From assembly GCA_002256245.1 (NCBI GenBank), contig NKIU01000001.1, positions 1 to 64,000 of the forward strand: 64,000 bases of DNA, read 5' to 3'. The notes under the pieces were generated by a model, which did no database searches, was not told where the DNA came from, and was given only the letters and a program-made list of their open reading frames with translations. Positions 1 to 64,000 of the stretch are shown piece by piece. A program made the translations under genes and the position numbers. Position 1 is the first letter of the stretch, and each line of letters begins with the position of its first letter. The DNA comes from Pseudorhodobacter sp. PARRP1 (GTDB taxonomy: Bacteria > Pseudomonadota > Alphaproteobacteria > Rhodobacterales > Rhodobacteraceae).

Positions 1-446
1 CTTTACCAGGTCATCGGTAGCGTAGCTTTCACCACATTCCCTGCTGGTCAGATATGCTGCGAGTATCGACGCCGATGCGCCCAAACCGCCCACATATCCC
101 TTCAACTATTCATCAATGTCAAAGAGCGCGGACACAAAACAAACAACACACCCGAACTTCGGGCGTCTTGCCTTGCTGTATCCAGATTTCGTTACGAGCG
201 TTTCATCTCGCTTCCCGTTCCATCCCGTCTGCATCACTGCGTCTGTTCGTCTTCGGTGAGGCGTTATCTAGGGAAAGGTTCCGTCGGCTGCAAGAGAAAA
301 AAACACATCCGCTTTCTTTTTTCTGTCACACTCAACGTTTACAGGGATTTGCCACCGCCGCCGCCCAAGCTTTCAGCGGCCGAAAAAGTGGCGCAGGCGA
401 CAGAACCGCTGAAAGTTGCGAATCTGCCGCCCTGATTCTGTCCTGA
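1..446. other. Gene-free left edge
   Basis: I see no supportable gene here. An open frame of about 130 codons runs rightward from 54, but its composition is low complexity and Arg/Ser/His-rich, it has no convincing ribosome binding site, and it resembles no family I know. The stretch is less GC-rich than the genes to its right and contains A-rich and T-rich tracts around 295-325. That would suit a promoter or leader region, but I cannot name a motif. The region ends at the stop codon of the leftward amidohydrolase gene. Confidence 0.5.
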
Positions 447-2117
447 TCAAGCGAATCCCGCCCCTTGATGGGTGATTTGCCCTGCCGAAATTGTCACAGC
501 GATTCCGGTTTTGCCCAGATCGTGCGACTCAATCGCCTCGATATCGCCATCGATCAACACAAGGTCAGCGGCCAGTCCCGCCACCAGCTTGCCGGTCACG
601 CCCTCCATATGCGCAGCCCAGGCCCCACCCGCCGTATAGGCGTAAAGCGCCTCCATCAGGCTGACCCGTTCGTCGGCTGCGCCGTCATAGGCCAACCGCG
701 TCATCGCGGCCTGAAGGCCCCGCATCACCGAAACATCCGTCACCGGCCAATCCGACGCGAAAGCCAAGGGCGCGCCCTGATCGGCGAGCGTCTTCCACAG
801 ATAGGCGTCCGGCCAGCGCGCGCGGTCAAACACCGTGTCCATCGTGGACATCGGGAAATCCATCGCCCCCGGCGGATGCGGCGGCTGCACAGATGCCGTG
901 ATCCCCAACGCCCCCAACCGGGGAATGTCGGCGCGGTCGATCAGTTCGATATGCTCGATGCGGTGGCGCATGTCGCGCAAACCGTTGGCCATACCCGCTG
1001 CCTCATAGCCATCAATCGTCGTGCGCACCGCGCCATCGCCAATCGCGTGCACCGCAATCTGCAAGCCGCGCCGATCAATCTCGGTGCAGATCGCCTTGAA
1101 ACGCTCGGGCTCGAACAAAGGCTCACCGCGTTCCGTGGTGCCGGGATAGTCGTTCAGCATGAACGCCGTGCGGCTATCGACCACGCCATCCATGAACATC
1201 TTCACAAAGCCCGACGACACCCAGTCATCAGCGTATTCCGCAGTCATGGCGGAAGCGCGTTCAAGTTCCGACAGCTCCATATGCGGCTTGAAGTGGAACG
1301 GCACCTTGACGCGCGCAGTCAGCCGCCCCTCGTCCTTCATCTCTTTAAGCAGTTGGCAGGTGTAGCGGTTGCCATCCATGTTCACCATGCTGGTGATGCC
1401 ATGTGCCGCACAATGCGCCAGCCCCGCCGCGATCTTGTCCTTATCCTTGGCGCGCACCGCAGCGCTTGGCCAAGGCTCCGGCTCGCCACCCGTCGCGATG
1501 CCCAGCTGCAAATGCGCCTCGCCGCCCAAGGCCAAAATCGGCCCAAACGCCTCAAACTCGCGCAATTCGCCCGAAGCCGTCCCGTCCGAGGCCATCACCA
1601 CCTCATGCCCATGCGGCATCGCAGCGCCATGCAGCAGGCCCGCGGCAGCCAAGGCGGCGGTATTGGCCCAAACCGTGTGGTGATCGGGTGACATCATCGC
1701 AATCGGGCGATCCGCGATCACCCGGTCCAGATCGTGGCGCGTCACAGGCGCATCCAGAATCTCGTATGACGCGCCCTGCGCCATCAACAGCGCATTGGCC
1801 GGATACTGCAAAGCATAAGCCTCAAACGCGGCCTTCAGCGCGTCAAAGCCATGCACGCCGCCAATCTGCAACTGCACAAGTTCATTGCCGCCCAACACCA
1901 GATGCAGATGGCTCTCGACAAATCCCGGCAACAGGCTGCGCCCACCGGCATCAATCACCCGTGTATCCGGCCCCACCAGCACAGCAATCTCCGCCGCCGT
2001 CCCCACCGCGACAATCTTGCCGCCCGCCACCGCAACCGCCTCGGCGCGCGGCTGCGCCTGATCCATCGTCAAGACCTTGGCATTGGTCACAATCATCTCA
2101 GCAATCATCTTGGTCAT
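447..2117 (-). CDS. YtcJ-like amidohydrolase (amidohydrolase_3 family)
   Basis: A 556-residue metal-dependent hydrolase of the amidohydrolase superfamily, most like the YtcJ group. The first 60 residues form the usual small beta domain. The metal-binding HxH motif is H70-L-H72 in the context ESHLHL, and later His residues lie in HAIGDGA and HRIEHIEL. An ASDWPV motif near residue 465 carries the conserved metal-site Asp of the family. No signal peptide is visible, so it is probably cytoplasmic. Substrates of YtcJ-like enzymes are poorly defined, typically amide or imine bonds of small molecules. It lies 50 bp downstream of an agmatinase-like gene on the same strand, so the two are probably co-transcribed and may act on related nitrogen compounds. 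The substrate is not shown by the sequence. Confidence 0.88.
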   Translation of the reverse strand: MTKMIAEMIVTNAKVLTMDQAQPRAEAVAVAGGKIVAVGTAAEIAVLVGPDTRVIDAGGRSLLPGFVESHLHLVLGGNELVQLQIGGVHGFDALKAAFEAYALQYPANALLMAQGASYEILDAPVTRHDLDRVIADRPIAMMSPDHHTVWANTAALAAAGLLHGAAMPHGHEVVMASDGTASGELREFEAFGPILALGGEAHLQLGIATGGEPEPWPSAAVRAKDKDKIAAGLAHCAAHGITSMVNMDGNRYTCQLLKEMKDEGRLTARVKVPFHFKPHMELSELERASAMTAEYADDWVSSGFVKMFMDGVVDSRTAFMLNDYPGTTERGEPLFEPERFKAICTEIDRRGLQIAVHAIGDGAVRTTIDGYEAAGMANGLRDMRHRIEHIELIDRADIPRLGALGITASVQPPHPPGAMDFPMSTMDTVFDRARWPDAYLWKTLADQGAPLAFASDWPVTDVSVMRGLQAAMTRLAYDGAADERVSLMEALYAYTAGGAWAAHMEGVTGKLVAGLAADLVLIDGDIEAIESHDLGKTGIAVTISAGQITHQGAGFA

Positions 2118-2167
2118 CCTCTCTGCTCAAATATCCCGGGGTGCGGGGCTGGCCACGCTCCCACCGT

Positions 2168-3151
2168 TCAGCCGCGCCGCGCTGCCACATTTTCAGCCAT
2201 CACACACAGCATCTCGAACATGATCGAGATCCCCAACCACGCCGTCCCACCACTGGCATCAAACGGCGGCGAGACTTCGACCAGATCGGCCCCCACAATA
2301 TTCACACCCTTCAACAGCCGCGCCACCTGCAATGCCTGCCACGAATTCGGCCCGCCCACCTCCGGCGTTCCGGTTCCGGGCGCAAAGGTCGGATCGACGA
2401 AATCAATGTCATAGGTGATGTAGGTATCACCCTGCCCCACAATATCGCGCGCCTCGGTCATCACATCTTCCACACCCCGCGCATGGAACTCGGCAATCGG
2501 GATGATGCGGATGCCATTGGCCGCCGCGAAATCCCAATCCTCGCGCCCGTAAGCCGTGCCGCGAATGCCGATCAGGCAATAGCGTTTGGGGTCAATCAGC
2601 CCCTCCTCGACCGCGCGACGGAACGGGGTGCCGTGATTGTAGCGGCTGGTGCCGAAATAGATGTCGTTCAGATCGGTGTGGCTGTCGAACTGGATCATCC
2701 CCACGGGGCGCTGCTTCGCCACCGCCCGCAAGATCGGCAGCGAACACAGATGATCGCCCCCCCCGGTCAGCGGCAACACCCCCGCCGCCACGACACGATC
2801 ATAAAACGCCTCCATCCGCGCAAGGCTATCCGACAAATCCGCCGGGTTTGGCGCCACATCGCCCAGATCGGCACAATTCGCCAACTCGAACGGCGCCACC
2901 CATGTCACGCCATTCATCGCCCGGATCATCGTGGACAGATCGCGCAACTGGCGCGGCCCATGGCGTGGCCCCGGCCGGTTCGTGGTGCCGCCATCCCAGG
3001 GTGCGCCGATCAGACCTATCTCAACCTCGCCAAAACGCGCATGGTCAAACGGCACATGCGGCAGCCGCATGAAGGTCGGTATCCCTGCGAATCGCGGAAG
3101 ATCGAAACCCGAGACCGGGGCGAAAAACTCATTCGTGTTGCGGAGTGTCAT
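2168..3151 (-). CDS. speB: Agmatinase-like ureohydrolase
   Basis: Arginase/agmatinase-family enzyme of 327 residues, expected to hydrolyse a guanidino compound to urea plus an amine. The manganese ligands are visible as GGGDH (His about 134), DSHTD (about 156-160) and DID (about 248-250). The C-terminal PGTGTPEVGG loop is also typical. A longer frame opens at 3196, but the methionine at 3151 matches the family N-terminus and has a purine-rich G tract upstream. The preceding codons run through the intergenic region. It is the first gene of a probable two-gene unit with the amidohydrolase at 447-2117. Agmatine is the default guess. Guanidinobutyrate or guanidinopropionate are equally possible, so the symbol is tentative. 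Confidence 0.85.
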   Translation of the reverse strand: MTLRNTNEFFAPVSGFDLPRFAGIPTFMRLPHVPFDHARFGEVEIGLIGAPWDGGTTNRPGPRHGPRQLRDLSTMIRAMNGVTWVAPFELANCADLGDVAPNPADLSDSLARMEAFYDRVVAAGVLPLTGGGDHLCSLPILRAVAKQRPVGMIQFDSHTDLNDIYFGTSRYNHGTPFRRAVEEGLIDPKRYCLIGIRGTAYGREDWDFAAANGIRIIPIAEFHARGVEDVMTEARDIVGQGDTYITYDIDFVDPTFAPGTGTPEVGGPNSWQALQVARLLKGVNIVGADLVEVSPPFDASGGTAWLGISIMFEMLCVMAENVAARRG

Positions 3152-3332
3152 ATACTGCCCCCCCCTTCGGGGCGATTCTTTCCCCCATATGATCAAATCC
3201 TTCGGCGCTTGTCAGCCGAACCACGACCCGCATCGCCGTTTCGCGACACCGTCGCCTCCTCAAAGGCTTGACCCGCAGCACGCCTTCGGTCCTTATCGGC
3301 GCAACACGCTCTTTTGCGCCCAAGGATTTCGC

Positions 3333-3710
3333 ATGTTTTCCAAGCCAGCCGACCCCGCTGCCCCGCCGACCCGCCCCACGAGCGGCAATATCAGCAGCAA
3401 CAACCGCTCTATCCTGTCGGCTGATCTGAAGATCACCGGTGACATCACGTCCACCGGCACCATCGAAGTGCTGGGCGAGGTTGAGGGCACGCTCTCGGCG
3501 CATGGGCTGTTGATCGGGGGCGAAGGCCGCGTTTCGGGGCAAGTCTCGGCCGAGACGGTCGAGGTCAAGGGCAAGCTTGATGGCCGCGTTGACAGCCAGA
3601 CCTTTACCCTGCGCGCTGCAGCGCAGGTGGCGGCTGACATCAGCTATACAACGCTGGTGATTGAAAGCGGTGCCCAGATCGAGGGTCGCTTCACCAAAGC
3701 CAAGGCCTGA
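3333..3710 (+). CDS. Bactofilin (polymer-forming cytoskeletal protein)
   Basis: A 125-residue bactofilin. A disordered, Pro/Ser/Thr-rich tail of about 30 residues precedes a right-handed beta-helix core (about 33-120) with the regular small-residue repeats of the family: ILSADLKITGDI, GTIEVLGEVEG, VEVKGKLDGRV. Bactofilins self-assemble without nucleotide into filaments that organise cell-wall enzymes, stalks or polarity factors. An in-frame ORF runs far upstream, antisense to the agmatinase gene, but homology begins at 3333, where AAGGATTT supplies a ribosome binding site. It is divergent from the agmatinase gene. No M23 peptidase gene, the common bactofilin partner, lies next to it. Confidence 0.92.
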   Translation: MFSKPADPAAPPTRPTSGNISSNNRSILSADLKITGDITSTGTIEVLGEVEGTLSAHGLLIGGEGRVSGQVSAETVEVKGKLDGRVDSQTFTLRAAAQVAADISYTTLVIESGAQIEGRFTKAKA

Positions 3711-3781
3711 GCCAAACTCAGGGCCTGATCGCCTGCCAATTTTAGCCGAAAGGCGCGCAAGCTTTGCGCGCCTTTTGCATG

Positions 3782-4201
3782 TCAACGGTTGGGTGGGATC
3801 GCATAGGTCAAGCTGGCCCGTGCCACCGGCTCTGCCATGCCTTGCGAAAACAGCATCACATCCCCCACCGCCAAACTGCGCCCCAACTTCAGCACCCGCG
3901 CCTCGGCCCGCATATCCACCCCGGCCTGCGGCTTGCGCATGAAATCAATGCTGCAATTCGTCGTTACCGCCAGCGCCACAGGGCCAATGCGCGATAGGAT
4001 CGCCAGATACATCGCCACATCAGCCAGCGCAAAAATCGTAGGGCCCGACACCGTGCCACCGGGGCGCAGATGCCGCTCGGCCACCCGCAAGCGCAGCGTC
4101 AGGCCATCGCCATCCGCCCGCTCCACCACAAAATCCGCAGCCACCTGAGCGAAATCACGCGCCAAAAACGCCTGCAACGCCGCCACGTCCATCACAATCA
4201 T
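3782..4201 (-). CDS. PaaI-like hotdog thioesterase
   Basis: A 139-residue single hotdog-fold protein of the PaaI/YigI acyl-CoA thioesterase group. The GGTVSGPTIFALADVAMY segment, about residues 48-65, is the central hotdog helix with the active-site Asp. The core strand TTNCSIDFMRKP follows. It probably hydrolyses short or aromatic acyl-CoA esters in the cytoplasm. It is divergent from an enoyl-CoA hydratase gene 54 bp away, which fits a shared acyl-CoA context. Its 3' end faces the bactofilin gene. The exact acyl substrate cannot be read from sequence. Confidence 0.85.
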   Translation of the reverse strand: MIVMDVAALQAFLARDFAQVAADFVVERADGDGLTLRLRVAERHLRPGGTVSGPTIFALADVAMYLAILSRIGPVALAVTTNCSIDFMRKPQAGVDMRAEARVLKLGRSLAVGDVMLFSQGMAEPVARASLTYAIPPNR

Positions 4202-4255
4202 GCTTTCCCCCTGCCCATGCCCCGCCTAGAGTTTCGCCAAAAGCCGGGGGATGCA

Positions 4256-5044
4256 ATGAGCAACGAGATCCTGTTACGCCAAGACGCAGGCGGCATCGCC
4301 ACGCTGACGCTGAACGCGCCCGCCTCGTTCAACGCGCTTTCCACCGCGATGCTGGTCGCCCTGCAGGGGGAAATCGCCCGCCTGCACAACGACACCAGCG
4401 TGCGCGTGGTGGTGCTGAAAGGCGCCGGCAAAGCCTTTTGCGCCGGACACGACCTGCGCGAGATGCAAGCGGCGCGCGCCGCCCCCGACCAAGGCCAAGC
4501 GGCGTTCACTGCGCTGTTCGCCCAATGTGCCGAGGTCATGCAGGCCCTGCAAACCCTGCCGCAACCGACGATTGCGCAGGTCCACGGCGTAGCCACCGCC
4601 GCAGGCTGCCAACTCGCCGCCTCTTGCGATATGATCACCGCACCAACGGGCACCCGTTTCGGCGTTAACGGCATCAACATCGGCCTGTTTTGCAGCACGC
4701 CGATGGTGGCGCTTACCCGCAAAATCCCGCCCGCCGTGGCCTTCGAGATGCTGGCCACCGGCGCCTTCATCGACGCTACCCGCGCCTATGAGATCGGGCT
4801 GATCAACCGCCTGACCACCCCCGAAAGCCTTGAGGCCGATACCCAAAGCCTCGCCGAAACCCTCGCCGCCAAGCTTCCTGCAGCCATGCAACTCGGTAAA
4901 GCAGCCTTCCGCGACACCCAAACGCTGGATACCGCCGAAGCCTACGCCCGCGCCTCGGCCACTATGGTGGAAAACATCCTGCTGCCCGATACTGATGAAG
5001 GCATCAGCGCCTTCTTGGAAAAGCGCAAACCAAACTGGGCATAG
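4256..5044 (+). CDS. Enoyl-CoA hydratase/isomerase family protein
   Basis: A 262-residue crotonase-fold protein. The oxyanion-hole segments are visible as GKAFCAGHDLREM (about 60-72) and the VHGVATAAGCQLAASCD helix (about 106-122). The C-terminal region ends in FLEKRKPNWA, typical of enoyl-CoA hydratases. It would hydrate trans-2-enoyl-CoA in fatty-acid or amino-acid breakdown, but crotonase paralogues differ widely in reaction. The start at 4256 is preceded by a G-rich stretch. A longer frame opening at 4070 is antisense to the thioesterase gene and is not credible. The gene after it is convergent, and the gap between holds a repeat. Confidence 0.88.
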   Translation: MSNEILLRQDAGGIATLTLNAPASFNALSTAMLVALQGEIARLHNDTSVRVVVLKGAGKAFCAGHDLREMQAARAAPDQGQAAFTALFAQCAEVMQALQTLPQPTIAQVHGVATAAGCQLAASCDMITAPTGTRFGVNGINIGLFCSTPMVALTRKIPPAVAFEMLATGAFIDATRAYEIGLINRLTTPESLEADTQSLAETLAAKLPAAMQLGKAAFRDTQTLDTAEAYARASATMVENILLPDTDEGISAFLEKRKPNWA

Positions 5045-5047
5045 GGT

Positions 5048-5225
5048 GAAACACAGGGCAGCGCCCGACCGCCGGGTGGGCGAGCCACAGTATTTCTAGG
5101 CGCTTTATGGTTCAACCAGTCCCCCAGACGTTCTAAGCGGGACAGTGCAGAAGCGCCCGCCCGAGGGGGCGGTCGGGCGCTGCCCGGCGGCGCTAAAGCG
5201 CCTTGATTCCGGGCGGGTTGTTTGC
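5048..5225 (-). repeat. Dispersed intergenic repeat, family B copy 1
   Basis: This gap matches the reverse complement of 9502-9740 over nearly its whole length. The best block, 5051-5109, differs from 9676-9734 at only about two positions. A second block, 5163-5216, matches 9505-9548. The copy near 9.6 kb carries about 75 extra bases between these blocks. The element is GC-rich, has internal inverted repeats and no ORF with coding character. Here it sits between two convergent genes. Confidence 0.85.
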
Positions 5226-5258
5226 CTGTGGGTTGTATTAAAGGAAGCAATCACAGCC

Positions 5259-6446
5259 TCAATCCGCCGCACGCCGCCGCAGCAACCCCACGCCAATCGC
5301 CAATCCACCCAAACCCAGCGCCAGACAGAACCCATAGATCAGCCCCGGCCCGCCCAGATGCAACAACCCCGCCCCCACCGAGGGTGCCGCAGCCGAGGCC
5401 AAAATCGGGGCCACTGCCACCGCCCCGGAAATCGTGCCAAAGCCGCGCCGCCCCAGAATATCGACGATCAGCATGGGCCGCAGGATCGACAGCAAACCCG
5501 CCCCCGCCCCCTGCAAGGCCGCAAAGCCGAAGATCAGCAGCGGCCACCAGCCCGCACTCAGCAGCGCCACACTTGCGCAAACCACGCCCACCAGCGACCA
5601 CACCGTTGCCCGCGCATTGCCAATCCGCGCGCCCTGAAACAACAACACCAAGCGCCCCAGAACCTGCGACGGACCAATACAGGCCGCAGCCAGCGTCGCC
5701 ATCCCTGCCCCTGCACCGCGATCGGCAAACAGCATCAGCACATAGGTCAGCAAGATGCCGTGGTTCAGCCAGATCATGCCAAACACCGCCGCAATCGCCC
5801 AGAACGCAGGCCGCCGCACGGCCTCGCGCAACACGCCGGGGGTTGCCTCGGCGGTGATGCCGCCTGCCCGCTCCATCCGGCGCAAGCTGCGCACCGCATG
5901 GGCGTTGATCGGCACCGCCAGCAGCATCAGCCCGGCAAAGGCAATCAGCGCGTTTGGCCCGCCCAAGGCGCGGCCCAGCATATCCCCGAGCGGAAACGCC
6001 AAAGTGCCTGCAAAGCCCGCAACCAGCGTCACCTTGGTGATCGCACCACGCGCCTCAGCCCCCAAGCGCCGGGTCAGAAACGCAAAGCAGGATTCATAAA
6101 GACAACAGGCCTGCGCGACGCCCAGCACCGCCCAGATCGCCCACCAGATCAGCGGCGCGCTCGCCAGCCCCAACCCGGCCACGCCAACCGCCGCAAGGAT
6201 CGGCGCATAGGTCAGCATCTCGCCACCCCAGCCACGATCCACCCAGCGCCCGGTAAAAGGGGTCAGCGCCGCCATCACCAGAAAGCCCAGCGTCGGCCCA
6301 AACGCCAGTTCCGCCACCGACCAACCCGTTGCCGCCTGCAAATCCGGAAGCAGCGCCGGAAAGGCATAATACACCCCGGCGTAGGTCAGCGTCTGCCCCA
6401 AGGCCAGCAGCCAAACCGCTGCCGCCTGGCTGGAAAACCAACTCAC
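5259..6446 (-). CDS. MFS transporter
   Basis: A 395-residue integral membrane protein with about 12 hydrophobic segments in two halves and the cytoplasmic loop GRWVDRG between helices 2 and 3, as in the major facilitator superfamily. It belongs to the broad group of uncharacterised MFS permeases; the substrate cannot be inferred. I chose the GTG start at 6446, which overlaps the TGA of the M32 carboxypeptidase gene in GTGA. The longer open frame upstream is antisense-like and not needed. Translational coupling to the peptidase, itself coupled to ctaA, suggests one transcript. A peptide or drug substrate is only a guess. Confidence 0.85.
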   Translation of the reverse strand: MSWFSSQAAAVWLLALGQTLTYAGVYYAFPALLPDLQAATGWSVAELAFGPTLGFLVMAALTPFTGRWVDRGWGGEMLTYAPILAAVGVAGLGLASAPLIWWAIWAVLGVAQACCLYESCFAFLTRRLGAEARGAITKVTLVAGFAGTLAFPLGDMLGRALGGPNALIAFAGLMLLAVPINAHAVRSLRRMERAGGITAEATPGVLREAVRRPAFWAIAAVFGMIWLNHGILLTYVLMLFADRGAGAGMATLAAACIGPSQVLGRLVLLFQGARIGNARATVWSLVGVVCASVALLSAGWWPLLIFGFAALQGAGAGLLSILRPMLIVDILGRRGFGTISGAVAVAPILASAAAPSVGAGLLHLGGPGLIYGFCLALGLGGLAIGVGLLRRRAAD

Positions 6447-7921
6447 AACCGATACAATTCCCCGAATTTCGCCTCGAGGTAATCCAGCAGCGGCCCTTCT
6501 GTCGGCGCGAACCCACAAGCATGGGCAATGGTGTCGCGCGGAGAACGCAAGCCGCCATGCCGCTGCACATTCTCGCGCAGCCAGCCCACAGCGCCCGAGG
6601 TATCGCCCTGCGCCAGTTGCGTATCCAGCCCCGGCACCGCCGCCCGCATCGCCTTGTTGAGACAACCGGCATAGACATTGCCCAAAGTGTAGGTCGGGAA
6701 ATAGCCAAACAGCCCCACCGACCAATGCACATCCTGCAACACGCCATGGCTGGGCTTGTCCACCACCTGCCCGAAATCGGCGAGGAAGCGGTCGTTCCAC
6801 GCGGCCTCCAGATCCTCCACCGCCAGATCACCGCGGATCAGCGCGCGTTCCAGATCAAACCGCATCATGATGTGCAGGTTATAGTGGACCTCATCGGCCT
6901 CGGTGCGGATGAAGCCGGCATGCACACGGTTTACCGCCCGGTAAAACGCCTCTGGCCCGTCCACATTCAACGGCCCAAAGCGTTCAACCATCTGGCCATA
7001 AATCCATCCGGTCATCGCCCGCCCGCGCCCGATCTGGTTCTCGTAAATCCGGCTTTGGCTTTCATGCACCCCCATCGACACACCATGCCCCAGCGGAGTC
7101 ATGCCGTAGTCGGGGTCAATCGCCAGTTCATAGCTGGAGTGGCCAACCTCGTGGATCGTCGAATACAGGCAGTTGAACGGATCGCTTTCGACCACGCGCG
7201 TGGTGATCCGGCTGTCATCACCGCCACCGGACGAGAACGGATGCACCGCCAGATCAATCCGCCCGCGGGTGAAATCATAGCCGAACGCCGTCGCCACATC
7301 GCGCGCCAGCCGCAACTGCGCGTCTTGCGCGAAATGCCCCGACAGGCCTGCCGGGGGCGTCGCCGCCAGCACCGCCGCGCGCAACGCCACCAGCCGAGGC
7401 CGCATCCGGTCAAACATGCCGCCCAAAGTCTCGGCGCTCGCCCCCGGCTCGTAATCGTCAATCAGCGCGTCATAAAGATCGCCGCCCTCGGCCAAAGCCG
7501 CAGCTTCCTGCCGCTTCAGCGCGATGACTTCCCGCAATGTCGGGAGGAAATCGGCAACCTTCTCAGCCGCGCGCGCCCGCGCCCAGATCCCCTGCGAGAC
7601 GCTGGTCACCCGCGCCAGTTCCTGCGCGAGATCCCCCGGCACCTTGACCGCGCGCTTATAGGCGCGGTCAATCTGATAAAGCTGTGCTGCCGCCGCATCA
7701 TCCACAGCCTCGGCATCCGCCAACCATTGCGCGATCTGCGGATGGCTGCGGCGCGCGTGCAACACGCCCTCGATCGCCGCCATCTCAACCCCACGCTGAT
7801 CGGCAGCGCCTTGCGGCATCATGGTTTCCTGATCCCAGCCGGTGCGCTCGGCAATCTTGCCCAAGGCTTCTGTGTCGCGCTGATAGGCCATCAGCTCTGC
7901 ATAGGCTTGATTGTTCTTCAC
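6443..7921 (-). CDS. M32 family metallocarboxypeptidase
   Basis: A 492-residue zinc carboxypeptidase of the thermostable carboxypeptidase 1 (M32) family, length as expected. The zinc motif HEVGH is at about 257-261. The family signatures DPFN (about 247-250), HESQSR (about 285-290) and ENQIGRG follow. It removes C-terminal residues from peptides in the cytoplasm, with broad specificity in characterised members. The GTG start at 7921 overlaps the ctaA stop as GTGA and leads directly into the conserved N-terminus. It is the middle gene of a coupled row, ctaA then this gene then the MFS permease. Confidence 0.93.
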   Translation of the reverse strand: MKNNQAYAELMAYQRDTEALGKIAERTGWDQETMMPQGAADQRGVEMAAIEGVLHARRSHPQIAQWLADAEAVDDAAAAQLYQIDRAYKRAVKVPGDLAQELARVTSVSQGIWARARAAEKVADFLPTLREVIALKRQEAAALAEGGDLYDALIDDYEPGASAETLGGMFDRMRPRLVALRAAVLAATPPAGLSGHFAQDAQLRLARDVATAFGYDFTRGRIDLAVHPFSSGGGDDSRITTRVVESDPFNCLYSTIHEVGHSSYELAIDPDYGMTPLGHGVSMGVHESQSRIYENQIGRGRAMTGWIYGQMVERFGPLNVDGPEAFYRAVNRVHAGFIRTEADEVHYNLHIMMRFDLERALIRGDLAVEDLEAAWNDRFLADFGQVVDKPSHGVLQDVHWSVGLFGYFPTYTLGNVYAGCLNKAMRAAVPGLDTQLAQGDTSGAVGWLRENVQRHGGLRSPRDTIAHACGFAPTEGPLLDYLEAKFGELYRL

Positions 7922-9087
7922 GCCGTTCCCTCCCGGATCGAACCCGCCACCGGATACATCGACAAATGCCGCGCCCGGATGATCAGCACCCACAGCACCA
8001 CCGCACCGACCTGATGGGTGATCGCGACATGCGGCTGTGCCGCCGTCAATGCCGTGTAAATCCCCAAGGCCACCTGCGCGAGCAGCATCAGCATCACCGC
8101 ATGAAACGCCCGCCGCGTCGCAAAATTGCCCGAGGCGCGGCCGCGCAGCCAGACCAGAACGCCGTAGGCAAACAGCCCGTAGCCCCACATGCGGTGGATG
8201 AACTGCACCAGACCGGGGTTCTCAAAGAACGCATGCCAGAGGGGCAAGCTGCCGCCCGCGCCATCGGGGACATAGAACGCATCGGCCGGGAAAAACTGCC
8301 CGTTCATATCGGGCCATGTTGGAAACGCGCGGCCTGCGTCGATGCCTGCGACCAGCGCGCCCAGCAAAATCTGGATGAACGCCAGATGCATGAGGCCCGT
8401 GGCCTTGACCACCAGCTTACGCTCTCCGGCGCGCCGGGCCACCAGCAGATCGGTTTCCGTCCGCCCCAGCAGCAGCGCATACCAGGTGATCAGGCCGAGG
8501 ATGATGAAGGCGAGGCCCAGATGCGTCGCAAGCCGGTAAGAGGCCACATCCACCATCGCCCCGGTCAGGCCAGAGGATACCATCCACCAGCCGATCGCGC
8601 CCTGAAGCCCGCCCAAAGCGCCGATTGCCAGCAGCCGCTTGGTCCAGCGCGGCGGGATTTGGCGTGTCAGCCAGAACCCGACGAACCCAACCGCCCAGAC
8701 CAGCCCGATCACCCGGCCAAGCTGACGGTGCCCCCATTCCCACCAGAAGATCGACTTGAACTGATCCAAGGTCATGGCCGAATTTTGCAGCATGAATTCG
8801 GGGCTGGCTTGATATTTTGCAAACTCCGCCGCCCAATCGGCGGCATTCAGCGGCGGGATCGCCCCCGTCACCGGCTTCCATTCGGTGATCGAAAGGCCCG
8901 AGTCGGTCAGCCGGGTCAGGCCGCCCACCGCGATCATCAACGCCACCAGCGCAAAGATCACCAGCAGCCAAGCCCGCACCCCCCGCCGCGCGCCCTTGCC
9001 GCGCCCGTCAATCAATCCGCCCTGTTTGGCCGCCACCGCTGGCCCGCCGGAGCCTACTTCCTCAAAAATGCTGCGCTTGGTGGCCAT
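7918..9087 (-). CDS. ctaA: Heme A synthase (COX15/CtaA)
   Basis: A 389-residue, eight-helix membrane protein that oxidises heme O to heme A for aa3-type cytochrome oxidase. The alphaproteobacterial signature GGLTRLTDSGLSITEW is at about 54-69. Helix-borne heme-ligand His residues occur in WEWGHRQLGR, ATHLGLA and HRMWGYG. Its presence implies a heme-copper aa3 oxidase in addition to the bd oxidase encoded at 53-56 kb. The gene heads a coupled row with the M32 peptidase and MFS genes. The 0.74 kb upstream holds repeats of families A and B. Confidence 0.95.
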   Translation of the reverse strand: MATKRSIFEEVGSGGPAVAAKQGGLIDGRGKGARRGVRAWLLVIFALVALMIAVGGLTRLTDSGLSITEWKPVTGAIPPLNAADWAAEFAKYQASPEFMLQNSAMTLDQFKSIFWWEWGHRQLGRVIGLVWAVGFVGFWLTRQIPPRWTKRLLAIGALGGLQGAIGWWMVSSGLTGAMVDVASYRLATHLGLAFIILGLITWYALLLGRTETDLLVARRAGERKLVVKATGLMHLAFIQILLGALVAGIDAGRAFPTWPDMNGQFFPADAFYVPDGAGGSLPLWHAFFENPGLVQFIHRMWGYGLFAYGVLVWLRGRASGNFATRRAFHAVMLMLLAQVALGIYTALTAAQPHVAITHQVGAVVLWVLIIRARHLSMYPVAGSIREGTA

Positions 9088-9210
9088 GCCGAACCCCTTG
9101 GTTGCTTGGCGCAGACACTAGGCCGCCACCAAAGCCGCTTCAAGGGCTGGACGGGTGGCGAGATGCCGCAAACCGTCACGGCGTTGTGAGCGCGACTCGC
9201 CGCCCGCCCT

Positions 9211-9410
9211 GGGTGGATCAGGAAACGCAATGCGTTTCCCCGCCCATGCGACCCGCATCCGCCAAACCCGGCGATGCCCCCCCCAACAAAGGCCAGTGCC
9301 TGCCCCGGCGGGCGAGAAGCGCCCGCCATTGGCGGGGCGGGCGCTGGCCGGTGGCATAGGGCCACCGGCTGGAGCAGGGATGCGGCGCGCGTGGCAAAGG
9401 CGATGGTCTT
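9211..9410 (+). repeat. Dispersed intergenic repeat, family A copy 1
   Basis: This segment shares an ordered set of blocks with 61221-61423 and 61695-61895: a CAGGAAACGCA-type start, GCGTTTCCCCGCCC, a GGCGGGCGAGAAGCGCCCGCC hairpin core near 9318, GGGCGCTGGCC, and an end at GTGGCAAAGGCGATGG. It is the most diverged of the three copies. It has no coding character. It lies upstream of ctaA, about 90 bp before family B copy 2. Confidence 0.75.
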
Positions 9411-9501
9411 TGCCAAAGCGGGTTGAGGATGGCGCAATAGCCTCGAAATCTACCGCCCTTTCTGCCACGCCTTAAAGTCAGGTAGCTAACCAATCCTCCC
9501 A

Positions 9502-9740
9502 CCGCCCGGAATCAAGGCGCGAATGCGCCGCCGGGCAGCGCCCGCCTCCCGGCCCGGCCACGGGCCGGGCGTTCTTCGCGGAAATCCTCCACTGGAGGAT
9601 TTCTGATCGCTCATCACCCCCCTCGGGCGGGCGCTATTGCAGGCTCTCGCCTAGAACTTCGGGGGGATTTGTTGAGGCATAAAGCGCATAGAAATACTGT
9701 GGCTCGCCCACCCGGCGGTCTGGCGCTGCCCTGTGTTGTG
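9502..9740 (+). repeat. Dispersed intergenic repeat, family B copy 2
   Basis: Inverted partner of 5048-5225. It shares CCGCCCGGAATCAAGGCGC at 9505, the CCCTCGGGCGGGCGCT block near 9616, and a near-identical 59-bp block starting at 9676. It has an extra segment, about 9549-9612, containing a GAAATCCTCC...GGAGGATTTC hairpin. The two copies bracket the ctaA / M32 / MFS genes in opposite orientation. The remaining part of the 9088-9825 gap shows no further gene. Confidence 0.85.
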
Positions 9741-9825
9741 GGTGGATTCATCTGTTTGGTTTGATGGCCTCATCGCCCACTGTTCTTAACACGAACCCCA
9801 AAAACAGCCGCCCCAAACCCAAGCC

Positions 9826-10566
9826 TCACTCATCCCCCTGCGCGCGCAGTTTGTAGGCGATCTGGCGCAGCATGCCGTGGAAAGTCTGGACCTCGGCCTT
9901 GGTCAGGCCCAGCCGTGACCACATGTTGCGCAGGCTGGCCTTCATGCCGGGAACCTTGGCCTCGGGGAAGAAGAACCCCGCCGCCTCCAGCCGTTCTTCA
10001 AAGTGATCGCCCAGCTTTTCCACCTCGATCCCCGAGGCCATCTCGGTGCGCGCCATTTCCATCACGACGCCGTCGGCAGGTTGGGTCTGCCTGCGCCATT
10101 CATACCCCATCAGCAGCACGCATTGCGCGAGGTTCAGCGAGGCGAACTCGGGGTTCACCGGCACCGTCACGATGGCGTTGGCCAGCACCACGTCTTCATT
10201 CTCCAGCCCCGCGCGCTCGGGGCCAAACAGCACGCCCACCCGCTTGCCCGCAGCCACCAGCGCCCGCGCGTGATCCATCGCGGCCTCGGGGGTATAGACG
10301 GGTTTGGTCAATTCGCGCCCGCGCGCGGTGGTGGCAAAGACGAAATCGCAATCGGCAATCGACGCCTGCACATCGGGGAACAGCCCCGCCTGATCCAGCA
10401 CCCGGCCCGCCCCGCTTGCCAAAGCCACAGCCGCCGAATTCGGCCAACCATCGCGGGGGGCCACGATCCGCATCCGCTCCAGCCCGAAGTTCAGCATCGC
10501 GCGGGCGGCAGAGCCGATGTTTTCCCCCATCTGCGGGCGGACCAGAATGAAGGCGGGCGGGATCAT
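9826..10566 (-). CDS. trmJ: tRNA (cytidine/uridine-2'-O)-methyltransferase TrmJ
   Basis: A 246-residue SPOUT-class RNA methyltransferase. The N-terminal motif RPQMGENIGSAARAMLNFG (about 9-27) is TrmH/TrmJ motif 1. LFGPERAGLENEDV (about 113-126) is motif 2, and VPVNPEFASLNLAQ (about 136-149) is motif 3, which form the trefoil-knot SAM site. TrmJ methylates the ribose of nucleotide 32 in tRNA anticodon loops. A C-terminal helical extension of about 80 residues is typical of TrmJ and not of TrmL. It is divergent from the ThiE-like gene. Confidence 0.9.
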   Translation of the reverse strand: MIPPAFILVRPQMGENIGSAARAMLNFGLERMRIVAPRDGWPNSAAVALASGAGRVLDQAGLFPDVQASIADCDFVFATTARGRELTKPVYTPEAAMDHARALVAAGKRVGVLFGPERAGLENEDVVLANAIVTVPVNPEFASLNLAQCVLLMGYEWRRQTQPADGVVMEMARTEMASGIEVEKLGDHFEERLEAAGFFFPEAKVPGMKASLRNMWSRLGLTKAEVQTFHGMLRQIAYKLRAQGDE

Positions 10567-10668
10567 GGCACTTCTCCGTCAAAGATGCCGCCTGATACGC
10601 CAGCCTGCCTTGCTAGCCAAGGCCAGCTTTCTGCGCTATCAGGGGCCAGTTTCATGCAGGATACCCAG

Positions 10669-11289
10669 ATGGCCGAGCAAGACCGCCCCCAGATCAACCT
10701 GATCACCCCGCCCAGTTTCGATCTGGAGACCTTCCCGGACCGTCTTGCGCGCGTGCTCGACAGCGTTGACACCGCCTGCGTCCGGCTGGCGCTTGCCACC
10801 AAAGACGAAGACACCATCCAGCGCGCGGCAGACGCCTGCCGTCTTGTCGCCCATGCCCGCGATGTGATCATCGTGATTGAGAACCACCTGCTGATGGTGG
10901 ACCGGCTTGGCCTTGACGGTGTGCATCTGACCGACGGGGCGCGGCAGGTACGCTATGTCCGCAAGGAGTTGGGCGCGGATGCGGTGATCGGTGCTCATTG
11001 CGGCGTCACCCGCCACGAGGGCATGAACGCAGGCGAGGCCGGGGCAGATTACATCGCTTTCGGCCCGGTCGGCGCCACGCCCCTGGGCAACGGCGAAAGC
11101 GTCGATTTCGACCTGTTCGAGTGGTGGAGTGCGGTGATCGAAGTGCCGGTGATCGCCGAAGGCGCGCTGACCACGGCTCTGGTCGAGAAATTCGGCCCGG
11201 TCACCGACTTTTTCGGAGTGGGCGAGGAAATCTGGGGCGCAGATGATCCTGTCGCGGCTTTGAAGGCCTTGATGGCACCACTGGGCTAG
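10669..11289 (+). CDS. Thiamine-phosphate synthase-like TIM-barrel protein
   Basis: A protein of about 206 residues resembling ThiE/TenI. It has the strand and loop LLMVDRLGLDGVHL (about 78-91), GAHCGVTRHEG, and YIAFGPVGATPLG (about 126-138), equivalent to the ThiE phosphate-binding GP(V/I)F.T segment. It would couple HMP-PP with HET-P, but the N-terminus and some loops deviate from classical ThiE. No thi genes lie nearby, so a related barrel function is possible. An upstream ATG at 10654 is in frame. I prefer 10669 because AGGA lies about eight bases before it. The gene ends just before a GC-rich hairpin. Confidence 0.72.
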   Translation: MAEQDRPQINLITPPSFDLETFPDRLARVLDSVDTACVRLALATKDEDTIQRAADACRLVAHARDVIIVIENHLLMVDRLGLDGVHLTDGARQVRYVRKELGADAVIGAHCGVTRHEGMNAGEAGADYIAFGPVGATPLGNGESVDFDLFEWWSAVIEVPVIAEGALTTALVEKFGPVTDFFGVGEEIWGADDPVAALKALMAPLG

Positions 11290-11317
11290 GGCGAAAATTG
11301 GGCTAGGGTGAAAAACT

Positions 11318-11331
11318 GTCCCCGCGGGGAC
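11318..11331. terminator. Perfect GC palindrome between convergent genes
   Basis: A perfect 14-bp palindrome, GTCCCCGCGGGGAC, lies between the 3' ends of the ThiE-like gene and the leftward acyltransferase gene. AAAAACT precedes it and AAATCTCTG follows. The U-run is weak on either strand, so a bidirectional terminator is likely but not certain. Confidence 0.5.
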
Positions 11332-11399
11332 AAATCTCTGTAGGTGGTGGTTTTGTGTTTGCGCACCGCAATAGCTGCCATCGGCATCGGGTATCGTGG

Positions 11400-12242
11400 T
11401 TAATGCCTGACGGATGGTTCCTCGCTGACGGCAAGCGGGTGGCTGGCGCGGATCACCGACTCGCAATAGGCCGCAAGCTCTTTGCGGTTGGCAAAGGCAC
11501 TGACCGCGACGGGGGGGTGAAACACCACCTCGACCCGGCCTTGGCGGGGGGCGGCCAGAACCTGCAACAGATGCGGCGCGAAATCCATCTCGCCCCACCA
11601 ACCGTAAAACCGCGCATCTTGGCCGGGCGGTGCGTGGTAAATCACGCTGACGGGCTGAATGTGCAGGATATGATCCAAGCCGTGCGTGAAGAACGCGGCA
11701 AACAGCGTTGATTTGAATGGCAAAACCCGGATCGCATCGGTGCTGGTGCCTTCGGGGAAGAACATCAGGCGGTGACCTGCGCGCAGGCGTTCCTCAAACA
11801 AAACCTGCTGGCGCTTGGCTTCGGTGCCTTTGCGGGCGACAAAAACCGTCCCTGTCGCGCGGGCAAGCCAGCCGATTGCGGCCCAATGCTCGACCTCGGA
11901 TTTCGCGACGAAATAGCCGCGTTGTGCGGCATTGAGGGCGAAAATATCCAACCATGACGCATGGTTGGCCACCACCGCGCCCTTTTGCGGCATGGGCTGG
12001 CCGCGCGTGATCAGGCGCAGGCCTATGATCGGAAACACCAGTTTGCAGACCATCTGAGTGATATGGGGCGTCCACGGGCGCGCAGGGCCAAACAGCGGGC
12101 GCTCGATCAGACGCAGCAGCAGCAGCAAAAGCAAACCGCTGTAGATCACCGCCCCCATCAAGCCGCCGCGCAGGGCCACCCGCAGCCAGCCCAACGCACC
12201 AAGAGGCGGCCGGGCCAGTGCGTTATCGCGCCAGTCGCTCAT
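11400..12242 (-). CDS. olsA: Lyso-ornithine lipid O-acyltransferase (PlsC family)
   Basis: A 280-residue membrane-associated 1-acylglycerol-phosphate-type acyltransferase. A transmembrane helix (about 26-46) precedes the catalytic HxxxxD motif NHASWLD (about 93-99). The second PlsC motif FPEGTST is at about 163-169. It directly follows an OlsB gene with an ATGA overlap. In ornithine-lipid synthesis OlsB N-acylates ornithine and OlsA then O-acylates the 3-hydroxy fatty acid. The pairing supports that role over general phosphatidic-acid synthesis, although olsA-type enzymes can do both. The start at 12242 is set by the overlap. Confidence 0.87.
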   Translation of the reverse strand: MSDWRDNALARPPLGALGWLRVALRGGLMGAVIYSGLLLLLLLRLIERPLFGPARPWTPHITQMVCKLVFPIIGLRLITRGQPMPQKGAVVANHASWLDIFALNAAQRGYFVAKSEVEHWAAIGWLARATGTVFVARKGTEAKRQQVLFEERLRAGHRLMFFPEGTSTDAIRVLPFKSTLFAAFFTHGLDHILHIQPVSVIYHAPPGQDARFYGWWGEMDFAPHLLQVLAAPRQGRVEVVFHPPVAVSAFANRKELAAYCESVIRASHPLAVSEEPSVRH

Positions 12243-13024
12243 GCGTCGCGCCCCGATTTGCGGATGTAGAAATCGCGGTGCTTGGCGCTCATCTGCGCGG
12301 TGTCCATCACCAGACAGACATCGGTGGTGTTGAAGGCGTGATCGACCCAAGCCCCCTGCCCGACGTAACCGCCCAAGCGCAGATAGGCCTTGATCAGCGC
12401 GGGCGTGGCCAGCATGGCGGCGCGACGATCCAGCTTTTCGGTGGGAATCAGCGGGATCTGCGCCGCCTGCGCCGGGCGCGCAATCACCCGCAGCGCAGGC
12501 GGGGCAAGGTGGAAATGCTGCAAATACGACAAGGGCTGCGCCAGCACGGCCATGTCGGTGCCGTGGAACGACGCCGCACCAAACAGCACCTCGATATCAT
12601 TTTGCAGCACGTAATCGGCAAGCGCATTCCACATCAGCAGCATCGCCGTGCCGCCGCGATAATCGGCATGCACGCAAGACCGCCCCAACTCCAGCAGCTT
12701 GCGCCCCGAGGCCTTCAGCGCCGTCAGATCAAACTCGGCTTCCGAGTAAAACCGCCCCGTGGCCGCCAGCCTGTCTGACGGCAACAGCCGGTAAACCCCC
12801 ACAACGTCTTGCAAATCGGCAGCCGAGCGGTTGGGGTCGATCAGCAGCAGATGGTCGAAATGGGCATCGAACTCATCCCGCTCAAGCCGCGCATCATGGT
12901 CGGCAAGGGGCACGGTTGCGCCCAGTTCCTGCACGAACACCTCGTAGCGCAGGCGCTGCGCCGCGCGCAGGTCGCGGTCATTTTGCGCCAGCCGCAAGAT
13001 GAAGTGTTTGTCGTCAGAGATCAT
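12239..13024 (-). CDS. olsB: L-ornithine N-alpha-acyltransferase OlsB
   Basis: A 261-residue GNAT-like acyltransferase of the OlsB/hemolysin-like family. Conserved segments include LRYEVFVQELGA (about 25-36), FDHLLLID, VVGVYRLL (about 74-81), ELGRSCVHADYR (about 111-122) and the MLATPALIKAYLRLGGYVG region (about 204-222). It transfers a 3-hydroxyacyl group from acyl-ACP to ornithine, the first step of phosphate-free ornithine lipids in the membrane. It heads a two-gene operon with olsA. A -10/-35 candidate lies 40-65 bp upstream of its start. Confidence 0.9.
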   Translation of the reverse strand: MISDDKHFILRLAQNDRDLRAAQRLRYEVFVQELGATVPLADHDARLERDEFDAHFDHLLLIDPNRSAADLQDVVGVYRLLPSDRLAATGRFYSEAEFDLTALKASGRKLLELGRSCVHADYRGGTAMLLMWNALADYVLQNDIEVLFGAASFHGTDMAVLAQPLSYLQHFHLAPPALRVIARPAQAAQIPLIPTEKLDRRAAMLATPALIKAYLRLGGYVGQGAWVDHAFNTTDVCLVMDTAQMSAKHRDFYIRKSGRDA

Positions 13025-13060
13025 CGGCAGCTTCCGGTCCGGTCATTTGGGCGACGGATT

Positions 13061-13089
13061 TTATTAGGCTTTGACGTCGCGCAATGCAA
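13061..13089 (-). promoter_or_regulatory. Candidate olsB promoter
   Basis: Read leftward, TTGCAT (13089-13084) and TAATAA (13066-13061) are separated by exactly 17 bp and lie upstream of olsB. They match sigma-70-type boxes reasonably well. No operator could be recognised. Confidence 0.42.
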
Positions 13090-13141
13090 CCTTGGGGCCG
13101 AGGCTTCGGTTCTGTTAACGCAAGATTAACCACCTGCTGCG

Positions 13142-13315
13142 TCAATGTGAGAAATCCGGCGTCAAATCCACTTGTGAGAGGTCAATCACCACCTTGCCCG
13201 CATGTTCAAAATTCACCGTCACCCGGTTGCCGATGCTGGATTGCACCTGGCCCAAGCCCCAGTCGGGGCGCTGCGGGTGGCGCACGCACATCCCCGGTTG
13301 CAGTAATGCCGCCAT
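13142..13315 (-). CDS. Small DUF3553 family protein
   Basis: A 57-residue protein beginning MAALLQPGMCVRHPQ, with a basic surface and a beta-rich pattern: GLGQVQSSIGNRVTVNFEHAG followed by KVVIDLSQVDL. This matches the small SH3-like DUF3553 family common in Rhodobacteraceae, whose function is unknown. The start at 13315 has an excellent GAGGGAAAC ribosome binding site. The frame continues open far upstream, antisense to chpT, but that part is not credible. It is divergent from chpT across 33 bp. Confidence 0.8.
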   Translation of the reverse strand: MAALLQPGMCVRHPQRPDWGLGQVQSSIGNRVTVNFEHAGKVVIDLSQVDLTPDFSH

Positions 13316-13348
13316 GTTTCCCTCGTCTTGTTGCAGGCCCGTTGAAGG

Positions 13349-13954
13349 ATGACCGAAGTGCACGACAGACCTGATCTTGCCGCCCTCGTCGGCTCGCGTA
13401 TTTGCCATGACCTTATCAGCCCGATTGGTGCGATCGGCAACGGTGTAGAGTTGATGTTGATGGAGGGTGCGGCAAAGGGGCCAGAAATGGCGCTGATCAC
13501 CGAAAGCGTCGGCCATGCCAATGCGCGCATCCGGTTTTTCCGCGTGGCCTTTGGCGCAAGTGGGGCAGAACAGCGGATCGGGCGCAGCGAAGTGCTGTCG
13601 GTGATCTCGGACATGACGCATGGCGGCCGGGTGCAGATCGACTGGGACAGCCCCGCCGATCTGCCACGGCGCGACGTGAAACTGGTGTTTCTGCTGATCC
13701 TGTGCCTCGAATCGGCGCTGCCCTACGGCGGGCAAGTGCAGGTCGAACGCAACGAGGCCCGCTGGGCGCTGCGCGCGACCGCACCCAAGCTGAAGGTTGA
13801 TCAGGCGCTGTGGGAAGGGCTGATCAACCCGGCCACCTTGGCCGACATCGGCCCGGCGCAGGTGCAATTTCTGCTGGTGCCGGATGAAATCGCCCGCCAG
13901 CACCGCCGCCTGACCACGGAATTGGCGGCGACGGAAATCCGCCTCAGCTTCTGA
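13349..13954 (+). CDS. chpT: Histidine phosphotransferase ChpT
   Basis: A 201-residue dimeric phosphotransferase. The DHp-like N-terminal helix carries the phospho-accepting His20 in [18 protein letters not shown] degenerate, ATP-less kinase-like domain follows (about 95-195). ChpT passes phosphate from the CckA kinase to the master regulator CtrA and to CpdR. In Rhodobacteraceae the circuit governs motility, gene transfer agents and cell-cycle-linked genes. Neither cckA nor ctrA is in the window. Its last 11 bp overlap the 3' end of the convergent proA gene, so the transcripts must be antisense at their tails. Confidence 0.9.
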
Positions 13955-15203
13955 TCGTGCCGTCGCCGGTGACAAGGTATTTGAAGCTGGTCAACTGATC
14001 CGCCCCCACCGGGCCGCGCGCGTGCATCTTGCCGGTGGCAATGCCAATCTCGCCGCCCATGCCAAACTCGCCACCATCGGCGAACTGGGTTGAGGCATTG
14101 CGCATCAGGATCGCGCTGTCCAACCGCTGCATGAAGCGCGCGGCGGTGGCGTCGTTTTCGGTCAGGATGCTTTCGGTGTGGTTAGAGCCATAGCGGCGGA
14201 TATGCGCGATGGCCTCATCGACGCCATCCACCAATTTGGCGGCGATGATCATATCCAGAAATTCGCGTCCGAAATCATCAGGCGATGCCTTGACCGTGCC
14301 GGGGATCTTCAGCAATTCGCCCTCGGTGCGCACTTCCACACCCGCTTTCAGCAAATCCTCGATCAGCACAGCACCGTGTTTGGTGTAAAACTGCCAGTCG
14401 ATCAAAAGACATTCCGCCGAGCCACAGACCCCAGTGCGCCGGGTTTTCGAGTTCAGCACCACCCGGCGCGCCTTCTCCAGATCGGCGTCGCGGTCGGCAT
14501 AGACGTGGCAGATGCCCTCCAGATGCGCAAACACCGGCACGCGGGCCTCGCGCTGCACCAGCCCCACCAGCCCCTTGCCACCGCGTGGCACGATCACGTC
14601 AATGTATTCAACGGCTTGCAGCATCGCCGTGACCATCTCGCGGTCGCGGGTCGGGATCAGTTGGATGGCGTCCTCAGGCAAACCGGCCTCGCGCAGGCCC
14701 TGCTGAATGCAGGCGTGGATAGCCTCGGACGAATGAAAACTCTCGGACCCGCCGCGCAGGATCACCGCATTGCCCGCCTTCAGACACAAGGCCCCCGCAT
14801 CCGCCGTCACATTGGGCCGCGATTCGTAGATCACCCCCACCACACCCAAAGGCGTCGCCACGCGCTGAATATGCAAGCCCGAAGGCCGATCCCATTCCGC
14901 CAGCACCCGCCCGACCGGATCAGGATATTCCGCCACCTCGCGCAACGCATCCACAATGCCGCGGATGCGATTATCGTCCAGCCGCAAACGGTCGAGCATC
15001 GCAGGGCTCAGCCCCTTTTCCTCGGCGTAGGCCATGTCCATGTAATTGCCGTCCAGAATTTCCTGCCGCCGCGCCCAGATCGCCGCCGAAGCCCCGATCA
15101 AGGCCGCATATTTACGCTCTTGGCTGGCACAGGCCAACTCGGCAGCGGCAGCCTTTGCCCGGCTGCCAATATCGCGCATCACATCCAGAAACCGCCCGTC
15201 CAT
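13944..15203 (-). CDS. proA: Gamma-glutamyl phosphate reductase
   Basis: A 419-residue aldehyde-dehydrogenase-fold enzyme, the second step of proline synthesis, reducing glutamyl-5-phosphate with NADPH. Family segments are clear: [12 protein letters not shown] (about 125-136), LRGGSES (about 149-155), VPRGGKGL (about 205-212) and the catalytic Cys260 in [12 protein letters not shown]. The C-terminal [19 protein letters not shown] is also diagnostic. I chose the Met at 15203. The in-frame extension upstream overlaps a CCGCCGGAGG hairpin-type sequence and lacks homology. It lies downstream of proB with a gap of about 145 bp. Confidence 0.95.
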
Positions 15204-15347
15204 CTTCGGCCCTTTCACATTGGCCCAAATACTCCCGCCGGAGGCTTCCACCGCAGCCCCAAGCGCCCGCCTTCCAATCCGCCCCGGAATTTTAAGTAAA
15301 ATTCCGTGCACGATTTCTGTCTCAGAAATCGGTTCCTTGGCCGTCGT

Positions 15348-17602
<2,255 letters not shown>

Positions 17603-17645
17603 TTAATTCAGGTATTTAGGGTGGTCAAATTAAGGAAATATTAAC

Positions 17646-18677
17646 TTATGCCCGCGCAAGCCGATAGAGCGTGATTGGCACCACGCCGCGTGCAAGGCTT
17701 GTTCCCATGCCTGCGCCGATGCGCTGGAAGCCCAGTTTGCGCAGCACGGCGCCGGAGGCGGGGTTGTCGGTGCAATGGTCGGCCAGCACCGATGTCAGCC
17801 CAAAGCGCGCCATCATCTGCGGCAGGAAGGCGGCCATTGCCTCGGTTGCGAAACCCTTGCCCCAATAGGCGGGGTCGAGGAAATAGCCGGTTTCCACCGG
17901 CTCGTCCCAGATGCCGACCGCGCCGATCAGTTTGCCGTCAAACCAGATGCCAAGGCGAAAGCCCAACTGCCCGCGCCATTGGCTTTCGGCGAGCGCCGCG
18001 CGCACCGCGGCCTCGGGCCAAGGCGAGAGATGCGAGTTGGTCATCGGCGCGACCAAGGGATCACCACCAATGCGGGCGATGTCGCGCCAATCGCGTTCAA
18101 CCTCAAGGGGGGCGAGGCGCAGGCGCGGGGTGAGGATTTCCAGCGGGTTGGCGGCGAAGTAGGCTTGCGGTGTCAAGATCAGATCGACGTGGGGGCGGTC
18201 TTGGCCCAGCGCGCGACAGTACTTCGGGCGGCGGCCAGTTTCGACAAAGCCGAGTTTTTCCAGCACGCGGGCAGAGGCGGCGTTGCCGTCAAAATAGCCC
18301 GCCGCGACAGTGCTTTCATCGTGCGCGAACTGCATGTCTAGCACGGCGCGGGCGGCTTCGGTGGCGTAGCCTTGGCCCTGCGCGCGGGGGGCAAGCCAAT
18401 AGCCAAGCTCGAACCCGGCGCCGATGATGCCCGCGAAGCCTTGCGCGTCTTCGATGGTGAAGGTCTCGCCGGGGTAGGCGATTTCGGTGGCGAATTCGTG
18501 GAAATCGGCGGGGGTGAAGGGGACCGGCACGCGGGCGAGCCAGCCTGCGATGGCGCGGTTGTTCAGATGGGTGACCACGGCGGGTTCGTCAACGGCGGCG
18601 ACCGGGCGCAGAATGAGGCGCGCGGTGCGCAGATTGGGGCGCAGGGGCGGCGGGGTGTGATTTTCAACCGTTTGCAC
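17646..18677 (-). CDS. Tandem GNAT acetyltransferase
   Basis: A 343-residue protein with two RimJ/RimL-type GNAT domains. Domain 1 spans about 15-160 (TARLILRPV, WLAPRAQGQGYATEAARAVL, NAASARVLEKLGFVE). Domain 2 spans about 180-340 (TPRLRLAPL, FLDPAYWGKGFATEAMAAFL, NPASGAVLRKLGFQ). Both retain the acetyl-CoA Q/GxGxA/G loop. The GTG start at 18677 is preceded by AAAGGAC at good spacing. The ATG at 18719 lies inside the arm of a long hairpin. Targets may be protein N-termini, amino-sugars or antibiotics. It is 3' of another GNAT gene and upstream of obgE. Confidence 0.82.
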   Translation of the reverse strand: MQTVENHTPPPLRPNLRTARLILRPVAAVDEPAVVTHLNNRAIAGWLARVPVPFTPADFHEFATEIAYPGETFTIEDAQGFAGIIGAGFELGYWLAPRAQGQGYATEAARAVLDMQFAHDESTVAAGYFDGNAASARVLEKLGFVETGRRPKYCRALGQDRPHVDLILTPQAYFAANPLEILTPRLRLAPLEVERDWRDIARIGGDPLVAPMTNSHLSPWPEAAVRAALAESQWRGQLGFRLGIWFDGKLIGAVGIWDEPVETGYFLDPAYWGKGFATEAMAAFLPQMMARFGLTSVLADHCTDNPASGAVLRKLGFQRIGAGMGTSLARGVVPITLYRLARA

Positions 18678-18717
18678 AAAACCGTCCTTTTGTTTCTTGC
18701 CCGATTTGGCCCGCGAC

Positions 18718-18788
18718 AAATCGGGCCGCGCCTGCCTGCCCCCGGCAGGCGCGAGTCCGCGCCAGCCCAGGCAGGCGCGGCCCGATTT
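18718..18788. repeat. Long perfect inverted repeat
   Basis: Two perfect 21-bp arms (18718-18738 and 18768-18788) flank a 29-base loop. The arms begin AAATCGGGCCGCG and read CAGGCAGGCGCGG on the return. The loop and left flank contain further partial copies (CGGCAGGCGCG, CCCGATTTG). It lies between two leftward GNAT genes and could terminate the upstream one, but its size and the partial copies look more like a mobile hairpin repeat. Confidence 0.75.
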
Positions 18789-18901
18789 TCAACCCGATGC
18801 TTGTGGCACAACGCCCCTTGCTCAACGGCTTTCAGCCTTATGAGCAACACGCCGGAAAACGCTCCACTGGACCGTTTTCTTTCGGCGCGAAGCGCGCGAC
18901 G

Positions 18902-19462
18902 TCACGCCAGTTTCTTCACATAGGTCCAAGTCGGCACCAAGCCGTTGCGGGCGACCGAGAACGTCTCGGCATCACCTAGATATTGAAAGCCGGTGTTGGT
19001 CAGCACGCGGGCGGAACCGGGGTTATCCTGAAACACCTCGGCGAAAATCGTGCAGTTGTTCTGCGGGTTAGCCGCGACCAGCGCCTTGACGGCTTCGGAG
19101 GCGATGCCGGTGTTCCAGAACGCCGGGGCCACCCAATAGCGCACCTCGGATTGGCCATGCGTGGGCTTGTGGGCATCCATCGGCTTGAGGCTGATCACGC
19201 CCAACACCTCGGCCAGACCGGTGGCGGCACCGTCCATCACCCAGACCTGCTCTTCGGAACGCCCGCCCATTGCGCGGGTGACAAAGGCATCCGCCGCGCC
19301 CGGTGGCAGGGGATGCGGGATCGAATGGGTGGCTTCGGCCACGCGTTTGTCACCGGCGTACAGCGCGAACAGCCCTGCGTCCGAGCGGCGCACGGGGCGC
19401 AGCACAAAGCGACCAGCGGCAATCTGGCCATCGGTGGGAACAGCAATCATATCCAAGACCAC
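18902..19462 (-). CDS. GNAT acetyltransferase
   Basis: A 186-residue RimJ/RimL-like acetyltransferase: FVLRPVRRSDAGL at the N-terminus, RYWVAPAFWNTGIASEAVKAL (about 110-130) as the cofactor loop and NPGSARVLTNTGFQYLG (about 146-162) as the C-terminal signature. I chose the GTG at 19462 because AGGAG sits seven bases before it. An ATG 21 bp upstream has no such site. The cofactor loop reads WNTGIA in place of the usual Q/RxxGxG/A, a mild deviation. It lies between rpmA and the tandem GNAT gene. Confidence 0.82.
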   Translation of the reverse strand: MVLDMIAVPTDGQIAAGRFVLRPVRRSDAGLFALYAGDKRVAEATHSIPHPLPPGAADAFVTRAMGGRSEEQVWVMDGAATGLAEVLGVISLKPMDAHKPTHGQSEVRYWVAPAFWNTGIASEAVKALVAANPQNNCTIFAEVFQDNPGSARVLTNTGFQYLGDAETFSVARNGLVPTWTYVKKLA

Positions 19463-19533
19463 GGGCTTACTCCTGAAAGCCATGCAGGGCGCAAACCCTG
19501 AGGAAGCCTCATTCCTACGGCGGAAATAAGGAA

Positions 19534-19559
19534 GGGGACCGGCCTTTCGACCGATCCCC
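19534..19559 (-). terminator. rpmA terminator
   Basis: Read leftward, an 11-bp stem (GGGGATCGGTC pairing with GGCCGGTCCCC, with G-U pairs) closes a GAAA tetraloop and is followed by TTCCTTATTTCC. It begins about 30 bp after the rpmA stop, where the ribosomal protein transcript should end. Confidence 0.8.
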
Positions 19560-19588
19560 CGTTTACAATCAAATTGTAAAGGTTCGGC

Positions 19589-19858
19589 TTATTCTGCGGC
19601 TTCCGCTGCCGGAAGCACCGAAATAAAGGTGCGGCCCTTGAAGCCCTTCTTGAAGGTGACATGGCCTTCGACTTTGGCGAACAGGGTGTGATCCACGCCC
19701 ATGCCAACGCCTTCACCCGGGAACCAGGTGGTGCCGCGCTGACGCACGATGATGTTGCCCGGAATGGCATGCTGGCCACCGAACAGTTTCACGCCAAGGC
19801 GACGGCCAGCCGAGTCGCGGCCGTTGCGGGATGAGCCGCCTGCTTTTTTGTGTGCCAT
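19589..19858 (-). CDS. rpmA: 50S ribosomal protein L27
   Basis: An 89-residue L27: [16 protein letters not shown] at the N-terminus, which reaches the peptidyl-transferase centre, then [11 protein letters not shown] and [10 protein letters not shown]. Unlike Firmicutes L27 there is no cleavable leader. It follows rplU by six bases and shares its transcript, ending at the terminator at 19534-19559. Confidence 0.98.
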
Positions 19859-19864
19859 GGGGGA

Positions 19865-20317
19865 TTACTCCTTCGCAGCAGCGGCTTTGGCAGCGCGCTT
19901 CGGTTTTGCAGGGGCTTCGACCGGAGCGGCCGGAGCGGTGTTGTGCGCCGCGCGACGGGCATCGGCGGTGCCGGTTGCCGCAGCAACGCCGGTGGCATCT
20001 GCGCCAGCGGCCAGCACGTCGGTGACGCGAACCAGCGTCAGGTGCTGACGGTGGCCTTTGGTGCGCTGCGACGAGTGCTTACGACGACGCTTGACGAAGT
20101 GGATGACCTTTTCGCCTTTGATCTGGTCGATCACTTCGGCTTGCACGGCTGCACCTGCCACGAAGGGCACGCCAATGGTCAGGCTTTCGCCGCCAACCAT
20201 CAGAATTTCGTTGAACTGGATCTTTTGACCAGCCACAGCATCAAGCTTTTCAACGCGCAGAACGTCACCCGCCTGCACTTTATACTGCTTGCCGCCTGTC
20301 TTGAGGACCGCGAACAT
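19865..20317 (-). CDS. rplU: 50S ribosomal protein L21 with long Ala/Lys tail
   Basis: L21 begins MFAVLKTGGKQYKVQAGDV with AAGGAAAGACCC as ribosome binding site. The conserved fold covers about 1-102, including HFVKRRRKHSSQRTKGHRQ. A further 48 residues of low-complexity Ala/Pro/Lys sequence follow. E. coli L21 is about 103 residues, so the tail is an extension of the kind seen in alphaproteobacteria. An in-frame upstream extension to 20554 crosses the promoter and leader hairpin and is not real. It is the first gene of the rplU-rpmA operon. Confidence 0.97.
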   Translation of the reverse strand: MFAVLKTGGKQYKVQAGDVLRVEKLDAVAGQKIQFNEILMVGGESLTIGVPFVAGAAVQAEVIDQIKGEKVIHFVKRRRKHSSQRTKGHRQHLTLVRVTDVLAAGADATGVAAATGTADARRAAHNTAPAAPVEAPAKPKRAAKAAAAKE

Positions 20318-20419
20318 GGGTCTTTCCTTCTCTTGCTCCGCGTTCTGTGGCCGCTTTACGCGTTTGTGGGTTGCCCCGCCTCGAACAGCGCGCCCCCGTG
20401 GGGCGTCATGAAATAAAGA

Positions 20420-20445
20420 CCCGACGAGATTCGCACCTCGCCGGG
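20420..20445 (-). terminator. Terminator-like hairpin at the 5' end of the rplU leader
   Basis: Read leftward, a 9-bp stem (CCCGGCGAG with CTCGTCGGG, one G-U) with an 8-base loop is followed by TCTTTATTT. It begins within a base or two of the start predicted from the promoter at 20453-20481, about 100 nt before the rplU start. It could attenuate rplU-rpmA, stabilise the 5' end, or end read-through from the DUF2059 gene. Confidence 0.6.
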
Positions 20446-20452
20446 ATGCGCG

Positions 20453-20481
20453 CTTATGCGGCGGGCGAGGGGCGGTGTCAA
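20453..20481 (-). promoter_or_regulatory. rplU-rpmA promoter
   Basis: Read leftward, a perfect -35 TTGACA (20481-20476), a 17-bp spacer and a -10 CATAAG (20458-20453). Predicted start near 20446. This is the best promoter I see in the window and suits a highly expressed ribosomal operon. Confidence 0.75.
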
Positions 20482-20613
20482 GCCCGACAACGGGCAGGCC
20501 TGGGCTTTCATTTCGGCTTGAATCGCCCTGCCGGAGCATCCCTGCATGGGCCAAAGAAGCCTCCGGCGGGGATATTTAAGCACAGTGGATGAGCTAAGGC
20601 GCGGCTTGACGGA

Positions 20614-21459
20614 TCAGATATCCTGCCCTGCCATCAGGCGGCCCGCGGATTGGCCGAGTTCTTTCGACACCTGCACGAACATCGCATCAAAGGCTGTGAA
20701 CATCGCGCGGTTGGCCTTTTGGCCGACAGCGGTGCTTGAGAACGCAATATACTGGTCCAGCTCGTGATCGCTGAGCGGCTGATAGGCCAGCATCAGAAAC
20801 GGAAACAGCCATTCGGTGGTGTCACGCCGCACATCGGATTCCTGCCCCCAGACTTCGGCCAGCATGTCATCTTCCGGCATCGGTTGCGGGAAGGCACCGG
20901 CGTCATTCATGCCGCGGTAGAACGCAAGATTGCCGTTCAACGCGCCCATGACGTTGGATTCCACCAGATCATTGATCTCGGCAAAGCGGTTGATCTGAGC
21001 GGCGCGCGGCGTTTTGGCGGCTGCGAGCTTGCCCCAGGCCTGCGCCGCCGCTGCGGTTGCCTTGTCATCAAGCAGGGTTTTGCGGGCGTCAATTTCAAGG
21101 GCAAGGATCTTCTGGCCCAACGCGGTGCCAAAGAAATCGGTCATCGCCTGGCTGGTGGCGGGGTCATTCTGCAGCGCTTTGGTCAGGGCTGCATCAAAGA
21201 TCGCGTGCAGGCGTGGGGCATCATAAATGCGGCTGACCACCACGCCCCAGGCCGCACCGCCTTGGCCGGGGAACAGATCGGCCTCCATATCCTTGCCATT
21301 GGCCAGACCCTCGGTGCGCATCACCGCAATCAGCGAGTCGATCTTCAACGTCCGGGTCAGCGCCGCAATCTCGGGCCGCACGGATTGTGTCTGCGCCAGA
21401 ACGGGTGCTGCGGCAAGCGGCAGGGCAAGACAAAGCGAGAGCAACAGAGGGCGCAGCAT
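20614..21459 (-). CDS. Secreted DUF2059 domain protein
   Basis: A 281-residue protein with a clear signal peptide (MLRPLLLSLCLALPLAAAPVL, cleavage after about ALA-22) and an all-helical mature part. It resembles DUF2059 proteins, with TDFFGTALGQKILALE (about 114-129) and a second helical half with YIAFSSTAVGQKANRAMF (about 240-257), the two halves looking like an internal repeat. Periplasmic location is expected; function is unknown. The start at 21459 has AAAGG upstream; a frame opening at 21576 lacks homology. The gap to rplU holds a CCTCCGGCGGGG half-hairpin, the rplU promoter and its leader. Confidence 0.8.
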   Translation of the reverse strand: MLRPLLLSLCLALPLAAAPVLAQTQSVRPEIAALTRTLKIDSLIAVMRTEGLANGKDMEADLFPGQGGAAWGVVVSRIYDAPRLHAIFDAALTKALQNDPATSQAMTDFFGTALGQKILALEIDARKTLLDDKATAAAAQAWGKLAAAKTPRAAQINRFAEINDLVESNVMGALNGNLAFYRGMNDAGAFPQPMPEDDMLAEVWGQESDVRRDTTEWLFPFLMLAYQPLSDHELDQYIAFSSTAVGQKANRAMFTAFDAMFVQVSKELGQSAGRLMAGQDI

Positions 21460-21605
21460 GGCGGGCCTTTCGGGAGGGAACAGCGCCATAGCTACGGCGT
21501 TGCGACGGCGCTGCCAAGGCCGGGCCGGACACGGGTTGGTGAGCATCGGCAAAGCCCCGCGCAGCCCAAGCGGCAAACTCTTTGCACGAAGCGGTGAAAT
21601 CGGGG

Positions 21606-21634
21606 TTGCAAGCCCTGCCCGACCCCGCTAAATC
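21606..21634 (+). promoter_or_regulatory. Candidate tRNA-Ser promoter
   Basis: TTGCAA (21606-21611), a 17-bp spacer and TAAATC (21629-21634), placed 21 bp before the mature tRNA 5' end. The spacing and position are good; the box matches are moderate. Confidence 0.42.
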
Positions 21635-21655
21635 CGCCGACACGATCCCTACCGC

Positions 21656-21745
21656 GGAGAGGTGGCAGAGTGGTCGAATGCGGCGGTCTCGAAAACCGTT
21701 GTCGGTTTGCGCCGACCCAGGGTTCGAATCCCTGTCTCTCCGCCA
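21656..21745 (+). tRNA. tRNA-Ser (anticodon CGA)
   Basis: A 90-nt class II tRNA. The acceptor stem GGAGAGG pairs with TCTCTCC before G and an encoded CCA (21743-21745). The D arm starts TGGCAGAGTGG. The anticodon loop CTCGAAA gives CGA, reading UCG. A long variable arm GTCGGTTTGCGCCGAC marks it as Ser, and the T arm contains GGTTCGAATCC. The decayed island immediately downstream suggests it served as an integration target. Confidence 0.97.
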
Positions 21746-21883
21746 GTCATCCTTGAAATCATTGGATAATTTGGGGACTATCTCATCAAACCCCACAATC
21801 CACCCCGATTTGGTAAAATCCTTGGTCAATGTCGGTGAAATGCTCTGCCCCTTAAAGCAAGCATTCTGGGAAGGTCGCGGTTC

Positions 21884-22960
21884 TTAAACTGCACCCATCC
21901 CATCGTCGAACGTCGACACCAAACTCAGCAGTTTGCCGATAATCCGTTCCACAACTGATTTGCGTTCAAGAATCTTGGGCTTTACTGCCAAAGCCTCAAC
22001 GATCTCGCCTTGCAATGGGCGCTTTCCAGAAAAATGATACTGTTCGATCATTGCTCTGAACGCCAAAGGGTCGATGCGTTCCGCCTCGCAGATGTCCTCA
22101 ATCGCGCTTAACCTTTCGACATTCCAAAAGTCAGCAAACGCCGCCTGAACATCTTGCCCCGCGGTTAGGGAGGGCATGTGCTGTTCTATGAACTTTTCGA
22201 TAAGGTCGCGCTTACTCCGTAGGTGCCGTTCGCTGCCCAAGAGATCAGCAACCAGTTTCCGCTTCGCCGTCGATGCACCGCGAATCTTTGGGTCCAAGCT
22301 GGGGGCGCAGCGCCATCAGCACCTTGTCGCTTTCGTGCAGCACGATGTATTTCGCCACCATCTTCGACATGTGGCACTTTTCAAGGAAGGCATCGGCGAA
22401 GGCGTCGATCTGGGTGATCAGGGTGTTGTCTTCACTGGCCCAATAAAAGGTCTGCTTGAAATCCTGATCGCGGTTGTTGGCGTAGTATTTCGTGTTCACC
22501 CCGTTCGAGATGACAAACAACTGCACATACTGGAACAGGCCCGCGTCGGCCCAATACGAATGGCGCTGATAGCGGTTGATCTGGTTGAAGGCCTCTTTCA
22601 GCTCTAACCCGCGCCGCTTTAGCTCGATCTGCACAAGGGGCAGGCCGTTGACCAAAAGCGTGATGTCATAGCGGGTTTTGTGGTGGCCCTCGACGGTCAC
22701 CTGCGTCGTTACCTGATACTGGTTGCGACACCATTCGTCGCAATTCAGCAACTGGATATAGGCCGAGGTGCCATCATCTTGCGCCAGATGCATCCGCCCG
22801 CGCAGAGTTTTGGCGCGTTCAAACACATTGCCCTTGTCCAGATGGTTCAGCACGCGGGCAAATTCGGTGTCAGACAAGGTGATGTTGTTCTGGATGCCCA
22901 GTTGCGCGCGCAGGTTGGCGTGCAGGGCGGTTATGTCTGGGATGGTGACAGGGGCATAAT
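21884..22960 (-). pseudogene. hsdR: HsdR (type I restriction R subunit), helicase core deleted
   Basis: Two ends of one HsdR are joined with the middle missing. About 22960-22312 encodes the N-terminal nuclease region: TRYDITLLVNGLPLVQIELKR is the PD-(D/E)xK core, with NQINRYQRHS and VQLFVISNG after it. It runs to LHESDKVLMALRP, where a normal HsdR goes on into the ATP-binding helicase. Here the frame switches near 22312 into the C-terminal region, ending at 21884 (RKLVADLLGSERHLRSKRDL, EQYHFSGKRPLQGE). Walker motifs are absent and the first 20-30 residues are also lost. Roughly two thirds of a usual 1,000-residue HsdR is gone, so it cannot restrict DNA. No intact hsdM or hsdS is nearby. Confidence 0.88.
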
Positions 22961-23105
22961 GCGTGACTTGTAGCCTTATTCGCCTGCCAACCATTTGAAG
23001 AACGCCTTCAACGCGCGAAGGGTGCCGTCGATAGTTGCCTTTGACAAAGCCTTGCCCGTGCGTCTGTTCTTTTCTGCCTCTAGCTTTCTCCAAGAGATTT
23101 GCCGC
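22960..23105 (-). pseudogene. Tyrosine integrase fragment, N-terminal domain
   Basis: One reading frame of this segment, read leftward, gives LEAEKNRRTGKALSKATIDG followed by LRALKAFFKWLAGE, then a TAA stop, then GYKSRI. This matches the SAM-like core-binding domain of site-specific integrases, where GE is normally followed by P-GYKSR. A premature stop therefore replaces one codon, and the gene breaks off into hsdR sequence near 22960. Only this domain is present; the catalytic domain is not. It is not the same protein as the C-terminal integrase piece at 23298-23555. Confidence 0.68.
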
Positions 23106-23297
23106 TGCATTCATGATTTCGGATGGTTGGTAGTTTTCTGGCCCGACTCGGTCAAATTCCAGTTTTTCAATGTTCGCGATCATAAGGCCCTGCAACTGAT
23201 CTCGCGGGCTTTCGGGAAAGTGAAACGCGGCGAGCATTCGATGATATGCATTGTTTGCCAAGTTTATGCCGTCGTCAGAAAGGACAATATGGCGCAT
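23050..23297 (-). pseudogene. Unidentified protein, 5' fragment
   Basis: An ORF begins with ATG at 23297, immediately after the stop of the integrase fragment, and reads MRHIVLSDDGINLANNAYHR with a helical, moderately charged composition for about 80 codons. It then runs out of its own frame into the integrase and hsdR remnants. I do not recognise the family. The tight junction TGA-ATG with the preceding integrase frame suggests it was the next gene in the original element. Its 3' part is lost. Confidence 0.5.
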
Positions 23298-23555
23298 TCA
23301 GAGCCTCACGATCTTTGCTTCCTTGCGCTCGTCGGCAAGGAACGCACCCCATTCTCGCATCATCCGCCGACGTTTCTCGATCATGTCACCACGGCGATAT
23401 GCTGCTTCAACAGCGTTGCTGATCCTATGCGCCAAGGCGGCTTCCGCCTTCTCGCCGGGATAATTTGCCTTTTCGGCAATCCAATCGCGGAAAGCAGATC
23501 GCAGGCCGTGCGGAACGGCAGGGCATTTTGACAGGTCCCGGCCGTTCGCCGCCAT
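23298..23555 (-). pseudogene. Phage-type tyrosine integrase, C-terminal fragment
   Basis: About 85 codons of a prophage-style integrase C-terminus: PHGLRSAFRDW contains the catalytic HxxR, ALAHRI the next conserved His, and EAAYRRGD the nucleophile Tyr, followed by the EKRRRMMREWGAFL tail. The N-terminal arm, core-binding domain and first catalytic Arg are missing. The sequence becomes IS3 orfA in another frame near 23535-23545. Such integrases commonly insert at tRNA genes, which fits the tRNA-Ser about 1.6 kb away. Confidence 0.85.
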
Positions 23556-23793
23556 CGCGCTGGACCGGTCGCATCCAGACGCGAAGGCTGTCCGGAGAGC
23601 AGCCCAATTTGCCCGCGATCGCTGTCAGCGCCGCAGCTTCGCTTTGATACTCATCGCGGTGTTCCATCGCCAGCCGCACCGCACGCTCGCGAAACTCGGG
23701 TGAATACGGCTTCAAGGTCTTCTTCTTTGATGCCTGTTCCACAGCGGGCAATTCTCGGAGAGTTTTGCCCTCCGGCAAACCCGGCGCGGTTCA
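23535..23793 (-). mobile_element. IS3-family remnant (left end and partial orfA)
   Basis: Read leftward, the left inverted repeat TGAACCGCGCCGGGTTTGCC begins at 23793. OrfA follows with KPYSPEFRERAVRLAMEH, then the helix-turn-helix LTAIAGKLGCSPDSLRVWMR, to QRDGGERPGP. There it breaks into the integrase fragment. OrfB and the right end are absent, so the element cannot move. It also truncates the 3' end of the gene at 23712-24347, showing that the insertion came after that gene was in place. Confidence 0.82.
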
Positions 23794-24347
23794 CTTTGAC
23801 AATAAGCGAAAATTTCAACAACCGCCTGCGGGTTTCCACAGGCTAAGGACAATATTTGCGGCGGTTCGGGAATTCGATCTACAGTTCCAACCGTGAGGGA
23901 AAATGGGTCCGCCATCACAATGTCCCCGTCCCACCAGCCGTAGCCGACACCCAGCGTCGGGCGCACGCTGCTGGTGCAAGCAAAGACCGGCTGCATGATG
24001 GCTTTGGCAACTTCCAGCAAGTTGGCAGGGTTCTTGCCGGCGTCGCACACGCATAGGATAAGGCGGGGCCGCCCGACTGAACCACCAAAAAATCTTTGTG
24101 ACGGCACCAAGCGGCTTAACGTGGCTTCGGCATCGCGGGGCGTTGAGATGCCGCCGAACCTGTCGGGCCCGACCGAAAACGCGCCGCCGACACCGTGCGC
24201 GTAGAGCACAAGCTCTTGCAGCATGCGCGGTTCACAAACGGCGGCCACATTCGACACCAGATCGGCGACAGAGGTGACGGTAAAGTCGGTGCCGAAGGTC
24301 AACCAAGTTGTGATATCGTCGCTATTAGACTTTGCTTTCAAAAACAT
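23712..24347 (-). CDS. Possible caspase-like/DUF4347-like protein, truncated by IS
   Basis: The frame encodes 211 codons, of which about 185 precede the IS end at 23793. A hydrophobic strand followed by LVLYAHGVGGAFSVG (about 46-60) and a second strand LILCVCDAGKN (about 95-105) give the His-Gly and Cys-containing pattern of clan CD (caspase-like) folds and of DUF4347 domains. VFACTSSVRPTLGVG follows at about the right distance. The start at 24347 has AAGGAT before it; a TTG frame opening at 24566 is less likely. Composition is less GC-rich than the chromosome average. The assignment is by pattern only. The neighbouring RTX genes are suggestive, since DUF4347 often sits in large secreted RTX proteins. 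Confidence 0.5.
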   Translation of the reverse strand: MFLKAKSNSDDITTWLTFGTDFTVTSVADLVSNVAAVCEPRMLQELVLYAHGVGGAFSVGPDRFGGISTPRDAEATLSRLVPSQRFFGGSVGRPRLILCVCDAGKNPANLLEVAKAIMQPVFACTSSVRPTLGVGYGWWDGDIVMADPFSLTVGTVDRIPEPPQILSLACGNPQAVVEIFAYCQSEPRRVCRRAKLSENCPLWNRHQRRRP

Positions 24348-24566
24348 AGGTTGATCCTTCCCCAAAAATCTGGTGCCAAGGCTTCGATCAAATGTCGCCG
24401 ATAAAATGTAGACCAACGACGGTCGGTAGCAGGATTTAGCGTTCTGATTCCGGACCGCGACTTCAGCATATACCACTTTTTGATTTTTCGCGTTGCTTCT
24501 CTTTCGAACGCTTTTGAACGACGTGGATGACGCTGCCACCTGCAACTGGCCAGAAAGGCAGCACAA

Positions 24567-25061
24567 GGCACCAAGCAGGCAGGTTTGGGTCGATATTTTC
24601 GATGACGCTGACCAGCAAACTTATGGCAGCCTAATTTTGGGCACCTGCGCCGGGAACATGACCAAGTGGCGCATCGTTGGAAGGTGCGGGAGAGGGCTTG
24701 TTTTGCATCACTCCCCGATCGAAACTATCGGGCGCGCTAAGCTGCTCACCTGCAACCTGCCCTGCGATGAAGGGGCCGACACCTTAGGATCAGAACGCCT
24801 GACCGCTGCCGTGCCCGACAGCTTCGCCCAACGTCGCGCACAAAGGGCCAGCGTCACCGCCTGACGAACCTGCCCCAACGTGGCCTATGCGGGCAAAGCG
24901 CCGCTGTGCGCTTCAGCTAAGTGGTGAGCGCGGGCGATGACGCTTTCGTCAATCACCCAACACTGAAAGCGCTCCAAACTGGCCGAGTTCTACGCGGCCC
25001 CGGTGGCAGGGATTTGCGCCGCCATTGACACCGCATCGCGGCGCAGAGGAGGCCGCAGCGG
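24567..25061. other. Gene-poor stretch between island and RTX gene
   Basis: I find no gene I can support. A rightward frame of about 120 codons (24493-24864) overlaps the upstream region of the leftward gene and has no family resemblance. Several stops interrupt each frame between 24860 and 25060. The sequence may be eroded coding DNA. No repeat or attachment-site copy of the tRNA 3' end was seen here. Confidence 0.4.
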
Positions 25062-26924
25062 TCACAGAATAAGGTCGGTGCTTGCGTCAAACGCCGTGCC
25101 CACCCCGGTCAGGTCAATCTGACGGTCCACGCCCAGATTGGCGTCGATGTTGATCTGCAACCGCGACAGGCCGGCATCCCAGCGGATCTGCCCCGCCCCG
25201 GTGAACGCCCCGGTGACAAAGGTCAGCCCCAGCCCGGCAAAACTGACCTGATCGACGCCCGACACAAAATCGGTGATCCGGTCGCGCGACGCGTTGCCGG
25301 TGTCGTTGAACGCCAGGAACACAAACAGATCCGCCCCCGTCCCCCCGGTCATCGTGTCAAACCCGGCCCCGCCCACCAGCGTATCCGCCCCGCTGCCGCC
25401 AACCAGGCTGTCATTGCCCACCCCGCCCAGCAGGCTGTCGGCCCCGATGCCGCCATAGAGCCTGTCGTTGCCGGCCCCACCGTCCAGCGTATCGTTACCG
25501 CCGCTACCTTCCAGCTCATCCTGCCCCGCGCCGCCCGCCAACAGGTTCGCGTAGGCGTCGCCGTACAATTGGTCGCCAAAGGCCGAGCCGGTGACGTTCT
25601 CGATCCCGATAAACACGTCGGCGAAGGCATCGCCAATGAAGCCGCCCCCGTTTGTAAGATCGACACCCACGGCGCTGGCCGAGCTTGCATAGGACAAGGT
25701 GTCGATCCCCTCGCCGCCATCAATCGAATCGATCCCGACCCCGGCCCCGTCGATCAACATATCGTTGCCCTCGCCGCCCGATAGCGAGTCGGCACCACTG
25801 CCACCATCCAGGGTGTCGTTACCCTCGCCACCGGACAGATTGTCGGCTCCATCACCGCCATACAACTGGTCGCGACCGATGCCACCGTCCAGCACATCAT
25901 CCCCGCCACCGCCATAGAGACGGTCGTTCTGCGCACCGCCATACAGGGCGTCACTCTCATCACCACCGTCCAGCATATCGTTGCCAGTGCCGCCATACAG
26001 GGTTTCGGTGCCCCCACCACCCGTCAGCGTATCATGGCCCGCGTCACCATAAAGCTGGCCGCCATTCGGGGAATTGGACGAGACGCTCAGGTTGTCATTC
26101 CCCGCCCCGCCATAGAGGACTTCGGCGCCGGTTGCTGTAGCAATGTCCGCGCGGCCCCTCAGCACGTCATTCCCTTCACCGCCATACATCAGGCTTGCGC
26201 TGGACATATTGCCGGTCAGCAGATCGTTGCCGGTGCCGCCATACATTTGCCCACGTTCGCTCAGCGCCAAGTCATCATCGCCGCTACCACCATAGAGGCT
26301 ATCGGTATCAAAGCCCCCGCGCAGGATGTCATTGCCGGTGCCGCCATAGAGCGTGTCGTTGCCAGACCCGCCATCGATGCTGTCGTTGCCCGCATTGCCC
26401 AGCAGGCTGTCGTGGCCGTCGCCGCCGAAGATCGTGTCGCGCCCGCTGCCCGCTTGCAGCACGACATCGTCGCCGTCGCCCAGAATGTAGGTGTTGTTGC
26501 GGATCAGCGCCAGGCTGTGGCTTTCGGCACTGTCGCCCGGTCCGTGCCGGTCGATGCCAGCCGTGCCGTTGATCGTATAGGTCAACCCCCGGAACAGGTT
26601 TTCCAGCGCGAACTGGTTGGTGCCCTCGACATCCGCCCGCGTCGCGTTGCGCAGCGTGGCCGCCGACATCGCCAGATCGGTGAATGAGCAGATCGCGCCC
26701 GCGCCCTGGTCAATGGTGATCGCAGCCACAGTGCCTGCGTTGATATAGTCAACACCCCCGATGTTGGTGATCCCGAACCCGGTGCCCGTCAGGGTAAAGG
26801 TGGTGGAGCCATCGGAAATCACGATCTGGGTGGATGAACTGGCGGTGATCACCGAATAATCCATCGCGGTGACCAACAGCAGCGCGTATTCAACGCTGAT
26901 CGAGAAAAGGTTCAAACTGGGCAT
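25062..26924 (-). CDS. RTX calcium-binding secreted protein
   Basis: A 620-residue protein with roughly thirty GGxGxDxLx nonapeptides between about residues 150 and 570, interrupted by short non-repeat inserts. These form calcium-bound parallel beta-rolls after export. The first 130 residues are Ser/Thr/Gly-rich without catalytic motifs. The C-terminal 75 residues (DRITDFVSGVDQVSF, LSRLQINIDAN) match the M10-type C-terminal region that carries the uncleaved type I secretion signal. There is no Sec signal peptide. The start at 26924 has GGAGAA upstream. No HlyB/HlyD transporter is encoded in the window. It may be an adhesin, surface-layer or enzyme-less RTX protein. Confidence 0.85.
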   Translation of the reverse strand: MPSLNLFSISVEYALLLVTAMDYSVITASSSTQIVISDGSTTFTLTGTGFGITNIGGVDYINAGTVAAITIDQGAGAICSFTDLAMSAATLRNATRADVEGTNQFALENLFRGLTYTINGTAGIDRHGPGDSAESHSLALIRNNTYILGDGDDVVLQAGSGRDTIFGGDGHDSLLGNAGNDSIDGGSGNDTLYGGTGNDILRGGFDTDSLYGGSGDDDLALSERGQMYGGTGNDLLTGNMSSASLMYGGEGNDVLRGRADIATATGAEVLYGGAGNDNLSVSSNSPNGGQLYGDAGHDTLTGGGGTETLYGGTGNDMLDGGDESDALYGGAQNDRLYGGGGDDVLDGGIGRDQLYGGDGADNLSGGEGNDTLDGGSGADSLSGGEGNDMLIDGAGVGIDSIDGGEGIDTLSYASSASAVGVDLTNGGGFIGDAFADVFIGIENVTGSAFGDQLYGDAYANLLAGGAGQDELEGSGGNDTLDGGAGNDRLYGGIGADSLLGGVGNDSLVGGSGADTLVGGAGFDTMTGGTGADLFVFLAFNDTGNASRDRITDFVSGVDQVSFAGLGLTFVTGAFTGAGQIRWDAGLSRLQINIDANLGVDRQIDLTGVGTAFDASTDLIL

Positions 26925-27090
26925 GGCAATGTTCTCCGGGTGCAAAAATGGTTTGCGGATATATCGCCTGCCAACCGGAACCTGCCGCCGCAACCAGCGT
27001 CCCGAAGGGCTTTGCCAAACCAAGGCCGCCTGAATTGGCCAGCCCACTTGCACCACCCCGCTTGCAGCCTGCACCGGGATTGGCTGCAGA

Positions 27091-27309
27091 TCAATAACCT
27101 TGCCAACCCTGCACGATCAGATCGCTGCCCGCGTCCAACGCCGCGATGACCAAGGACAGCCCTAGCGCCGCGACATTGGCCTGATCGACAGCCAAGGTGC
27201 AATCGGTGATCAGGCCGCCTGCTCCGGTGGCAATGGCTGCCACGGCCAGCAGGCTGTCGTTGCCGATGCCGCCATGGATCGCGTCAAAGCCGGAAAAGCC
27301 GGTGATCAA
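27091..27309 (-). pseudogene. Stump of a second RTX gene
   Basis: About 72 codons read GFSGFDAIHGGIGNDSLLAV, one full and one partial RTX nonapeptide, and end in LDAGSDLIVQGWQGY, which resembles RTX C-termini. It has only a TTG as possible start and no ribosome binding site, so it is best read as the 3' remnant of a larger RTX gene. It ends about 165 bp upstream of the intact RTX gene on the same strand, which suggests a former tandem pair. Confidence 0.6.
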
Positions 27310-27517
27310 ACCGCCACGCCTCGTTTGCGGGGTTTAGCTTTGGCTGAGGGTGTTGGTGTAAGCGGCGCTCGGGCGTTTGGTGTGCGCGCATCAGCGCGGG
27401 CGGGCTGCGCAGACGGGGCGGGCCTGCCGCGCTTTTCGTGGCGCAAATGGGCGTTGACCTGGCGCAGAGGCTGAGTCATCATCCTTGCAAATACCGGCAT
27501 ATGTCGGATGGCATTCG

Positions 27518-27570
27518 CGCCTCGCGGTTTGGACCTTTGTGAAAGGGTTCAGCGCGGGGCGTTTTTATTT
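27518..27570 (+). terminator. Intrinsic terminator in the amide-operon leader
   Basis: CGCCTCGCG (27518-27526) pairs with CGCGGGGCG (27553-27561) through nine pairs, one G-U, followed directly by TTTTTATTT (27562-27570). The loop contains a smaller ACCTTT/AAAGGGT hairpin. It lies only 14 bases before the amiC start, and the next gene encodes an ANTAR antiterminator. An upstream hairpin, CCGGC-ATAT-GTCGG (27494-27507), may be part of the antitermination target. This arrangement is the hallmark of AmiR/NasR-type control. Confidence 0.75.
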
Positions 27571-27583
27571 GGGGCGGTGCAGG

Positions 27584-28663
27584 GTGAAACGTCACATCGA
27601 ACTGGGGTTGCTGCATTCGCGCTCGGGCAGCTATGCGCTGCTGTCGCAGGCCAGCCTGACCGGGGCGATGGCGGCGATTGCGGCGATCAACGCCGATGCG
27701 ACAATGCCGCTGACCTTTGCGCCGGTGCTGCGTGATCCGGGTGGCAATGCCGATGCTTACGGGCCGCTGTGCGAGGAAATCCTGCGCGACAGCACCGCGC
27801 GGCATGTGGTAGGCTGTGTCACCTCGCTCAGCCGCAAAGAGGTGATCCCCAGCCTTGAAAAGCTGGACGGCACTTTGTGGTATCCGCTGCCCTACGAGGG
27901 GTTTGAGGCATCCGACCGGGTGGTTTACACCCATGCCTGCCCCAATCAGCACCTGCTGCCGCTTCTGGATTGGGCCATGCCAGCGCACGGGCGGCGGGTA
28001 TATCTGACCGGGTCGAATTACATCTGGGGCTGGGAGATCAACCGTCTGGCGCGGATGACCATTGTCGAGGCGGGGGGCACGATCCTGGGCGAGCGCTATC
28101 TGCCGATTGGGGCCACGGATGTGGGGCGGATGATTGATGAAATTCGCGCCACCCGCCCGGATTTCGTGCTGAATTCGTTGGTGGGGGCGTCGTCTTATGC
28201 GTTCTTGCGCGCCTATCATGCGTTGGGCTTGACGGATGCGCGCTTCAGCCCCGACCGTTGCCCGATGCTGTCGTGTAACTTCACAGAATGTGAATTGCCG
28301 CCCTTGGGTGAGGCCGCGGAAGGTTTGATTGCGGCGGGGCCGTATTTCCGGGGCAGCGCGGGCTGGCCGGGCGGCGATTTCGGCTCATCACATGAGGCTG
28401 CGAGTTATGCGGCGGTCAGCGAACTCGCGCGGCTTTTGGCCTATCATGGGGAAGGCTCCGAGGATTGGCCGCTGTCGCAACTGCTGGCGGGGGCTGGCGG
28501 GCCGGTTGATCCGGGCAACCATCACACCACGCTGCCGGTGATCATCGCGCAGGTGCGGGGCGGCGCGTTCAAGGTGATCCAGCATCGCGGGCAGGTGTCG
28601 GGCGATCCGTTCCTGTCGCGCAACCAGACCTCGACCGTGCAGCCGTTGCGGGTGGTGTCATGA
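27584..28663 (+). CDS. amiC: AmiC-like amide-sensing periplasmic-binding-fold protein
   Basis: A 359-residue type I periplasmic-binding fold protein without a signal peptide, as in cytoplasmic AmiC. N-terminal HIELGLLHSRSGSYALLSQ and later VYLTGSNYIWGWEINRLAR (about 135-153) match the AmiC/FmdD/urea-ABC receptor group. AmiC binds AmiR and holds it inactive until a short amide enters its cleft. The GTG start at 27584 has GGGGCGG upstream; the longer frame runs through the leader terminator. The last four bases overlap amiR (ATGA), giving the fixed stoichiometry expected for a sensor-antiterminator pair. Confidence 0.85.
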   Translation: MKRHIELGLLHSRSGSYALLSQASLTGAMAAIAAINADATMPLTFAPVLRDPGGNADAYGPLCEEILRDSTARHVVGCVTSLSRKEVIPSLEKLDGTLWYPLPYEGFEASDRVVYTHACPNQHLLPLLDWAMPAHGRRVYLTGSNYIWGWEINRLARMTIVEAGGTILGERYLPIGATDVGRMIDEIRATRPDFVLNSLVGASSYAFLRAYHALGLTDARFSPDRCPMLSCNFTECELPPLGEAAEGLIAAGPYFRGSAGWPGGDFGSSHEAASYAAVSELARLLAYHGEGSEDWPLSQLLAGAGGPVDPGNHHTTLPVIIAQVRGGAFKVIQHRGQVSGDPFLSRNQTSTVQPLRVVS

Positions 28664-29265
28664 AGCGGCAGGTGGGCAATCAGCACCTAGGCGGCGCGCG
28701 CGCGGTGATCCTGCACCGCCCGCACCTGAACGTGCTGGCACTGACGCGGCAGTTGCGCGCGATTGGGCTGGTGGTGGACGAAGCTTGGCCGGAACTGGGG
28801 CCGCAGGCTATGGCCGCCGATTTCATCTTTTTCGATGCCGATATGGGCTATGACGCGCAGTTTCCTTGGGGGGCGGGCGAGGCACCTATGCCGATGATCG
28901 CGATGATCGGGTCTGAAGCGCCGGGGCGGATTGAATGGTCATTGCAGATCGGCGCACATGCGCAGCTTTTGAAGCCGATCACCGGCAGCGGGGTTTATTC
29001 GGCGGTGCTGATCGCGCGCGATGCGTTTGATCGCGAGCGCGCACTGGCGGCCGAAATCGCCGATCTGCGGCGCAGGCTGGATGAGCGGCAAACCGTGGTG
29101 CGCGCCGTTATGCTGTTGATGCAGATGGGGAAGTCTGAGGCAGAGGCTTACGGCCAGCTGCGCCAGATGGCGATGGCTTGGCAGATCAGTTTCGAGGATG
29201 CGGCGTTGCGCGTTGTGGCGCGCTATGCAGCGGAGGGCGGCGATGACCAGCGCAACCGGGGTTGA
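28660..29265 (+). CDS. amiR: AmiR-like ANTAR transcription antiterminator
   Basis: A 201-residue protein. The N-terminal part (about 12-115) is a pseudo-receiver domain: IFFDADMGYD replaces the usual phosphorylated Asp pocket, as in AmiR. A coiled coil (about 125-150, DRERALAAEIADLRRRLDE) leads into a C-terminal ANTAR domain (about 150-195) with VVRAVMLLMQMGKSEAEAY and the LRQMAM helix. ANTAR proteins bind leader RNA and prevent terminator formation; the leader terminator at 27518-27570 is the evident target. It overlaps amiC by four bases and the first permease gene by 23. Confidence 0.85.
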   Translation: MKRQVGNQHLGGARAVILHRPHLNVLALTRQLRAIGLVVDEAWPELGPQAMAADFIFFDADMGYDAQFPWGAGEAPMPMIAMIGSEAPGRIEWSLQIGAHAQLLKPITGSGVYSAVLIARDAFDRERALAAEIADLRRRLDERQTVVRAVMLLMQMGKSEAEAYGQLRQMAMAWQISFEDAALRVVARYAAEGGDDQRNRG

Positions 29266-30124
29266 TTTCGCGCCCAAAGGCGCTGTGCGGCGGCTGATGG
29301 ATCGCAAGCTGGCGGTGTTCGGCATGGTGCTGATCGTCCTTGTGGTCGCGGGCGCGGTGTTCGCGCCGTGGATCGCACCGTTTGCGCCCGATCAGCAAAA
29401 CTTTGACGGGCTGACGATAGAGGGCGCGCCGATGCCGCCGGGCGGGGCCTATCTGATGGGCACCGATCTGTTGGGCCGTGATCTGTTCAGCCGGATACTT
29501 TACGGCGCGCGCACCTCGCTGATCATCGGGGTGGTGGCGAATGGGCTGGCGCTTCTGATCGGCACGCTGGTGGGCATCACGGCGGGGTATTTCCGCGGCT
29601 GGGTCGGCGCGGTTCTGATGCGGTTTACCGATCTGATGATGGCGTTTCCGGCGCTGTTGCTGGCGATTTGTCTGGCGGCGATCTTCTCGCCCTCGCTGTG
29701 GATCGTGGCGCTGGTCATCGCGCTGGTGAACTGGGTGCAGACCGCGCGGGTGATCTATACCGAGACGACCTCGCTTGCCACGCGCGACTTTATTGCGGCC
29801 GAGCGGACTTTGGGCGCTGGCACCGGGCGGATTTTGTTCAAACATATCCTGCCGCATCTGGTGCCGACGATCATCGTCTGGGGCACATTGGGGATCTCGA
29901 CCACGGTGCTGCTGGAGGCGACGCTGTCTTTCCTGGGCGTGGGCGTGCAGCCGCCGACCGCGTCCTGGGGCAATATCATCTTTGAAAACCAGACCTATTT
30001 CCAATCCGCACCGTGGCTGGTGTTCATTCCGGGGGCGGCGATCATCCTGCTGGCGCTGGCGTTCAATCTGGTGGGCGATGCCTTGCGCGATGTGCTGGAC
30101 CCAACCCAAAGGGGGCGCGGCTGA
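29243..30124 (+). CDS. DppC-like ABC transporter permease
   Basis: A 293-residue inner-membrane permease of the oligopeptide/dipeptide type. After an N-terminal helix (about 24-44), a periplasmic segment contains GTDLLGRD, the usual DppC/OppC hallmark. The EAA loop, ERTLGAGTGRILFKHILPHL (about 187-206), contacts the ATPase. The start at 29243 has GGAGGG upstream and lies within the amiR 3' end. With DppB it forms the channel of a five-component importer. Context argues for short amides or related small solutes in place of peptides. Confidence 0.9.
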   Translation: MTSATGVDFAPKGAVRRLMDRKLAVFGMVLIVLVVAGAVFAPWIAPFAPDQQNFDGLTIEGAPMPPGGAYLMGTDLLGRDLFSRILYGARTSLIIGVVANGLALLIGTLVGITAGYFRGWVGAVLMRFTDLMMAFPALLLAICLAAIFSPSLWIVALVIALVNWVQTARVIYTETTSLATRDFIAAERTLGAGTGRILFKHILPHLVPTIIVWGTLGISTTVLLEATLSFLGVGVQPPTASWGNIIFENQTYFQSAPWLVFIPGAAIILLALAFNLVGDALRDVLDPTQRGRG

Positions 30125-31044
30125 TGCCGACTTACATCTTGCGCCGCCTGCTGCAATCGGCCCTGATCCTGCTGGGCGTCAGTTTCATCACGTTTTTCCT
30201 GCTGTTCGTGCTGCCCGCCGATCCGGTGCGCCAGATTGCGGGGCGGTCGGCCACCGCAGCACAGGTGGAAAGCATCCGGCACGAATTGGGGCTGGATCAG
30301 CCGTTTCTGGTGCAGTTTGGCCATTACCTTGGCGGGCTGGTGCAGGGCGATCTGGGCCGCAGCTATCTGCAGAAATCCGAAGTCTCGGTGCTGATCGCCT
30401 CGCGCCTGCCTGCGACCTTGCTGCTGATGGTGGCGGCGATTTTCTGCGAGTTGGTGATCGGGCTTGCGATGGGCATTGTCGCCGCCCTGCGCCGCGACAG
30501 CTTTACTGATCAGGCGTTGATGATGACCTCTTTCGTCACAGTGTCAGCCCCGCAATTCGTGGTCAGCCTGCTGATGCTCTATGTGTTTGCGGTCAAACTC
30601 GGCTGGTTCCCGATTGGCGGTTACGGCACGTTTCGGCATCTGGTGCTGCCTGCGGTGACCTTGGGCATCCTGGGTTCGGGCTGGTATAGCCGCATGATGC
30701 GCTCGTCCATGATCGACGTGATGCGAACCGATTATATCCGCACCGCAAGGTCGAAGGGGCTGACCCGTGCGCGAGTGGTGTTGGGCCATGCTTTGCCCAA
30801 CGCCATTCTGCCGATTATCGCGATGATCGGCATTGATATCGGCGTGTTCATGGGCGGCATCGTGGTGGTCGAGTCTGTGTTCGGCTGGCCCGGTATTGGC
30901 CAGCTTGCGTGGCAAGCCATCCAGCGCATCGACATTCCGATCATCATGGGGGTGACGCTGGTGTCTGCCGTGGCCATCGTGCTGGGCAACCTGCTGGCCG
31001 ACCTGATCGCGCCGTTTATCGACCCCAGAATCAAACTCAAATAA
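30124..31044 (+). CDS. DppB-like ABC transporter permease
   Basis: A 306-residue permease, starting MPTYILRRLLQSALILLGVS, with six predicted membrane helices and the EAA loop DYIRTARSKGLTRARVVLGH (about 200-219). FGWPGIGQL near 258 is the conserved C-terminal loop of DppB/OppB. The start codon shares one base with the dppC-like stop (TGATG), so the two are coupled. Gene order permease C, permease B, binding protein is inverted relative to the classical dppABCDF. Confidence 0.9.
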   Translation: MPTYILRRLLQSALILLGVSFITFFLLFVLPADPVRQIAGRSATAAQVESIRHELGLDQPFLVQFGHYLGGLVQGDLGRSYLQKSEVSVLIASRLPATLLLMVAAIFCELVIGLAMGIVAALRRDSFTDQALMMTSFVTVSAPQFVVSLLMLYVFAVKLGWFPIGGYGTFRHLVLPAVTLGILGSGWYSRMMRSSMIDVMRTDYIRTARSKGLTRARVVLGHALPNAILPIIAMIGIDIGVFMGGIVVVESVFGWPGIGQLAWQAIQRIDIPIIMGVTLVSAVAIVLGNLLADLIAPFIDPRIKLK

Positions 31045-31068
31045 CCAAGAAACCAACAGGAGAGACCG

Positions 31069-32685
31069 ATGAAGAAACTGCTCGCTTCGACTGCCCTGAT
31101 GCTGGCCCTGTGCGGCCCCATGGTGGCGCAGGAATACACCCCCGATCCGGCTGCCAAACAGGGCGGCTCGATCGTGATGACCTATAAGGATGACGTGGCC
31201 ACCTTGGACCCGGCGATTGGCTATGATTGGCAAAACTGGTCGATGATCCGGTCGCTGTTCGATGGGCTGATGGATTATGTGCCCGGCACCACCGATCTGC
31301 GCCCCGGATTGGCGGAAAAGTATGAGATTTCCGAGGATGGCCTGACCTACACCTTTCATCTGCGCGCGGGTGTGAAGTTCCACAATGGCCGCGAGATGAC
31401 GGCGGATGATGTGAAATACTCGCTGGACCGGGTGACTTTGCCCGCCACGCAATCGCCGGGTTCGGGCTTTTTCGGTTCGATCAAGGGCTATGATGCGATG
31501 GTCGGCGGCACCGCTACCAGCCTTGAGGGCGTGACTGTGGTTGATCCGCTGACGGTGAAAATTGAACTGTCGCGCCCCGATGCCACCTTCCTGCATGTCA
31601 TGGCGATCAACTTCTCATCCGTGGTGCCGAAAGAGGCGGTTGAGGCTGCCAATGGCGATTTCGGCAAGATGCCGGTGGGCACGGGTGCGTTCAAGATGAA
31701 GGAATGGACGTTGGGCCAAAGCCTGATTTTCGAGCGTAACACCGACTACTGGCGCAAGGGCGAGCCCTATCTGGACCAGATCACCTATGAATTCGGGCAG
31801 GAACCCATCGTCGCGCTGCTGCGCTTGCAGAATGGCGAGATCGACATTCCCGGCGACGGTATTCCGCCCGCGAAGTTCACCGAAGTGATGGGCGACCCGG
31901 CGCAGAAGGCCCGCGTGGTGCAGGGCGATGTGCTGCACACCGGCTATATCACCATGAACGTCACCGCGGCCCCGTTCGACAAGGTCGAAGTGCGGCGCGC
32001 GGTGAACATGGCGATCAACAAAACCCGCATCGTGCAGGTGGTCAACAACCGCGCGGTGCCAGCCACGCAACCGCTGCCGCCCGCGATGCCGGGCTACACC
32101 AAGGACTATGCGGGTTATCCGTTTGACGTGGAAGGTGCCAAGAAACTGCTGGCCGACGCGGGCTATCCGGATGGGTTTGAGACCGATCTTTACGCGATGA
32201 ACACCGACCCCAACCCGCGTATCGCCCAAGCGATCCAGCAAGATCTGGCCGCCATCGGCATCAAGGCCAACATCCAATCGCTGGCGCAGGCCAATGTGAT
32301 CGAGGCAGGCGGCGCGGGCACCGCCCCGATGATCTGGTCGGGCGGCATGGCGTGGGTTGCCGACTTCCCCGATCCGTCGAACTTCTACGGCCCGATCCTG
32401 GGCTGTGCGGGGGCCGAGGCTGGCGGTTGGAACTGGTCGAAATACTGCAACCCCGATCTGGACAAGCAAGCCGTTGCCGCTGACAGCATGTCGGACCCCG
32501 CCAAGACCGCAGATCGTCTGAAGGCATGGTCGGATATCTACATGAAGGTGATGGAGGATGCACCTTGGGCGCCGGTCTATAACGACCAGCGGTTCACCAT
32601 GAAATCTGATCGCATGGGCGGCGCGGATGCGCTGTTTGTCGATCCGATTGCCACCGTCAACTTTGACTATGTGTATGTGAAATAA
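31069..32685 (+). CDS. ABC transporter substrate-binding protein (SBP_bac_5)
   Basis: A 538-residue periplasmic solute receptor. The signal peptide MKKLLASTALMLALCGPMVA is followed by a mature start QEYTPDPA. The family 5 signature runs around LTYTFHLRAGVKFHNGREM (about 92-110) and DDVKYSLDRV. C-terminal PWAPVYNDQRFTMKS is also typical. AGGAGAG precedes the start. Family 5 members bind peptides, nickel, sugars or small amines. The neighbouring formamidase and amide sensor point to an amide or a compound that yields one, but pocket residues cannot be read by eye. Confidence 0.9.
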   Translation: MKKLLASTALMLALCGPMVAQEYTPDPAAKQGGSIVMTYKDDVATLDPAIGYDWQNWSMIRSLFDGLMDYVPGTTDLRPGLAEKYEISEDGLTYTFHLRAGVKFHNGREMTADDVKYSLDRVTLPATQSPGSGFFGSIKGYDAMVGGTATSLEGVTVVDPLTVKIELSRPDATFLHVMAINFSSVVPKEAVEAANGDFGKMPVGTGAFKMKEWTLGQSLIFERNTDYWRKGEPYLDQITYEFGQEPIVALLRLQNGEIDIPGDGIPPAKFTEVMGDPAQKARVVQGDVLHTGYITMNVTAAPFDKVEVRRAVNMAINKTRIVQVVNNRAVPATQPLPPAMPGYTKDYAGYPFDVEGAKKLLADAGYPDGFETDLYAMNTDPNPRIAQAIQQDLAAIGIKANIQSLAQANVIEAGGAGTAPMIWSGGMAWVADFPDPSNFYGPILGCAGAEAGGWNWSKYCNPDLDKQAVAADSMSDPAKTADRLKAWSDIYMKVMEDAPWAPVYNDQRFTMKSDRMGGADALFVDPIATVNFDYVYVK

Positions 32686-32686
32686 C

Positions 32687-33646
32687 ATGTGCAAAGCCTG
32701 CAACTACACGATCCACGGCGCGCAACACCATTTCGGCTGGGACAATGCCAATCCCCCGGCGGCAAGGGTGGAACCGGGCTCTACGATCTTGTTTCAGTGT
32801 CAGGATTCCTCTGCGGGCCAGCTTGGTCCGCAGTCGAAACTGGCGGATGTGACGGCGCTGGATTTCGGCAAGATCAACCCGGTGTCGGGGCCGATCTATG
32901 TCGAAGGGGCAATGCCCGGCGATGCGATCAAGGTCACGATCGACAGCTTTGCGCCGCGCAGCTTTGACGGGCGCGGCTTTGGCTGGACGGCGAATATCCC
33001 CGGCTTTGGGCTGCTTGCCGATCAATTCCTCGACCCCGCCCTGCATATCTGGAGCTATGATCCGGGGCAAATGGGCCCTGCCCTGTTTGGGCGTGAAGCC
33101 CGTGTGCCGCTGAAACCCTTCGCGGGCACCATCGGCAATGCCTTGGCCGAACCCGGCCTGCACTCGGTCGTGCCACCGCGCCGGGTGGGCGGTAATCTGG
33201 ATATCCGCGATCTGAATGCGGGGGTGACGCTGTATCTGCCGGTCGAGGTGGCGGGGGCGCTGTTCAGCGTCGGTGACACCCATGCGGCGCAGGGGGATGG
33301 CGAGGTTTGCGGCACGGCGATTGAATCTCCGATGGACGTGGTGCTGACGCTGGATCTGGTCAAAGGGGCCAACCTGAAAAACCCGCGTTTCACCACGCCC
33401 GGCCCGGTGACGCGGCATCTGGACGCCAAGGGCTATGAGGTGACAACCGGCATCGGCCCCGATCTGATGGCCGCCTCGCGCGATGCGGTGGCCGGGATGA
33501 TCGACCTTTTGTGCGCACAACGCGGCATGGCGGCGGTCGATGCCTATATGCTGGTCTCGACCTGCGGCGATCTGCGGATTTCTGAGATTGTCGATATGCC
33601 GAACTGGGTGGTCAGCTTCTACTTCCCGCGCTGTGTGTTTGAATGA
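32687..33646 (+). CDS. fmdA: Acetamidase/formamidase (FmdA/AmdA family)
   Basis: A 319-residue enzyme of the FmdA_AmdA family. Characteristic segments are PGSTILFQCQDSSAGQ (about 30-45), ITDDS-like region replaced by NPVSGPIYVEGAMPGD (about 64-79), and FSVGDTHAAQGDGEVCGTAIE (about 188-208; the GDxHAAQGDGE motif carries metal ligands). It releases ammonia from formamide, acetamide or similar. It starts one base after the binding-protein stop and overlaps the ATPase gene by four bases, so it is embedded in the transporter operon. This embedding is the best evidence for the transported substrate. Confidence 0.9.
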   Translation: MCKACNYTIHGAQHHFGWDNANPPAARVEPGSTILFQCQDSSAGQLGPQSKLADVTALDFGKINPVSGPIYVEGAMPGDAIKVTIDSFAPRSFDGRGFGWTANIPGFGLLADQFLDPALHIWSYDPGQMGPALFGREARVPLKPFAGTIGNALAEPGLHSVVPPRRVGGNLDIRDLNAGVTLYLPVEVAGALFSVGDTHAAQGDGEVCGTAIESPMDVVLTLDLVKGANLKNPRFTTPGPVTRHLDAKGYEVTTGIGPDLMAASRDAVAGMIDLLCAQRGMAAVDAYMLVSTCGDLRISEIVDMPNWVVSFYFPRCVFE

Positions 33647-35412
33647 GCGCAGCGCTGCCTGATACCGGGGCCGCGCTGGCCCCGGAAGTGTTGTCTGTTC
33701 AGGGGCTTACCGTCAGCGTTCGCACCCCAGCAGGCGACCGGCCTTTGGTGGAAAACCTGTCGTTCACCCTGCGCCGGGGGGAAACCTTGGCGATTGCGGG
33801 GGAAAGTGGCTCGGGCAAATCCATCACCTCGCTGGCCATCATGGGCCTGCTGCCGCCGCCTGCGGTGCGCATCACGGCGGGTCGGGTCAGCTTGGGCGAC
33901 ACCGATCTGACCAAACTGCCCGAAGCCCAAATGCGCGCCCTGCGCGGTGCCCGGATTGCGATGATCTTTCAGGAACCAATGACCTCGCTGAACCCGGTGC
34001 TGACGGTTGGCGCGCAACTGACCGAGGCGATCCGCGCCCATACCAACGCCACCCGCGCCGATGCGCGCGCGCAGGCGCTGGCAGCACTTCAAGCCGTGCG
34101 GTTGTCGCAGCCCGAACAGCGGCTGAAGCAATATCCACACGAATTATCGGGCGGCATGCGCCAGCGTGTGATGATCGCCATGGCCTTGGCGCTGCGCCCC
34201 GAGGTGCTGATCGCGGATGAGCCGACCACGGCCCTGGATGTGACAGTGCAGCGTGAGGTTTTGGACCTTTTGCGCGATCTGCAACGCGAATTTGGCACCG
34301 CGATCATCCTGATAACGCATGATATGGGTGTGGTGGCGGAAATGGCCGACCGGGTGATTGTGATGAAATCTGGTTGTGCTGTGGAAGAAGCCAGCACCCG
34401 GCAAATCTTTTCCAGCCCGCAAATGCCCTACACGAAAGACCTGCTCGCTGCCGTGCCGCGGATGGGCATGGGCAAACCGCGCTCAGCTACCCCGACCGAT
34501 ACCGTCGCGCGGCTGAGCGATGTGTTGGTGCGCTTTCCGCTGAAAGGCGGCATTCTGGGCCGCACCGTTGCACAGGTTCATGCGGTGGAGCATGTCAGTT
34601 TCGACATCCGGCGCGGCGAAACCTTTGCCCTTGTGGGCGAATCCGGTTGCGGCAAATCGACGATTGCCAAGGCGATTGTGGGCCTTGCCCCGCATCAGGG
34701 CCGCATTGAAATCGCAGGCCAAAGCTTTGCCGATCTGGATGCGGCGGGCCAGAAAGCGCTGCGCCGCCGGGTGCAGATCGTGTTCCAGGACCCGATGGCG
34801 GCGCTTGATCCGCGCATGACCGTGGGTGCGCTGATTGCCGAGCCGTTGCTGATCCACGGCATCGGCAACCTGGCCTCTCAACGCGCCAAAGCGGCGGAAT
34901 TGATGGGCCGGGTGGGGCTGACCGAAGATCAACTCGACCGCTATCCGCACGAGTTTTCCGGCGGCCAGCGCCAGCGCATCTGCATCGCCCGCGCGCTGGC
35001 GTTGCAACCCGATCTGATCATCGCCGACGAATCCGTCTCGGCGTTGGATGTGTCGGTGCAGGCGCGGGTGCTGGATTTGCTGCAAACCTTGCAACGCGAA
35101 TTTGGCATCGCCTTCCTGTTCATCAGCCACGATATGGCGGTGGTCGAGAATATCTCGGACCGGGTGGCGGTGATGTATCTGGGCCAGATCGTGGAAACCG
35201 GCACCCGCGCGCAGGTGTTTGGCAACCCGCAGCACCCCTACACCCGCCGCCTGATCGAAGCGGTGCCGGTGCCCGACCCCAGCCATATCCGCGCCCCCGC
35301 CCCGCGCTTGGCGGGCGAGGTGCCAAGCCCGGTGCATGGCTTGGGCCAAGGCCCCGCGCGCTTGGTGATGCGCGATATGGGCGACGGCCATCTGGTGGCA
35401 CAGCACGCCTGA
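33643..35412 (+). CDS. Fused DppD-DppF type ABC transporter ATPase
   Basis: A 589-residue protein with two complete nucleotide-binding domains. Domain 1 (about 15-270) has Walker A GESGSGKS, signature LSGGMRQRV and Walker B VLIADEPTT. Domain 2 (about 288-560) has GESGCGKS, FSGGQRQRI and LIIADESVS. Each is followed by the oligopeptide/dipeptide C-terminal extension (PYTKDLLAAVP; PYTRRLIEAVP). It powers the importer formed with the two permeases. Single-chain DppDF fusions are known in this family. It is the last gene of the amide operon; the next gene follows after about 70 bp. Confidence 0.92.
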   Translation: MSAALPDTGAALAPEVLSVQGLTVSVRTPAGDRPLVENLSFTLRRGETLAIAGESGSGKSITSLAIMGLLPPPAVRITAGRVSLGDTDLTKLPEAQMRALRGARIAMIFQEPMTSLNPVLTVGAQLTEAIRAHTNATRADARAQALAALQAVRLSQPEQRLKQYPHELSGGMRQRVMIAMALALRPEVLIADEPTTALDVTVQREVLDLLRDLQREFGTAIILITHDMGVVAEMADRVIVMKSGCAVEEASTRQIFSSPQMPYTKDLLAAVPRMGMGKPRSATPTDTVARLSDVLVRFPLKGGILGRTVAQVHAVEHVSFDIRRGETFALVGESGCGKSTIAKAIVGLAPHQGRIEIAGQSFADLDAAGQKALRRRVQIVFQDPMAALDPRMTVGALIAEPLLIHGIGNLASQRAKAAELMGRVGLTEDQLDRYPHEFSGGQRQRICIARALALQPDLIIADESVSALDVSVQARVLDLLQTLQREFGIAFLFISHDMAVVENISDRVAVMYLGQIVETGTRAQVFGNPQHPYTRRLIEAVPVPDPSHIRAPAPRLAGEVPSPVHGLGQGPARLVMRDMGDGHLVAQHA

Positions 35413-35481
35413 GCAAGCCGTCCGGGAACCGATGCCGCTTGCCCGCGTTGACCCCCGCTTGGCAAAAGGTGGGACGCGCAG

Positions 35482-37062
35482 GTGCACAGTCGAATTGCGA
35501 TCGTGGGCACTGGCCCCACCGGTATCTATGCGTTCAAAGCGCTGAGTGAAAAGCTGCCCGGCGCGGAATTTGCGCTGTTTGAGCGTGGCTGCGAGGCCGG
35601 GGTGGGCATGCCCTATTCGGCAGAAAGCGCCAGCCGTTACATGCTTGCCAATATCGCCAGCATCGAAATTCCGGCCGTCACCACCACCTATCTGGAGTGG
35701 TTGAAGGCTTTGCCAGACGGGCGCCTGCACCGCTATGATCTGACACATCAAGACCTGCACGACCGCTTGTTCACGCCCCGGCTGCTGCTGGGCGAATACT
35801 TCCGTGAGCAGTTTCAGGCGTTGTGCGACCGTGCCACCCGCCACGGCGCGCAGGTCTCAGTGTCCGAGCAGACTGCTGTCACCGACGTGATCCTGCAAGG
35901 CGATCACGTCTATCTGCTGACCCAGAACGCCGCCACCCACGCTGAACACCGCGCGGGGCCGTTTGACCGCGTGGTGCTGGCGACCGGTCATGACTTTCCC
36001 GATGAAGACGAGGCGACGCGGCGGTATTTCCCAAGCCCATGGTCGGGTCTGATACAGGCCGATATTCCAGCAGTGCGGGTTGGCATCATGGGCACGTCGC
36101 TGTCGTCGATTGATGCGGCGATGGCGGTGGTCAATCAACATGGCCGCTTTCGCGCCAAGGGCGACGATCTGACGTTTGAGACTCATGCCACCGGCTTGCA
36201 CATCACCCTGATGTCGTGGACGGGGATATTGCCCGAGGCCGATTTCTATTGCCCCCTGCCCTATCTGCCGCTGGCCGTGATGACCGATGCGGCGGTCGCG
36301 CGCGCCGCCAAAACCAGCGCCCCGCTGGATGCGATGTTCGCACTGTTGCAGGCCGAAATCACCCAAGCCGACCCCGATTACGCCGACAAGATCGGGCTGA
36401 GCGACCTGACCGCCGACACGTTCGAACCTGCCTATTTCGCCACCCGCCTTGGCCAAGACCCGTTTCGCTGGGCGCGCAAGAATTTGGCCGAGGTCGAGCG
36501 CAACAAGGCAAACAAGGTCACTGTGGCATGGCGCTATGCCTTGTTGCGGATGCACGAGAAGTTTGAAGAAATTGTGCCGCATCTGAACGACGCCGACCGG
36601 GCGCGGTTTGACGATGGCTTGAAAACCGTGTTCGTCGATAACTACGCGGCGGTGCCATCGGAATCGATCCGCCGCTTGCTGGCGCTGCGCGATGCGGGCG
36701 TGTTGTCGGTGATGGGTTTGGGGGAAGATTACAAGCTGGATCACACGCCCGAAGGCACGGTGATCGTGGCGCATGGCGCTGTGCACAGGTTTGATGTGTT
36801 CATTGATGCGCGCGGGCAAAAGCCTTTGACCAGCAAGGATATTCCGTTTCCATCCTTGCGCGCGGCGGTGCTTGCGGCAGGGCAGGACATCCCCGAAACC
36901 GACGCGCAGTTTTGTCTGACGGGCGTTCCGGGTTACGCGGGCCGGGTGTATCTTGCGGCCCTGCCGTGGCTGATGCACGACCGCCCCTTCGTGCAAGGCA
37001 TCACCGCCAGCGCCGAGATGGCGGAAACGCTGGCAGAAGCGCAGCCCGCCGAAGCTGCGTGA
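35482..37062 (+). CDS. FAD/NAD(P)-binding protein (uncharacterised)
   Basis: A 526-residue protein with an N-terminal dinucleotide fold, IAIVGTGPTGIYAFKAL (about 5-21), and a second region FDRVVLATGHDFP (about 154-166) with the ATG motif typical of two-dinucleotide flavoproteins. It belongs to the large FAD-NAD(P)-binding group (PF13454-like) with no known reaction. No membrane helix or signal peptide is seen. The start is GTG at 35482 after AAAGGTGGG. It lies about 70 bp after the amide operon on the same strand and could be its eighth gene, but I see no overlap and no terminator to decide. Confidence 0.72.
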   Translation: MHSRIAIVGTGPTGIYAFKALSEKLPGAEFALFERGCEAGVGMPYSAESASRYMLANIASIEIPAVTTTYLEWLKALPDGRLHRYDLTHQDLHDRLFTPRLLLGEYFREQFQALCDRATRHGAQVSVSEQTAVTDVILQGDHVYLLTQNAATHAEHRAGPFDRVVLATGHDFPDEDEATRRYFPSPWSGLIQADIPAVRVGIMGTSLSSIDAAMAVVNQHGRFRAKGDDLTFETHATGLHITLMSWTGILPEADFYCPLPYLPLAVMTDAAVARAAKTSAPLDAMFALLQAEITQADPDYADKIGLSDLTADTFEPAYFATRLGQDPFRWARKNLAEVERNKANKVTVAWRYALLRMHEKFEEIVPHLNDADRARFDDGLKTVFVDNYAAVPSESIRRLLALRDAGVLSVMGLGEDYKLDHTPEGTVIVAHGAVHRFDVFIDARGQKPLTSKDIPFPSLRAAVLAAGQDIPETDAQFCLTGVPGYAGRVYLAALPWLMHDRPFVQGITASAEMAETLAEAQPAEAA

Positions 37063-37164
37063 CGTCCACGCGGGTTTTCCGCGATAGCTTTCTGCAATGC
37101 AGCGGAACCGGCGGCGGCCCCGCACGTTGGAAGATCGCACATTTCAAAAAGGGACGCCGCCACC

Positions 37165-39237
37165 ATGTTGGATCAGCCAAAGCAGACTGCCGCATTCGAT
37201 CTGTCTGCCGCGCGCAGCGACACGCTTGGGGCGGTGGCCGATGCGCAGGGCACCAATTTCGCGCTGTTTTCGGAACATGCGACGCGGGTCGAGCTTTGCC
37301 TTTACGATGCCTCGGGCCAGCTTGAAACGCAGCGGCTTGATCTGCCCGCGATGGAGGGCGGCATTTGGTATGGCTATCTTCCGGGCATCGGGCCGGGGCA
37401 GGCTTATGGCTACCGGGTGCATGGCCCGTTTGAACCAGAACAGGGCCACCGCTTTAACCCCGCCAAACTGGTGCTGGACCCCTATGCGATGGAACTTATC
37501 GGCGATCTGGTGTGGGATGATGCGCTGTTTGGCTATCCGGTGGGCGGGTCTGATACCGACCTCGACACCCGAGACTCAGGCCCCTTCATGCCCAAATGCG
37601 TCGTCGCCGACCCGACTTTTGATTGGGACGCCGAAAAGGCGCTGAACCATGCCTGGGAAGATACCGTGATCTATGAGGCGCATGTCAAAGGCTTGACGCA
37701 ACGGCACCCAGACGTGCCAGAGGCTGATCGCGGCACCTTTGCGGGCCTTGCCAGCGATGCGGTGATCGCGCATCTGCACCGGGTTGGTGCGACGGCAATC
37801 GAGTTATTGCCGATCCACGGCTTTTTGCAAGACCGCCATCTGGTGGAAAAGGGCCTGTCAAACTATTGGGGCTACAACACAATTTCCTTCTTTGCCCCGA
37901 ACCGCCCCTATCTGAAATCCGGCTACATCCGCGAAGTCAAACAGGCGATCCGCCGCTTTCACGCCGCGGGCATCGAGGTGATTTTGGATGTGGTCTATAA
38001 CCACACCGCCGAAGGCAACGAACTTGGGCCGACCTTGTCCTTCCGCGGCATCGACAATGCCAGCTATTACCTGCTGTCACCCGACAATCCCCGGCACGGC
38101 TTTGACACCACCGGCACCGGCAATACGCTGAACATCGCGCATCCGATGGTGCTGCGCATGGTGCTGGACAGCCTGCGCTATTGGGTCGAGGCGATGCATG
38201 TCGATGGCTTCCGTTTTGATCTGGCCTCAACGCTTGGGCGCGAGCCTTCGGGCTTTGAACGCGAGGGCGCGTTTTTCAGTGCAATCCGGCAAGACCCGGT
38301 GCTTTCGAAGGTCAAACTGATCGCCGAGCCGTGGGATATTGGCGAGGGTGGCTATCAGGTGGGCGGCTTTCCGTGGCCGTTCCGCGAATGGAACGACAAG
38401 GCGCGCGACGATATGCGGGCGTTCTGGCGGCGCGACAGCGGGCTTGCACCACAACTCTCGCAACGGCTACTGGGCTCTCCTGTGCAGTTCAACCATTCCA
38501 ACCGCCCGGCGACATCTTCGGTGAATTTTCTGGCGGCCCACGATGGTTTCACGCTGGCCGACACCGTGGCCTACGATGGCAAGCACAATGAAGCGAACGG
38601 CGAAGACGGCGCGGATGGCCATTCGAACAATCTGTCGCATAATCTGGGTGCCGAGGGCCCAACCGAGGATGCAGGCATCCTTGAGGCCCGCCGCCGCCGG
38701 GTGCGGGGGATGCTGGCCACTCTGGCGCTGTCGCAGGGGGTTCCGATGCTCCTTGCAGGCGATGAATTTGGCCAGACTCAAGGCGGCAACAACAACGCCT
38801 ATTGTCAGGACAATGAAACCACCTGGCTTGGCTGGGACAAGGCAGATCAGGGTCTGATCGCCGCCGTCAGCGACCTGATGGCGTTCCGCAAAGAAACCGG
38901 GCTGTCACGCGCGGGATTTGCGCAAGGTGATGGCGACGCGGGCGATGCGATGATCGCGCGCTGGCTGCATCCGCGTGGCGGTGCGATGAACGACGACGAC
39001 TGGCAGGCCGAAGGCGCATCTTGCGTGATGGTGCAACTGACCCGGCCCGCGCAGCCCGACCTGCTGATCTGCCTCAACGCAGCCGACCGCATGACCGTGG
39101 CGCTGCCCGAGGGCGCATGGATCAAGCGGATTGACACCACGCAGACCCCGGTGCGGGTGCAACAGGCGGCAGAGGGCGCGGTCGAGGTGGATTGGCAGTC
39201 GGTGACGGTTTTTGAAGCCAGCCACCCGCCCGCGTGA
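37165..39237 (+). CDS. glgX: Glycogen debranching enzyme GlgX
   Basis: A 690-residue isoamylase-type GH13 enzyme. A CBM48-like N-terminal domain (about 20-125) precedes the catalytic barrel: DVVYNHTAEG (about 273-282), GFRFDLAST with the nucleophile Asp (about 350-358), AEPWD with the general acid Glu (about 388-392) and AAHDGFTLADTV (about 456-467). It cleaves alpha-1,6 branches of phosphorylase-trimmed glycogen. The other glg genes are not in the window, although they often cluster. An AAAAAGG ribosome binding site precedes the ATG. Confidence 0.95.
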   Translation: MLDQPKQTAAFDLSAARSDTLGAVADAQGTNFALFSEHATRVELCLYDASGQLETQRLDLPAMEGGIWYGYLPGIGPGQAYGYRVHGPFEPEQGHRFNPAKLVLDPYAMELIGDLVWDDALFGYPVGGSDTDLDTRDSGPFMPKCVVADPTFDWDAEKALNHAWEDTVIYEAHVKGLTQRHPDVPEADRGTFAGLASDAVIAHLHRVGATAIELLPIHGFLQDRHLVEKGLSNYWGYNTISFFAPNRPYLKSGYIREVKQAIRRFHAAGIEVILDVVYNHTAEGNELGPTLSFRGIDNASYYLLSPDNPRHGFDTTGTGNTLNIAHPMVLRMVLDSLRYWVEAMHVDGFRFDLASTLGREPSGFEREGAFFSAIRQDPVLSKVKLIAEPWDIGEGGYQVGGFPWPFREWNDKARDDMRAFWRRDSGLAPQLSQRLLGSPVQFNHSNRPATSSVNFLAAHDGFTLADTVAYDGKHNEANGEDGADGHSNNLSHNLGAEGPTEDAGILEARRRRVRGMLATLALSQGVPMLLAGDEFGQTQGGNNNAYCQDNETTWLGWDKADQGLIAAVSDLMAFRKETGLSRAGFAQGDGDAGDAMIARWLHPRGGAMNDDDWQAEGASCVMVQLTRPAQPDLLICLNAADRMTVALPEGAWIKRIDTTQTPVRVQQAAEGAVEVDWQSVTVFEASHPPA

Positions 39238-39313
39238 CCGCGCAGGCGGCTTGCAGCGTGGGTGATCGGGGTTCGCTTGGGTGCCTTGATTTGGCCGTGG
39301 GTTCGCGCCTGCG

Positions 39314-41569
39314 TCAGTCTAAATCTTTCTGCTGGGCACCCTCTGGCAGCGGTGCTGTCAGGCAACATTCAAGCCCCTGCGGGTGGTAATCCAGCTGCAC
39401 CTGGCCCGCGAAATCTGCCGCAAGCACGGTCTTGACCAGCACGCTGCCAAAACCTTTGCGGGTGGGCGGCGCTACCTCTGGCCCGGCAGACTCGGTCCAG
39501 CGCCAGATCAGCGACGGGGTGCCGTCGGCTGCCAACGGGGTCGCCCATTCAATCCGCACCAGGCCCTGCGGCACCGAAAGTGCGCCGTATTTCAAGGCGT
39601 TGGTGCCCAACTCATTTGCCGCCAATGCCATGGAAAGCGCCATACTGGGGCTAAGCGCCACCGGCGGCCCCGAGATTTCGATTTGCTGGGTCGGGAAAAT
39701 CGCGATCGTGTTGGTCAGCACCTCGTGCAGCGAGGCGGCGGTCCAGCGCGTATCGGTCAGAATATCATGCGCTTTTGACAGCGCGCGCAGGCGCTCATTC
39801 AGCACCGTGCGCCCGGTCGCAATATCGGTGTTGCGCAGGGTTTGCGTGGCGATGGCCGAGACCATCGTCAGAATGTTCTTGATGCGATGCTCCAACTCGT
39901 GCGCCAGCATCTTTTGCCGTTCTTCGGAATCCTTGCGCGCGGTGATGTCCTGCATCACCCCGAACATCTTGATCGGCTTGCCCTTTTCGTCATGCACAAA
40001 GTCGATGCTGCGCGACAGCCAGCGTGTCTGGCCGGTATCGGGGCGTCGGATGCGGTATTCGACGCTGGGCTGCGCCGTGCCATCGCGGCGCGTTTCGGCG
40101 GTCGAGCGAACATCTTTGTATTCGCGCAACACCAACGCCTCGAGCGTGCTGATGTGCACGCTTTCGCAGGCGGGAAGACCCCATATCTTCCAGAAATCGT
40201 CGCTGCCATAGACAAGGCCGCTGGCGATATCCAACTCTAACGAGCCGATGCCGGCGGCCTTTTGCGACAGTTGCAGCCGCCGCTCGCTTTCGGCCAGTTT
40301 GCGCGCGGTCAGCTTTTGGTCGTCAATGTCGGTGTTGCTGCCGATCCATTGCCCGATGTGCCCGTCAGGGCTGCGGATCGGCACGGCGCGGGCGATGTGC
40401 CAGCGATATGCGCCATCGCTTCGGCGCAGGCGAAACTCGGTCTCAAAGGCTTGCTCACCCGACACCGCACTGATCCAGGCTTCGGAGGCTTTGGCAATGT
40501 CGTTGGGGTGCACCATCGCGGCCCAGCCCATGCCATCAAATGCGCCGGGCGCGGCACCAGAATAGTGGTAAACCTGCGGGCTGAACCAGGTCATCAGACC
40601 ATCGGGGCCGGATGTCCAGATTTGGTTGGGCATCGCTTCTGCAAAAGTGCGGAACTGCGCTTCGCTTTGGCGCAGGGCCTTTTCGGCGTGATGGCGCTCG
40701 GTCACATCCGCGCCTTGAATAAAGATGCCCATCACCGCCCCATCGGGGTTGCTGACCGGCTGATAGACCAAATCAATCAGGCGCTGTTGTTTGGGGCTGC
40801 CGGGCGTCAGTTGCAACAAAGCGGGCTGTGCCGTGGCCACAACGGTTTCACCCGTGCGGTAAATGCGGTCAAGGGTCGCGATGAAGTCCTGATCCTCGGC
40901 GTCGGGAAAGGCTGTGCGCGCGGGCAGGCCCACCACATCGCGGTGCCCCACCAACTGCCGATGCGCGGCATTGGTCAACTCAAAGCGGTGATCGGGGCCG
41001 CTCATCAGCGCCATGAACCCCGGAGCCTGTTCAAACATCTGGCGCTGCCGGTCGCGCTCGCTGGCGCGCCAACGCTCCGCCGCCACTTTCTCGGTGGTCT
41101 CAACCACAACCGCGATCACCCCGGCGGGTATGCCGTCTTCGTCCAGAACCGGCGAGTAATCGAGATTCATCCACACCTGTTCGGGCTTGCCCGAGCGCAA
41201 CAGCGTCATCTCCTGATCCCGGAAGGCAAGTGTGCCGCCGCCCAGACAAACGGCCATGACGTGATCGTTGAAAGTTGCAACCTCGGGCCAACCCTCGCGC
41301 ACATTGGCGCCCAAAAGCTTGGGATGCCGGTTTGCCGCGAACACCGCATAAGCGTCGTTATAGATCATCACGCCCGCAGCGCCCCACAGCAAGATGATCG
41401 GCACTTGCGAGCGCAGCATGATCGAAACCGAGGTTTTCAAAGACTGCCGCCAAGACCGGATCGGGCCCAGCGGTGTGGCGGCCCAATCATGTGCCGCAAT
41501 CAATGCGCCCACCGCGCCGCCCCCCCTCAGAAAGGCATGATCACAAGCTTGGTCTGCGGCAACCGACAT
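39314..41569 (-). CDS. Multi-PAS HWE-family histidine kinase
   Basis: A 751-residue sensor. An N-terminal PAS-like domain (about 30-160; DWAATPLGPIRSWRQS) is followed by three more PAS/PAC units (about 170-300, 303-420 and 425-540). The C-terminal kinase is of the HWE/HisKA_2 type: phospho-acceptor His in AHELEHRIKNIL, N box NELGTNALKYGAL and the WRWTES motif. There are no membrane helices, so it senses a cytoplasmic cue. Such kinases include light (LOV-like) sensors, but no NCRFLQ-type flavin-Cys motif is present. No response regulator is adjacent. It is convergent with glgX. Confidence 0.9.
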   Translation of the reverse strand: MSVAADQACDHAFLRGGGAVGALIAAHDWAATPLGPIRSWRQSLKTSVSIMLRSQVPIILLWGAAGVMIYNDAYAVFAANRHPKLLGANVREGWPEVATFNDHVMAVCLGGGTLAFRDQEMTLLRSGKPEQVWMNLDYSPVLDEDGIPAGVIAVVVETTEKVAAERWRASERDRQRQMFEQAPGFMALMSGPDHRFELTNAAHRQLVGHRDVVGLPARTAFPDAEDQDFIATLDRIYRTGETVVATAQPALLQLTPGSPKQQRLIDLVYQPVSNPDGAVMGIFIQGADVTERHHAEKALRQSEAQFRTFAEAMPNQIWTSGPDGLMTWFSPQVYHYSGAAPGAFDGMGWAAMVHPNDIAKASEAWISAVSGEQAFETEFRLRRSDGAYRWHIARAVPIRSPDGHIGQWIGSNTDIDDQKLTARKLAESERRLQLSQKAAGIGSLELDIASGLVYGSDDFWKIWGLPACESVHISTLEALVLREYKDVRSTAETRRDGTAQPSVEYRIRRPDTGQTRWLSRSIDFVHDEKGKPIKMFGVMQDITARKDSEERQKMLAHELEHRIKNILTMVSAIATQTLRNTDIATGRTVLNERLRALSKAHDILTDTRWTAASLHEVLTNTIAIFPTQQIEISGPPVALSPSMALSMALAANELGTNALKYGALSVPQGLVRIEWATPLAADGTPSLIWRWTESAGPEVAPPTRKGFGSVLVKTVLAADFAGQVQLDYHPQGLECCLTAPLPEGAQQKDLD

Positions 41570-41734
41570 GCGTGGGCATCCCTTTGTGCATGGGCATCCA
41601 TGTCTGGAAGACCTATCACTTTATCGGGAGCACAGAGTTTAGCAAAGTCTAAAAACGGGTGACGCGAAGTCAGGTGCTGGCGTCGCAATACCCCATCTGC
41701 GGCGCAGCATCCATCGGTGTGATCGCAACCTCAC

Positions 41735-42904
41735 TCAACTGGATTTTGACAAAAAGAACCGCAGCATCTGCGCCGAAGCATCCGGGCCTTTGGCGTCGGT
41801 ATAAGACCCCGCGACCCGGCCGCCCGACCATGCGTGCCCCGCGCCTTCGATCATCCACAACTCGACAATCACCGCGCCATCGGCTTGGGCAAAGGCGCTG
41901 CGGGTGTAGGTGCGGCCACGCACCGCGCTTTTGATCACCTTGGCAGGGCGATCTGCCCCGCCCACGGCAGCCGCCACGATGGCATCGGCGTTGGACGGAT
42001 GCACCGTGCGGTCGGCGTCACCCTGAAACACGATCCGCCGCACAGGCGCAGATGGCGGCGAAACCGCCACCGGCGCGCCTGCGCCAACCGCGCCGTTGCG
42101 CATCGCAAGCATCGCCGACAGCACATCACGCGCCGCACCGCGCGCCAGCCCGGAATGAATGCCCGCCGCCGCATAAAGATCGGGGTAAACATCGGCCAGT
42201 GTCGCGGCCATCGCCCCGCCTGCCGACAGGCCCGCCACGAACACCCGCTCGCGGTCAAGGCCGAAGTCTTTCGTCAGCTTGCGCGTCAATCCGGCAAGGA
42301 TGGCAGGCTCGCCCGCGTCGCGTTGCTGGTCACCGGGTTTGAACCAGTTCCAGCAGGCGGCGGCGTTGTGGCTGTTGGTCTGCGCCGCATAAGCGACCGC
42401 CAGACCGTGCTTTTCGGCCAGCGCGTTCATATGGGTGCCAACAGCGAAATCGTCGGGGTTCTGGCTGCATCCGTGCAACATCACGATCAGCCCCTGCGGC
42501 TGCTTGGGATGGCGCGCGGGCAGATACAACTTGTAACCCCGCGATCCGGCGGCGCAGCGGTAGGTGCGGCTGACAAACTGCGCGCCCTGTGGAACAGGTG
42601 GCGCGCCCACCCGCGCCTTGGGCCGGCCCGCCGCAGCCGGGATCATCGCACCCGGCATCAAAGATTGCATCGCGCGCAACTGGTTCATCACCGTGCCAAG
42701 CGATTGGCCGATCTTTGGCACCGCAGGTTTGCGCGGTTTCGCCTTGGGCTTTGCGGCCTTTGCTGGCACGGCAGAGGGCAGCGATGCCTGCATCAATCCG
42801 GCCATCATTTTCTGAACCGAGCGCGCGGTCTTGCCCAGCTTTGGCGGCCGCATCAACCGACTTGCCCGGCGCAAGGCCGCCTTGAAACTATGTGCCATAC
42901 GCAT
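41735..42904 (-). CDS. PHB-depolymerase-family esterase
   Basis: A 389-residue alpha/beta hydrolase. A basic, Ala/Lys/Pro-rich N-terminal region (about 1-105) lacks a signal peptide and leads into the catalytic domain. This has the oxyanion loop MLHGCSQN (about 142-149), the nucleophile Ser227 in GLSAGGAM, an Asp in FQGDADRTVHPSN and a His near GAGHAWSGG. It matches the LpqC/esterase-PHB family acting on short polyhydroxyalkanoates, feruloyl or acetyl esters. The N-terminal stretch could bind intracellular PHB granules, by analogy with amphipathic granule-bound enzymes. That is inference. Confidence 0.85.
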   Translation of the reverse strand: MRMAHSFKAALRRASRLMRPPKLGKTARSVQKMMAGLMQASLPSAVPAKAAKPKAKPRKPAVPKIGQSLGTVMNQLRAMQSLMPGAMIPAAAGRPKARVGAPPVPQGAQFVSRTYRCAAGSRGYKLYLPARHPKQPQGLIVMLHGCSQNPDDFAVGTHMNALAEKHGLAVAYAAQTNSHNAAACWNWFKPGDQQRDAGEPAILAGLTRKLTKDFGLDRERVFVAGLSAGGAMAATLADVYPDLYAAAGIHSGLARGAARDVLSAMLAMRNGAVGAGAPVAVSPPSAPVRRIVFQGDADRTVHPSNADAIVAAAVGGADRPAKVIKSAVRGRTYTRSAFAQADGAVIVELWMIEGAGHAWSGGRVAGSYTDAKGPDASAQMLRFFLSKSS

Positions 42905-43062
42905 TTCCTTAAAATATCGCCGCCCGGTCGATCAGGGCAACAAAGACTGTCAATTCAATTTACAACATCAGCCAGAAGCCTGATTTAAGCGTTTGCAAAG
43001 GTCAATGTCTTTGGCCCAAGACGCCCCTGCTATAACACAATATGTATGACACTTTAACCGCA

Positions 43063-43098
43063 TGACAATGGGGCCACAGCAAAGCGGCCCCATTGTCA
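43063..43098 (-). terminator. Terminator after the glycine-zipper gene
   Basis: Perfect 13-bp arms (TGACAATGGGGCC, 43063-43075; GGCCCCATTGTCA, 43086-43098) flank a 10-base loop, 24 bp beyond the stop of the leftward gene. The U-run is poor, so strength is uncertain. Confidence 0.6.
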
Positions 43099-43122
43099 CG
43101 ATTTAGCGGGTCACCGCGATTT

Positions 43123-43755
43123 TCAGAACCCCATCGGCGGTTCAAGCGGGCGGGTTGCGCGCAGGCGGGCCAGACGCTCTTCTTCGGTTTCTTCCGAACG
43201 CCAGCCCTCTGCCTCATACCCGATGCGGCGATCTTCAAGCGAGCGCGAGGGCGTGTTGTCCAAGGCCGTGACCACCGCGTTGCGATGCTCTTCAGGGAAG
43301 CGCACGCTGACGGCCACACCGCCACGGCGGATGGCTTCGGAAAACACCGGCGCGTCCTCTTCGGACAGACCCAGATCCACAATCGCACCCACGGCACCAC
43401 CCGCCAGCGCGCCACCGATGGCACCGACAGCCGTGGCCGCCAGCCAACCGGCAGCAACCACCGGGCCGACACCCGGAATGGCCAGCAGACCCAGACCGGC
43501 AAGCAAGCCGCCGCCACCGCCAATCACCGCACCGATGCCTGCACCGGTTGAGGTGCCAGAGGCATCAGCTTCGGTGTTGACCGTGACGACACGGCCCGTC
43601 ACCGCATCGCGCTGGATCACGCCCTGATCATAATCGCGAAAGCCTTCGTCGCCGATCAAGGACACATCAACGCCCGGCAGTCCCAGCGCGCTGACATTCG
43701 ACATCGCGGCTTGCGCGGTGATATAGTCGTCGTAAACTCTTGTTGTTACAGGCAT
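43123..43755 (-). CDS. Glycine-zipper stress-type protein
   Basis: A 210-residue protein with no known enzymatic motif. An N-terminal alpha/beta part (VTTRVYDDYITAQAAMSNV, about 3-21) resembles the start of heat-induced YflT-like or general-stress domains. A long Gly/Ala-rich hydrophobic block (about 68-128; AGIGAVIGGGGGLLAGLG, VGAIGGALAGGAVGAIV) looks like one or two membrane hairpins. The acidic or basic tail ends PLEPPMGF. The start at 43755 has GGAGATAACT immediately upstream. Related proteins are often induced by osmotic or general stress. It sits next to an EF-hand-like secreted protein and a catalase. Confidence 0.68.
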   Translation of the reverse strand: MPVTTRVYDDYITAQAAMSNVSALGLPGVDVSLIGDEGFRDYDQGVIQRDAVTGRVVTVNTEADASGTSTGAGIGAVIGGGGGLLAGLGLLAIPGVGPVVAAGWLAATAVGAIGGALAGGAVGAIVDLGLSEEDAPVFSEAIRRGGVAVSVRFPEEHRNAVVTALDNTPSRSLEDRRIGYEAEGWRSEETEEERLARLRATRPLEPPMGF

Positions 43756-43793
43756 AGTTATCTCCAATTCTGCTATGGTTTGCGCGCGTGCCT

Positions 43794-44279
43794 TCAGGCT
43801 TTCGGCATGGTGACGACGTTGCCCTTATAGTCCACAGCAACCGAGACCGCGGCGCCGTCCACCTTGCCGGTGCCGCGCCACACGCCCTTGTCATCCAGCG
43901 TCAGCGCCGACACTTCCGTGACATTCCACGCGACGGCGCGGTCACGGGCCTGCTCTTCGGTAAAGCTGTTCGCGCCTTCAAACGGTGCGCCTTCTTCCGG
44001 AGTTTTCTGCGCCCAACTGTCCGAGCCGCACATCTCAAGGAAGGCGGCCTTGCTGATGCCGCTGGCTTCGGGCGTCATCGCATCAACGCGGGCACGGGCG
44101 AATTCGCGCGGCGCTTCGGCATCGGTCAGATAGCCGTTGGCATCGGTGTCCAAAGCGGTGAACTGCGCGTCGCAATCCCCAGCCGCCGCCGGTGCCATCG
44201 TTTCGGTTTGTGCAAACGCGGTGCCGCCCAGTGTCACGGCGACGGCCGCGCCCAGCACAGTTGCTTGAAATCCACGCAT
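43794..44279 (-). CDS. Secreted EF-hand-like protein
   Basis: A 161-residue protein with a signal peptide (MRGFQATVLGAAVAVTLGG, cleaved near AFA-Q24). LDTDANGYLTDAEA (about 43-56) has the spacing of a single EF-hand calcium loop. The C-terminal 55 residues (VTEVSALTLDDKGVWRGTG, VSVAVDYKGNVVTMP) look like a small beta domain related to PRC-barrel or YpeB-type folds. The start at 44279 has AAGGAGG directly before it. The gene is 38 bp upstream of the glycine-zipper gene on the same strand. Function unknown; periplasmic. Confidence 0.7.
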   Translation of the reverse strand: MRGFQATVLGAAVAVTLGGTAFAQTETMAPAAAGDCDAQFTALDTDANGYLTDAEAPREFARARVDAMTPEASGISKAAFLEMCGSDSWAQKTPEEGAPFEGANSFTEEQARDRAVAWNVTEVSALTLDDKGVWRGTGKVDGAAVSVAVDYKGNVVTMPKA

Positions 44280-44588
44280 GATGTTCCTCCTTGCAATGAT
44301 GAGGCGCGATGATCCCTCGCGCCTGCTCAGGTAATAAGCAAACACAGCGGCACAGATTAAGTTCCGGGCGATTTTAGATCAAATCAACCGCAGGTAATGA
44401 ACGGCGGTTTTTTGCTGATTTCAGCAATTCGCTGACCCAAAAAATTGACAGGCTTATGGTTTTAACGCGCCAGCACCGCGCAAAAAGCCGGGGCGCTCAG
44501 ATCATTTGATCCGAACGCCGCCGACACGTAAGCCACAACATTCCATCGCAAAGCCAACCCGCCCCAATCAGGGGCAGGAATCGCTCGC
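44280..44588. other. Intergenic gap upstream of EF-hand gene
   Basis: About 310 bp between the end of the catalase gene and the EF-hand gene, both leftward. A GCTGATTTCAGC palindrome lies at about 44414-44425 and an AT-richer tract around 44340-44460, which probably holds the promoter for the EF-hand and glycine-zipper genes. No ORF with coding character is seen. Confidence 0.4.
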
Positions 44589-46652
44589 TTAGGCCAGATC
44601 GCGGATGGTCGCCTCACGCGCCCAATAGCGGTGCTTGGCGGTTTCGGGCAGTTTGCTGTAATGGACCACGCCTGCATCGGGTTCGATGCCTGCCCGCGCC
44701 AGAATAACTTTTGATCCGTTGCAACGCCCGATCGCCTTCAGATGCACGAAGGCCTCGGTGACAAACCCCACGGCGGCGGAATCCTTCGCCAGCTTTTCAG
44801 CCACCTCGGGTGCCAGGATCATCGCAATCGCATCAAACAGCATCGAAGGCGCGCCTGCCAACTGGCCATCAGCCTTCATCTGACCACCCTTCAGCTTCAG
44901 CATCCCCACCTTGGGGGCCACGGTGAACACGCTGCCACCCTCGGCCTTGATCGCGGCGATCAGTTTGTCGATCTCGGCCTTGTCCGAGCCTTCGGCAAAC
45001 AGCAGCCCGATCTTGCGGCCTTGCAGCGTTGGCTTCCAGTTTTTCTGGATCGACAGCGCATCCGACGGCGCAAGATCAATGGGCGCGCGGAACGGTTTCG
45101 CCGCCGCGGGCAGTTCCATGCCGATGCCATCCGCCACCCGCTGCGCCAGCCCCGGATCGACGTTTTGCAAATTGGCCAGCACGCGGGTGCGGATGTGTTC
45201 CAGCCCCACCTTCGACAATTCGAACACGAAGGCCGAGGCGATATGCGCCTGCTCGTTTTCGGTTTGCGAGTGCCAGAACATGCGCGGTTGGCTGTAGTGA
45301 TCGCCAAAGGTTTCGGCGCGGATGCGCAGCTTCTCTCCGGCAACCTCTTGCGGGGCGGTCATAAATCCAGTCGCACTGGCGCGCGGGCCGGGGTCTTCAC
45401 CGGCAAGGTCCAGGCTGTTCGGCTCGTAATTCGCGCGCCCCTTCGGCACGGCGGTTTGCATCAGCCCGTCGCGCATCATGTTGGCGTAGGGGCATTTCGG
45501 CGCGTTGATCGGGATCTGGTGAAAGTTGGTCGTCCCCAGCCGCGATTTCTGCGTGTCGAGATAGGAAAACAGCCGCCCTTGCAACAGCGGATCATCCGAA
45601 AAGTCGATGCCCGGCACGATGTTAGAGGGCAGAAACGCCGCCTGCTCATTCTCGGCAAAGTGGTTGTCGGGGTTGCGATCCAGCACCATGCGGCCAATCA
45701 CCCGCAGCGGCACGACCTCTTCTGGGATGATCTTGGTGGGGTCAAGCACGTCATAGGGCAGGCTGTCGGCCAGTGCCTGATCAAACACCTGCACCGCGAA
45801 ATCCCATTCCGGGAAATCACCTGCCGCAATCGCCTCGTGCAGGTCGCGGCGGTGGTAATCGTTGTCCGCGCCCTGCAGCTTGGCGCTTTCATCCCAGACC
45901 AAGGATTGCATCCCAAGGCGCGGGCGCCAGTGGAATTTGACAAAACTTATCTTACCCTTGGCATTCACCAGCTTGAACGTGTGCACGCCAAAGCCCTCCA
46001 TCATCCGCAGCGAGCGTGGAATGGCGCGGTCAGACATCGCCCACATCACCGTGTGCATGGTTTCGGGCATCAGCGAGACAAAATCCCAGAACGTGTCATG
46101 CGCCGATCCGGCCTGCGGATAGCCTTTGTCAGCCTCCATCTTCACCGAGTGGATCAGATCGGGGAATTTGATCGCATCCTGAATGAAAAACACCGGAATG
46201 TTGTTGCCAACCAGATCCCAGTTGCCTTCTTCGGTGTAGAATTTCACCGCAAACCCGCGCACGTCGCGCGGCGTGTCAACCGACCCTGCGCCACCGGCAA
46301 CGGTTGAAAACCGCGCAAACAGCGGTGTCTTCTTGCCCTTTTCGGCAAACAGCGCCGCGCGGCTAAGGTCTGGGATCGGATCGGTGCATTCGAAATAACC
46401 ATGCGCCGCCGAGCCGCGCGCGTGCACGATGCGTTCGGGGATGCGCTCGTGGTCAAAGTGAAAAATCTTTTCGCGCAAGATGAAATCTTCCAGCAGGGTC
46501 GGCCCGCGCTGGCCCGCACGCAGGCTGTTCTGGTTGTCAGAAATCGGCATACCACTGTTGGTCGTCAGTGCCGCGCCGCCGCGTTGCTGCGGCTCTCCGC
46601 CGTGGCCCACGTTTGATGGGGCGAGGTCTGATGGATTGGGGGATCGTGCCAT
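44589..46652 (-). CDS. katE: Large-subunit catalase (HPII type)
   Basis: A 687-residue clade 2 monofunctional catalase. The catalytic His lies in RIVHARGSAAHGYFE (about 74-88), the catalytic Asn in DLVGNNIPVFFI (about 147-158), and the heme-ligand Tyr in RLFSYLDTQKSRLG (about 355-368). The C-terminal 150 residues (KIGLLFAEGSDKAEID) form the flavodoxin/DJ-1-like domain found only in large-subunit catalases. The start at 46652 has AAAGGC upstream. An in-frame extension to 46946 overlaps the divergent SDR promoter region and lacks homology. HPII-type enzymes usually serve stationary-phase or stress survival, in keeping with its neighbours. Confidence 0.95.
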   Translation of the reverse strand: MARSPNPSDLAPSNVGHGGEPQQRGGAALTTNSGMPISDNQNSLRAGQRGPTLLEDFILREKIFHFDHERIPERIVHARGSAAHGYFECTDPIPDLSRAALFAEKGKKTPLFARFSTVAGGAGSVDTPRDVRGFAVKFYTEEGNWDLVGNNIPVFFIQDAIKFPDLIHSVKMEADKGYPQAGSAHDTFWDFVSLMPETMHTVMWAMSDRAIPRSLRMMEGFGVHTFKLVNAKGKISFVKFHWRPRLGMQSLVWDESAKLQGADNDYHRRDLHEAIAAGDFPEWDFAVQVFDQALADSLPYDVLDPTKIIPEEVVPLRVIGRMVLDRNPDNHFAENEQAAFLPSNIVPGIDFSDDPLLQGRLFSYLDTQKSRLGTTNFHQIPINAPKCPYANMMRDGLMQTAVPKGRANYEPNSLDLAGEDPGPRASATGFMTAPQEVAGEKLRIRAETFGDHYSQPRMFWHSQTENEQAHIASAFVFELSKVGLEHIRTRVLANLQNVDPGLAQRVADGIGMELPAAAKPFRAPIDLAPSDALSIQKNWKPTLQGRKIGLLFAEGSDKAEIDKLIAAIKAEGGSVFTVAPKVGMLKLKGGQMKADGQLAGAPSMLFDAIAMILAPEVAEKLAKDSAAVGFVTEAFVHLKAIGRCNGSKVILARAGIEPDAGVVHYSKLPETAKHRYWAREATIRDLA

Positions 46653-46939
46653 TTGTGCTGCCTTTTTCGATGGTTGCAAAGCCGAGAGAACCCGCAAAAA
46701 TCCGGCCCAAGGCCAGAGGTGGCTGACCTTCAAGGTGCGATCACAAGGCGGCTTCCCTTGCAAACGGTGTGCCGGCGCATTGGTTCCGACGCGCGGCGCT
46801 GCCGTGGCGTAAAGCTTGGGCAGGTTTCCGGCTGTGCAATGCGTTTGGGCAGTCGCCCGCAGCCTTGCGCCTTTCGCTGCATATGTGTTGATGTCGGCAG
46901 GCACAGCACCACCGTGCAGATTTTGGAACAGGATGAACC

Positions 46940-47662
46940 ATGACAAAGATAGCCGTCGTGACCGGGGCTGCAGGGGGCTTGGGCCGGGCGATCAGCGCCA
47001 AGCTGCGCGCCGACGGGTTGCATGTGATCGGGCTGGATATTGATGCCGCAGGTTTGGCCAGCATGGCAGAGCCCGGCTTTACCAGCCATGTCGCCGACCT
47101 TAGCGATGCGGGTGCCATCGCCGAGGTGTTCGCCCAGATCGCGCGCGATCATGGCGGCGTTGATGCCTTGGTGAACAACGCGGGCACCTGTTTTATGTCC
47201 GACTTTCCCGACATTTCGGCGCAGGAACTGGACCGCCAGATGGCGATCAACTTCTCGGGCGCGTTCCATTGCGCGCAGGCGGCGATCAAGCTGATGGCGG
47301 GGCGCGACGGCGTGCGCAAGATCGTCAACATCTCCTCGAACGGGGCGTATAATTTTGATGTGTTCGACCCGCCGCATTATCGCGCGTCCAAGGCAGCGCT
47401 GGATACGCTGACCAAAGATCTCGCCCGCCGCTATGCCCGCGACAAGATCGCCGTCAACTCGCTGGCACCGGCGATGACCGAGACGCCGCTGTTCAAGGTG
47501 CTGACCGATGATGTGCTGGCCCGTGCCATCGCCGCCATGCCGCACGGCCATGCCATGCAGCCCGGCGAGGTTGCGGATTGGGTCGGCTTTCTGATCTCAA
47601 CCGCCGGGGATATCTGCAGCGGAAACGTGATCATCCTTAATCAGGGCCGCGACGTGCGGTAA
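46940..47662 (+). CDS. SDR family oxidoreductase
   Basis: A 240-residue classical short-chain dehydrogenase. The cofactor motif TGAAGGLG is at about 8-15, with LDID after the second strand (Asp suggests NAD preference). NNAG lies at about 79-82. The catalytic triad is Ser132/133 (NISSNGAY), Tyr147 and Lys151 (HYRASK). The substrate is unknown. It is divergent from katE across a gap of about 290 bp that shows no recognised operator. The convergent MBL-fold gene ends seven bases beyond its stop. Confidence 0.9.
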   Translation: MTKIAVVTGAAGGLGRAISAKLRADGLHVIGLDIDAAGLASMAEPGFTSHVADLSDAGAIAEVFAQIARDHGGVDALVNNAGTCFMSDFPDISAQELDRQMAINFSGAFHCAQAAIKLMAGRDGVRKIVNISSNGAYNFDVFDPPHYRASKAALDTLTKDLARRYARDKIAVNSLAPAMTETPLFKVLTDDVLARAIAAMPHGHAMQPGEVADWVGFLISTAGDICSGNVIILNQGRDVR

Positions 47663-47669
47663 ACGGGGC

Positions 47670-48428
47670 TCAGGTGAACCAATCGGGGGCCTTGCGAAGG
47701 ACCGGCCATTGCTGCGGGCTGTGGCCAAAGATCACCTCGGCATCCCGCGCGCGCGCCAGATCCATCAGCCGCGCGCCGTGGTGGATCGCAAGCGGCACAT
47801 CCCAAGACCCGGCGAAGCCCTCGTCAATCTCGCTGGCGCGGCTGATCGCATCCGAGGTCAGCAGCATCCACCCGGTCTGCGGCAACGCGACCATGAAGGC
47901 CAGTTGACCCGGCGCGTGGCCCGGGCACAGCAACACCTCAAACCCCGGCCCCAGCGTGAAATCCTGTGTGACCAGATGATAATCGCGCGCGGGCCACTCC
48001 ATCGCCTGTTTGCCTGACCAATACATCGGGCGCGGCAAGTCGCGCTCGGCCTTGGCAATCAGGATCGGCACGCCGGGGAAACCGCCCATATGGCCGACAT
48101 GGTCAATATGGGTGTGGCTTTGGATCATCAGCGTCACATCGGCCTTCGACAGCCCCAGCTTGGCCAATTGGGCATCAGGCGTGTTTTCGGGCGTGATCTG
48201 CAACACGCGGCCAAAACTGCCCAAGGCATCCTCTGCCGTCGCAGCTGCGGCATCGACGGTGTATTTTGCCGGAAATCCGGTGTCGATCAGCACCACCTCG
48301 CCCGCATCGGTCTGCACCGCAAAGCCGCAAATGCCGATGGTGCGCGGGCCGGAATGCACCTCGAACAGCCCGTAATCCAACACCGCCAGCCGAATGGGTT
48401 TCCCCTTCAGCGCAATCTGTTCCATCAT
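47670..48428 (-). CDS. MBL-fold hydrolase (AHL-lactonase-like)
   Basis: A 252-residue metallo-beta-lactamase-fold protein. The dinuclear zinc motif is SHTHIDHVGH (His105, His107, Asp109, His110). A further His lies in PGHAPGQLAF (about 168-177), an Asp in TSDAIS (about 190-195) and a C-terminal His in FGHSP. This layout is that of N-acyl-homoserine lactonases (AiiA/AttM type) but is shared by other lactonases and glyoxalase II-like enzymes. Quorum quenching is thus a possibility only. It starts MM at 48428 and is divergent from the aminotransferase gene, with almost no spacer. Confidence 0.85.
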   Translation of the reverse strand: MMEQIALKGKPIRLAVLDYGLFEVHSGPRTIGICGFAVQTDAGEVVLIDTGFPAKYTVDAAAATAEDALGSFGRVLQITPENTPDAQLAKLGLSKADVTLMIQSHTHIDHVGHMGGFPGVPILIAKAERDLPRPMYWSGKQAMEWPARDYHLVTQDFTLGPGFEVLLCPGHAPGQLAFMVALPQTGWMLLTSDAISRASEIDEGFAGSWDVPLAIHHGARLMDLARARDAEVIFGHSPQQWPVLRKAPDWFT

Positions 48429-48446
48429 AGCATCACCCCCCGGCAG

Positions 48447-49604
48447 ATGAAGCGGAGAGCCTGCTTGAAAGTCAAGATACACACCCTGTTTCAATACCTG
48501 CTGGAAACCACCGAAGCAGCCCCCGAAGCCATCGTCGGCTTTTCGCTGTCGGGTTCGCCGCGCTTGGGCGACTATCTGGATGATCTTGATCCCAACCTTT
48601 CGCTCGACTGGAACGGCCGCGATTTTCGCGGCCTGCCAGAGTTGCGCGATCACGTGCTGGCGCAGGCTGGGCTGACAGGCATCTGCACCCCCGCCGATGT
48701 GCTGATCACCGCAGGCGCTGCCGAGGCGAACTATCTGGCGATCATGCAACTTCTGCAACCCGGTGAGCGCATCGTGATCGAGGCCCCCGGCTGGCCACAA
48801 GCCGAGGTGTTGGCGAAAGCCAAAGGCGCCGAGATTGTCAAAGTGGCGCGCTCCGAGGTTGAGGGCTGGCGCTTGCCGCTTGACCGTCTTGCTGCAGCCG
48901 TGACGCCGGGCACGCGGATGATCTTTCTGACCAACCCGAACAACCCGACCGGCGATCTGATGAGTGCCGCCGATCTGGCAGAGGTGGTCGCCATCGCCGA
49001 ACGCGTCGGCGCATGGTTGCTGGTGGACGAGGTCTATGCCGGGCTCGAATGGCAGGGCCCGCGCGCACCATCGGTCGCGGGGCTTTATGCGCGCGGCATC
49101 ACCACAGGCTCGGTCAGCAAGGCGCTGGGGTTGCAGGGCCTGCGCACCGGCTGGATGATCAGCCCTGATGCGGCACTTTTGCGCGACGCGCTTGTCCTGC
49201 GCGAAAACTCCAGCGAAATCATGAACATCATGGGCGAGGTGATCGCCGAAATCGCCATGCGCCCCGCGCGCTATCACGCGGCCCTGCAGCGCGCGCGCAG
49301 CGAAGGGGCGGCCAATCTGGCGCAGATGAACGCATGGATTACCGCCCAACCGCATCTGTCGTGGTCCGCGCCGAAAGCCGGGCTGATCGGCCTTGCCCGC
49401 CTGCCCGCCTTCGTTGACAGCGACGCCTTCGCGCGGTTTCTGCTGGCCGCCCCCTATCGCACCTTCCTTTTGCCCGGCAGCGCCTATGATTTGCCGCATC
49501 ACATCCGGCTGGGCGTAGGCGGTGGTGCCGCGGTGCGGCTGCAAGATGGGCTGGACCGGCTGTCGCAGGCGTTGGACGACTGGCACAGGCCCCGCAAAAC
49601 CTGA
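48447..49604 (+). CDS. PLP-dependent class I/II aminotransferase
   Basis: A 385-residue fold-type I aminotransferase. TNPNNPTGD (about 162-170) is the substrate/cofactor loop, VDEVYAGL (about 193-200) carries the PLP-ring Asp and Tyr, and the Schiff-base Lys225 is in GSVSKALGLQGLRTGW. The closest general type is the aspartate/tyrosine/aromatic group. ATG at 48447 has a weak ribosome binding site; TTG at 48465, after GGAGAG, is a good alternative start giving 379 residues. The gene ends at a strong bidirectional terminator. Confidence 0.88.
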   Translation: MKRRACLKVKIHTLFQYLLETTEAAPEAIVGFSLSGSPRLGDYLDDLDPNLSLDWNGRDFRGLPELRDHVLAQAGLTGICTPADVLITAGAAEANYLAIMQLLQPGERIVIEAPGWPQAEVLAKAKGAEIVKVARSEVEGWRLPLDRLAAAVTPGTRMIFLTNPNNPTGDLMSAADLAEVVAIAERVGAWLLVDEVYAGLEWQGPRAPSVAGLYARGITTGSVSKALGLQGLRTGWMISPDAALLRDALVLRENSSEIMNIMGEVIAEIAMRPARYHAALQRARSEGAANLAQMNAWITAQPHLSWSAPKAGLIGLARLPAFVDSDAFARFLLAAPYRTFLLPGSAYDLPHHIRLGVGGGAAVRLQDGLDRLSQALDDWHRPRKT

Positions 49605-49618
49605 TCCCGGCACATGCA

Positions 49619-49648
49619 AAAAGGCCCGCCGATTTGGGCGGGCCTTTT
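49619..49648. terminator. Bidirectional terminator
   Basis: Perfect 12-bp arms AAAAGGCCCGCC (49619-49630) and GGCGGGCCTTTT (49637-49648) around a six-base loop, with A and T tracts on the two sides. It separates the rightward aminotransferase gene from the leftward PRC-barrel gene and should stop both transcripts. Confidence 0.92.
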
Positions 49649-49664
49649 GGTGTTTGGGGGGGAT

Positions 49665-50468
49665 TTAGCCTTCGTAGTTCGGCATGGCTTCCAGTTGTTC
49701 TTTGGTTTGGCCCAGATAGACCCGCAGGTCATCGCCGTCGGCTTCTTTCAGGATGTCCACATCGGCCAGCGGCAGGGCGACGGGCTTTTCACCCATGCCA
49801 AGGAAACCGCCGACGTCCACGATCACCTGTTCAACCTTGCCATCCGCCGATACCACCAGATTGGACACTTCGCCGATCGCGGCGTCGGTGGCGTCATAGA
49901 CCTTGGCACCGGTCAGCTTTTCCGAGGTCAGCATGGTGGCATCAGCGGCGACATAGCCGTCGCGCACCATTGGCGTGCGGGCGGCCCCTGCGGCCATCGC
50001 ATCGGCGGCAGGCGCTTCAGTGGTTGCCGCCGGAGCCATCGTGTCATTCATCGCATAGGGCGGCGCGGCCTCAAAATCGGCGCGCTTGGCGGTCGTCACC
50101 AGGAAAAAGTCATCCGGTGCATCGGCGGTGGCGCTGTCGCTGACGAATTTGATCGCCTCCATACCGACGGCGACCTGACGCTCGCCCATCCCCAGAAAGC
50201 CGCCGATATCGACCAGAACCGCATCGACCTTGCCATCGCGCGACAGGATCACGTCGTTGATCTCGCCAATATCGTCCCAGCCTTGCTGCGCGCCGTTGTA
50301 TTCGGTGGCATCAATCGCGGCTTCCGAAGCATAGACGCGCATGCCGATAAAATCAGACGCGCGCACATTCAACGGATCGGCAGCGGCACGGAAGGCCGCG
50401 ACATCCTGGGCCGCAGCGGCACCGGCAAGACCGGCAAGCAGGGCGGTGGACAGCAAAAGCTTTTTCAT
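49665..50468 (-). CDS. Secreted double PRC-barrel protein
   Basis: A 267-residue protein: signal peptide MKKLLLSTALLAGLAGAAAA (cleaved before QDV), then two PRC-barrel domains at about 35-115 and 170-260. Each repeats a near-identical unit: DGKVDAVLVDIGGFLGMGER and DGKVEQVIVDVGGFLGMGEK. An Ala/Pro-rich linker joins them. The start is one of three consecutive ATGs; GGAG spacing favours the third (50468). PRC-barrels occur in RimM, photosynthetic reaction-centre H subunit and many envelope proteins of unknown function. The N-terminus suggests a periplasmic role. Confidence 0.82.
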   Translation of the reverse strand: MKKLLLSTALLAGLAGAAAAQDVAAFRAAADPLNVRASDFIGMRVYASEAAIDATEYNGAQQGWDDIGEINDVILSRDGKVDAVLVDIGGFLGMGERQVAVGMEAIKFVSDSATADAPDDFFLVTTAKRADFEAAPPYAMNDTMAPAATTEAPAADAMAAGAARTPMVRDGYVAADATMLTSEKLTGAKVYDATDAAIGEVSNLVVSADGKVEQVIVDVGGFLGMGEKPVALPLADVDILKEADGDDLRVYLGQTKEQLEAMPNYEG

Positions 50469-50846
50469 CATCATCTCCAAGAACTGCAAAGGTTGCACGC
50501 ATTCAGCGCTGTCTGAAAAACGCAAAGCGACGCCGGGTGGTTCCGAAATTAATCAGCAAATTCAACGGGAACCATCACGCCCTTGGCGCGTTGCGGCGGG
50601 GGAAAGCAGATACCTCCCCCGCCTGTCTTGCCGCGATTGCACCCAAATCACACCGCAGCACACATGGAAAACCCCCGTCAGAACCCTCACCGCCGACAGC
50701 ATGGATTTCGCTGAGGTATCTCTGCGCCGCCATCACGCGCAATCGTCTTCCGACAGCGCCCCAAACCTGTGCAACGCAGCTTGGCCGCATTTGCGGGCCG
50801 CCCAAGTTTCGCCTAAGGTCGCGGCAGTTCGGATCAGGAGTCTTTC
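50469..50846. other. Divergent intergenic region, no gene seen
   Basis: About 380 bp between the leftward PRC-barrel gene and the rightward DDAH gene. Open frames here are short and lack coding character. It must contain both promoters; AATTAATCAGCAAATTCAAC near 50547-50566 is AT-rich enough to be part of one, but no clear -35/-10 pair could be assigned. Confidence 0.4.
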
Positions 50847-51638
50847 ATGCAGTCTTACACCTTCAGCCATGCCATCACCCGCAAGCCCTCGCACAGCATC
50901 ATCGCGGGCCTGCGCGCCGTGGATACCGGCACGCCTGATCTTGGCCTTATGCAGGCGCATCACGCCGACTATATCGCGGCGCTGCGCTCGACCGGGGCAA
51001 AGGTGATCGAGTTGGACGCGCTGGAGGATTTCCCAGACTCGGTCTTTGTCGAAGACACAGCACTCTGCCTGCCGCAGGGGGCCGTGGTGATGCGCCCCGG
51101 CGCGCCCTCGCGCTTGGGCGAAGCCGCCGAAATGGCCCCACATCTGCAAGCGCTTTACGGCCAGATCCTGCGCATCGAGGGCGCTGACAGCTATATCGAA
51201 GGCGGCGACATCCTGACCACCGAGACCGAAATTCTGGTCGGCCGCTCGGCCCGCACCAATGCCGCAGGCGTCGCCGAACTCACCCGTCTGGTGGCGGGTT
51301 GGGGCCTGAGCGTGCGCGAAGTCTTCACCCCGCCCGGCGTTCTGCACTTCAAAACCGATTGCTCGCTGCTCGATGCTGAAACCATCCTCTCCACCCGCCG
51401 CCTTGCCGCATCGGGCTGCTTTGCGGGCTATAAGGTGATCTACGTCGCCGATGGCGAAGAGGCCTGCGCCAACACCATCCGCTTCAACGATCTGGTGATC
51501 ATGCCCGCAGGTTTCCCAAAAACCCGCGCAACCTTGGATCAGGCGGGCTACAAAGTGGTCGAGATCGGCAACAGCGAATGTGCCAAACTTGATGGCGGCA
51601 TGTCCTGCCTGTCGCTGCGCTTCACTCCGAAGCCCTGA
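50847..51638 (+). CDS. ddaH: Dimethylarginine dimethylaminohydrolase (DDAH-like)
   Basis: A 263-residue amidinotransferase-fold hydrolase. FPDSVFVEDTALCL (about 62-75) carries substrate-binding acidic residues, His167 lies in PGVLHFKTDCS, and the nucleophile Cys254 is in LDGGMSCLSLRF. DDAH converts methylated arginines to citrulline and an alkylamine. Bacterial relatives may act on other guanidino compounds, so it forms a possible functional parallel to the agmatinase-like gene at 2.2 kb. The start ATG at 50847 follows AGGAG. No close partner: a terminator hairpin follows it. Confidence 0.88.
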   Translation: MQSYTFSHAITRKPSHSIIAGLRAVDTGTPDLGLMQAHHADYIAALRSTGAKVIELDALEDFPDSVFVEDTALCLPQGAVVMRPGAPSRLGEAAEMAPHLQALYGQILRIEGADSYIEGGDILTTETEILVGRSARTNAAGVAELTRLVAGWGLSVREVFTPPGVLHFKTDCSLLDAETILSTRRLAASGCFAGYKVIYVADGEEACANTIRFNDLVIMPAGFPKTRATLDQAGYKVVEIGNSECAKLDGGMSCLSLRFTPKP

Positions 51639-51652
51639 TTTCACCTGTTCTT

Positions 51653-51710
51653 AAATATCCCCGCCGGAGGCTTCCGTCGCTGGCCGGGGGAGCCTCCGGC
51701 GGGAGTATTT
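51653..51710 (+). terminator. CCGCCGGAGG-type inverted repeat
   Basis: Arms at 51653-51672 and 51691-51710 (AAATATCCCCGCCGGAGGCT and its near-perfect complement) form a 15-bp perfect core with AT-rich ends around an 18-base loop. It lies just after the DDAH stop. Half-copies of the same CCTCCGGCGGGxATATTT sequence occur at about 15225 and 20558, so it is both a likely terminator and a recurrent element. Confidence 0.65.
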
Positions 51711-51816
51711 ATCACCAATGTGAAAGGTTAAGCACTTGCGCCGATTGAACTTCGCGCGGCAGTATGTTGGGTATTGATGCGGATTGCGAAACAATGTGGG
51801 ATTGGCCGAGGCGAGT

Positions 51817-52818
51817 ATGAGTGACCCAAAGCCCGCGGGCCAAAGCTTCAACATCCTGGCCGTGGTGCAATCGGGCCGCTTGCAGTATGAAGCTTTGCTG
51901 CTGGCCGCATCCTTGCGCGCCACCAACCCCAACTTCGCCGGAAAGCTCTATCTGGCAGAGCCGCAACAGGGCGGCGCTTGGCCGAAATCGGTCGCCGTCA
52001 GCAATCCCGCCCTGCGTGAGGTGCTGGCCAGCCTTGGTGCCGAATTTCTGCCGTTCGAGGCCCGCCATTTCGGCCAAAGCTATCCGCATGGCAACAAGAT
52101 CGAGGCACTGGCCGCCCTGCCCGATCAACCCTTCCTGTTTCTCGACACCGACACGCTGATCACCGGCGATTTGGGCAGCGTCGGGTTTGATTTCTCCAAA
52201 CCCTCGGCCTCGATGCGGCGTGAGGGCACTTGGCCCACGCAAGAGCTTTACGGCCCGGATCTGGCGGCGACTTGGGCCGCACTTTATGATCGCTTCGGCC
52301 TGAACTTCGCCAGCACCATCGACGAAAGCCAGCCCGAAAACTACTGGCAGCGTTTTATGTATTTCAACGCAGGCTGGTTTTTCCACCAAAGCCCCAAGGC
52401 CTTTGGCCAGCGCTTTCTCGACTATGCCCTGACCATCCGCGATGACCGCCCCGAGGCGCTGGTGTGTCAGGAAATCTACCCGTGGCTGGATCAGATCGCG
52501 CTGCCCTTGGTGATCCACAGCTTTGGCGGCGCACGGCCCGGCCCGGCGCTGGCGGGGCTGGACGGCGCTGTGACTTGTCATTACCGCACGCTGCCGCTGC
52601 TTTACGCCCGCGAAAGTGACCGCGTGGTTGAGGTTTTGGAACAGGTGGCCGGCGAAAAGGAAATCCGCCGCATCCTGCGTGATCACGAGCCTGCCCGCCT
52701 GATGATCTACCAGAACCGTGGCCGCAAGGTGCGCGCGCTGTTTGACCGTGACGATCTGCCCCGGCGCGAACAGGCGATCCGTTTTGTGCTGAAACGCGAA
52801 GGCCTGTGGCTGCGCTAG
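51817..52818 (+). CDS. DxD glycosyltransferase-like protein
   Basis: A 333-residue protein. FNILAVVQSGRLQYEALLLA at the N-terminus and FLFLDTDTLITGDLG (about 107-121) with a DxD-type metal/nucleotide-sugar motif suggest a GT-A fold. FMYFNAGWFF (about 180-189) and YPWLDQIALPLVI (about 220-232) are also shared with the partial gene at 63301-64000, which even repeats YPHGNKI before the DxD. No transmembrane segment. The start at 51817 follows GAGGCGAG. The sugar substrate is unknown; a role in surface polysaccharide is likely from the GT2 and galE genes 8-11 kb away. Confidence 0.7.
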   Translation: MSDPKPAGQSFNILAVVQSGRLQYEALLLAASLRATNPNFAGKLYLAEPQQGGAWPKSVAVSNPALREVLASLGAEFLPFEARHFGQSYPHGNKIEALAALPDQPFLFLDTDTLITGDLGSVGFDFSKPSASMRREGTWPTQELYGPDLAATWAALYDRFGLNFASTIDESQPENYWQRFMYFNAGWFFHQSPKAFGQRFLDYALTIRDDRPEALVCQEIYPWLDQIALPLVIHSFGGARPGPALAGLDGAVTCHYRTLPLLYARESDRVVEVLEQVAGEKEIRRILRDHEPARLMIYQNRGRKVRALFDRDDLPRREQAIRFVLKREGLWLR

Positions 52819-52835
52819 CCCCCCACTCCCCGCCG

Positions 52836-52925
52836 CCCCGGATCAAGTCCGGGGCCTCATGCCCCCCCGGACTTGATCCGGGGCCTCATGGCGGCACAGC
52901 AGCGGCCCCGAACCAAGTCTGGGGC
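52836..52925. repeat. CCCCGGACTTGATCCGGGG palindrome cluster
   Basis: Two adjacent copies in inverted orientation (52836-52856, 52865-52885) and a third, degenerate copy (about 52905-52925). The same unit builds the long hairpins at 61473-61539 and 61941-62007. The position between the convergent glycosyltransferase-like gene and cydX fits a terminator role as well as a dispersed repeat. Confidence 0.8.
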
Positions 52926-52940
52926 AGCGCAGCAATATCC

Positions 52941-53057
52941 TCAATCGTCCAGATTGCCGATCTTGCGGGCGTCTTCCTGCATCTCCAGCCACATCGCGTT
53001 CAACACCGCGAACAGGGCGGCCAAAGGCAGGCCAAGCATCCAGGCGAAATACCACAT
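52941..53057 (-). CDS. cydX: Cytochrome bd oxidase small subunit CydX
   Basis: A 38-codon ORF immediately 3' of cydB: MWYFAWMLGLPLAALFAVLN, then a short polar tail ending KIGNLDD. One transmembrane helix with the N-terminal WYFAW signature is exactly the CydX/CbdX pattern. It is needed for stability and activity of bd oxidase in studied bacteria. GGAGCAAATC is a good ribosome binding site. The cydB-cydX spacer (44 bp) contains a triplicated 16-bp unit. Confidence 0.93.
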   Translation of the reverse strand: MWYFAWMLGLPLAALFAVLNAMWLEMQEDARKIGNLDD

Positions 53058-53068
53058 GATTTGCTCCT

Positions 53069-53116
53069 TTCAGGAGAGACTGTTTTCAGTAGAGACTGTT
53101 TTCAGTAGAGACTGTG
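53069..53116. repeat. Three tandem 16-bp units across the cydB stop
   Basis: Units at 53069-53084, 53085-53100 and 53101-53116 read TTCAGTAGAGACTGTT with one change in the first (TTCAGGAGAG...) and in the last base of the third. The third includes the cydB stop codon (53102-53104) and its preceding Leu-Tyr codons; the others repeat the stop-codon context downstream, lengthening the cydB-cydX spacer by 32 bp. Confidence 0.9.
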
Positions 53117-54265
53117 CGCGTTTTCGGCGATATCCTTTTCCGACACCTTGCCCCACAGCACCTTATAAACCCAAGCGGTGTAGAGCAGGATCAGCGGCAG
53201 GAAGATCGCCGTCGAGACCAGCATGATGAACAGCGTAAGATGCGACGACGACGCGCTCCACACCGTCAGCGACGAGCGCGGGTCGCTGGAAGACGGCAGG
53301 ATGAACGGGAACATCGTCAGGCCAATCGAGGCAATCATGCCGAAGATCGCCATTTTCGACGCCAGCAGAGTGGTGACTTCACGCCCCGCCCGCAGGCCGA
53401 GGAAGGCCAAGAGGCCGCCCACAATGCCCATCACAGGGGCCACCGCGATCCACGGGCGCAAGGCGTAGGCTTCCATCCAACTGCCGCCCTTCACCACCTC
53501 GAAATGCAGCGGGTTGGACGGGCCGTCGGTCACGTAATCGCCCACAATCTTGTAGCCATCAAAGCCGTAGGCCAGCCACAGCCCCAAGCCGATATAGCCG
53601 CCCACCGCCGCGAGTGCCGCAATCGCCCCGATCCGCCGCGCACGGGCTTGCACCGCGCCGTCGGCCTTCAGCGTCAGCCAAGCGGCACCATGCATCACCA
53701 GCATTGCCAGCGACACCAGCCCCGCGCACAGCGCGAACGGGTTGAGAAGGCTGAAGAATTTCACATACCACACGCCTTCATAGATCGCGTGCAGATCGTC
53801 GGTAAAGTGGAACGGCACCCCTTGCATGACATTGCCGACCGCCACGCCAAAGATCGTCGCAGGCACAGCGCCCCCGGCAAACAGCGCCCAATCCCAGCCA
53901 TTGCGCCACCGCGCCGAGTCGCGCTTGGAGCGGTATTTGAACGCCACCGGCCGCACGATCAGCGCCGCCAGCACCAGCCACATCGCCAGATAAAACCCTG
54001 AAAACGACACCGCATACAACGGCGGCCAGGCGGCAAAGATCGCACCACCGCCCAGGATGAACCAAACCTGATTGCCCTCCCACACCGGGCCGATGGTGTT
54101 GATCGCCACCCGCCGCTCGGTGTCGGTTTTGGCGACGAAGGGCAGCAGCGCCCCCACGCCCATATCAAAGCCATCGGTCAGCGCAAAGCCGATCAACAGC
54201 ACGCCCACCAGCACCCACCATATCACGCGCAAGGTCTCGTAGCTGAGAAGTTCGTTCAGGATCAT
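53102..54265 (-). CDS. cydB: Cytochrome bd ubiquinol oxidase subunit II
   Basis: A 387-residue protein with eight or nine membrane helices, the typical CydB. Recognisable are ETLRVIWWVLVGVLLIGFAL at the N-terminus, GFDMGVGALLPF (about 33-44), GPVWEGNQVWFILGGGAIFAAWP (about 60-82) and FPFILPSSSDP near 305. CydB pairs with CydA and stabilises the heme b595/d centre. It starts four bases after cydA. Its last codons are duplicated downstream in a tandem repeat. Confidence 0.96.
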   Translation of the reverse strand: MILNELLSYETLRVIWWVLVGVLLIGFALTDGFDMGVGALLPFVAKTDTERRVAINTIGPVWEGNQVWFILGGGAIFAAWPPLYAVSFSGFYLAMWLVLAALIVRPVAFKYRSKRDSARWRNGWDWALFAGGAVPATIFGVAVGNVMQGVPFHFTDDLHAIYEGVWYVKFFSLLNPFALCAGLVSLAMLVMHGAAWLTLKADGAVQARARRIGAIAALAAVGGYIGLGLWLAYGFDGYKIVGDYVTDGPSNPLHFEVVKGGSWMEAYALRPWIAVAPVMGIVGGLLAFLGLRAGREVTTLLASKMAIFGMIASIGLTMFPFILPSSSDPRSSLTVWSASSSHLTLFIMLVSTAIFLPLILLYTAWVYKVLWGKVSEKDIAENAHSLY

Positions 54266-54269
54266 GGCT

Positions 54270-55880
54270 TTACTCCGCTGGCATGGCGATGGCGTCGGCG
54301 TTTTTGCGCCCCATCAACCGGACTTCATGGCGCTTCATCCAGGCTTCGGTTTCGGCGACCTCAAGGTAGGGGCCTTTGCGGATGTATTTCAGCATCAGGC
54401 TCATCTCGACGACGAACAGCACCGAATAGAAGATCACAAACCCCGCCAGCGTGATCGCCACCTCGGTCATCGACAGGGCCGAGACCGACATCGCGGTGGG
54501 CAGCACCCCGTCCACCGTCCACGGTTGGCGGCCAAATTCGGCGACAAACCAGCCCATTTCGGCGGCAATCCACGGTGCCGGGATCATCCACACCGCCATG
54601 TGCAGCGCGGGCCGCGGGAATTGCATCCGCTTGAACGAGGCGCGGTAGAAGAAATACAGCATGGTGCCGATGAACAAGATCCCCAAGCCCGCCATGATGC
54701 GGAACGCCCAGAACAGCGGCCAGACGGTGGGCACGGTATCGTTCGCCGCCATCTTGATCTGTTCTTCCGTCGCCAGATGCGGCGTGTCGGTGTATTTGCG
54801 CAGCAAAAGCGCAAAGCCAAGGTCGGCCGAGTGCAACTCGAACGTATCCTTCACCACCTGCGGCGTGGCCTCGCGCTCGGCCCGCAGCGTCAGCAGCGCC
54901 TCATAGGCGATCATGCCCGAGCGCACCCGCGCCTCGGCCTGCTCCACCAGTTCCGAAATTCCGGGAATTTCGGTGTTCAGCGACCGCGTGCCAATTAGCC
55001 CCATCACGTAGGGAATGTGGATGGCGTAATGCGTCTCGCGCGCTTCCTGATCGGGAAAGCCGAAGGCGGTGATCGCGGCAGGCGCAGGTTCGGTGTGCCA
55101 CATGGCCTCAATCGCGGCCAGTTTCATCTTCTGGCTGTGGGTGGCGTTATAGCCCGATTCGTCGCCCAGAAGCACCACCGAGAACGCCGAGGCCAAGCCG
55201 AACGCCGCCGCCACCGCAATCGAGCGGCGTGCCAGTTCCACATGACGGTCGCGCAGCAGATACCACGCCGACACCCCCAGCACGAACACCGAAGCCGTGA
55301 CGTAACCCGCTGAAACCGTGTGCACAAACTTCGCCTGTGCCACCTCGTTGAACAGCACCGCCCAAAAGTCGGTCATCTCCATCCGCATCGTCATCGGGTT
55401 AAACTCGGCCCCCACCGGGTCTTGCATCCAGCCGTTGGCGATCAAGATCCACAGCGCCGACATGTTCGAGCCAATCGCCACCAGCCAGGTCACCACAAGG
55501 TGCTGCACGCGGCTTAGCTTGTCCCAGCCAAAGAAGAACAGCCCGACAAACGTGGCCTCCAGAAAGAACGCCATCAGGCCTTCAATCGCCAGCGGCGCGC
55601 CAAACACATCGCCAACATATTGGCTGTAATAGCTCCAGTTCATCCCGAACTGGAATTCCATGGTGATGCCGGTTGCCACCCCGATGGCAAAGTTGATGCC
55701 GAACAGCGCTCCCCAGAACTTCGTCATCTGCCGCCAGATCGGGCGGTTGGTCATCACATAGACGGTTTCCATGCAGGCCACGATGATCGACAGGCCGATG
55801 GTCAGCGGCACGAACAAAAAGTGGAACATCGCCGTGGTGGCGAATTGCAGCCGCGAAAGTTCAACGATGCCAAATTCCAT
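54270..55880 (-). CDS. cydA: Cytochrome bd ubiquinol oxidase subunit I
   Basis: A 536-residue quinol oxidase subunit. His20 (TTAMFHFLF) is the heme b595 ligand. GMNWSYYSQYVGDVFGAPLA (about 81-100), the Q-loop region after about 250 and a later GRQPW motif (GWFVAEFGRQPWTV, about 445-458) are typical of CydA. It oxidises ubiquinol and reduces O2 to water with high affinity under microaerobic conditions. The start at 55880 follows CAGGAGAC. It sits 89 bp after cydC, and cydB follows immediately, so cydDC-AB-X is probably one transcriptional region. Confidence 0.96.
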   Translation of the reverse strand: MEFGIVELSRLQFATTAMFHFLFVPLTIGLSIIVACMETVYVMTNRPIWRQMTKFWGALFGINFAIGVATGITMEFQFGMNWSYYSQYVGDVFGAPLAIEGLMAFFLEATFVGLFFFGWDKLSRVQHLVVTWLVAIGSNMSALWILIANGWMQDPVGAEFNPMTMRMEMTDFWAVLFNEVAQAKFVHTVSAGYVTASVFVLGVSAWYLLRDRHVELARRSIAVAAAFGLASAFSVVLLGDESGYNATHSQKMKLAAIEAMWHTEPAPAAITAFGFPDQEARETHYAIHIPYVMGLIGTRSLNTEIPGISELVEQAEARVRSGMIAYEALLTLRAEREATPQVVKDTFELHSADLGFALLLRKYTDTPHLATEEQIKMAANDTVPTVWPLFWAFRIMAGLGILFIGTMLYFFYRASFKRMQFPRPALHMAVWMIPAPWIAAEMGWFVAEFGRQPWTVDGVLPTAMSVSALSMTEVAITLAGFVIFYSVLFVVEMSLMLKYIRKGPYLEVAETEAWMKRHEVRLMGRKNADAIAMPAE

Positions 55881-55969
55881 TTCAGTCTCCTGCTGATCGG
55901 CGATACCGACGACGCTTGCCCAAGGGTAGATCCCTGTGTGACCGGGCAAAGCCACATCACAGATACAAT

Positions 55970-57607
55970 TTAGGATAGTTCTAAGGTGAAGTCAGCCCAA
56001 TCCGTCTCGACAGGGCGATGTGACGCAGTCAGGATCGCCGCCTGCGGCAGATACTGGCGGATACCATGCAGCACGCGCAGGGCGGTGGCGGTATCAAGGC
56101 CCTCGGTCGGCTCATCCAGCAGCAAGATCGCAGGGCGGCGCAGCAGCACCCGCGCAATCGCCAGCCTGCGCGCCTCGCCGCCCGAAAGGCCCGCCCCGCG
56201 CGGCCCAAGCAGCGCATCAAGGCCCCCCTTGGCGCGGATCACCTCGCCCAGCGCCACCGCCTCCAGCACCGCCCACAGGGCCGCGTCATCGGCATCGGGT
56301 GCGGCAAGCTGCAACGCGGCCCGGATACTGCCCGCCATCAGCCCGGCGCGTTGCGGCAACAGCGCAACCTTGGCACGCAACGCAGCCTCGTCCCAGTCTG
56401 GCAGCGGATGCGCGCCAAGCGTGATCACGCCAGCACTCGGGCGCAGCATCCCTGCCGCCAGCAACAGCGCGGTAGATTTGCCAACCCCGCTTGGCCCGGT
56501 CAGCGCCAGCGTCTCACCCGCGTGCAGCGTGAAACCCAACGGGCGCAGGCTGGCCCGCGCAGCGCCGGCACGTTGCAGGCTGACCGCCTCAAACCGCAGC
56601 GGGCCCGCACTGTGGCTGCTCCCGGCGCGCACCTCAGGCGCGGGCAGGCTTGCCACCACGCGCCGCGCCGCCAGCCGCATCCGGCCCAGATCGGCGACAG
56701 CGCGGCGCAGCGGGGCCAAAACCTCGGTCAGCGCCAGCGACGCGAAAAAACCCACCGCCGCCACCGCCGCGCTGAGTGCGCCGCGATCTGCCAGCGCCAT
56801 GCCCAACAGCAGCGCCGCCGTGGCAATCGCGGTGCCCAGCCACGACAGCGCCAGCCCCGCCCGCCGCTCGATCCGGTCTTGCACCAGCCGCGCGTCTTGG
56901 CGGCGCGCCTCGGCAGACAGCACCGCCTGATGCTGTGCCGCAAGCTGGCCATAGACCGCCAGATCACCCCGCGCCTGCACCAGATCAATCAAGCGCGCGC
57001 GAAACGCCTGTGCCGCATATTCCACCCGCCGCGAGGGGGTATTGGCTGCCCTGCCCGCCCAGATCAGCACCACAGCACCGCCCAGTGCAAAGCCCACCGC
57101 CACCACGCCCGCAATAGCGATCCCCGCAATCGCCCACAGCACCACAAAGCTGGCCGCCAGCGTCACCCCCCCGGCGATCAACGGCAGGATCAGCCGCAGC
57201 GGCAAGCCATCCAGCGCATCAATATCGGCGGTGATGCGGTTCAACACCTGCGGCCCACGCAACCGGCTTTGCCGGTCATAGGGCGCTGCCAGATAGGCTT
57301 GCAGCACCCGCAGGCGCAGCGTGGCAAAGGCTCGCAAGGTGGCGTCATGCGTCAACACCCGCTCGCCATAGCGCGCCGCCGTCCGCCCCAGCGCCAGAAA
57401 CCGGATCGAGCCCGAGGGGCGGAACACATCAAACACCGCCCCCAACCCTGCCAGCCCTGCCGCCGCCGCCGCCGTGATGAACCAGCCCGACACCCCCAGC
57501 AGCGTCACCCCCGCCACCAGCACGACGACAGACAGCACCGCCCCGCGCAAAAGCGATGCGCGCTGCGCCTGCCAGATCAGCCGGAACACCTGCCACAGCG
57601 GTTTCAT
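55970..57607 (-). CDS. cydC: Thiol reductant ABC exporter subunit CydC
   Basis: A 545-residue ABC half-transporter: an N-terminal six-helix membrane domain (about 15-310) with GVSGWFITAAAAAGLAGLG (about 38-56), the CydC hallmark, and a C-terminal ATPase with Walker A GPSGVGKST (about 379-387), signature LSGGEARRLAIAR and Walker B ILLLDEPTEG. With CydD it exports glutathione and cysteine to the periplasm, and is needed for bd oxidase assembly. It overlaps cydD by four bases. Confidence 0.95.
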   Translation of the reverse strand: MKPLWQVFRLIWQAQRASLLRGAVLSVVVLVAGVTLLGVSGWFITAAAAAGLAGLGAVFDVFRPSGSIRFLALGRTAARYGERVLTHDATLRAFATLRLRVLQAYLAAPYDRQSRLRGPQVLNRITADIDALDGLPLRLILPLIAGGVTLAASFVVLWAIAGIAIAGVVAVGFALGGAVVLIWAGRAANTPSRRVEYAAQAFRARLIDLVQARGDLAVYGQLAAQHQAVLSAEARRQDARLVQDRIERRAGLALSWLGTAIATAALLLGMALADRGALSAAVAAVGFFASLALTEVLAPLRRAVADLGRMRLAARRVVASLPAPEVRAGSSHSAGPLRFEAVSLQRAGAARASLRPLGFTLHAGETLALTGPSGVGKSTALLLAAGMLRPSAGVITLGAHPLPDWDEAALRAKVALLPQRAGLMAGSIRAALQLAAPDADDAALWAVLEAVALGEVIRAKGGLDALLGPRGAGLSGGEARRLAIARVLLRRPAILLLDEPTEGLDTATALRVLHGIRQYLPQAAILTASHRPVETDWADFTLELS

Positions 57608-59256
57608 GGCGCAGCCTCCAGCCGGATCACATGATCCATCTTTGCCGCCAGCCCCGCGTCATGCGTGGCGATGATCAGGCTGCAACCGCTGCCCGCAAGT
57701 GCCAACAGGGCGGCGGTGACGGTGGCGGCGGTCACGGCATCCAGATCGGCGGTCGGCTCATCGGCCAGCAGCACATCGGGGCAGGCGTGCAAGGCGCGCG
57801 CCAGCGTCAGCCGCCGCGCCTCGCCGCCTGACAAGCCACCGCCGCCCTCGCCCAACCGCGTGGCCGCACCCTGCGGCAGCGCCGCCACCACATCCTGCAT
57901 CGCCACCATGCCCAGCGCCGCGCCCGGATCACCCTGCCCCAAGCTGATGTTGTGGCGCAGACTGCCGTCCAGAAACTGCGGCTGTTGCGGCATCCAACCC
58001 AGCCGCGCGCGCCAGCCATCGGCGCTGGCGTCACTCAAGGGCTGACCCGCCACGGTGATCTGCCCCGCCTCAGGATGCACCAACCCGGCCAGCGCCCGCA
58101 GCACCGTCGTCTTGCCGCTGCCACTCGGCCCAAGCAGGGCCAGAGTCTCCCCCGCCTTCAGGCTGAAATCCGGCAAATGCAGCACCTTTGCCCCCAGTTG
58201 CACCTGCACACCCGTCACCGCAATATCCGCAGCCCCCGGCAACCGCGCCGCCCGCGCCCCCTGCCCCAGCAGCGGCGCATCGCTGGCGCGCGCCTGCCAT
58301 TCCGCCCATTCATCCGCCACCGCCAGCGCCGCCGCGCGGTCATGCCAGGCCGCCGACAAATCACGCAAAGGCTGATAGAACTCGGGCGCGAGCAGCAGCA
58401 GGAATATCCCCGCCGCAGGCGTCAGTTGCGTGCCATAGCTGCCAAACTCCAGCACCCCCAGCAGCGAAAACCCCACATACACCGCCACCATCGCCACCCC
58501 AAGCGCCGCAAACAACTCCAGCACCGCCGAGGATAAAAACGCCACCCGCAGCACCGCCATCGTCTGCGCGCGCAACCGCTCGGCGGCGTCGGCAAAGCCC
58601 GCGCCCACCGCAGCCCCCGCCCCCAGCAGCCGGATATCCAGCAGCGCATGCAGCCGCTCGATCAACAGATCGTTCAGCGTGCCGATTTCCACCATCTGCC
58701 GCTGGCTTGCCGCCTGCGCCGCCCAACCGATCAGCGCCATGAACACCGGGATCAGCGGCCCGCTGATCAGCAAAACCACCCCCACCGCCCAGGATTGCCA
58801 GAACGCCAGCACCAAAATCAGCCCCGGCACCAGCATCACCCGCGCCCGCGCCGGGGCATAGCGGCTGACATAGGGCAGCAGCATCTCCAGCTTTTCACCC
58901 GCAAGCGCCGCCACACCGCCCGCCGCAGGGCCGGTGCTGCGCGCAGCCTCACGCGCAACCATCTCGGCCCGCAAGGCCTGCACCACCTCCAGCCCCGCCC
59001 GGCTTGCCGCAGCCTCAGCGCCATAGCTCAGGGCCGCGCGCAACAGCCCCAACACGCCAAACCCCACCGCATAGGCCCACAGCGGCGGCGCATCCGTCAG
59101 CAACCCGGCCAAGGCAGCCGCCACCAGCGCCGCCTGCAGCGGCCAGATCACCGCAGCCATCCCCGAAAGCATCGCCGACAGCCGCAAACGCCCACGCGCA
59201 GGCGCGATCAACCGGGCCAGCACCACGGCGGAAGTCTGTTGATCTTGCTGCGCCAT
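57604..59256 (-). CDS. cydD: Thiol reductant ABC exporter subunit CydD
   Basis: A 550-residue ABC half-transporter, first gene of the cyd cluster. The membrane domain spans about 15-300 and includes LIPVFMALIGWAAQAASQRQ (about 166-185), a CydD signature. The ATPase has Walker A GPSGSGKTT (about 360-368), LSGGEARRLTLAR and VLLADEPTADLD. MAQQDQQ at 59256 is the likely start; the frame upstream is intergenic. No FNR-type or RegA-type box is obvious in the 90 bp upstream. Confidence 0.94.
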   Translation of the reverse strand: MAQQDQQTSAVVLARLIAPARGRLRLSAMLSGMAAVIWPLQAALVAAALAGLLTDAPPLWAYAVGFGVLGLLRAALSYGAEAAASRAGLEVVQALRAEMVAREAARSTGPAAGGVAALAGEKLEMLLPYVSRYAPARARVMLVPGLILVLAFWQSWAVGVVLLISGPLIPVFMALIGWAAQAASQRQMVEIGTLNDLLIERLHALLDIRLLGAGAAVGAGFADAAERLRAQTMAVLRVAFLSSAVLELFAALGVAMVAVYVGFSLLGVLEFGSYGTQLTPAAGIFLLLLAPEFYQPLRDLSAAWHDRAAALAVADEWAEWQARASDAPLLGQGARAARLPGAADIAVTGVQVQLGAKVLHLPDFSLKAGETLALLGPSGSGKTTVLRALAGLVHPEAGQITVAGQPLSDASADGWRARLGWMPQQPQFLDGSLRHNISLGQGDPGAALGMVAMQDVVAALPQGAATRLGEGGGGLSGGEARRLTLARALHACPDVLLADEPTADLDAVTAATVTAALLALAGSGCSLIIATHDAGLAAKMDHVIRLEAAP

Positions 59257-59348
59257 GCCGCTGCCTGTGCCCCGCCCCTGATGCCGCCAATCTGGGGCCA
59301 CGCCGCCCGCAGCACAATGCCGCCCCCCTGCGGCAAACGGTCTGGCCC

Positions 59349-60377
59349 CTAGCGGATCGCCGCCAGCAGCGCCGCGTAGCTTTCCTCGCACACCCGCTGC
59401 CGCCGCTTGATCTTCTGATGCCCCAACATCTCGGCCATCAGCGCCTGCACCTCGGCGCCATAGCGGGCGATCGAGTGATCCTCGCCGCCGGGCTGATTGC
59501 GCTCGGCAAAATAGGCCTCGGTGTGGCGCGCGGTCTCGGCATTGGTCTCGGGCACCGCGCCGCGCCCCCGCGCGCGCCGCAGCGCAAAACTGTCGGGCGC
59601 TTTCAGCCCATAGTGGTTATACTGCGCCAACCGATGCGACACCGCCTTCACATCGCCATTGCGCAACTGCCGCCACAACGGCAGTGCCGGATCGGTCTGG
59701 GTCCGCGTGCCATCGCCCCACAGCACCTGCAACGGCACCTTATCCTTGAACCCCACCATGGAGTGATTGTGGATGCCGCGAAACCGCCCCGGATGCCGCG
59801 TCAGGGTTTTCAGCGCCGCATTGGCCTTGTGTTGGGTGGGCAAGCGGTGGGTGAACAGCGGACACACCCGCCCCGCCCGCCACCGCGCCACCGGATGACT
59901 GGTGAAAAACATCCCATATAGGGCCACCACATCAATATCCGCCTCGGCCCGCTCGGTCAGATCGGCCACACGGTGATCGCCGACATGCACGTTCAGAAAC
60001 TCATCGGCATCCAGCATCATCAGCCATTCGGTCTCATCAATGCCATGCAGACGGCGGATTTTCTCATAGCCTGCGTGCTGCGGAATATCGCCGGGCTTCA
60101 GCGCGTTGGGCACATGCGTGATATACCCCGCCTGATCCAGCGCCCCGAGCAAACGGTCGCTGCCATCGCTGCAATCGTTCGACGCAATCAGGATACGGTC
60201 AAACCCCAGCACCCGGTGATGCGCCACCCATTCCAGCAGAAACGGGCCTTCATCTTTGACACTGGAAATCAAGGTATGGCGGGGCGGCAAGCGGAACCTT
60301 TCTCTTTGCGCCAGATGAGGAAATCGCCCACAGAAAGTCAATGGTGGCGGGGTGACAGCGCGCGCGCCACGCGCCAT
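59349..60377 (-). CDS. Family 2-type glycosyltransferase
   Basis: A 342-residue GT-A enzyme (Glyco_tranf_2_4 type). SSVKDEGPFLLEWVAHHRVLG (about 38-58) is the typical N-terminal strand and helix, SNDCSDGSDRLL (about 66-77) the nucleotide site, and WLMMLDADEFLNVH (about 118-131) the DxD motif. GIHNHSMVGF and HYGLKAPDSF later supply conserved His residues. These proteins often act in surface polysaccharide assembly. The true start may lie somewhat downstream of 60377, since the first 30 residues are poorly structured. It is divergent from the nitrilase-family gene with about 30 bp between. Confidence 0.85.
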   Translation of the reverse strand: MARGARAVTPPPLTFCGRFPHLAQRERFRLPPRHTLISSVKDEGPFLLEWVAHHRVLGFDRILIASNDCSDGSDRLLGALDQAGYITHVPNALKPGDIPQHAGYEKIRRLHGIDETEWLMMLDADEFLNVHVGDHRVADLTERAEADIDVVALYGMFFTSHPVARWRAGRVCPLFTHRLPTQHKANAALKTLTRHPGRFRGIHNHSMVGFKDKVPLQVLWGDGTRTQTDPALPLWRQLRNGDVKAVSHRLAQYNHYGLKAPDSFALRRARGRGAVPETNAETARHTEAYFAERNQPGGEDHSIARYGAEVQALMAEMLGHQKIKRRQRVCEESYAALLAAIR

Positions 60378-60406
60378 GATGCGCCAAACCTGACCGGAGT
60401 TTGCCC

Positions 60407-61174
60407 ATGCCCGACCTTCGCCTTGCGCTCATGCAAGCCACCTCTCCCGCCGGAGACTGCGGCGCGGCTTTTGCCGCAACCGAGCATGGCCTGCGCGCAG
60501 CCGGTGCAGCGGGGGCCAATATGCTGGTGGTGCCGGAAAGCTTTGCGCCCGGCTACAACAGCGATGCGATTGCCGAACTGGCGCTGACCCGCGGCGGGGC
60601 TTGGCAAGATCGCTTGGCTTTGGCCTGCCGCGACGCAGGCTGCGGTCTGGTCTTCGGCTATGCCGAGCGTGACGGGCTTGCGGTTTACAATGCTGCCCTC
60701 GCCTTGGGGCCGGATGGCGCCGAACTGGCGCACTACCGCAAAATCCAGCTTTACGGCCCGCGGGAATCCGCCATCTACCGCCCCGGCGACGCTTACGTCA
60801 GCTTCAATCTGGCCGGGCACAAGGCTGGCCTTTTGATCTGCTACGATGTGGAATTTGCCCCCCATATCGCGGCAATGGCGGCGGCAGGCGTCACGGTGCT
60901 GCTGGTGCCCACCGCCAACATGCTGCCCTACACCCATGTCATGCGCGCCACCGTCCCCGCGATGGCCGCCAATCACGGCATCACCATCGTTTACGCCAAT
61001 TACTGCGGGACCGAGGGCGATCTGACTTACGCCGGCGGCTCGCTGATCGTGGGCGCAGACGGCGATGTGCTGGCGCAAGCGGGCATGGGGCCGGCCCTGC
61101 TGGTGGCCGATGTTCCAAAGGTGGACCCCGCCCGCCTGTCCAGCCAAGCCCGCGACTATCGCATCATCAGCTAG
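60407..61174 (+). CDS. Carbon-nitrogen hydrolase (nitrilase superfamily)
   Basis: A 255-residue amidase-type enzyme with the full Glu-Lys-Cys triad: Glu44 (VVPESFAPGY), Lys112 (YRKIQLYG) and Cys145 (LLICYDVEF). The single-domain length suits omega-amidases, N-carbamoyl or aliphatic amidases. A substrate cannot be assigned. ATG at 60407 has GGAG at the right spacing, better than the TTG two codons before. Its 3' end, about 40 bp including the stop, is copied again at 61608-61649. No amide-operon link is implied, as it is 25 kb away. Confidence 0.9.
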   Translation: MPDLRLALMQATSPAGDCGAAFAATEHGLRAAGAAGANMLVVPESFAPGYNSDAIAELALTRGGAWQDRLALACRDAGCGLVFGYAERDGLAVYNAALALGPDGAELAHYRKIQLYGPRESAIYRPGDAYVSFNLAGHKAGLLICYDVEFAPHIAAMAAAGVTVLLVPTANMLPYTHVMRATVPAMAANHGITIVYANYCGTEGDLTYAGGSLIVGADGDVLAQAGMGPALLVADVPKVDPARLSSQARDYRIIS

Positions 61175-61220
61175 CCCTAAAAGCCGACAGACATCCACAC
61201 GTTTGCGGGCAGCGAACCCC

Positions 61221-61423
61221 GGGCGGAAACAGGAAACGCACCGCGTTTCCCCGCCCGCCCGCGCCGTTTTCCCCCTGTAAACAGTGCCGCGACAAACCCG
61301 GTAAGGCCAGCGCCCGACCCGGCGGGCGAGAAGCGCCCGCCAAGGCTGGGTCGGGCGCTGGCCGGGCCATTCAGGCCCGGCGGTTTCAGCGGCCCCTGCA
61401 CCGCGTGGCAAAGGCAATGGCCT
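61221..61423 (+). repeat. Dispersed intergenic repeat, family A copy 2
   Basis: About 200 bp, GGGCGGAAACAGGAAACGC to CAAAGGCAATGGCC, including a strong GGCGGGCGAGAAGCGCCCGCC hairpin at about 61320. It is close to 61695-61895 (most positions identical) and more distantly to 9211-9410. Convergent-gene location. Confidence 0.85.
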
Positions 61424-61472
61424 CCGCCAGAATACACAAAGTGAATGTCGGGCCCACCCCAACACATCCCAC

Positions 61473-61539
61473 GCCGCCCCGGACTTGATCCGGGGCCTCA
61501 CGCCTCAAACCAGAGGCCCCGGATCAAGTCCGGGGCGGC
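61473..61539. repeat. Long hairpin repeat, copy 1
   Basis: Perfect 27-bp arms (61473-61499 and 61513-61539) around 13 bases. Each arm is itself built on CCCCGGACTTGATCCGGGG. The second copy, 61941-62007, is the same except for one base in the loop. Confidence 0.92.
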
Positions 61540-61694
61540 GGAGTGATGGAGCAAACCGGCACCGCATCAGCCATGCCGGTCGCCGCAGTCCCCCCGTGGT
61601 CACGGCGCGCCTGTCAACCCAAGCCCGCGATTCTCGCATCATCAGCTAGCCCCCAAAGCCGCCAGAGATCGACGCACTAACCTGCGCCCGAGTC

Positions 61695-61895
61695 CGGGCG
61701 GAAACAGGAATCGCACCGCGTTTCCCCGCCCGCGCACGCGGTTTCCCCCTGTAGTCGGTGCCACGAAAAGCCCAAAAGGCCAGCGCCCGACCCGGCGGGC
61801 GAAAAGCGCCCGCCGAGGGCGGGTCGGGCGCTGGCCGGGCCATTGAGGCCCGGCGGTTTCAACGGCCCCTGCACCGCATGGCGAAGGCAATGGCC
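61695..61895 (+). repeat. Dispersed intergenic repeat, family A copy 3
   Basis: The second copy of the duplicated block, with GGGCGAAAAGCGCCCGCC at its centre (about 61797). It differs from copy 2 at scattered positions and by small indels, so the duplication is not brand-new. Confidence 0.85.
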
Positions 61896-61940
61896 TACCC
61901 CAGAGTGCGCAAAGTGAATTGCGCCCCCCACACATCCCAC

Positions 61941-62007
61941 GCCGCCCCGGACTTGATCCGGGGCCTCACGCCGCAAACCAGAGGCCCCGGATCAAGTCCG
62001 GGGCGGC
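61941..62007. repeat. Long hairpin repeat, copy 2
   Basis: Perfect 27-bp arms at 61941-61967 and 61981-62007 around 13 bases. Placed between the convergent nitrilase-family gene and galE. Confidence 0.92.
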
Positions 62008-62215
62008 GGAGTGATGGAGCAAACCGGCAGCGCAACCCGTCTTATCAGGCGGCCATAAATTCCACAGCGCACCGGCCGAACACAGCGGCCACCGTTGCGC
62101 CCAAAAATCCTGAATCCGTCAAAAACCACAACATCTTGTGGTAAATACTCCCGAAGCAGCCGAAAACCACAAGCACTCCCAGTGGGGAAAGCGCTTGTGC
62201 CGCCCGCCAATCGCG

Positions 62216-63202
62216 CTAGCGCAGAAAACCCGGCTTTTGCGACCATGCCAAAGCATCGCGGATCATCTCGGGCAGGGTTGATCGTGCAGGCTGCCAGCCC
62301 AGTTCTTCGCGGGCGCGGTCCGAGCCTGACACCAGCGACGCCGCATCCCCCGCCCGGCGCGGGCCTTGGATGATCGGCACATCGCGGTTGGTCACGCTGC
62401 GGCTGGCATCCACCACCTGCCGCACCGAAAAACCGTGCCCGGTGCCAAGGTTGAACGCCCGGTTGCCGCGCCCCTCCAGCAGCCAGTTCACCCCCTTCAC
62501 ATGCGCATCCGCCAGATCCATCACATGCACATAGTCGCGCACGCAGGTGCCGTCGGGCGTTGGATAATCCTGCCCGAACACCGTCAGCGCCGGGCGGCGG
62601 CCCTCGATCGCATCCAGCATCAGCGGGATCAGATGGGTCTCGGGGCGGTGCTGTTCACCGACCTCAGCCTCGGGGTCGGCCCCTGCGACGTTGAAATAGC
62701 GAAAGATCACATGGTTCAGCCCATAAGCCGCGCCGAAATTCTTCAGGATTTCCTCGATGGCCTTTTTCGACGCACCATAAGAATTGATCGGATGCTGCGG
62801 CGTATCCTCATCCAGCACCACGCCGTCCTGATCGCCATAGGTGGCACAGGTGGACGAGAATACAAAATTCATGCAACCGGCATGCACCGCCGCCTCAACC
62901 AGATTAAGCGAGCCGTTGACGTTGGTGCGCCAATACCGCCCCGGATCGGTCATCGACTCGCCCACCAGCGACAGGGCTGCAAAATGCATCACCGCAACCG
63001 GGCGATATTGGTGAAAAGCCGCGTCAATGCTGGCGCGGTCCAGCAGATCACCCTGCACAAACGGACCGAATTTCACCGCATCGGCCCAGCCGGTTGATAG
63101 GTTGTCAAACGCCACCGGCACAAAGCCCGCCTGCGCCAGAACCTTGCAGGCATGCGCCCCGATATACCCCGCCCCACCCGTCACCAACACATGCTTTTGC
63201 AT
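62216..63202 (-). CDS. galE: UDP-glucose 4-epimerase
   Basis: A 328-residue extended-SDR epimerase. GGAGYIGAH (about 8-16) binds NAD. FSSTCATYGD (about 114-123) holds the catalytic Ser/Thr, and YGASKKAIEE (about 144-153) the Tyr-xxx-Lys pair. C-terminal FNLGTGHGFSVRQV is typical. It interconverts UDP-glucose and UDP-galactose for surface glycans. I chose the Met at 63202, after GGAAGACGAAG; three Met codons upstream lack homology. It lies between the duplicated repeats and a DxD glycosyltransferase-like gene. Confidence 0.95.
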   Translation of the reverse strand: MQKHVLVTGGAGYIGAHACKVLAQAGFVPVAFDNLSTGWADAVKFGPFVQGDLLDRASIDAAFHQYRPVAVMHFAALSLVGESMTDPGRYWRTNVNGSLNLVEAAVHAGCMNFVFSSTCATYGDQDGVVLDEDTPQHPINSYGASKKAIEEILKNFGAAYGLNHVIFRYFNVAGADPEAEVGEQHRPETHLIPLMLDAIEGRRPALTVFGQDYPTPDGTCVRDYVHVMDLADAHVKGVNWLLEGRGNRAFNLGTGHGFSVRQVVDASRSVTNRDVPIIQGPRRAGDAASLVSGSDRAREELGWQPARSTLPEMIRDALAWSQKPGFLR

Positions 63203-63300
63203 CTTCGTCTTCCGCTTCATCCGCATCCCGTGCCGCGACTAAAGGAGAGTTTTCCCGACAAGGTCCAGCGCAAACAGCCAAGGATGGGCCAAATAATGGA

Positions 63301-64000
63301 TCACTCAGCTGCGGCCTCAACGGGGTCTGCCACCAAGCCGCTGATCTGCTCCAGCAGCGCCGCTTCCATCGCCACAGGCACGCAGGCCAGCGCGTTGGCG
63401 ATGAAATCGTTGTAAAAATCCAGCCGCCGCAAATGCACGCCGCGATGATAATGGATCAGCCGCGCCTTCTTGGCGCGGTGCAGCTTCACCCGGTCGGCAA
63501 TCGAGAAGTTCCACGCCTCGGGCAAGACCTGATAGCCAAAGCCAAACCGCTTCATCGTCAGCGGCAGCGTGATCTGATCCAGCCAAGGCCGCTTGCCCTT
63601 GATCGGGCAGCGATGGTCAAATTCCATCGCGGTCCTCAGCCAGCTTTGCGCGAAATTTTCGCCGGTATCCGCGCGCGGCAGATCGCTGAAGCTGATGAAA
63701 CCGGCATTGAAATAGGGCGGGTAATCCAACTGCCGCCCGCGCGTCAACTGCACCCGGTCCTCGGGCATCGGCAGGTCGAAGAACGCGTAGGCGCGCGGCC
63801 ACTTGTCCGGCTCTTTGCCCCAGGTCGGCAATCCCTCGGGCACCGCCGCCACCGCAGTTTGGTCTTGCAGCGCAATCCCAAGCAGGGGGGCTGCGCAAAC
63901 CGTGTCGGTGTCGATGAACAGACTGCGCTGCGATGTCCTTGCTGCCGCGCAGGCCAAAATCTTGTTGCCATGCGGATAGGGCTTGGCCCAAACCGTATCG
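63301..64000 (-). CDS. DxD glycosyltransferase-like protein, 5' end outside window
   Basis: The C-terminal 232 codons of a gene that continues past the right edge. The first visible codons read DTVWAKPYPHGNKILACAAA, then SLFIDTDTVCAAPLL with the DxD motif, PPYFNAGFISF, and PWLDQITLPLTMKRFGFGYQ. The same landmarks in the same order occur in the gene at 51817-52818, so the two are homologues. An in-frame TTG at 63957 is not the true start, because conserved sequence extends beyond it. Next to galE, a role in surface glycan synthesis is likely. Confidence 0.75.
   Translation of the reverse strand, partial: DTVWAKPYPHGNKILACAAARTSQRSLFIDTDTVCAAPLLGIALQDQTAVAAVPEGLPTWGKEPDKWPRAYAFFDLPMPEDRVQLTRGRQLDYPPYFNAGFISFSDLPRADTGENFAQSWLRTAMEFDHRCPIKGKRPWLDQITLPLTMKRFGFGYQVLPEAWNFSIADRVKLHRAKKARLIHYHRGVHLRRLDFYNDFIANALACVPVAMEAALLEQISGLVADPVEAAAE

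Follow-up and report, generated by a model that had tools for sequence, protein, structure and literature searches.

A probable AmiC/AmiR-type antitermination switch with a single conserved, G4-less hexaloop in an amide import operon of Pseudorhodobacter sp. PARRP1

A seven-gene operon of Pseudorhodobacter sp. PARRP1, which encodes functions for the import and hydrolysis of an amide or amide-like compound together with its own regulators, is probably controlled by an antitermination switch of the AmiC/AmiR type that would act through one conserved hexaloop without a G at its fourth position (G4). The operon lies in the window, i.e. the whole stretch of 64,000 nucleotides that was analyzed (contig NKIU01000001.1, positions 1 to 64,000 of the forward strand). 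An initial annotation made from the sequence had already suggested a switch of this type, and the architecture of the locus and the comparison with related loci support it well. The features of the operon and its leader are listed in Table 1.

Table 1. Features of the leader and the operon (positions are those of the window)
Feature	Position	Strand	Evidence
Sigma-70-like promoter, TTGACC-17 nt-CATCAT	27454..27482	+	9/12 consensus positions vs. shuffle mean 0.1
P1 hairpin, 4-5 bp, loop not conserved	27494..27507	+	Stem covariation in a chosen leader subset
P2 mini-hairpin GGC-AUUCGC-GCC, proposed AmiR site and antiterminator	27510..27521	+	Kept in 105/105 distinct leaders
Intrinsic terminator stem, exclusive with P2	27517..27562	+	Fold, comparative leaders
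U-tract UUUUAUUU	27563..27570	+	Sequence
amiC, 359 aa, amide-sensor fold, GTG start	27584..28663	+	Peripla_BP_5 E 6.9e-76; PDB 1pea
amiR, 201 aa, AmiR_N + ANTAR	28660..29265	+	Pfam; 1qo0_D and EutV structure matches
dppC-type permease	29243..30124	+	BPD_transp_1, OppC_N
dppB-type permease	30124..31044	+	BPD_transp_1
dppA-type solute-binding protein	31069..32685	+	SBP_bac_5 E 8.6e-103
FmdA/AmdA-family amidase	32687..33646	+	PF03069 E 1.4e-56
Fused DppD-DppF-type ATPase	33643..35412	+	Two ABC_tran and two oligo_HPY stretches

The first two genes overlap by the sequence ATGA (28660-28663), and their matches to Peripla_BP_5, AmiR_N and ANTAR confirm that they encode an amide-sensor fold and an ANTAR antiterminator, as initially annotated. 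The amiC product has a type I periplasmic-binding-protein fold that is closest to AmiC; in the PDB, 1pea (AmiC) was matched with an E-value of 3.5e-38, second to 8tg1 (E 4.3e-39). No signal peptide was apparent by eye in this protein. Both domains of the amiR product passed the curated cut-offs (AmiR_N, 42.8 bits with a cut-off of 27, E 6e-11; ANTAR, 38.1 bits with a cut-off of 27.3, E 1.3e-9), and a profile of the AmiR clade matched the PDB entries of AmiR (1qo0_D, E 6.5e-17) and EutV (6wsh/6ww6, E 1.1e-8). The genome contains one ANTAR match, which is amiR itself.

The genes that follow amiR (dppC, dppB, dppA, the amidase gene and dppDF) overlap or are separated by 1-24 nt. The transporter genes were correctly recognized in the initial annotation, which contrasted a switch driving a Dpp-type transporter with that driving amiE in Pseudomonas. 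This contrast was too strong, because the operon also contains an amidase gene, which that annotation overlooked, albeit of another family. AmiE is a nitrilase-type amidase, whereas the enzyme encoded here belongs to the FmdA/AmdA family; it scored 124.7 bits against the NCBI formamidase equivalog, below the cut-off of 500 bits. The gene order amiC-amiR-dppCBA-fmdA-dppDF on one strand was found in 74 of 80 loci, which represent the best 80 of 375 relatives, and in the other six loci downstream genes are missing close to, or exactly where, the available sequence stops. Among these best 80, the closest relative is a Cypionkella MAG (AmiR, 94%). A few relatives have larger gaps before dppDF.

Based on the sigma-70-like promoter, transcription is predicted to start near position 27489-27490. 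The region 27470-27583 folds at -47.1 kcal/mol, compared to a shuffle mean of -35.65 kcal/mol (z -3.5), and none of 200 shuffles was as stable. The leader terminator reported initially before amiC is real, but it differs in its dimensions: instead of nine pairs, its stem has 20 bp and is interrupted (an outer helix of 10 bp, a 2-nt bulge, an inner helix of 10 bp and a 4-nt loop), and 13 nt, rather than 14, separate the last U of UUUUAUUU from the amiC GTG at 27584. Going upstream, the first gene that has a family match encodes an RTX-repeat protein (25062-27074) and is located on the opposite strand, so the leader terminator does not end this gene. Screening of the window with Rfam at the gathering threshold yielded one tRNA and nothing else. 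We also considered a sigma-54 reading of the GGCA...GC sequence. Sigma-54 elements have the spacing GG-N10-GC, which this sequence does not fit, and with a sigma-70-like promoter located upstream the reading was rejected.

Related loci were collected by searches at several taxonomic levels. An AmiR search of 394 genomes of the family gave matches, most of them weak, in 125 genomes at E ≤ 0.001; AmiR_N matches were found in 70 of 390 genomes of the order and in 48 of 398 genomes of the phylum; and an AmiR protein search of 385 genomes of the class gave 11 matches at E ≤ 1e-15. The leaders upstream of amiC were taken from 38 loci of the family and order searches (AmiC at least 50% identical, plus locus L056) and from the 80 loci of a named-genome scan. 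Dropping 13 identical sequences reduced these 118 leaders to 105 distinct ones, the window's own leader (L002) included. A thinned set contained 63 leaders below 60% identity. For alignment A2, 38 of 71 thinned leaders were chosen by hand, all belonging to a class with a long spacer between promoter and P2; the 33 leaders outside A2 include a short class and several leaders without a visible P1.

A covariance model, R1, was built from A2; its E-values are rough. Of 35 loci that belong to the short class or are more distant, R1 found 31 at E < 0.001, missing L035, L042, L057 and L172. When 150 of 4807 first-look candidates of the genome were scored with R1, the best leader was the one adjoining the ANTAR gene (54 bits, E 2.3e-13). 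The next-best candidate target, C7:330660 (29.1 bits, E 2.9e-5), runs antisense to a gene of the NUDIX family (Pfam E 3.9e-9) and has no U-tract; we rejected it, which is a judgement in view of its good nominal E-value. The bare pattern GGCANNNNNGCCYYG, with 258 matches genome-wide, was useless. Since there is one ANTAR match and one convincing R1 leader among the 150 candidates scored, the switch seems to serve this operon alone.

The pattern GGC-A-N5-GCC, which corresponds to P2, is present upstream of amiC in all 105 distinct leaders, including that of the window. This pattern required the A, and no leader failed it; a separate N6 pattern gave an A at position 1 of the loop (A1) in 38 of 38 leaders. 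At position 4, C (73), A (19) and T (13) were found and G in no case. The thinned set behaves likewise (A1 63/63, G4 0/63), and five loci outside the set of 105 (L157, L161, L165, L198 and L199) all have A1 and no G4. Thus, two hairpins that each carry A1 and G4 were not found in these leaders, and these counts uphold the initial suggestion that the RNA target may differ from known ANTAR sites. The same annotation had called for a search for conserved stem-loops in related leaders. P2, which had escaped notice there, answers to that description; the hairpin at 27494-27507, on which attention had been focused, is not the conserved element. The remaining loop positions are more variable: T 48, A 42, C 10 and G 5 at position 2, T 52, A 22, C 19 and G 12 at position 3, and C 39, G 35, T 16 and A 15 at position 6. 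Position 5 is a purine in 104 of 105 leaders (G 65, A 39, T 1). In the consensus terminator this purine pairs with the U-tract (column 49 with column 96), and it may therefore serve the terminator; we see no such explanation for the lack of G at position 4.

The P2 motif has a chance of 0.013 of arising in a 120-nt leader that has been shuffled, and GGCAN5GCCYCG occurs seven times in the window against 1.4 times in shuffles. The genome is GC-rich and contains the bare motif often, so that the weight of the motif comes from its position and conservation. The closing pair of the loop is C:G. The P2 stem is invariant in A2 (3/3 pairs), so covariation does not prove that P2 forms. A distant relative, L172, has a swapped P2 stem, GCC/GGC.

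P2 and the terminator have positions 27517-27521 in common, with the 3' arm of P2 lying inside the 5' arm of the terminator, and therefore they cannot both form. Our script detected a terminator in 95 of the 105 leaders and found none in the other ten. The P2 GCC was located within the terminator stem in 93 of these 95 leaders, which is the overlapping and mutually exclusive arrangement of an ANTAR target. Forcing P2 to form in the leaders with a detected terminator costs a median of 7.6 kcal/mol; hence, of the two folds P2 is the less stable and would depend on a bound protein. The consensus terminator shows two-sided changes at 5 of 9 pairs in A2.

The RNA contacts of the ANTAR protein EutV provide a reference for AmiR. 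According to the accessible text of the structure paper, the loop is contacted by Arg142, Lys149, Glu160 and Tyr164 (G4), Arg168, Met172, Asn173, Arg175 and Arg177, Lys149 being a contact of G4 (PMC8934654). These residues were mapped by PDB alignment (chain number minus 2) onto the 105 AmiRs. None of the AmiRs has a lysine at the position of Lys149, which is Val in 103 of them (Val150 in the AmiR of the window), Ile in one and Met in one. Moreover, the alignment shows nearly all AmiRs of the clade, L011 being an exception, to be one residue shorter ahead of the Glu160 region. Other contacts are kept: the equivalent of Arg142 is Arg in 105/105, those of Arg168 and Met172 are conserved in 104/105 each, and that of Tyr164 is Tyr in 100 and Phe in 5. 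The equivalents of Glu160 (E 73, D 29, other 3) and Arg175 (R 81, Q 22, K 2) vary, and Asn173 and Arg177 are matched in only 2 and 1 of the 105 AmiRs, respectively, so that the full set of EutV contacts is not present in AmiR. The lysine is kept in the aligned P. aeruginosa AmiR, NasR and EutV, and reading of the alignment indicates that Lys347 (K347) of NasR is the equivalent of EutV Lys149. In the portions of the NasR study available, the substitutions K347R and R340K made RNA binding about ten-fold weaker, and SELEX showed a preference for A1 plus G4 with a closing C:G pair (PMC7496416). Judged from the alignments, the loss of G4 goes with the loss of a putative G4 contact in the window's clade.

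Leader elements outside this clade were examined for the same relationship. We scanned 77 loci, 8 of them without an AmiR match, and tabulated 24 elements by eye. G4 was found in 5 of 5 elements with the lysine and in 6 of 19 without it (Fisher p 0.011, uncorrected for kinship); a strict coupling of Lys149 and G4 is rejected by the latter six. The lysine elements came from L035, L042 (twice) and L177-L179 (one lineage, two leaders). The count left out loci without P2 at the terminator, in-gene matches and clade-1 loci, as well as L143, L146 and L149 (neither lysine nor G4), a second site of L199 (ATTCGC) and L041, which has A4, an unread residue at the lysine position and a terminator that follows an unrelated gene. 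Counting L041 as a lysine element changes p to 0.039, and adding L143 and L146/L149 on top of this as elements without lysine gives 0.027. When 19 distant loci, 17 of them scannable, were searched for pairs of A1/G4 hexaloops ahead of U-tracts, one match was obtained, in L042, because the layouts differ.

The upstream hairpin P1 is less uniform than P2. In the window it can be drawn as CCGG-CAUAUG-UCGG or, in the MFE structure, as CCGGC-AUAU-GUCGG; this hairpin exists and lacks an A1/G4 loop, as the initial annotation had stated, its loop having neither A1 nor G4. Of the 105 leaders, 74 have a P1-type hairpin, defined by a stem of at least 4 bp, a loop of 4-8 nt and a distance of 0-8 nt from its end to P2; the corresponding shuffles gave a mean of 23.6 and a maximum of 35, so some of the 74 are chance hairpins. 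Their loops contain 4 (11 hairpins), 5 (29), 6 (15), 7 (17) or 8 nt (2). The P1 stem covaries in the 38 chosen leaders of A2, with two-sided changes at 5 of 5 pairs and pairing in 81% of cells; 24 of 500 shuffles reached that count of two-sided pairs and none of 500 the covariation score, a result that speaks for this chosen subset only. The distance between the -10 box and P2 is bimodal. Among the 73 of 105 leaders that have a -35/-10 pair by strict criteria, it is 25-35 nt in 59, 20-22 nt in 3 and at most 17 nt in 11, one of which (L027) is plainly misassigned. With looser scoring and inspection, about 17 of 105 leaders fall in the short class, 7 further short rows having been set aside as misassigned promoters. 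From their predicted starts, short-class leaders seem to have some 6-10 nt of RNA before P2, too little for P1. The script found no P1 hairpin in 12 of these 17 and a P1 hairpin in 5. Defluviimonas denitrificans (L113), a species with a short spacer, has a leader that matches that of L018.

These data bear on the possibility that the leader is a conventional two-hexaloop ANTAR target, in which AmiR binds P1 and then P2, as EutV and NasR do with their targets. Two hairpins do precede the terminator, and P2 overlaps it and has the A1 and closing C:G pair of the published motif (PMC3369931 and PMC7496416, as far as accessible). In addition, 10 of the 15 P1 hexaloops begin with A, and A1 hexaloops, with any base at position 4 and no position limit, occur upstream of P2 in 22 of the 105 leaders (mean of shuffles 10.3, maximum 17). 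The latter number slightly weakens our main reading, and also the rewired recognition code proposed below. In a minority of leaders, roughly ten, P1 may indeed be a second A1 hexaloop, with G4 there at chance level. However, only 15 of the 74 P1 hairpins have a hexaloop at all and 2 of them are of the A1/G4 type; upstream A1/G4 hexaloops (5 of 105 leaders; shuffle mean 2.9, maximum 7) do not exceed chance, and P2 never has G4. The P1-P2 linker of the window (27508-27509) is 2 nt long, while the eut linkers described in the available part of PMC3369931 are 5-12 nt and a 3-nt linker was harmful, and the short-class leaders appear too short upstream of P2 to accommodate P1. We therefore regard a two-hexaloop leader as unlikely.

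Two other explanations dispense with recognition of the leader RNA by AmiR. If GGC-N6-GCC were the DNA operator of a DNA-binding regulator and the terminator were unregulated, this would account for the inverted repeat, which in the window spans 28-39 bp downstream of the -10 box. Against this, the element is asymmetric, with A at position 1 in 105 of 105 leaders and T at position 6 in 16, and its overlap with the terminator base in 93 of 95 leaders is as expected for an ANTAR RNA, which makes an operator very improbable. Alternatively, the terminator might be an ordinary attenuator with constitutive partial readthrough and AmiR might act elsewhere, a view to which the loss of several EutV RNA contacts from AmiR lends some credit. 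Yet A1 and the upstream GGC are conserved without being needed by the terminator, the equivalents of Arg142, Tyr164, Arg168 and Met172 are kept almost throughout, and no other convincing target was found among the 150 of 4807 genomic candidates scored. An attenuator of this kind is, in our opinion, very unlikely.

Antitermination through P2 would operate as follows. Without ligand, AmiC would hold AmiR, the leader RNA would fold into the terminator (27517-27562) and the operon would be little read. Binding of the ligand to AmiC would release AmiR, which we infer to bind P2 as it leaves RNA polymerase. Bound P2 would keep GCC 27519-27521 out of the terminator, so that the polymerase could read on. 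As amiC and amiR lie after the terminator, readthrough would yield more AmiC and AmiR, i.e. positive feedback. In this mechanism P1 would be mostly structural, or absent. A further proposal, which we put forward tentatively and at somewhat less than even odds, is that the alphaproteobacterial AmiR clade uses a rewired code in which a single G4-less hexaloop is recognized through the change of lysine to valine and the lost loop residue, and that part of the clade exerts antitermination at the very 5' end of the RNA without a second recognition hairpin.

The amidase operon of P. aeruginosa resembles that described here in having an AmiC-fold sensor beside an ANTAR antiterminator, a leader terminator and a link to an amidase. 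In contrast, here the regulators come first after the leader, a Dpp-type importer is included, and AmiR does not have the lysine of P. aeruginosa AmiR. The amiE leader contains two A1/G4 hexaloops (PMC3369931, available text). With EutV/eutP of Enterococcus faecalis the system shares a P2 hairpin that overlaps the terminator and has A1, and, in the protein, the equivalents of Arg142, Tyr164, Arg168 and Met172. It differs in having no G4, no Lys149 and no conserved second hexaloop, and in its pseudo-receiver beside AmiC, where EutV has a phosphorylated receiver. NasR of Klebsiella oxytoca likewise reads terminator-blocking hairpins, in nasF, and the C:G closing pair found here is that published for the NasR SELEX; NasR has the lysine and prefers A1/G4, and both are changed here.

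Ramesh and colleagues defined the ANTAR target in 2012 as a pair of A1/G4 hexaloops, with the amiE leader among the cases, and, according to the accessible text, started their covariance search from A1/G4 hairpins in pairs (PMC3369931); single G4-less leaders could therefore be missed by that search. In the parts available of the structure paper of 2022, a single hexaloop suffices for minimal binding, but one dimer reads two hexaloops in turn and has to touch both of them if termination is to be prevented; no specific contact is made with A1, while G4 is critical (PMC8934654). An actinobacterial survey, again in its accessible part, keeps A1/G4 and two stems (PMC8164766). Among the titles and abstract openings listed in a literature search there was no description of a single-hexaloop or G4-less ANTAR leader. 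What appears to be new is that these leaders keep A1 and drop G4 and mostly the second hexaloop. They would allow a direct test of whether two hexaloops are needed and of which residue of the protein determines the base at position 4.

Acetamide and formamide, named in the initial annotation, are candidate ligands of AmiC. The ligand pocket was compared in the 103 of 105 AmiCs that are long enough, using Tyr83, Ser85, Tyr104, Thr106, Tyr150 and Tyr152, which we take to be the acetamide pocket positions of P. aeruginosa AmiC. The equivalents of Ser85 and Tyr150 are kept in 103/103 and that of Tyr104 is also kept. The Tyr152 equivalent is W, the Tyr83 equivalent is V, I, T or M in 103/103, and the Thr106 equivalent is Thr in 6/103 and otherwise mostly V, C or L. 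Since this pocket is only partly kept, the ligand could possibly be a different amide, or an amide-like compound of larger size that would suit an importer of the Dpp type.

That the P2 hairpin itself forms, the GGC-AUUCGC-GCC hexaloop proposed as the AmiR site, is hinted at by the distant AmiR locus L172, because its P2 stem is swapped to GCC-AAATGA-GGC; this was the only stem reversal noticed. In a sister AmiR lineage (L189, L191-L194 and L057), the upstream hairpin P1 has loops of 4-5 nt, as in CCGC-GAAAA-GCGG, and lies immediately 5' of P2. A second hexaloop may not be used in the wider AmiC/AmiR family.

Two separate P2-type leaders, both with a G at loop position 4 (G4), were found at L177, L178 and L179, where AmiR has the lysine equivalent to EutV Lys149. 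One leader (GAGC-AGGGCA-GCTC) is located upstream of amiC, and the other (GGC-AAGGAT-GCC) between amiR and the gene of a second AmiC-like binding protein. In another AmiR lineage (L040, L045, L047, L038 and L046), a terminator is present between amiR and a gene assigned by eye as carbon-nitrogen hydrolase-like. The region downstream of amiR in L040 contains an A1/G4 hairpin, ACGGC-AAGGTT-GCCGT, and a second one, GGC-TATGTA-GCC, with T at position 1.

The covariance model R1, built from 38 aligned leaders, also matched a second site in the window's own genome (L231, G000:C7:330660-330755; 29.1 bits), which is antisense to a NUDIX gene and contains a GGC-AATCTC-GCC hairpin, without a U-tract.

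The amidase encoded within the amide operon may act on a substrate other than formamide, since its score of 124.7 bits is far below the NCBI formamidase equivalog cut-off of 500. Elsewhere in the window, the separation of the N- and C-terminal HsdR parts into two reading frames, together with a weak transposase-like match scoring slightly under its family cut-off, suggests that hsdR has decayed. The RTX repeat gene is divergent to the amide operon.

Coordinates of the amidase gene and of features outside the amide operon
Feature	Window positions	Strand	Matches
HsdR pieces, type I restriction	21884-23297	-	HSDR_N; EcoR124_C
Transposase-like	23425-23778		HTH_Tnp_1
RTX calcium-binding repeat protein	25062-27074	-	HemolysinCabind (9 stretches); Peptidase_M10_C
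FmdA/AmdA-family amidase	32687-33646		Family profile
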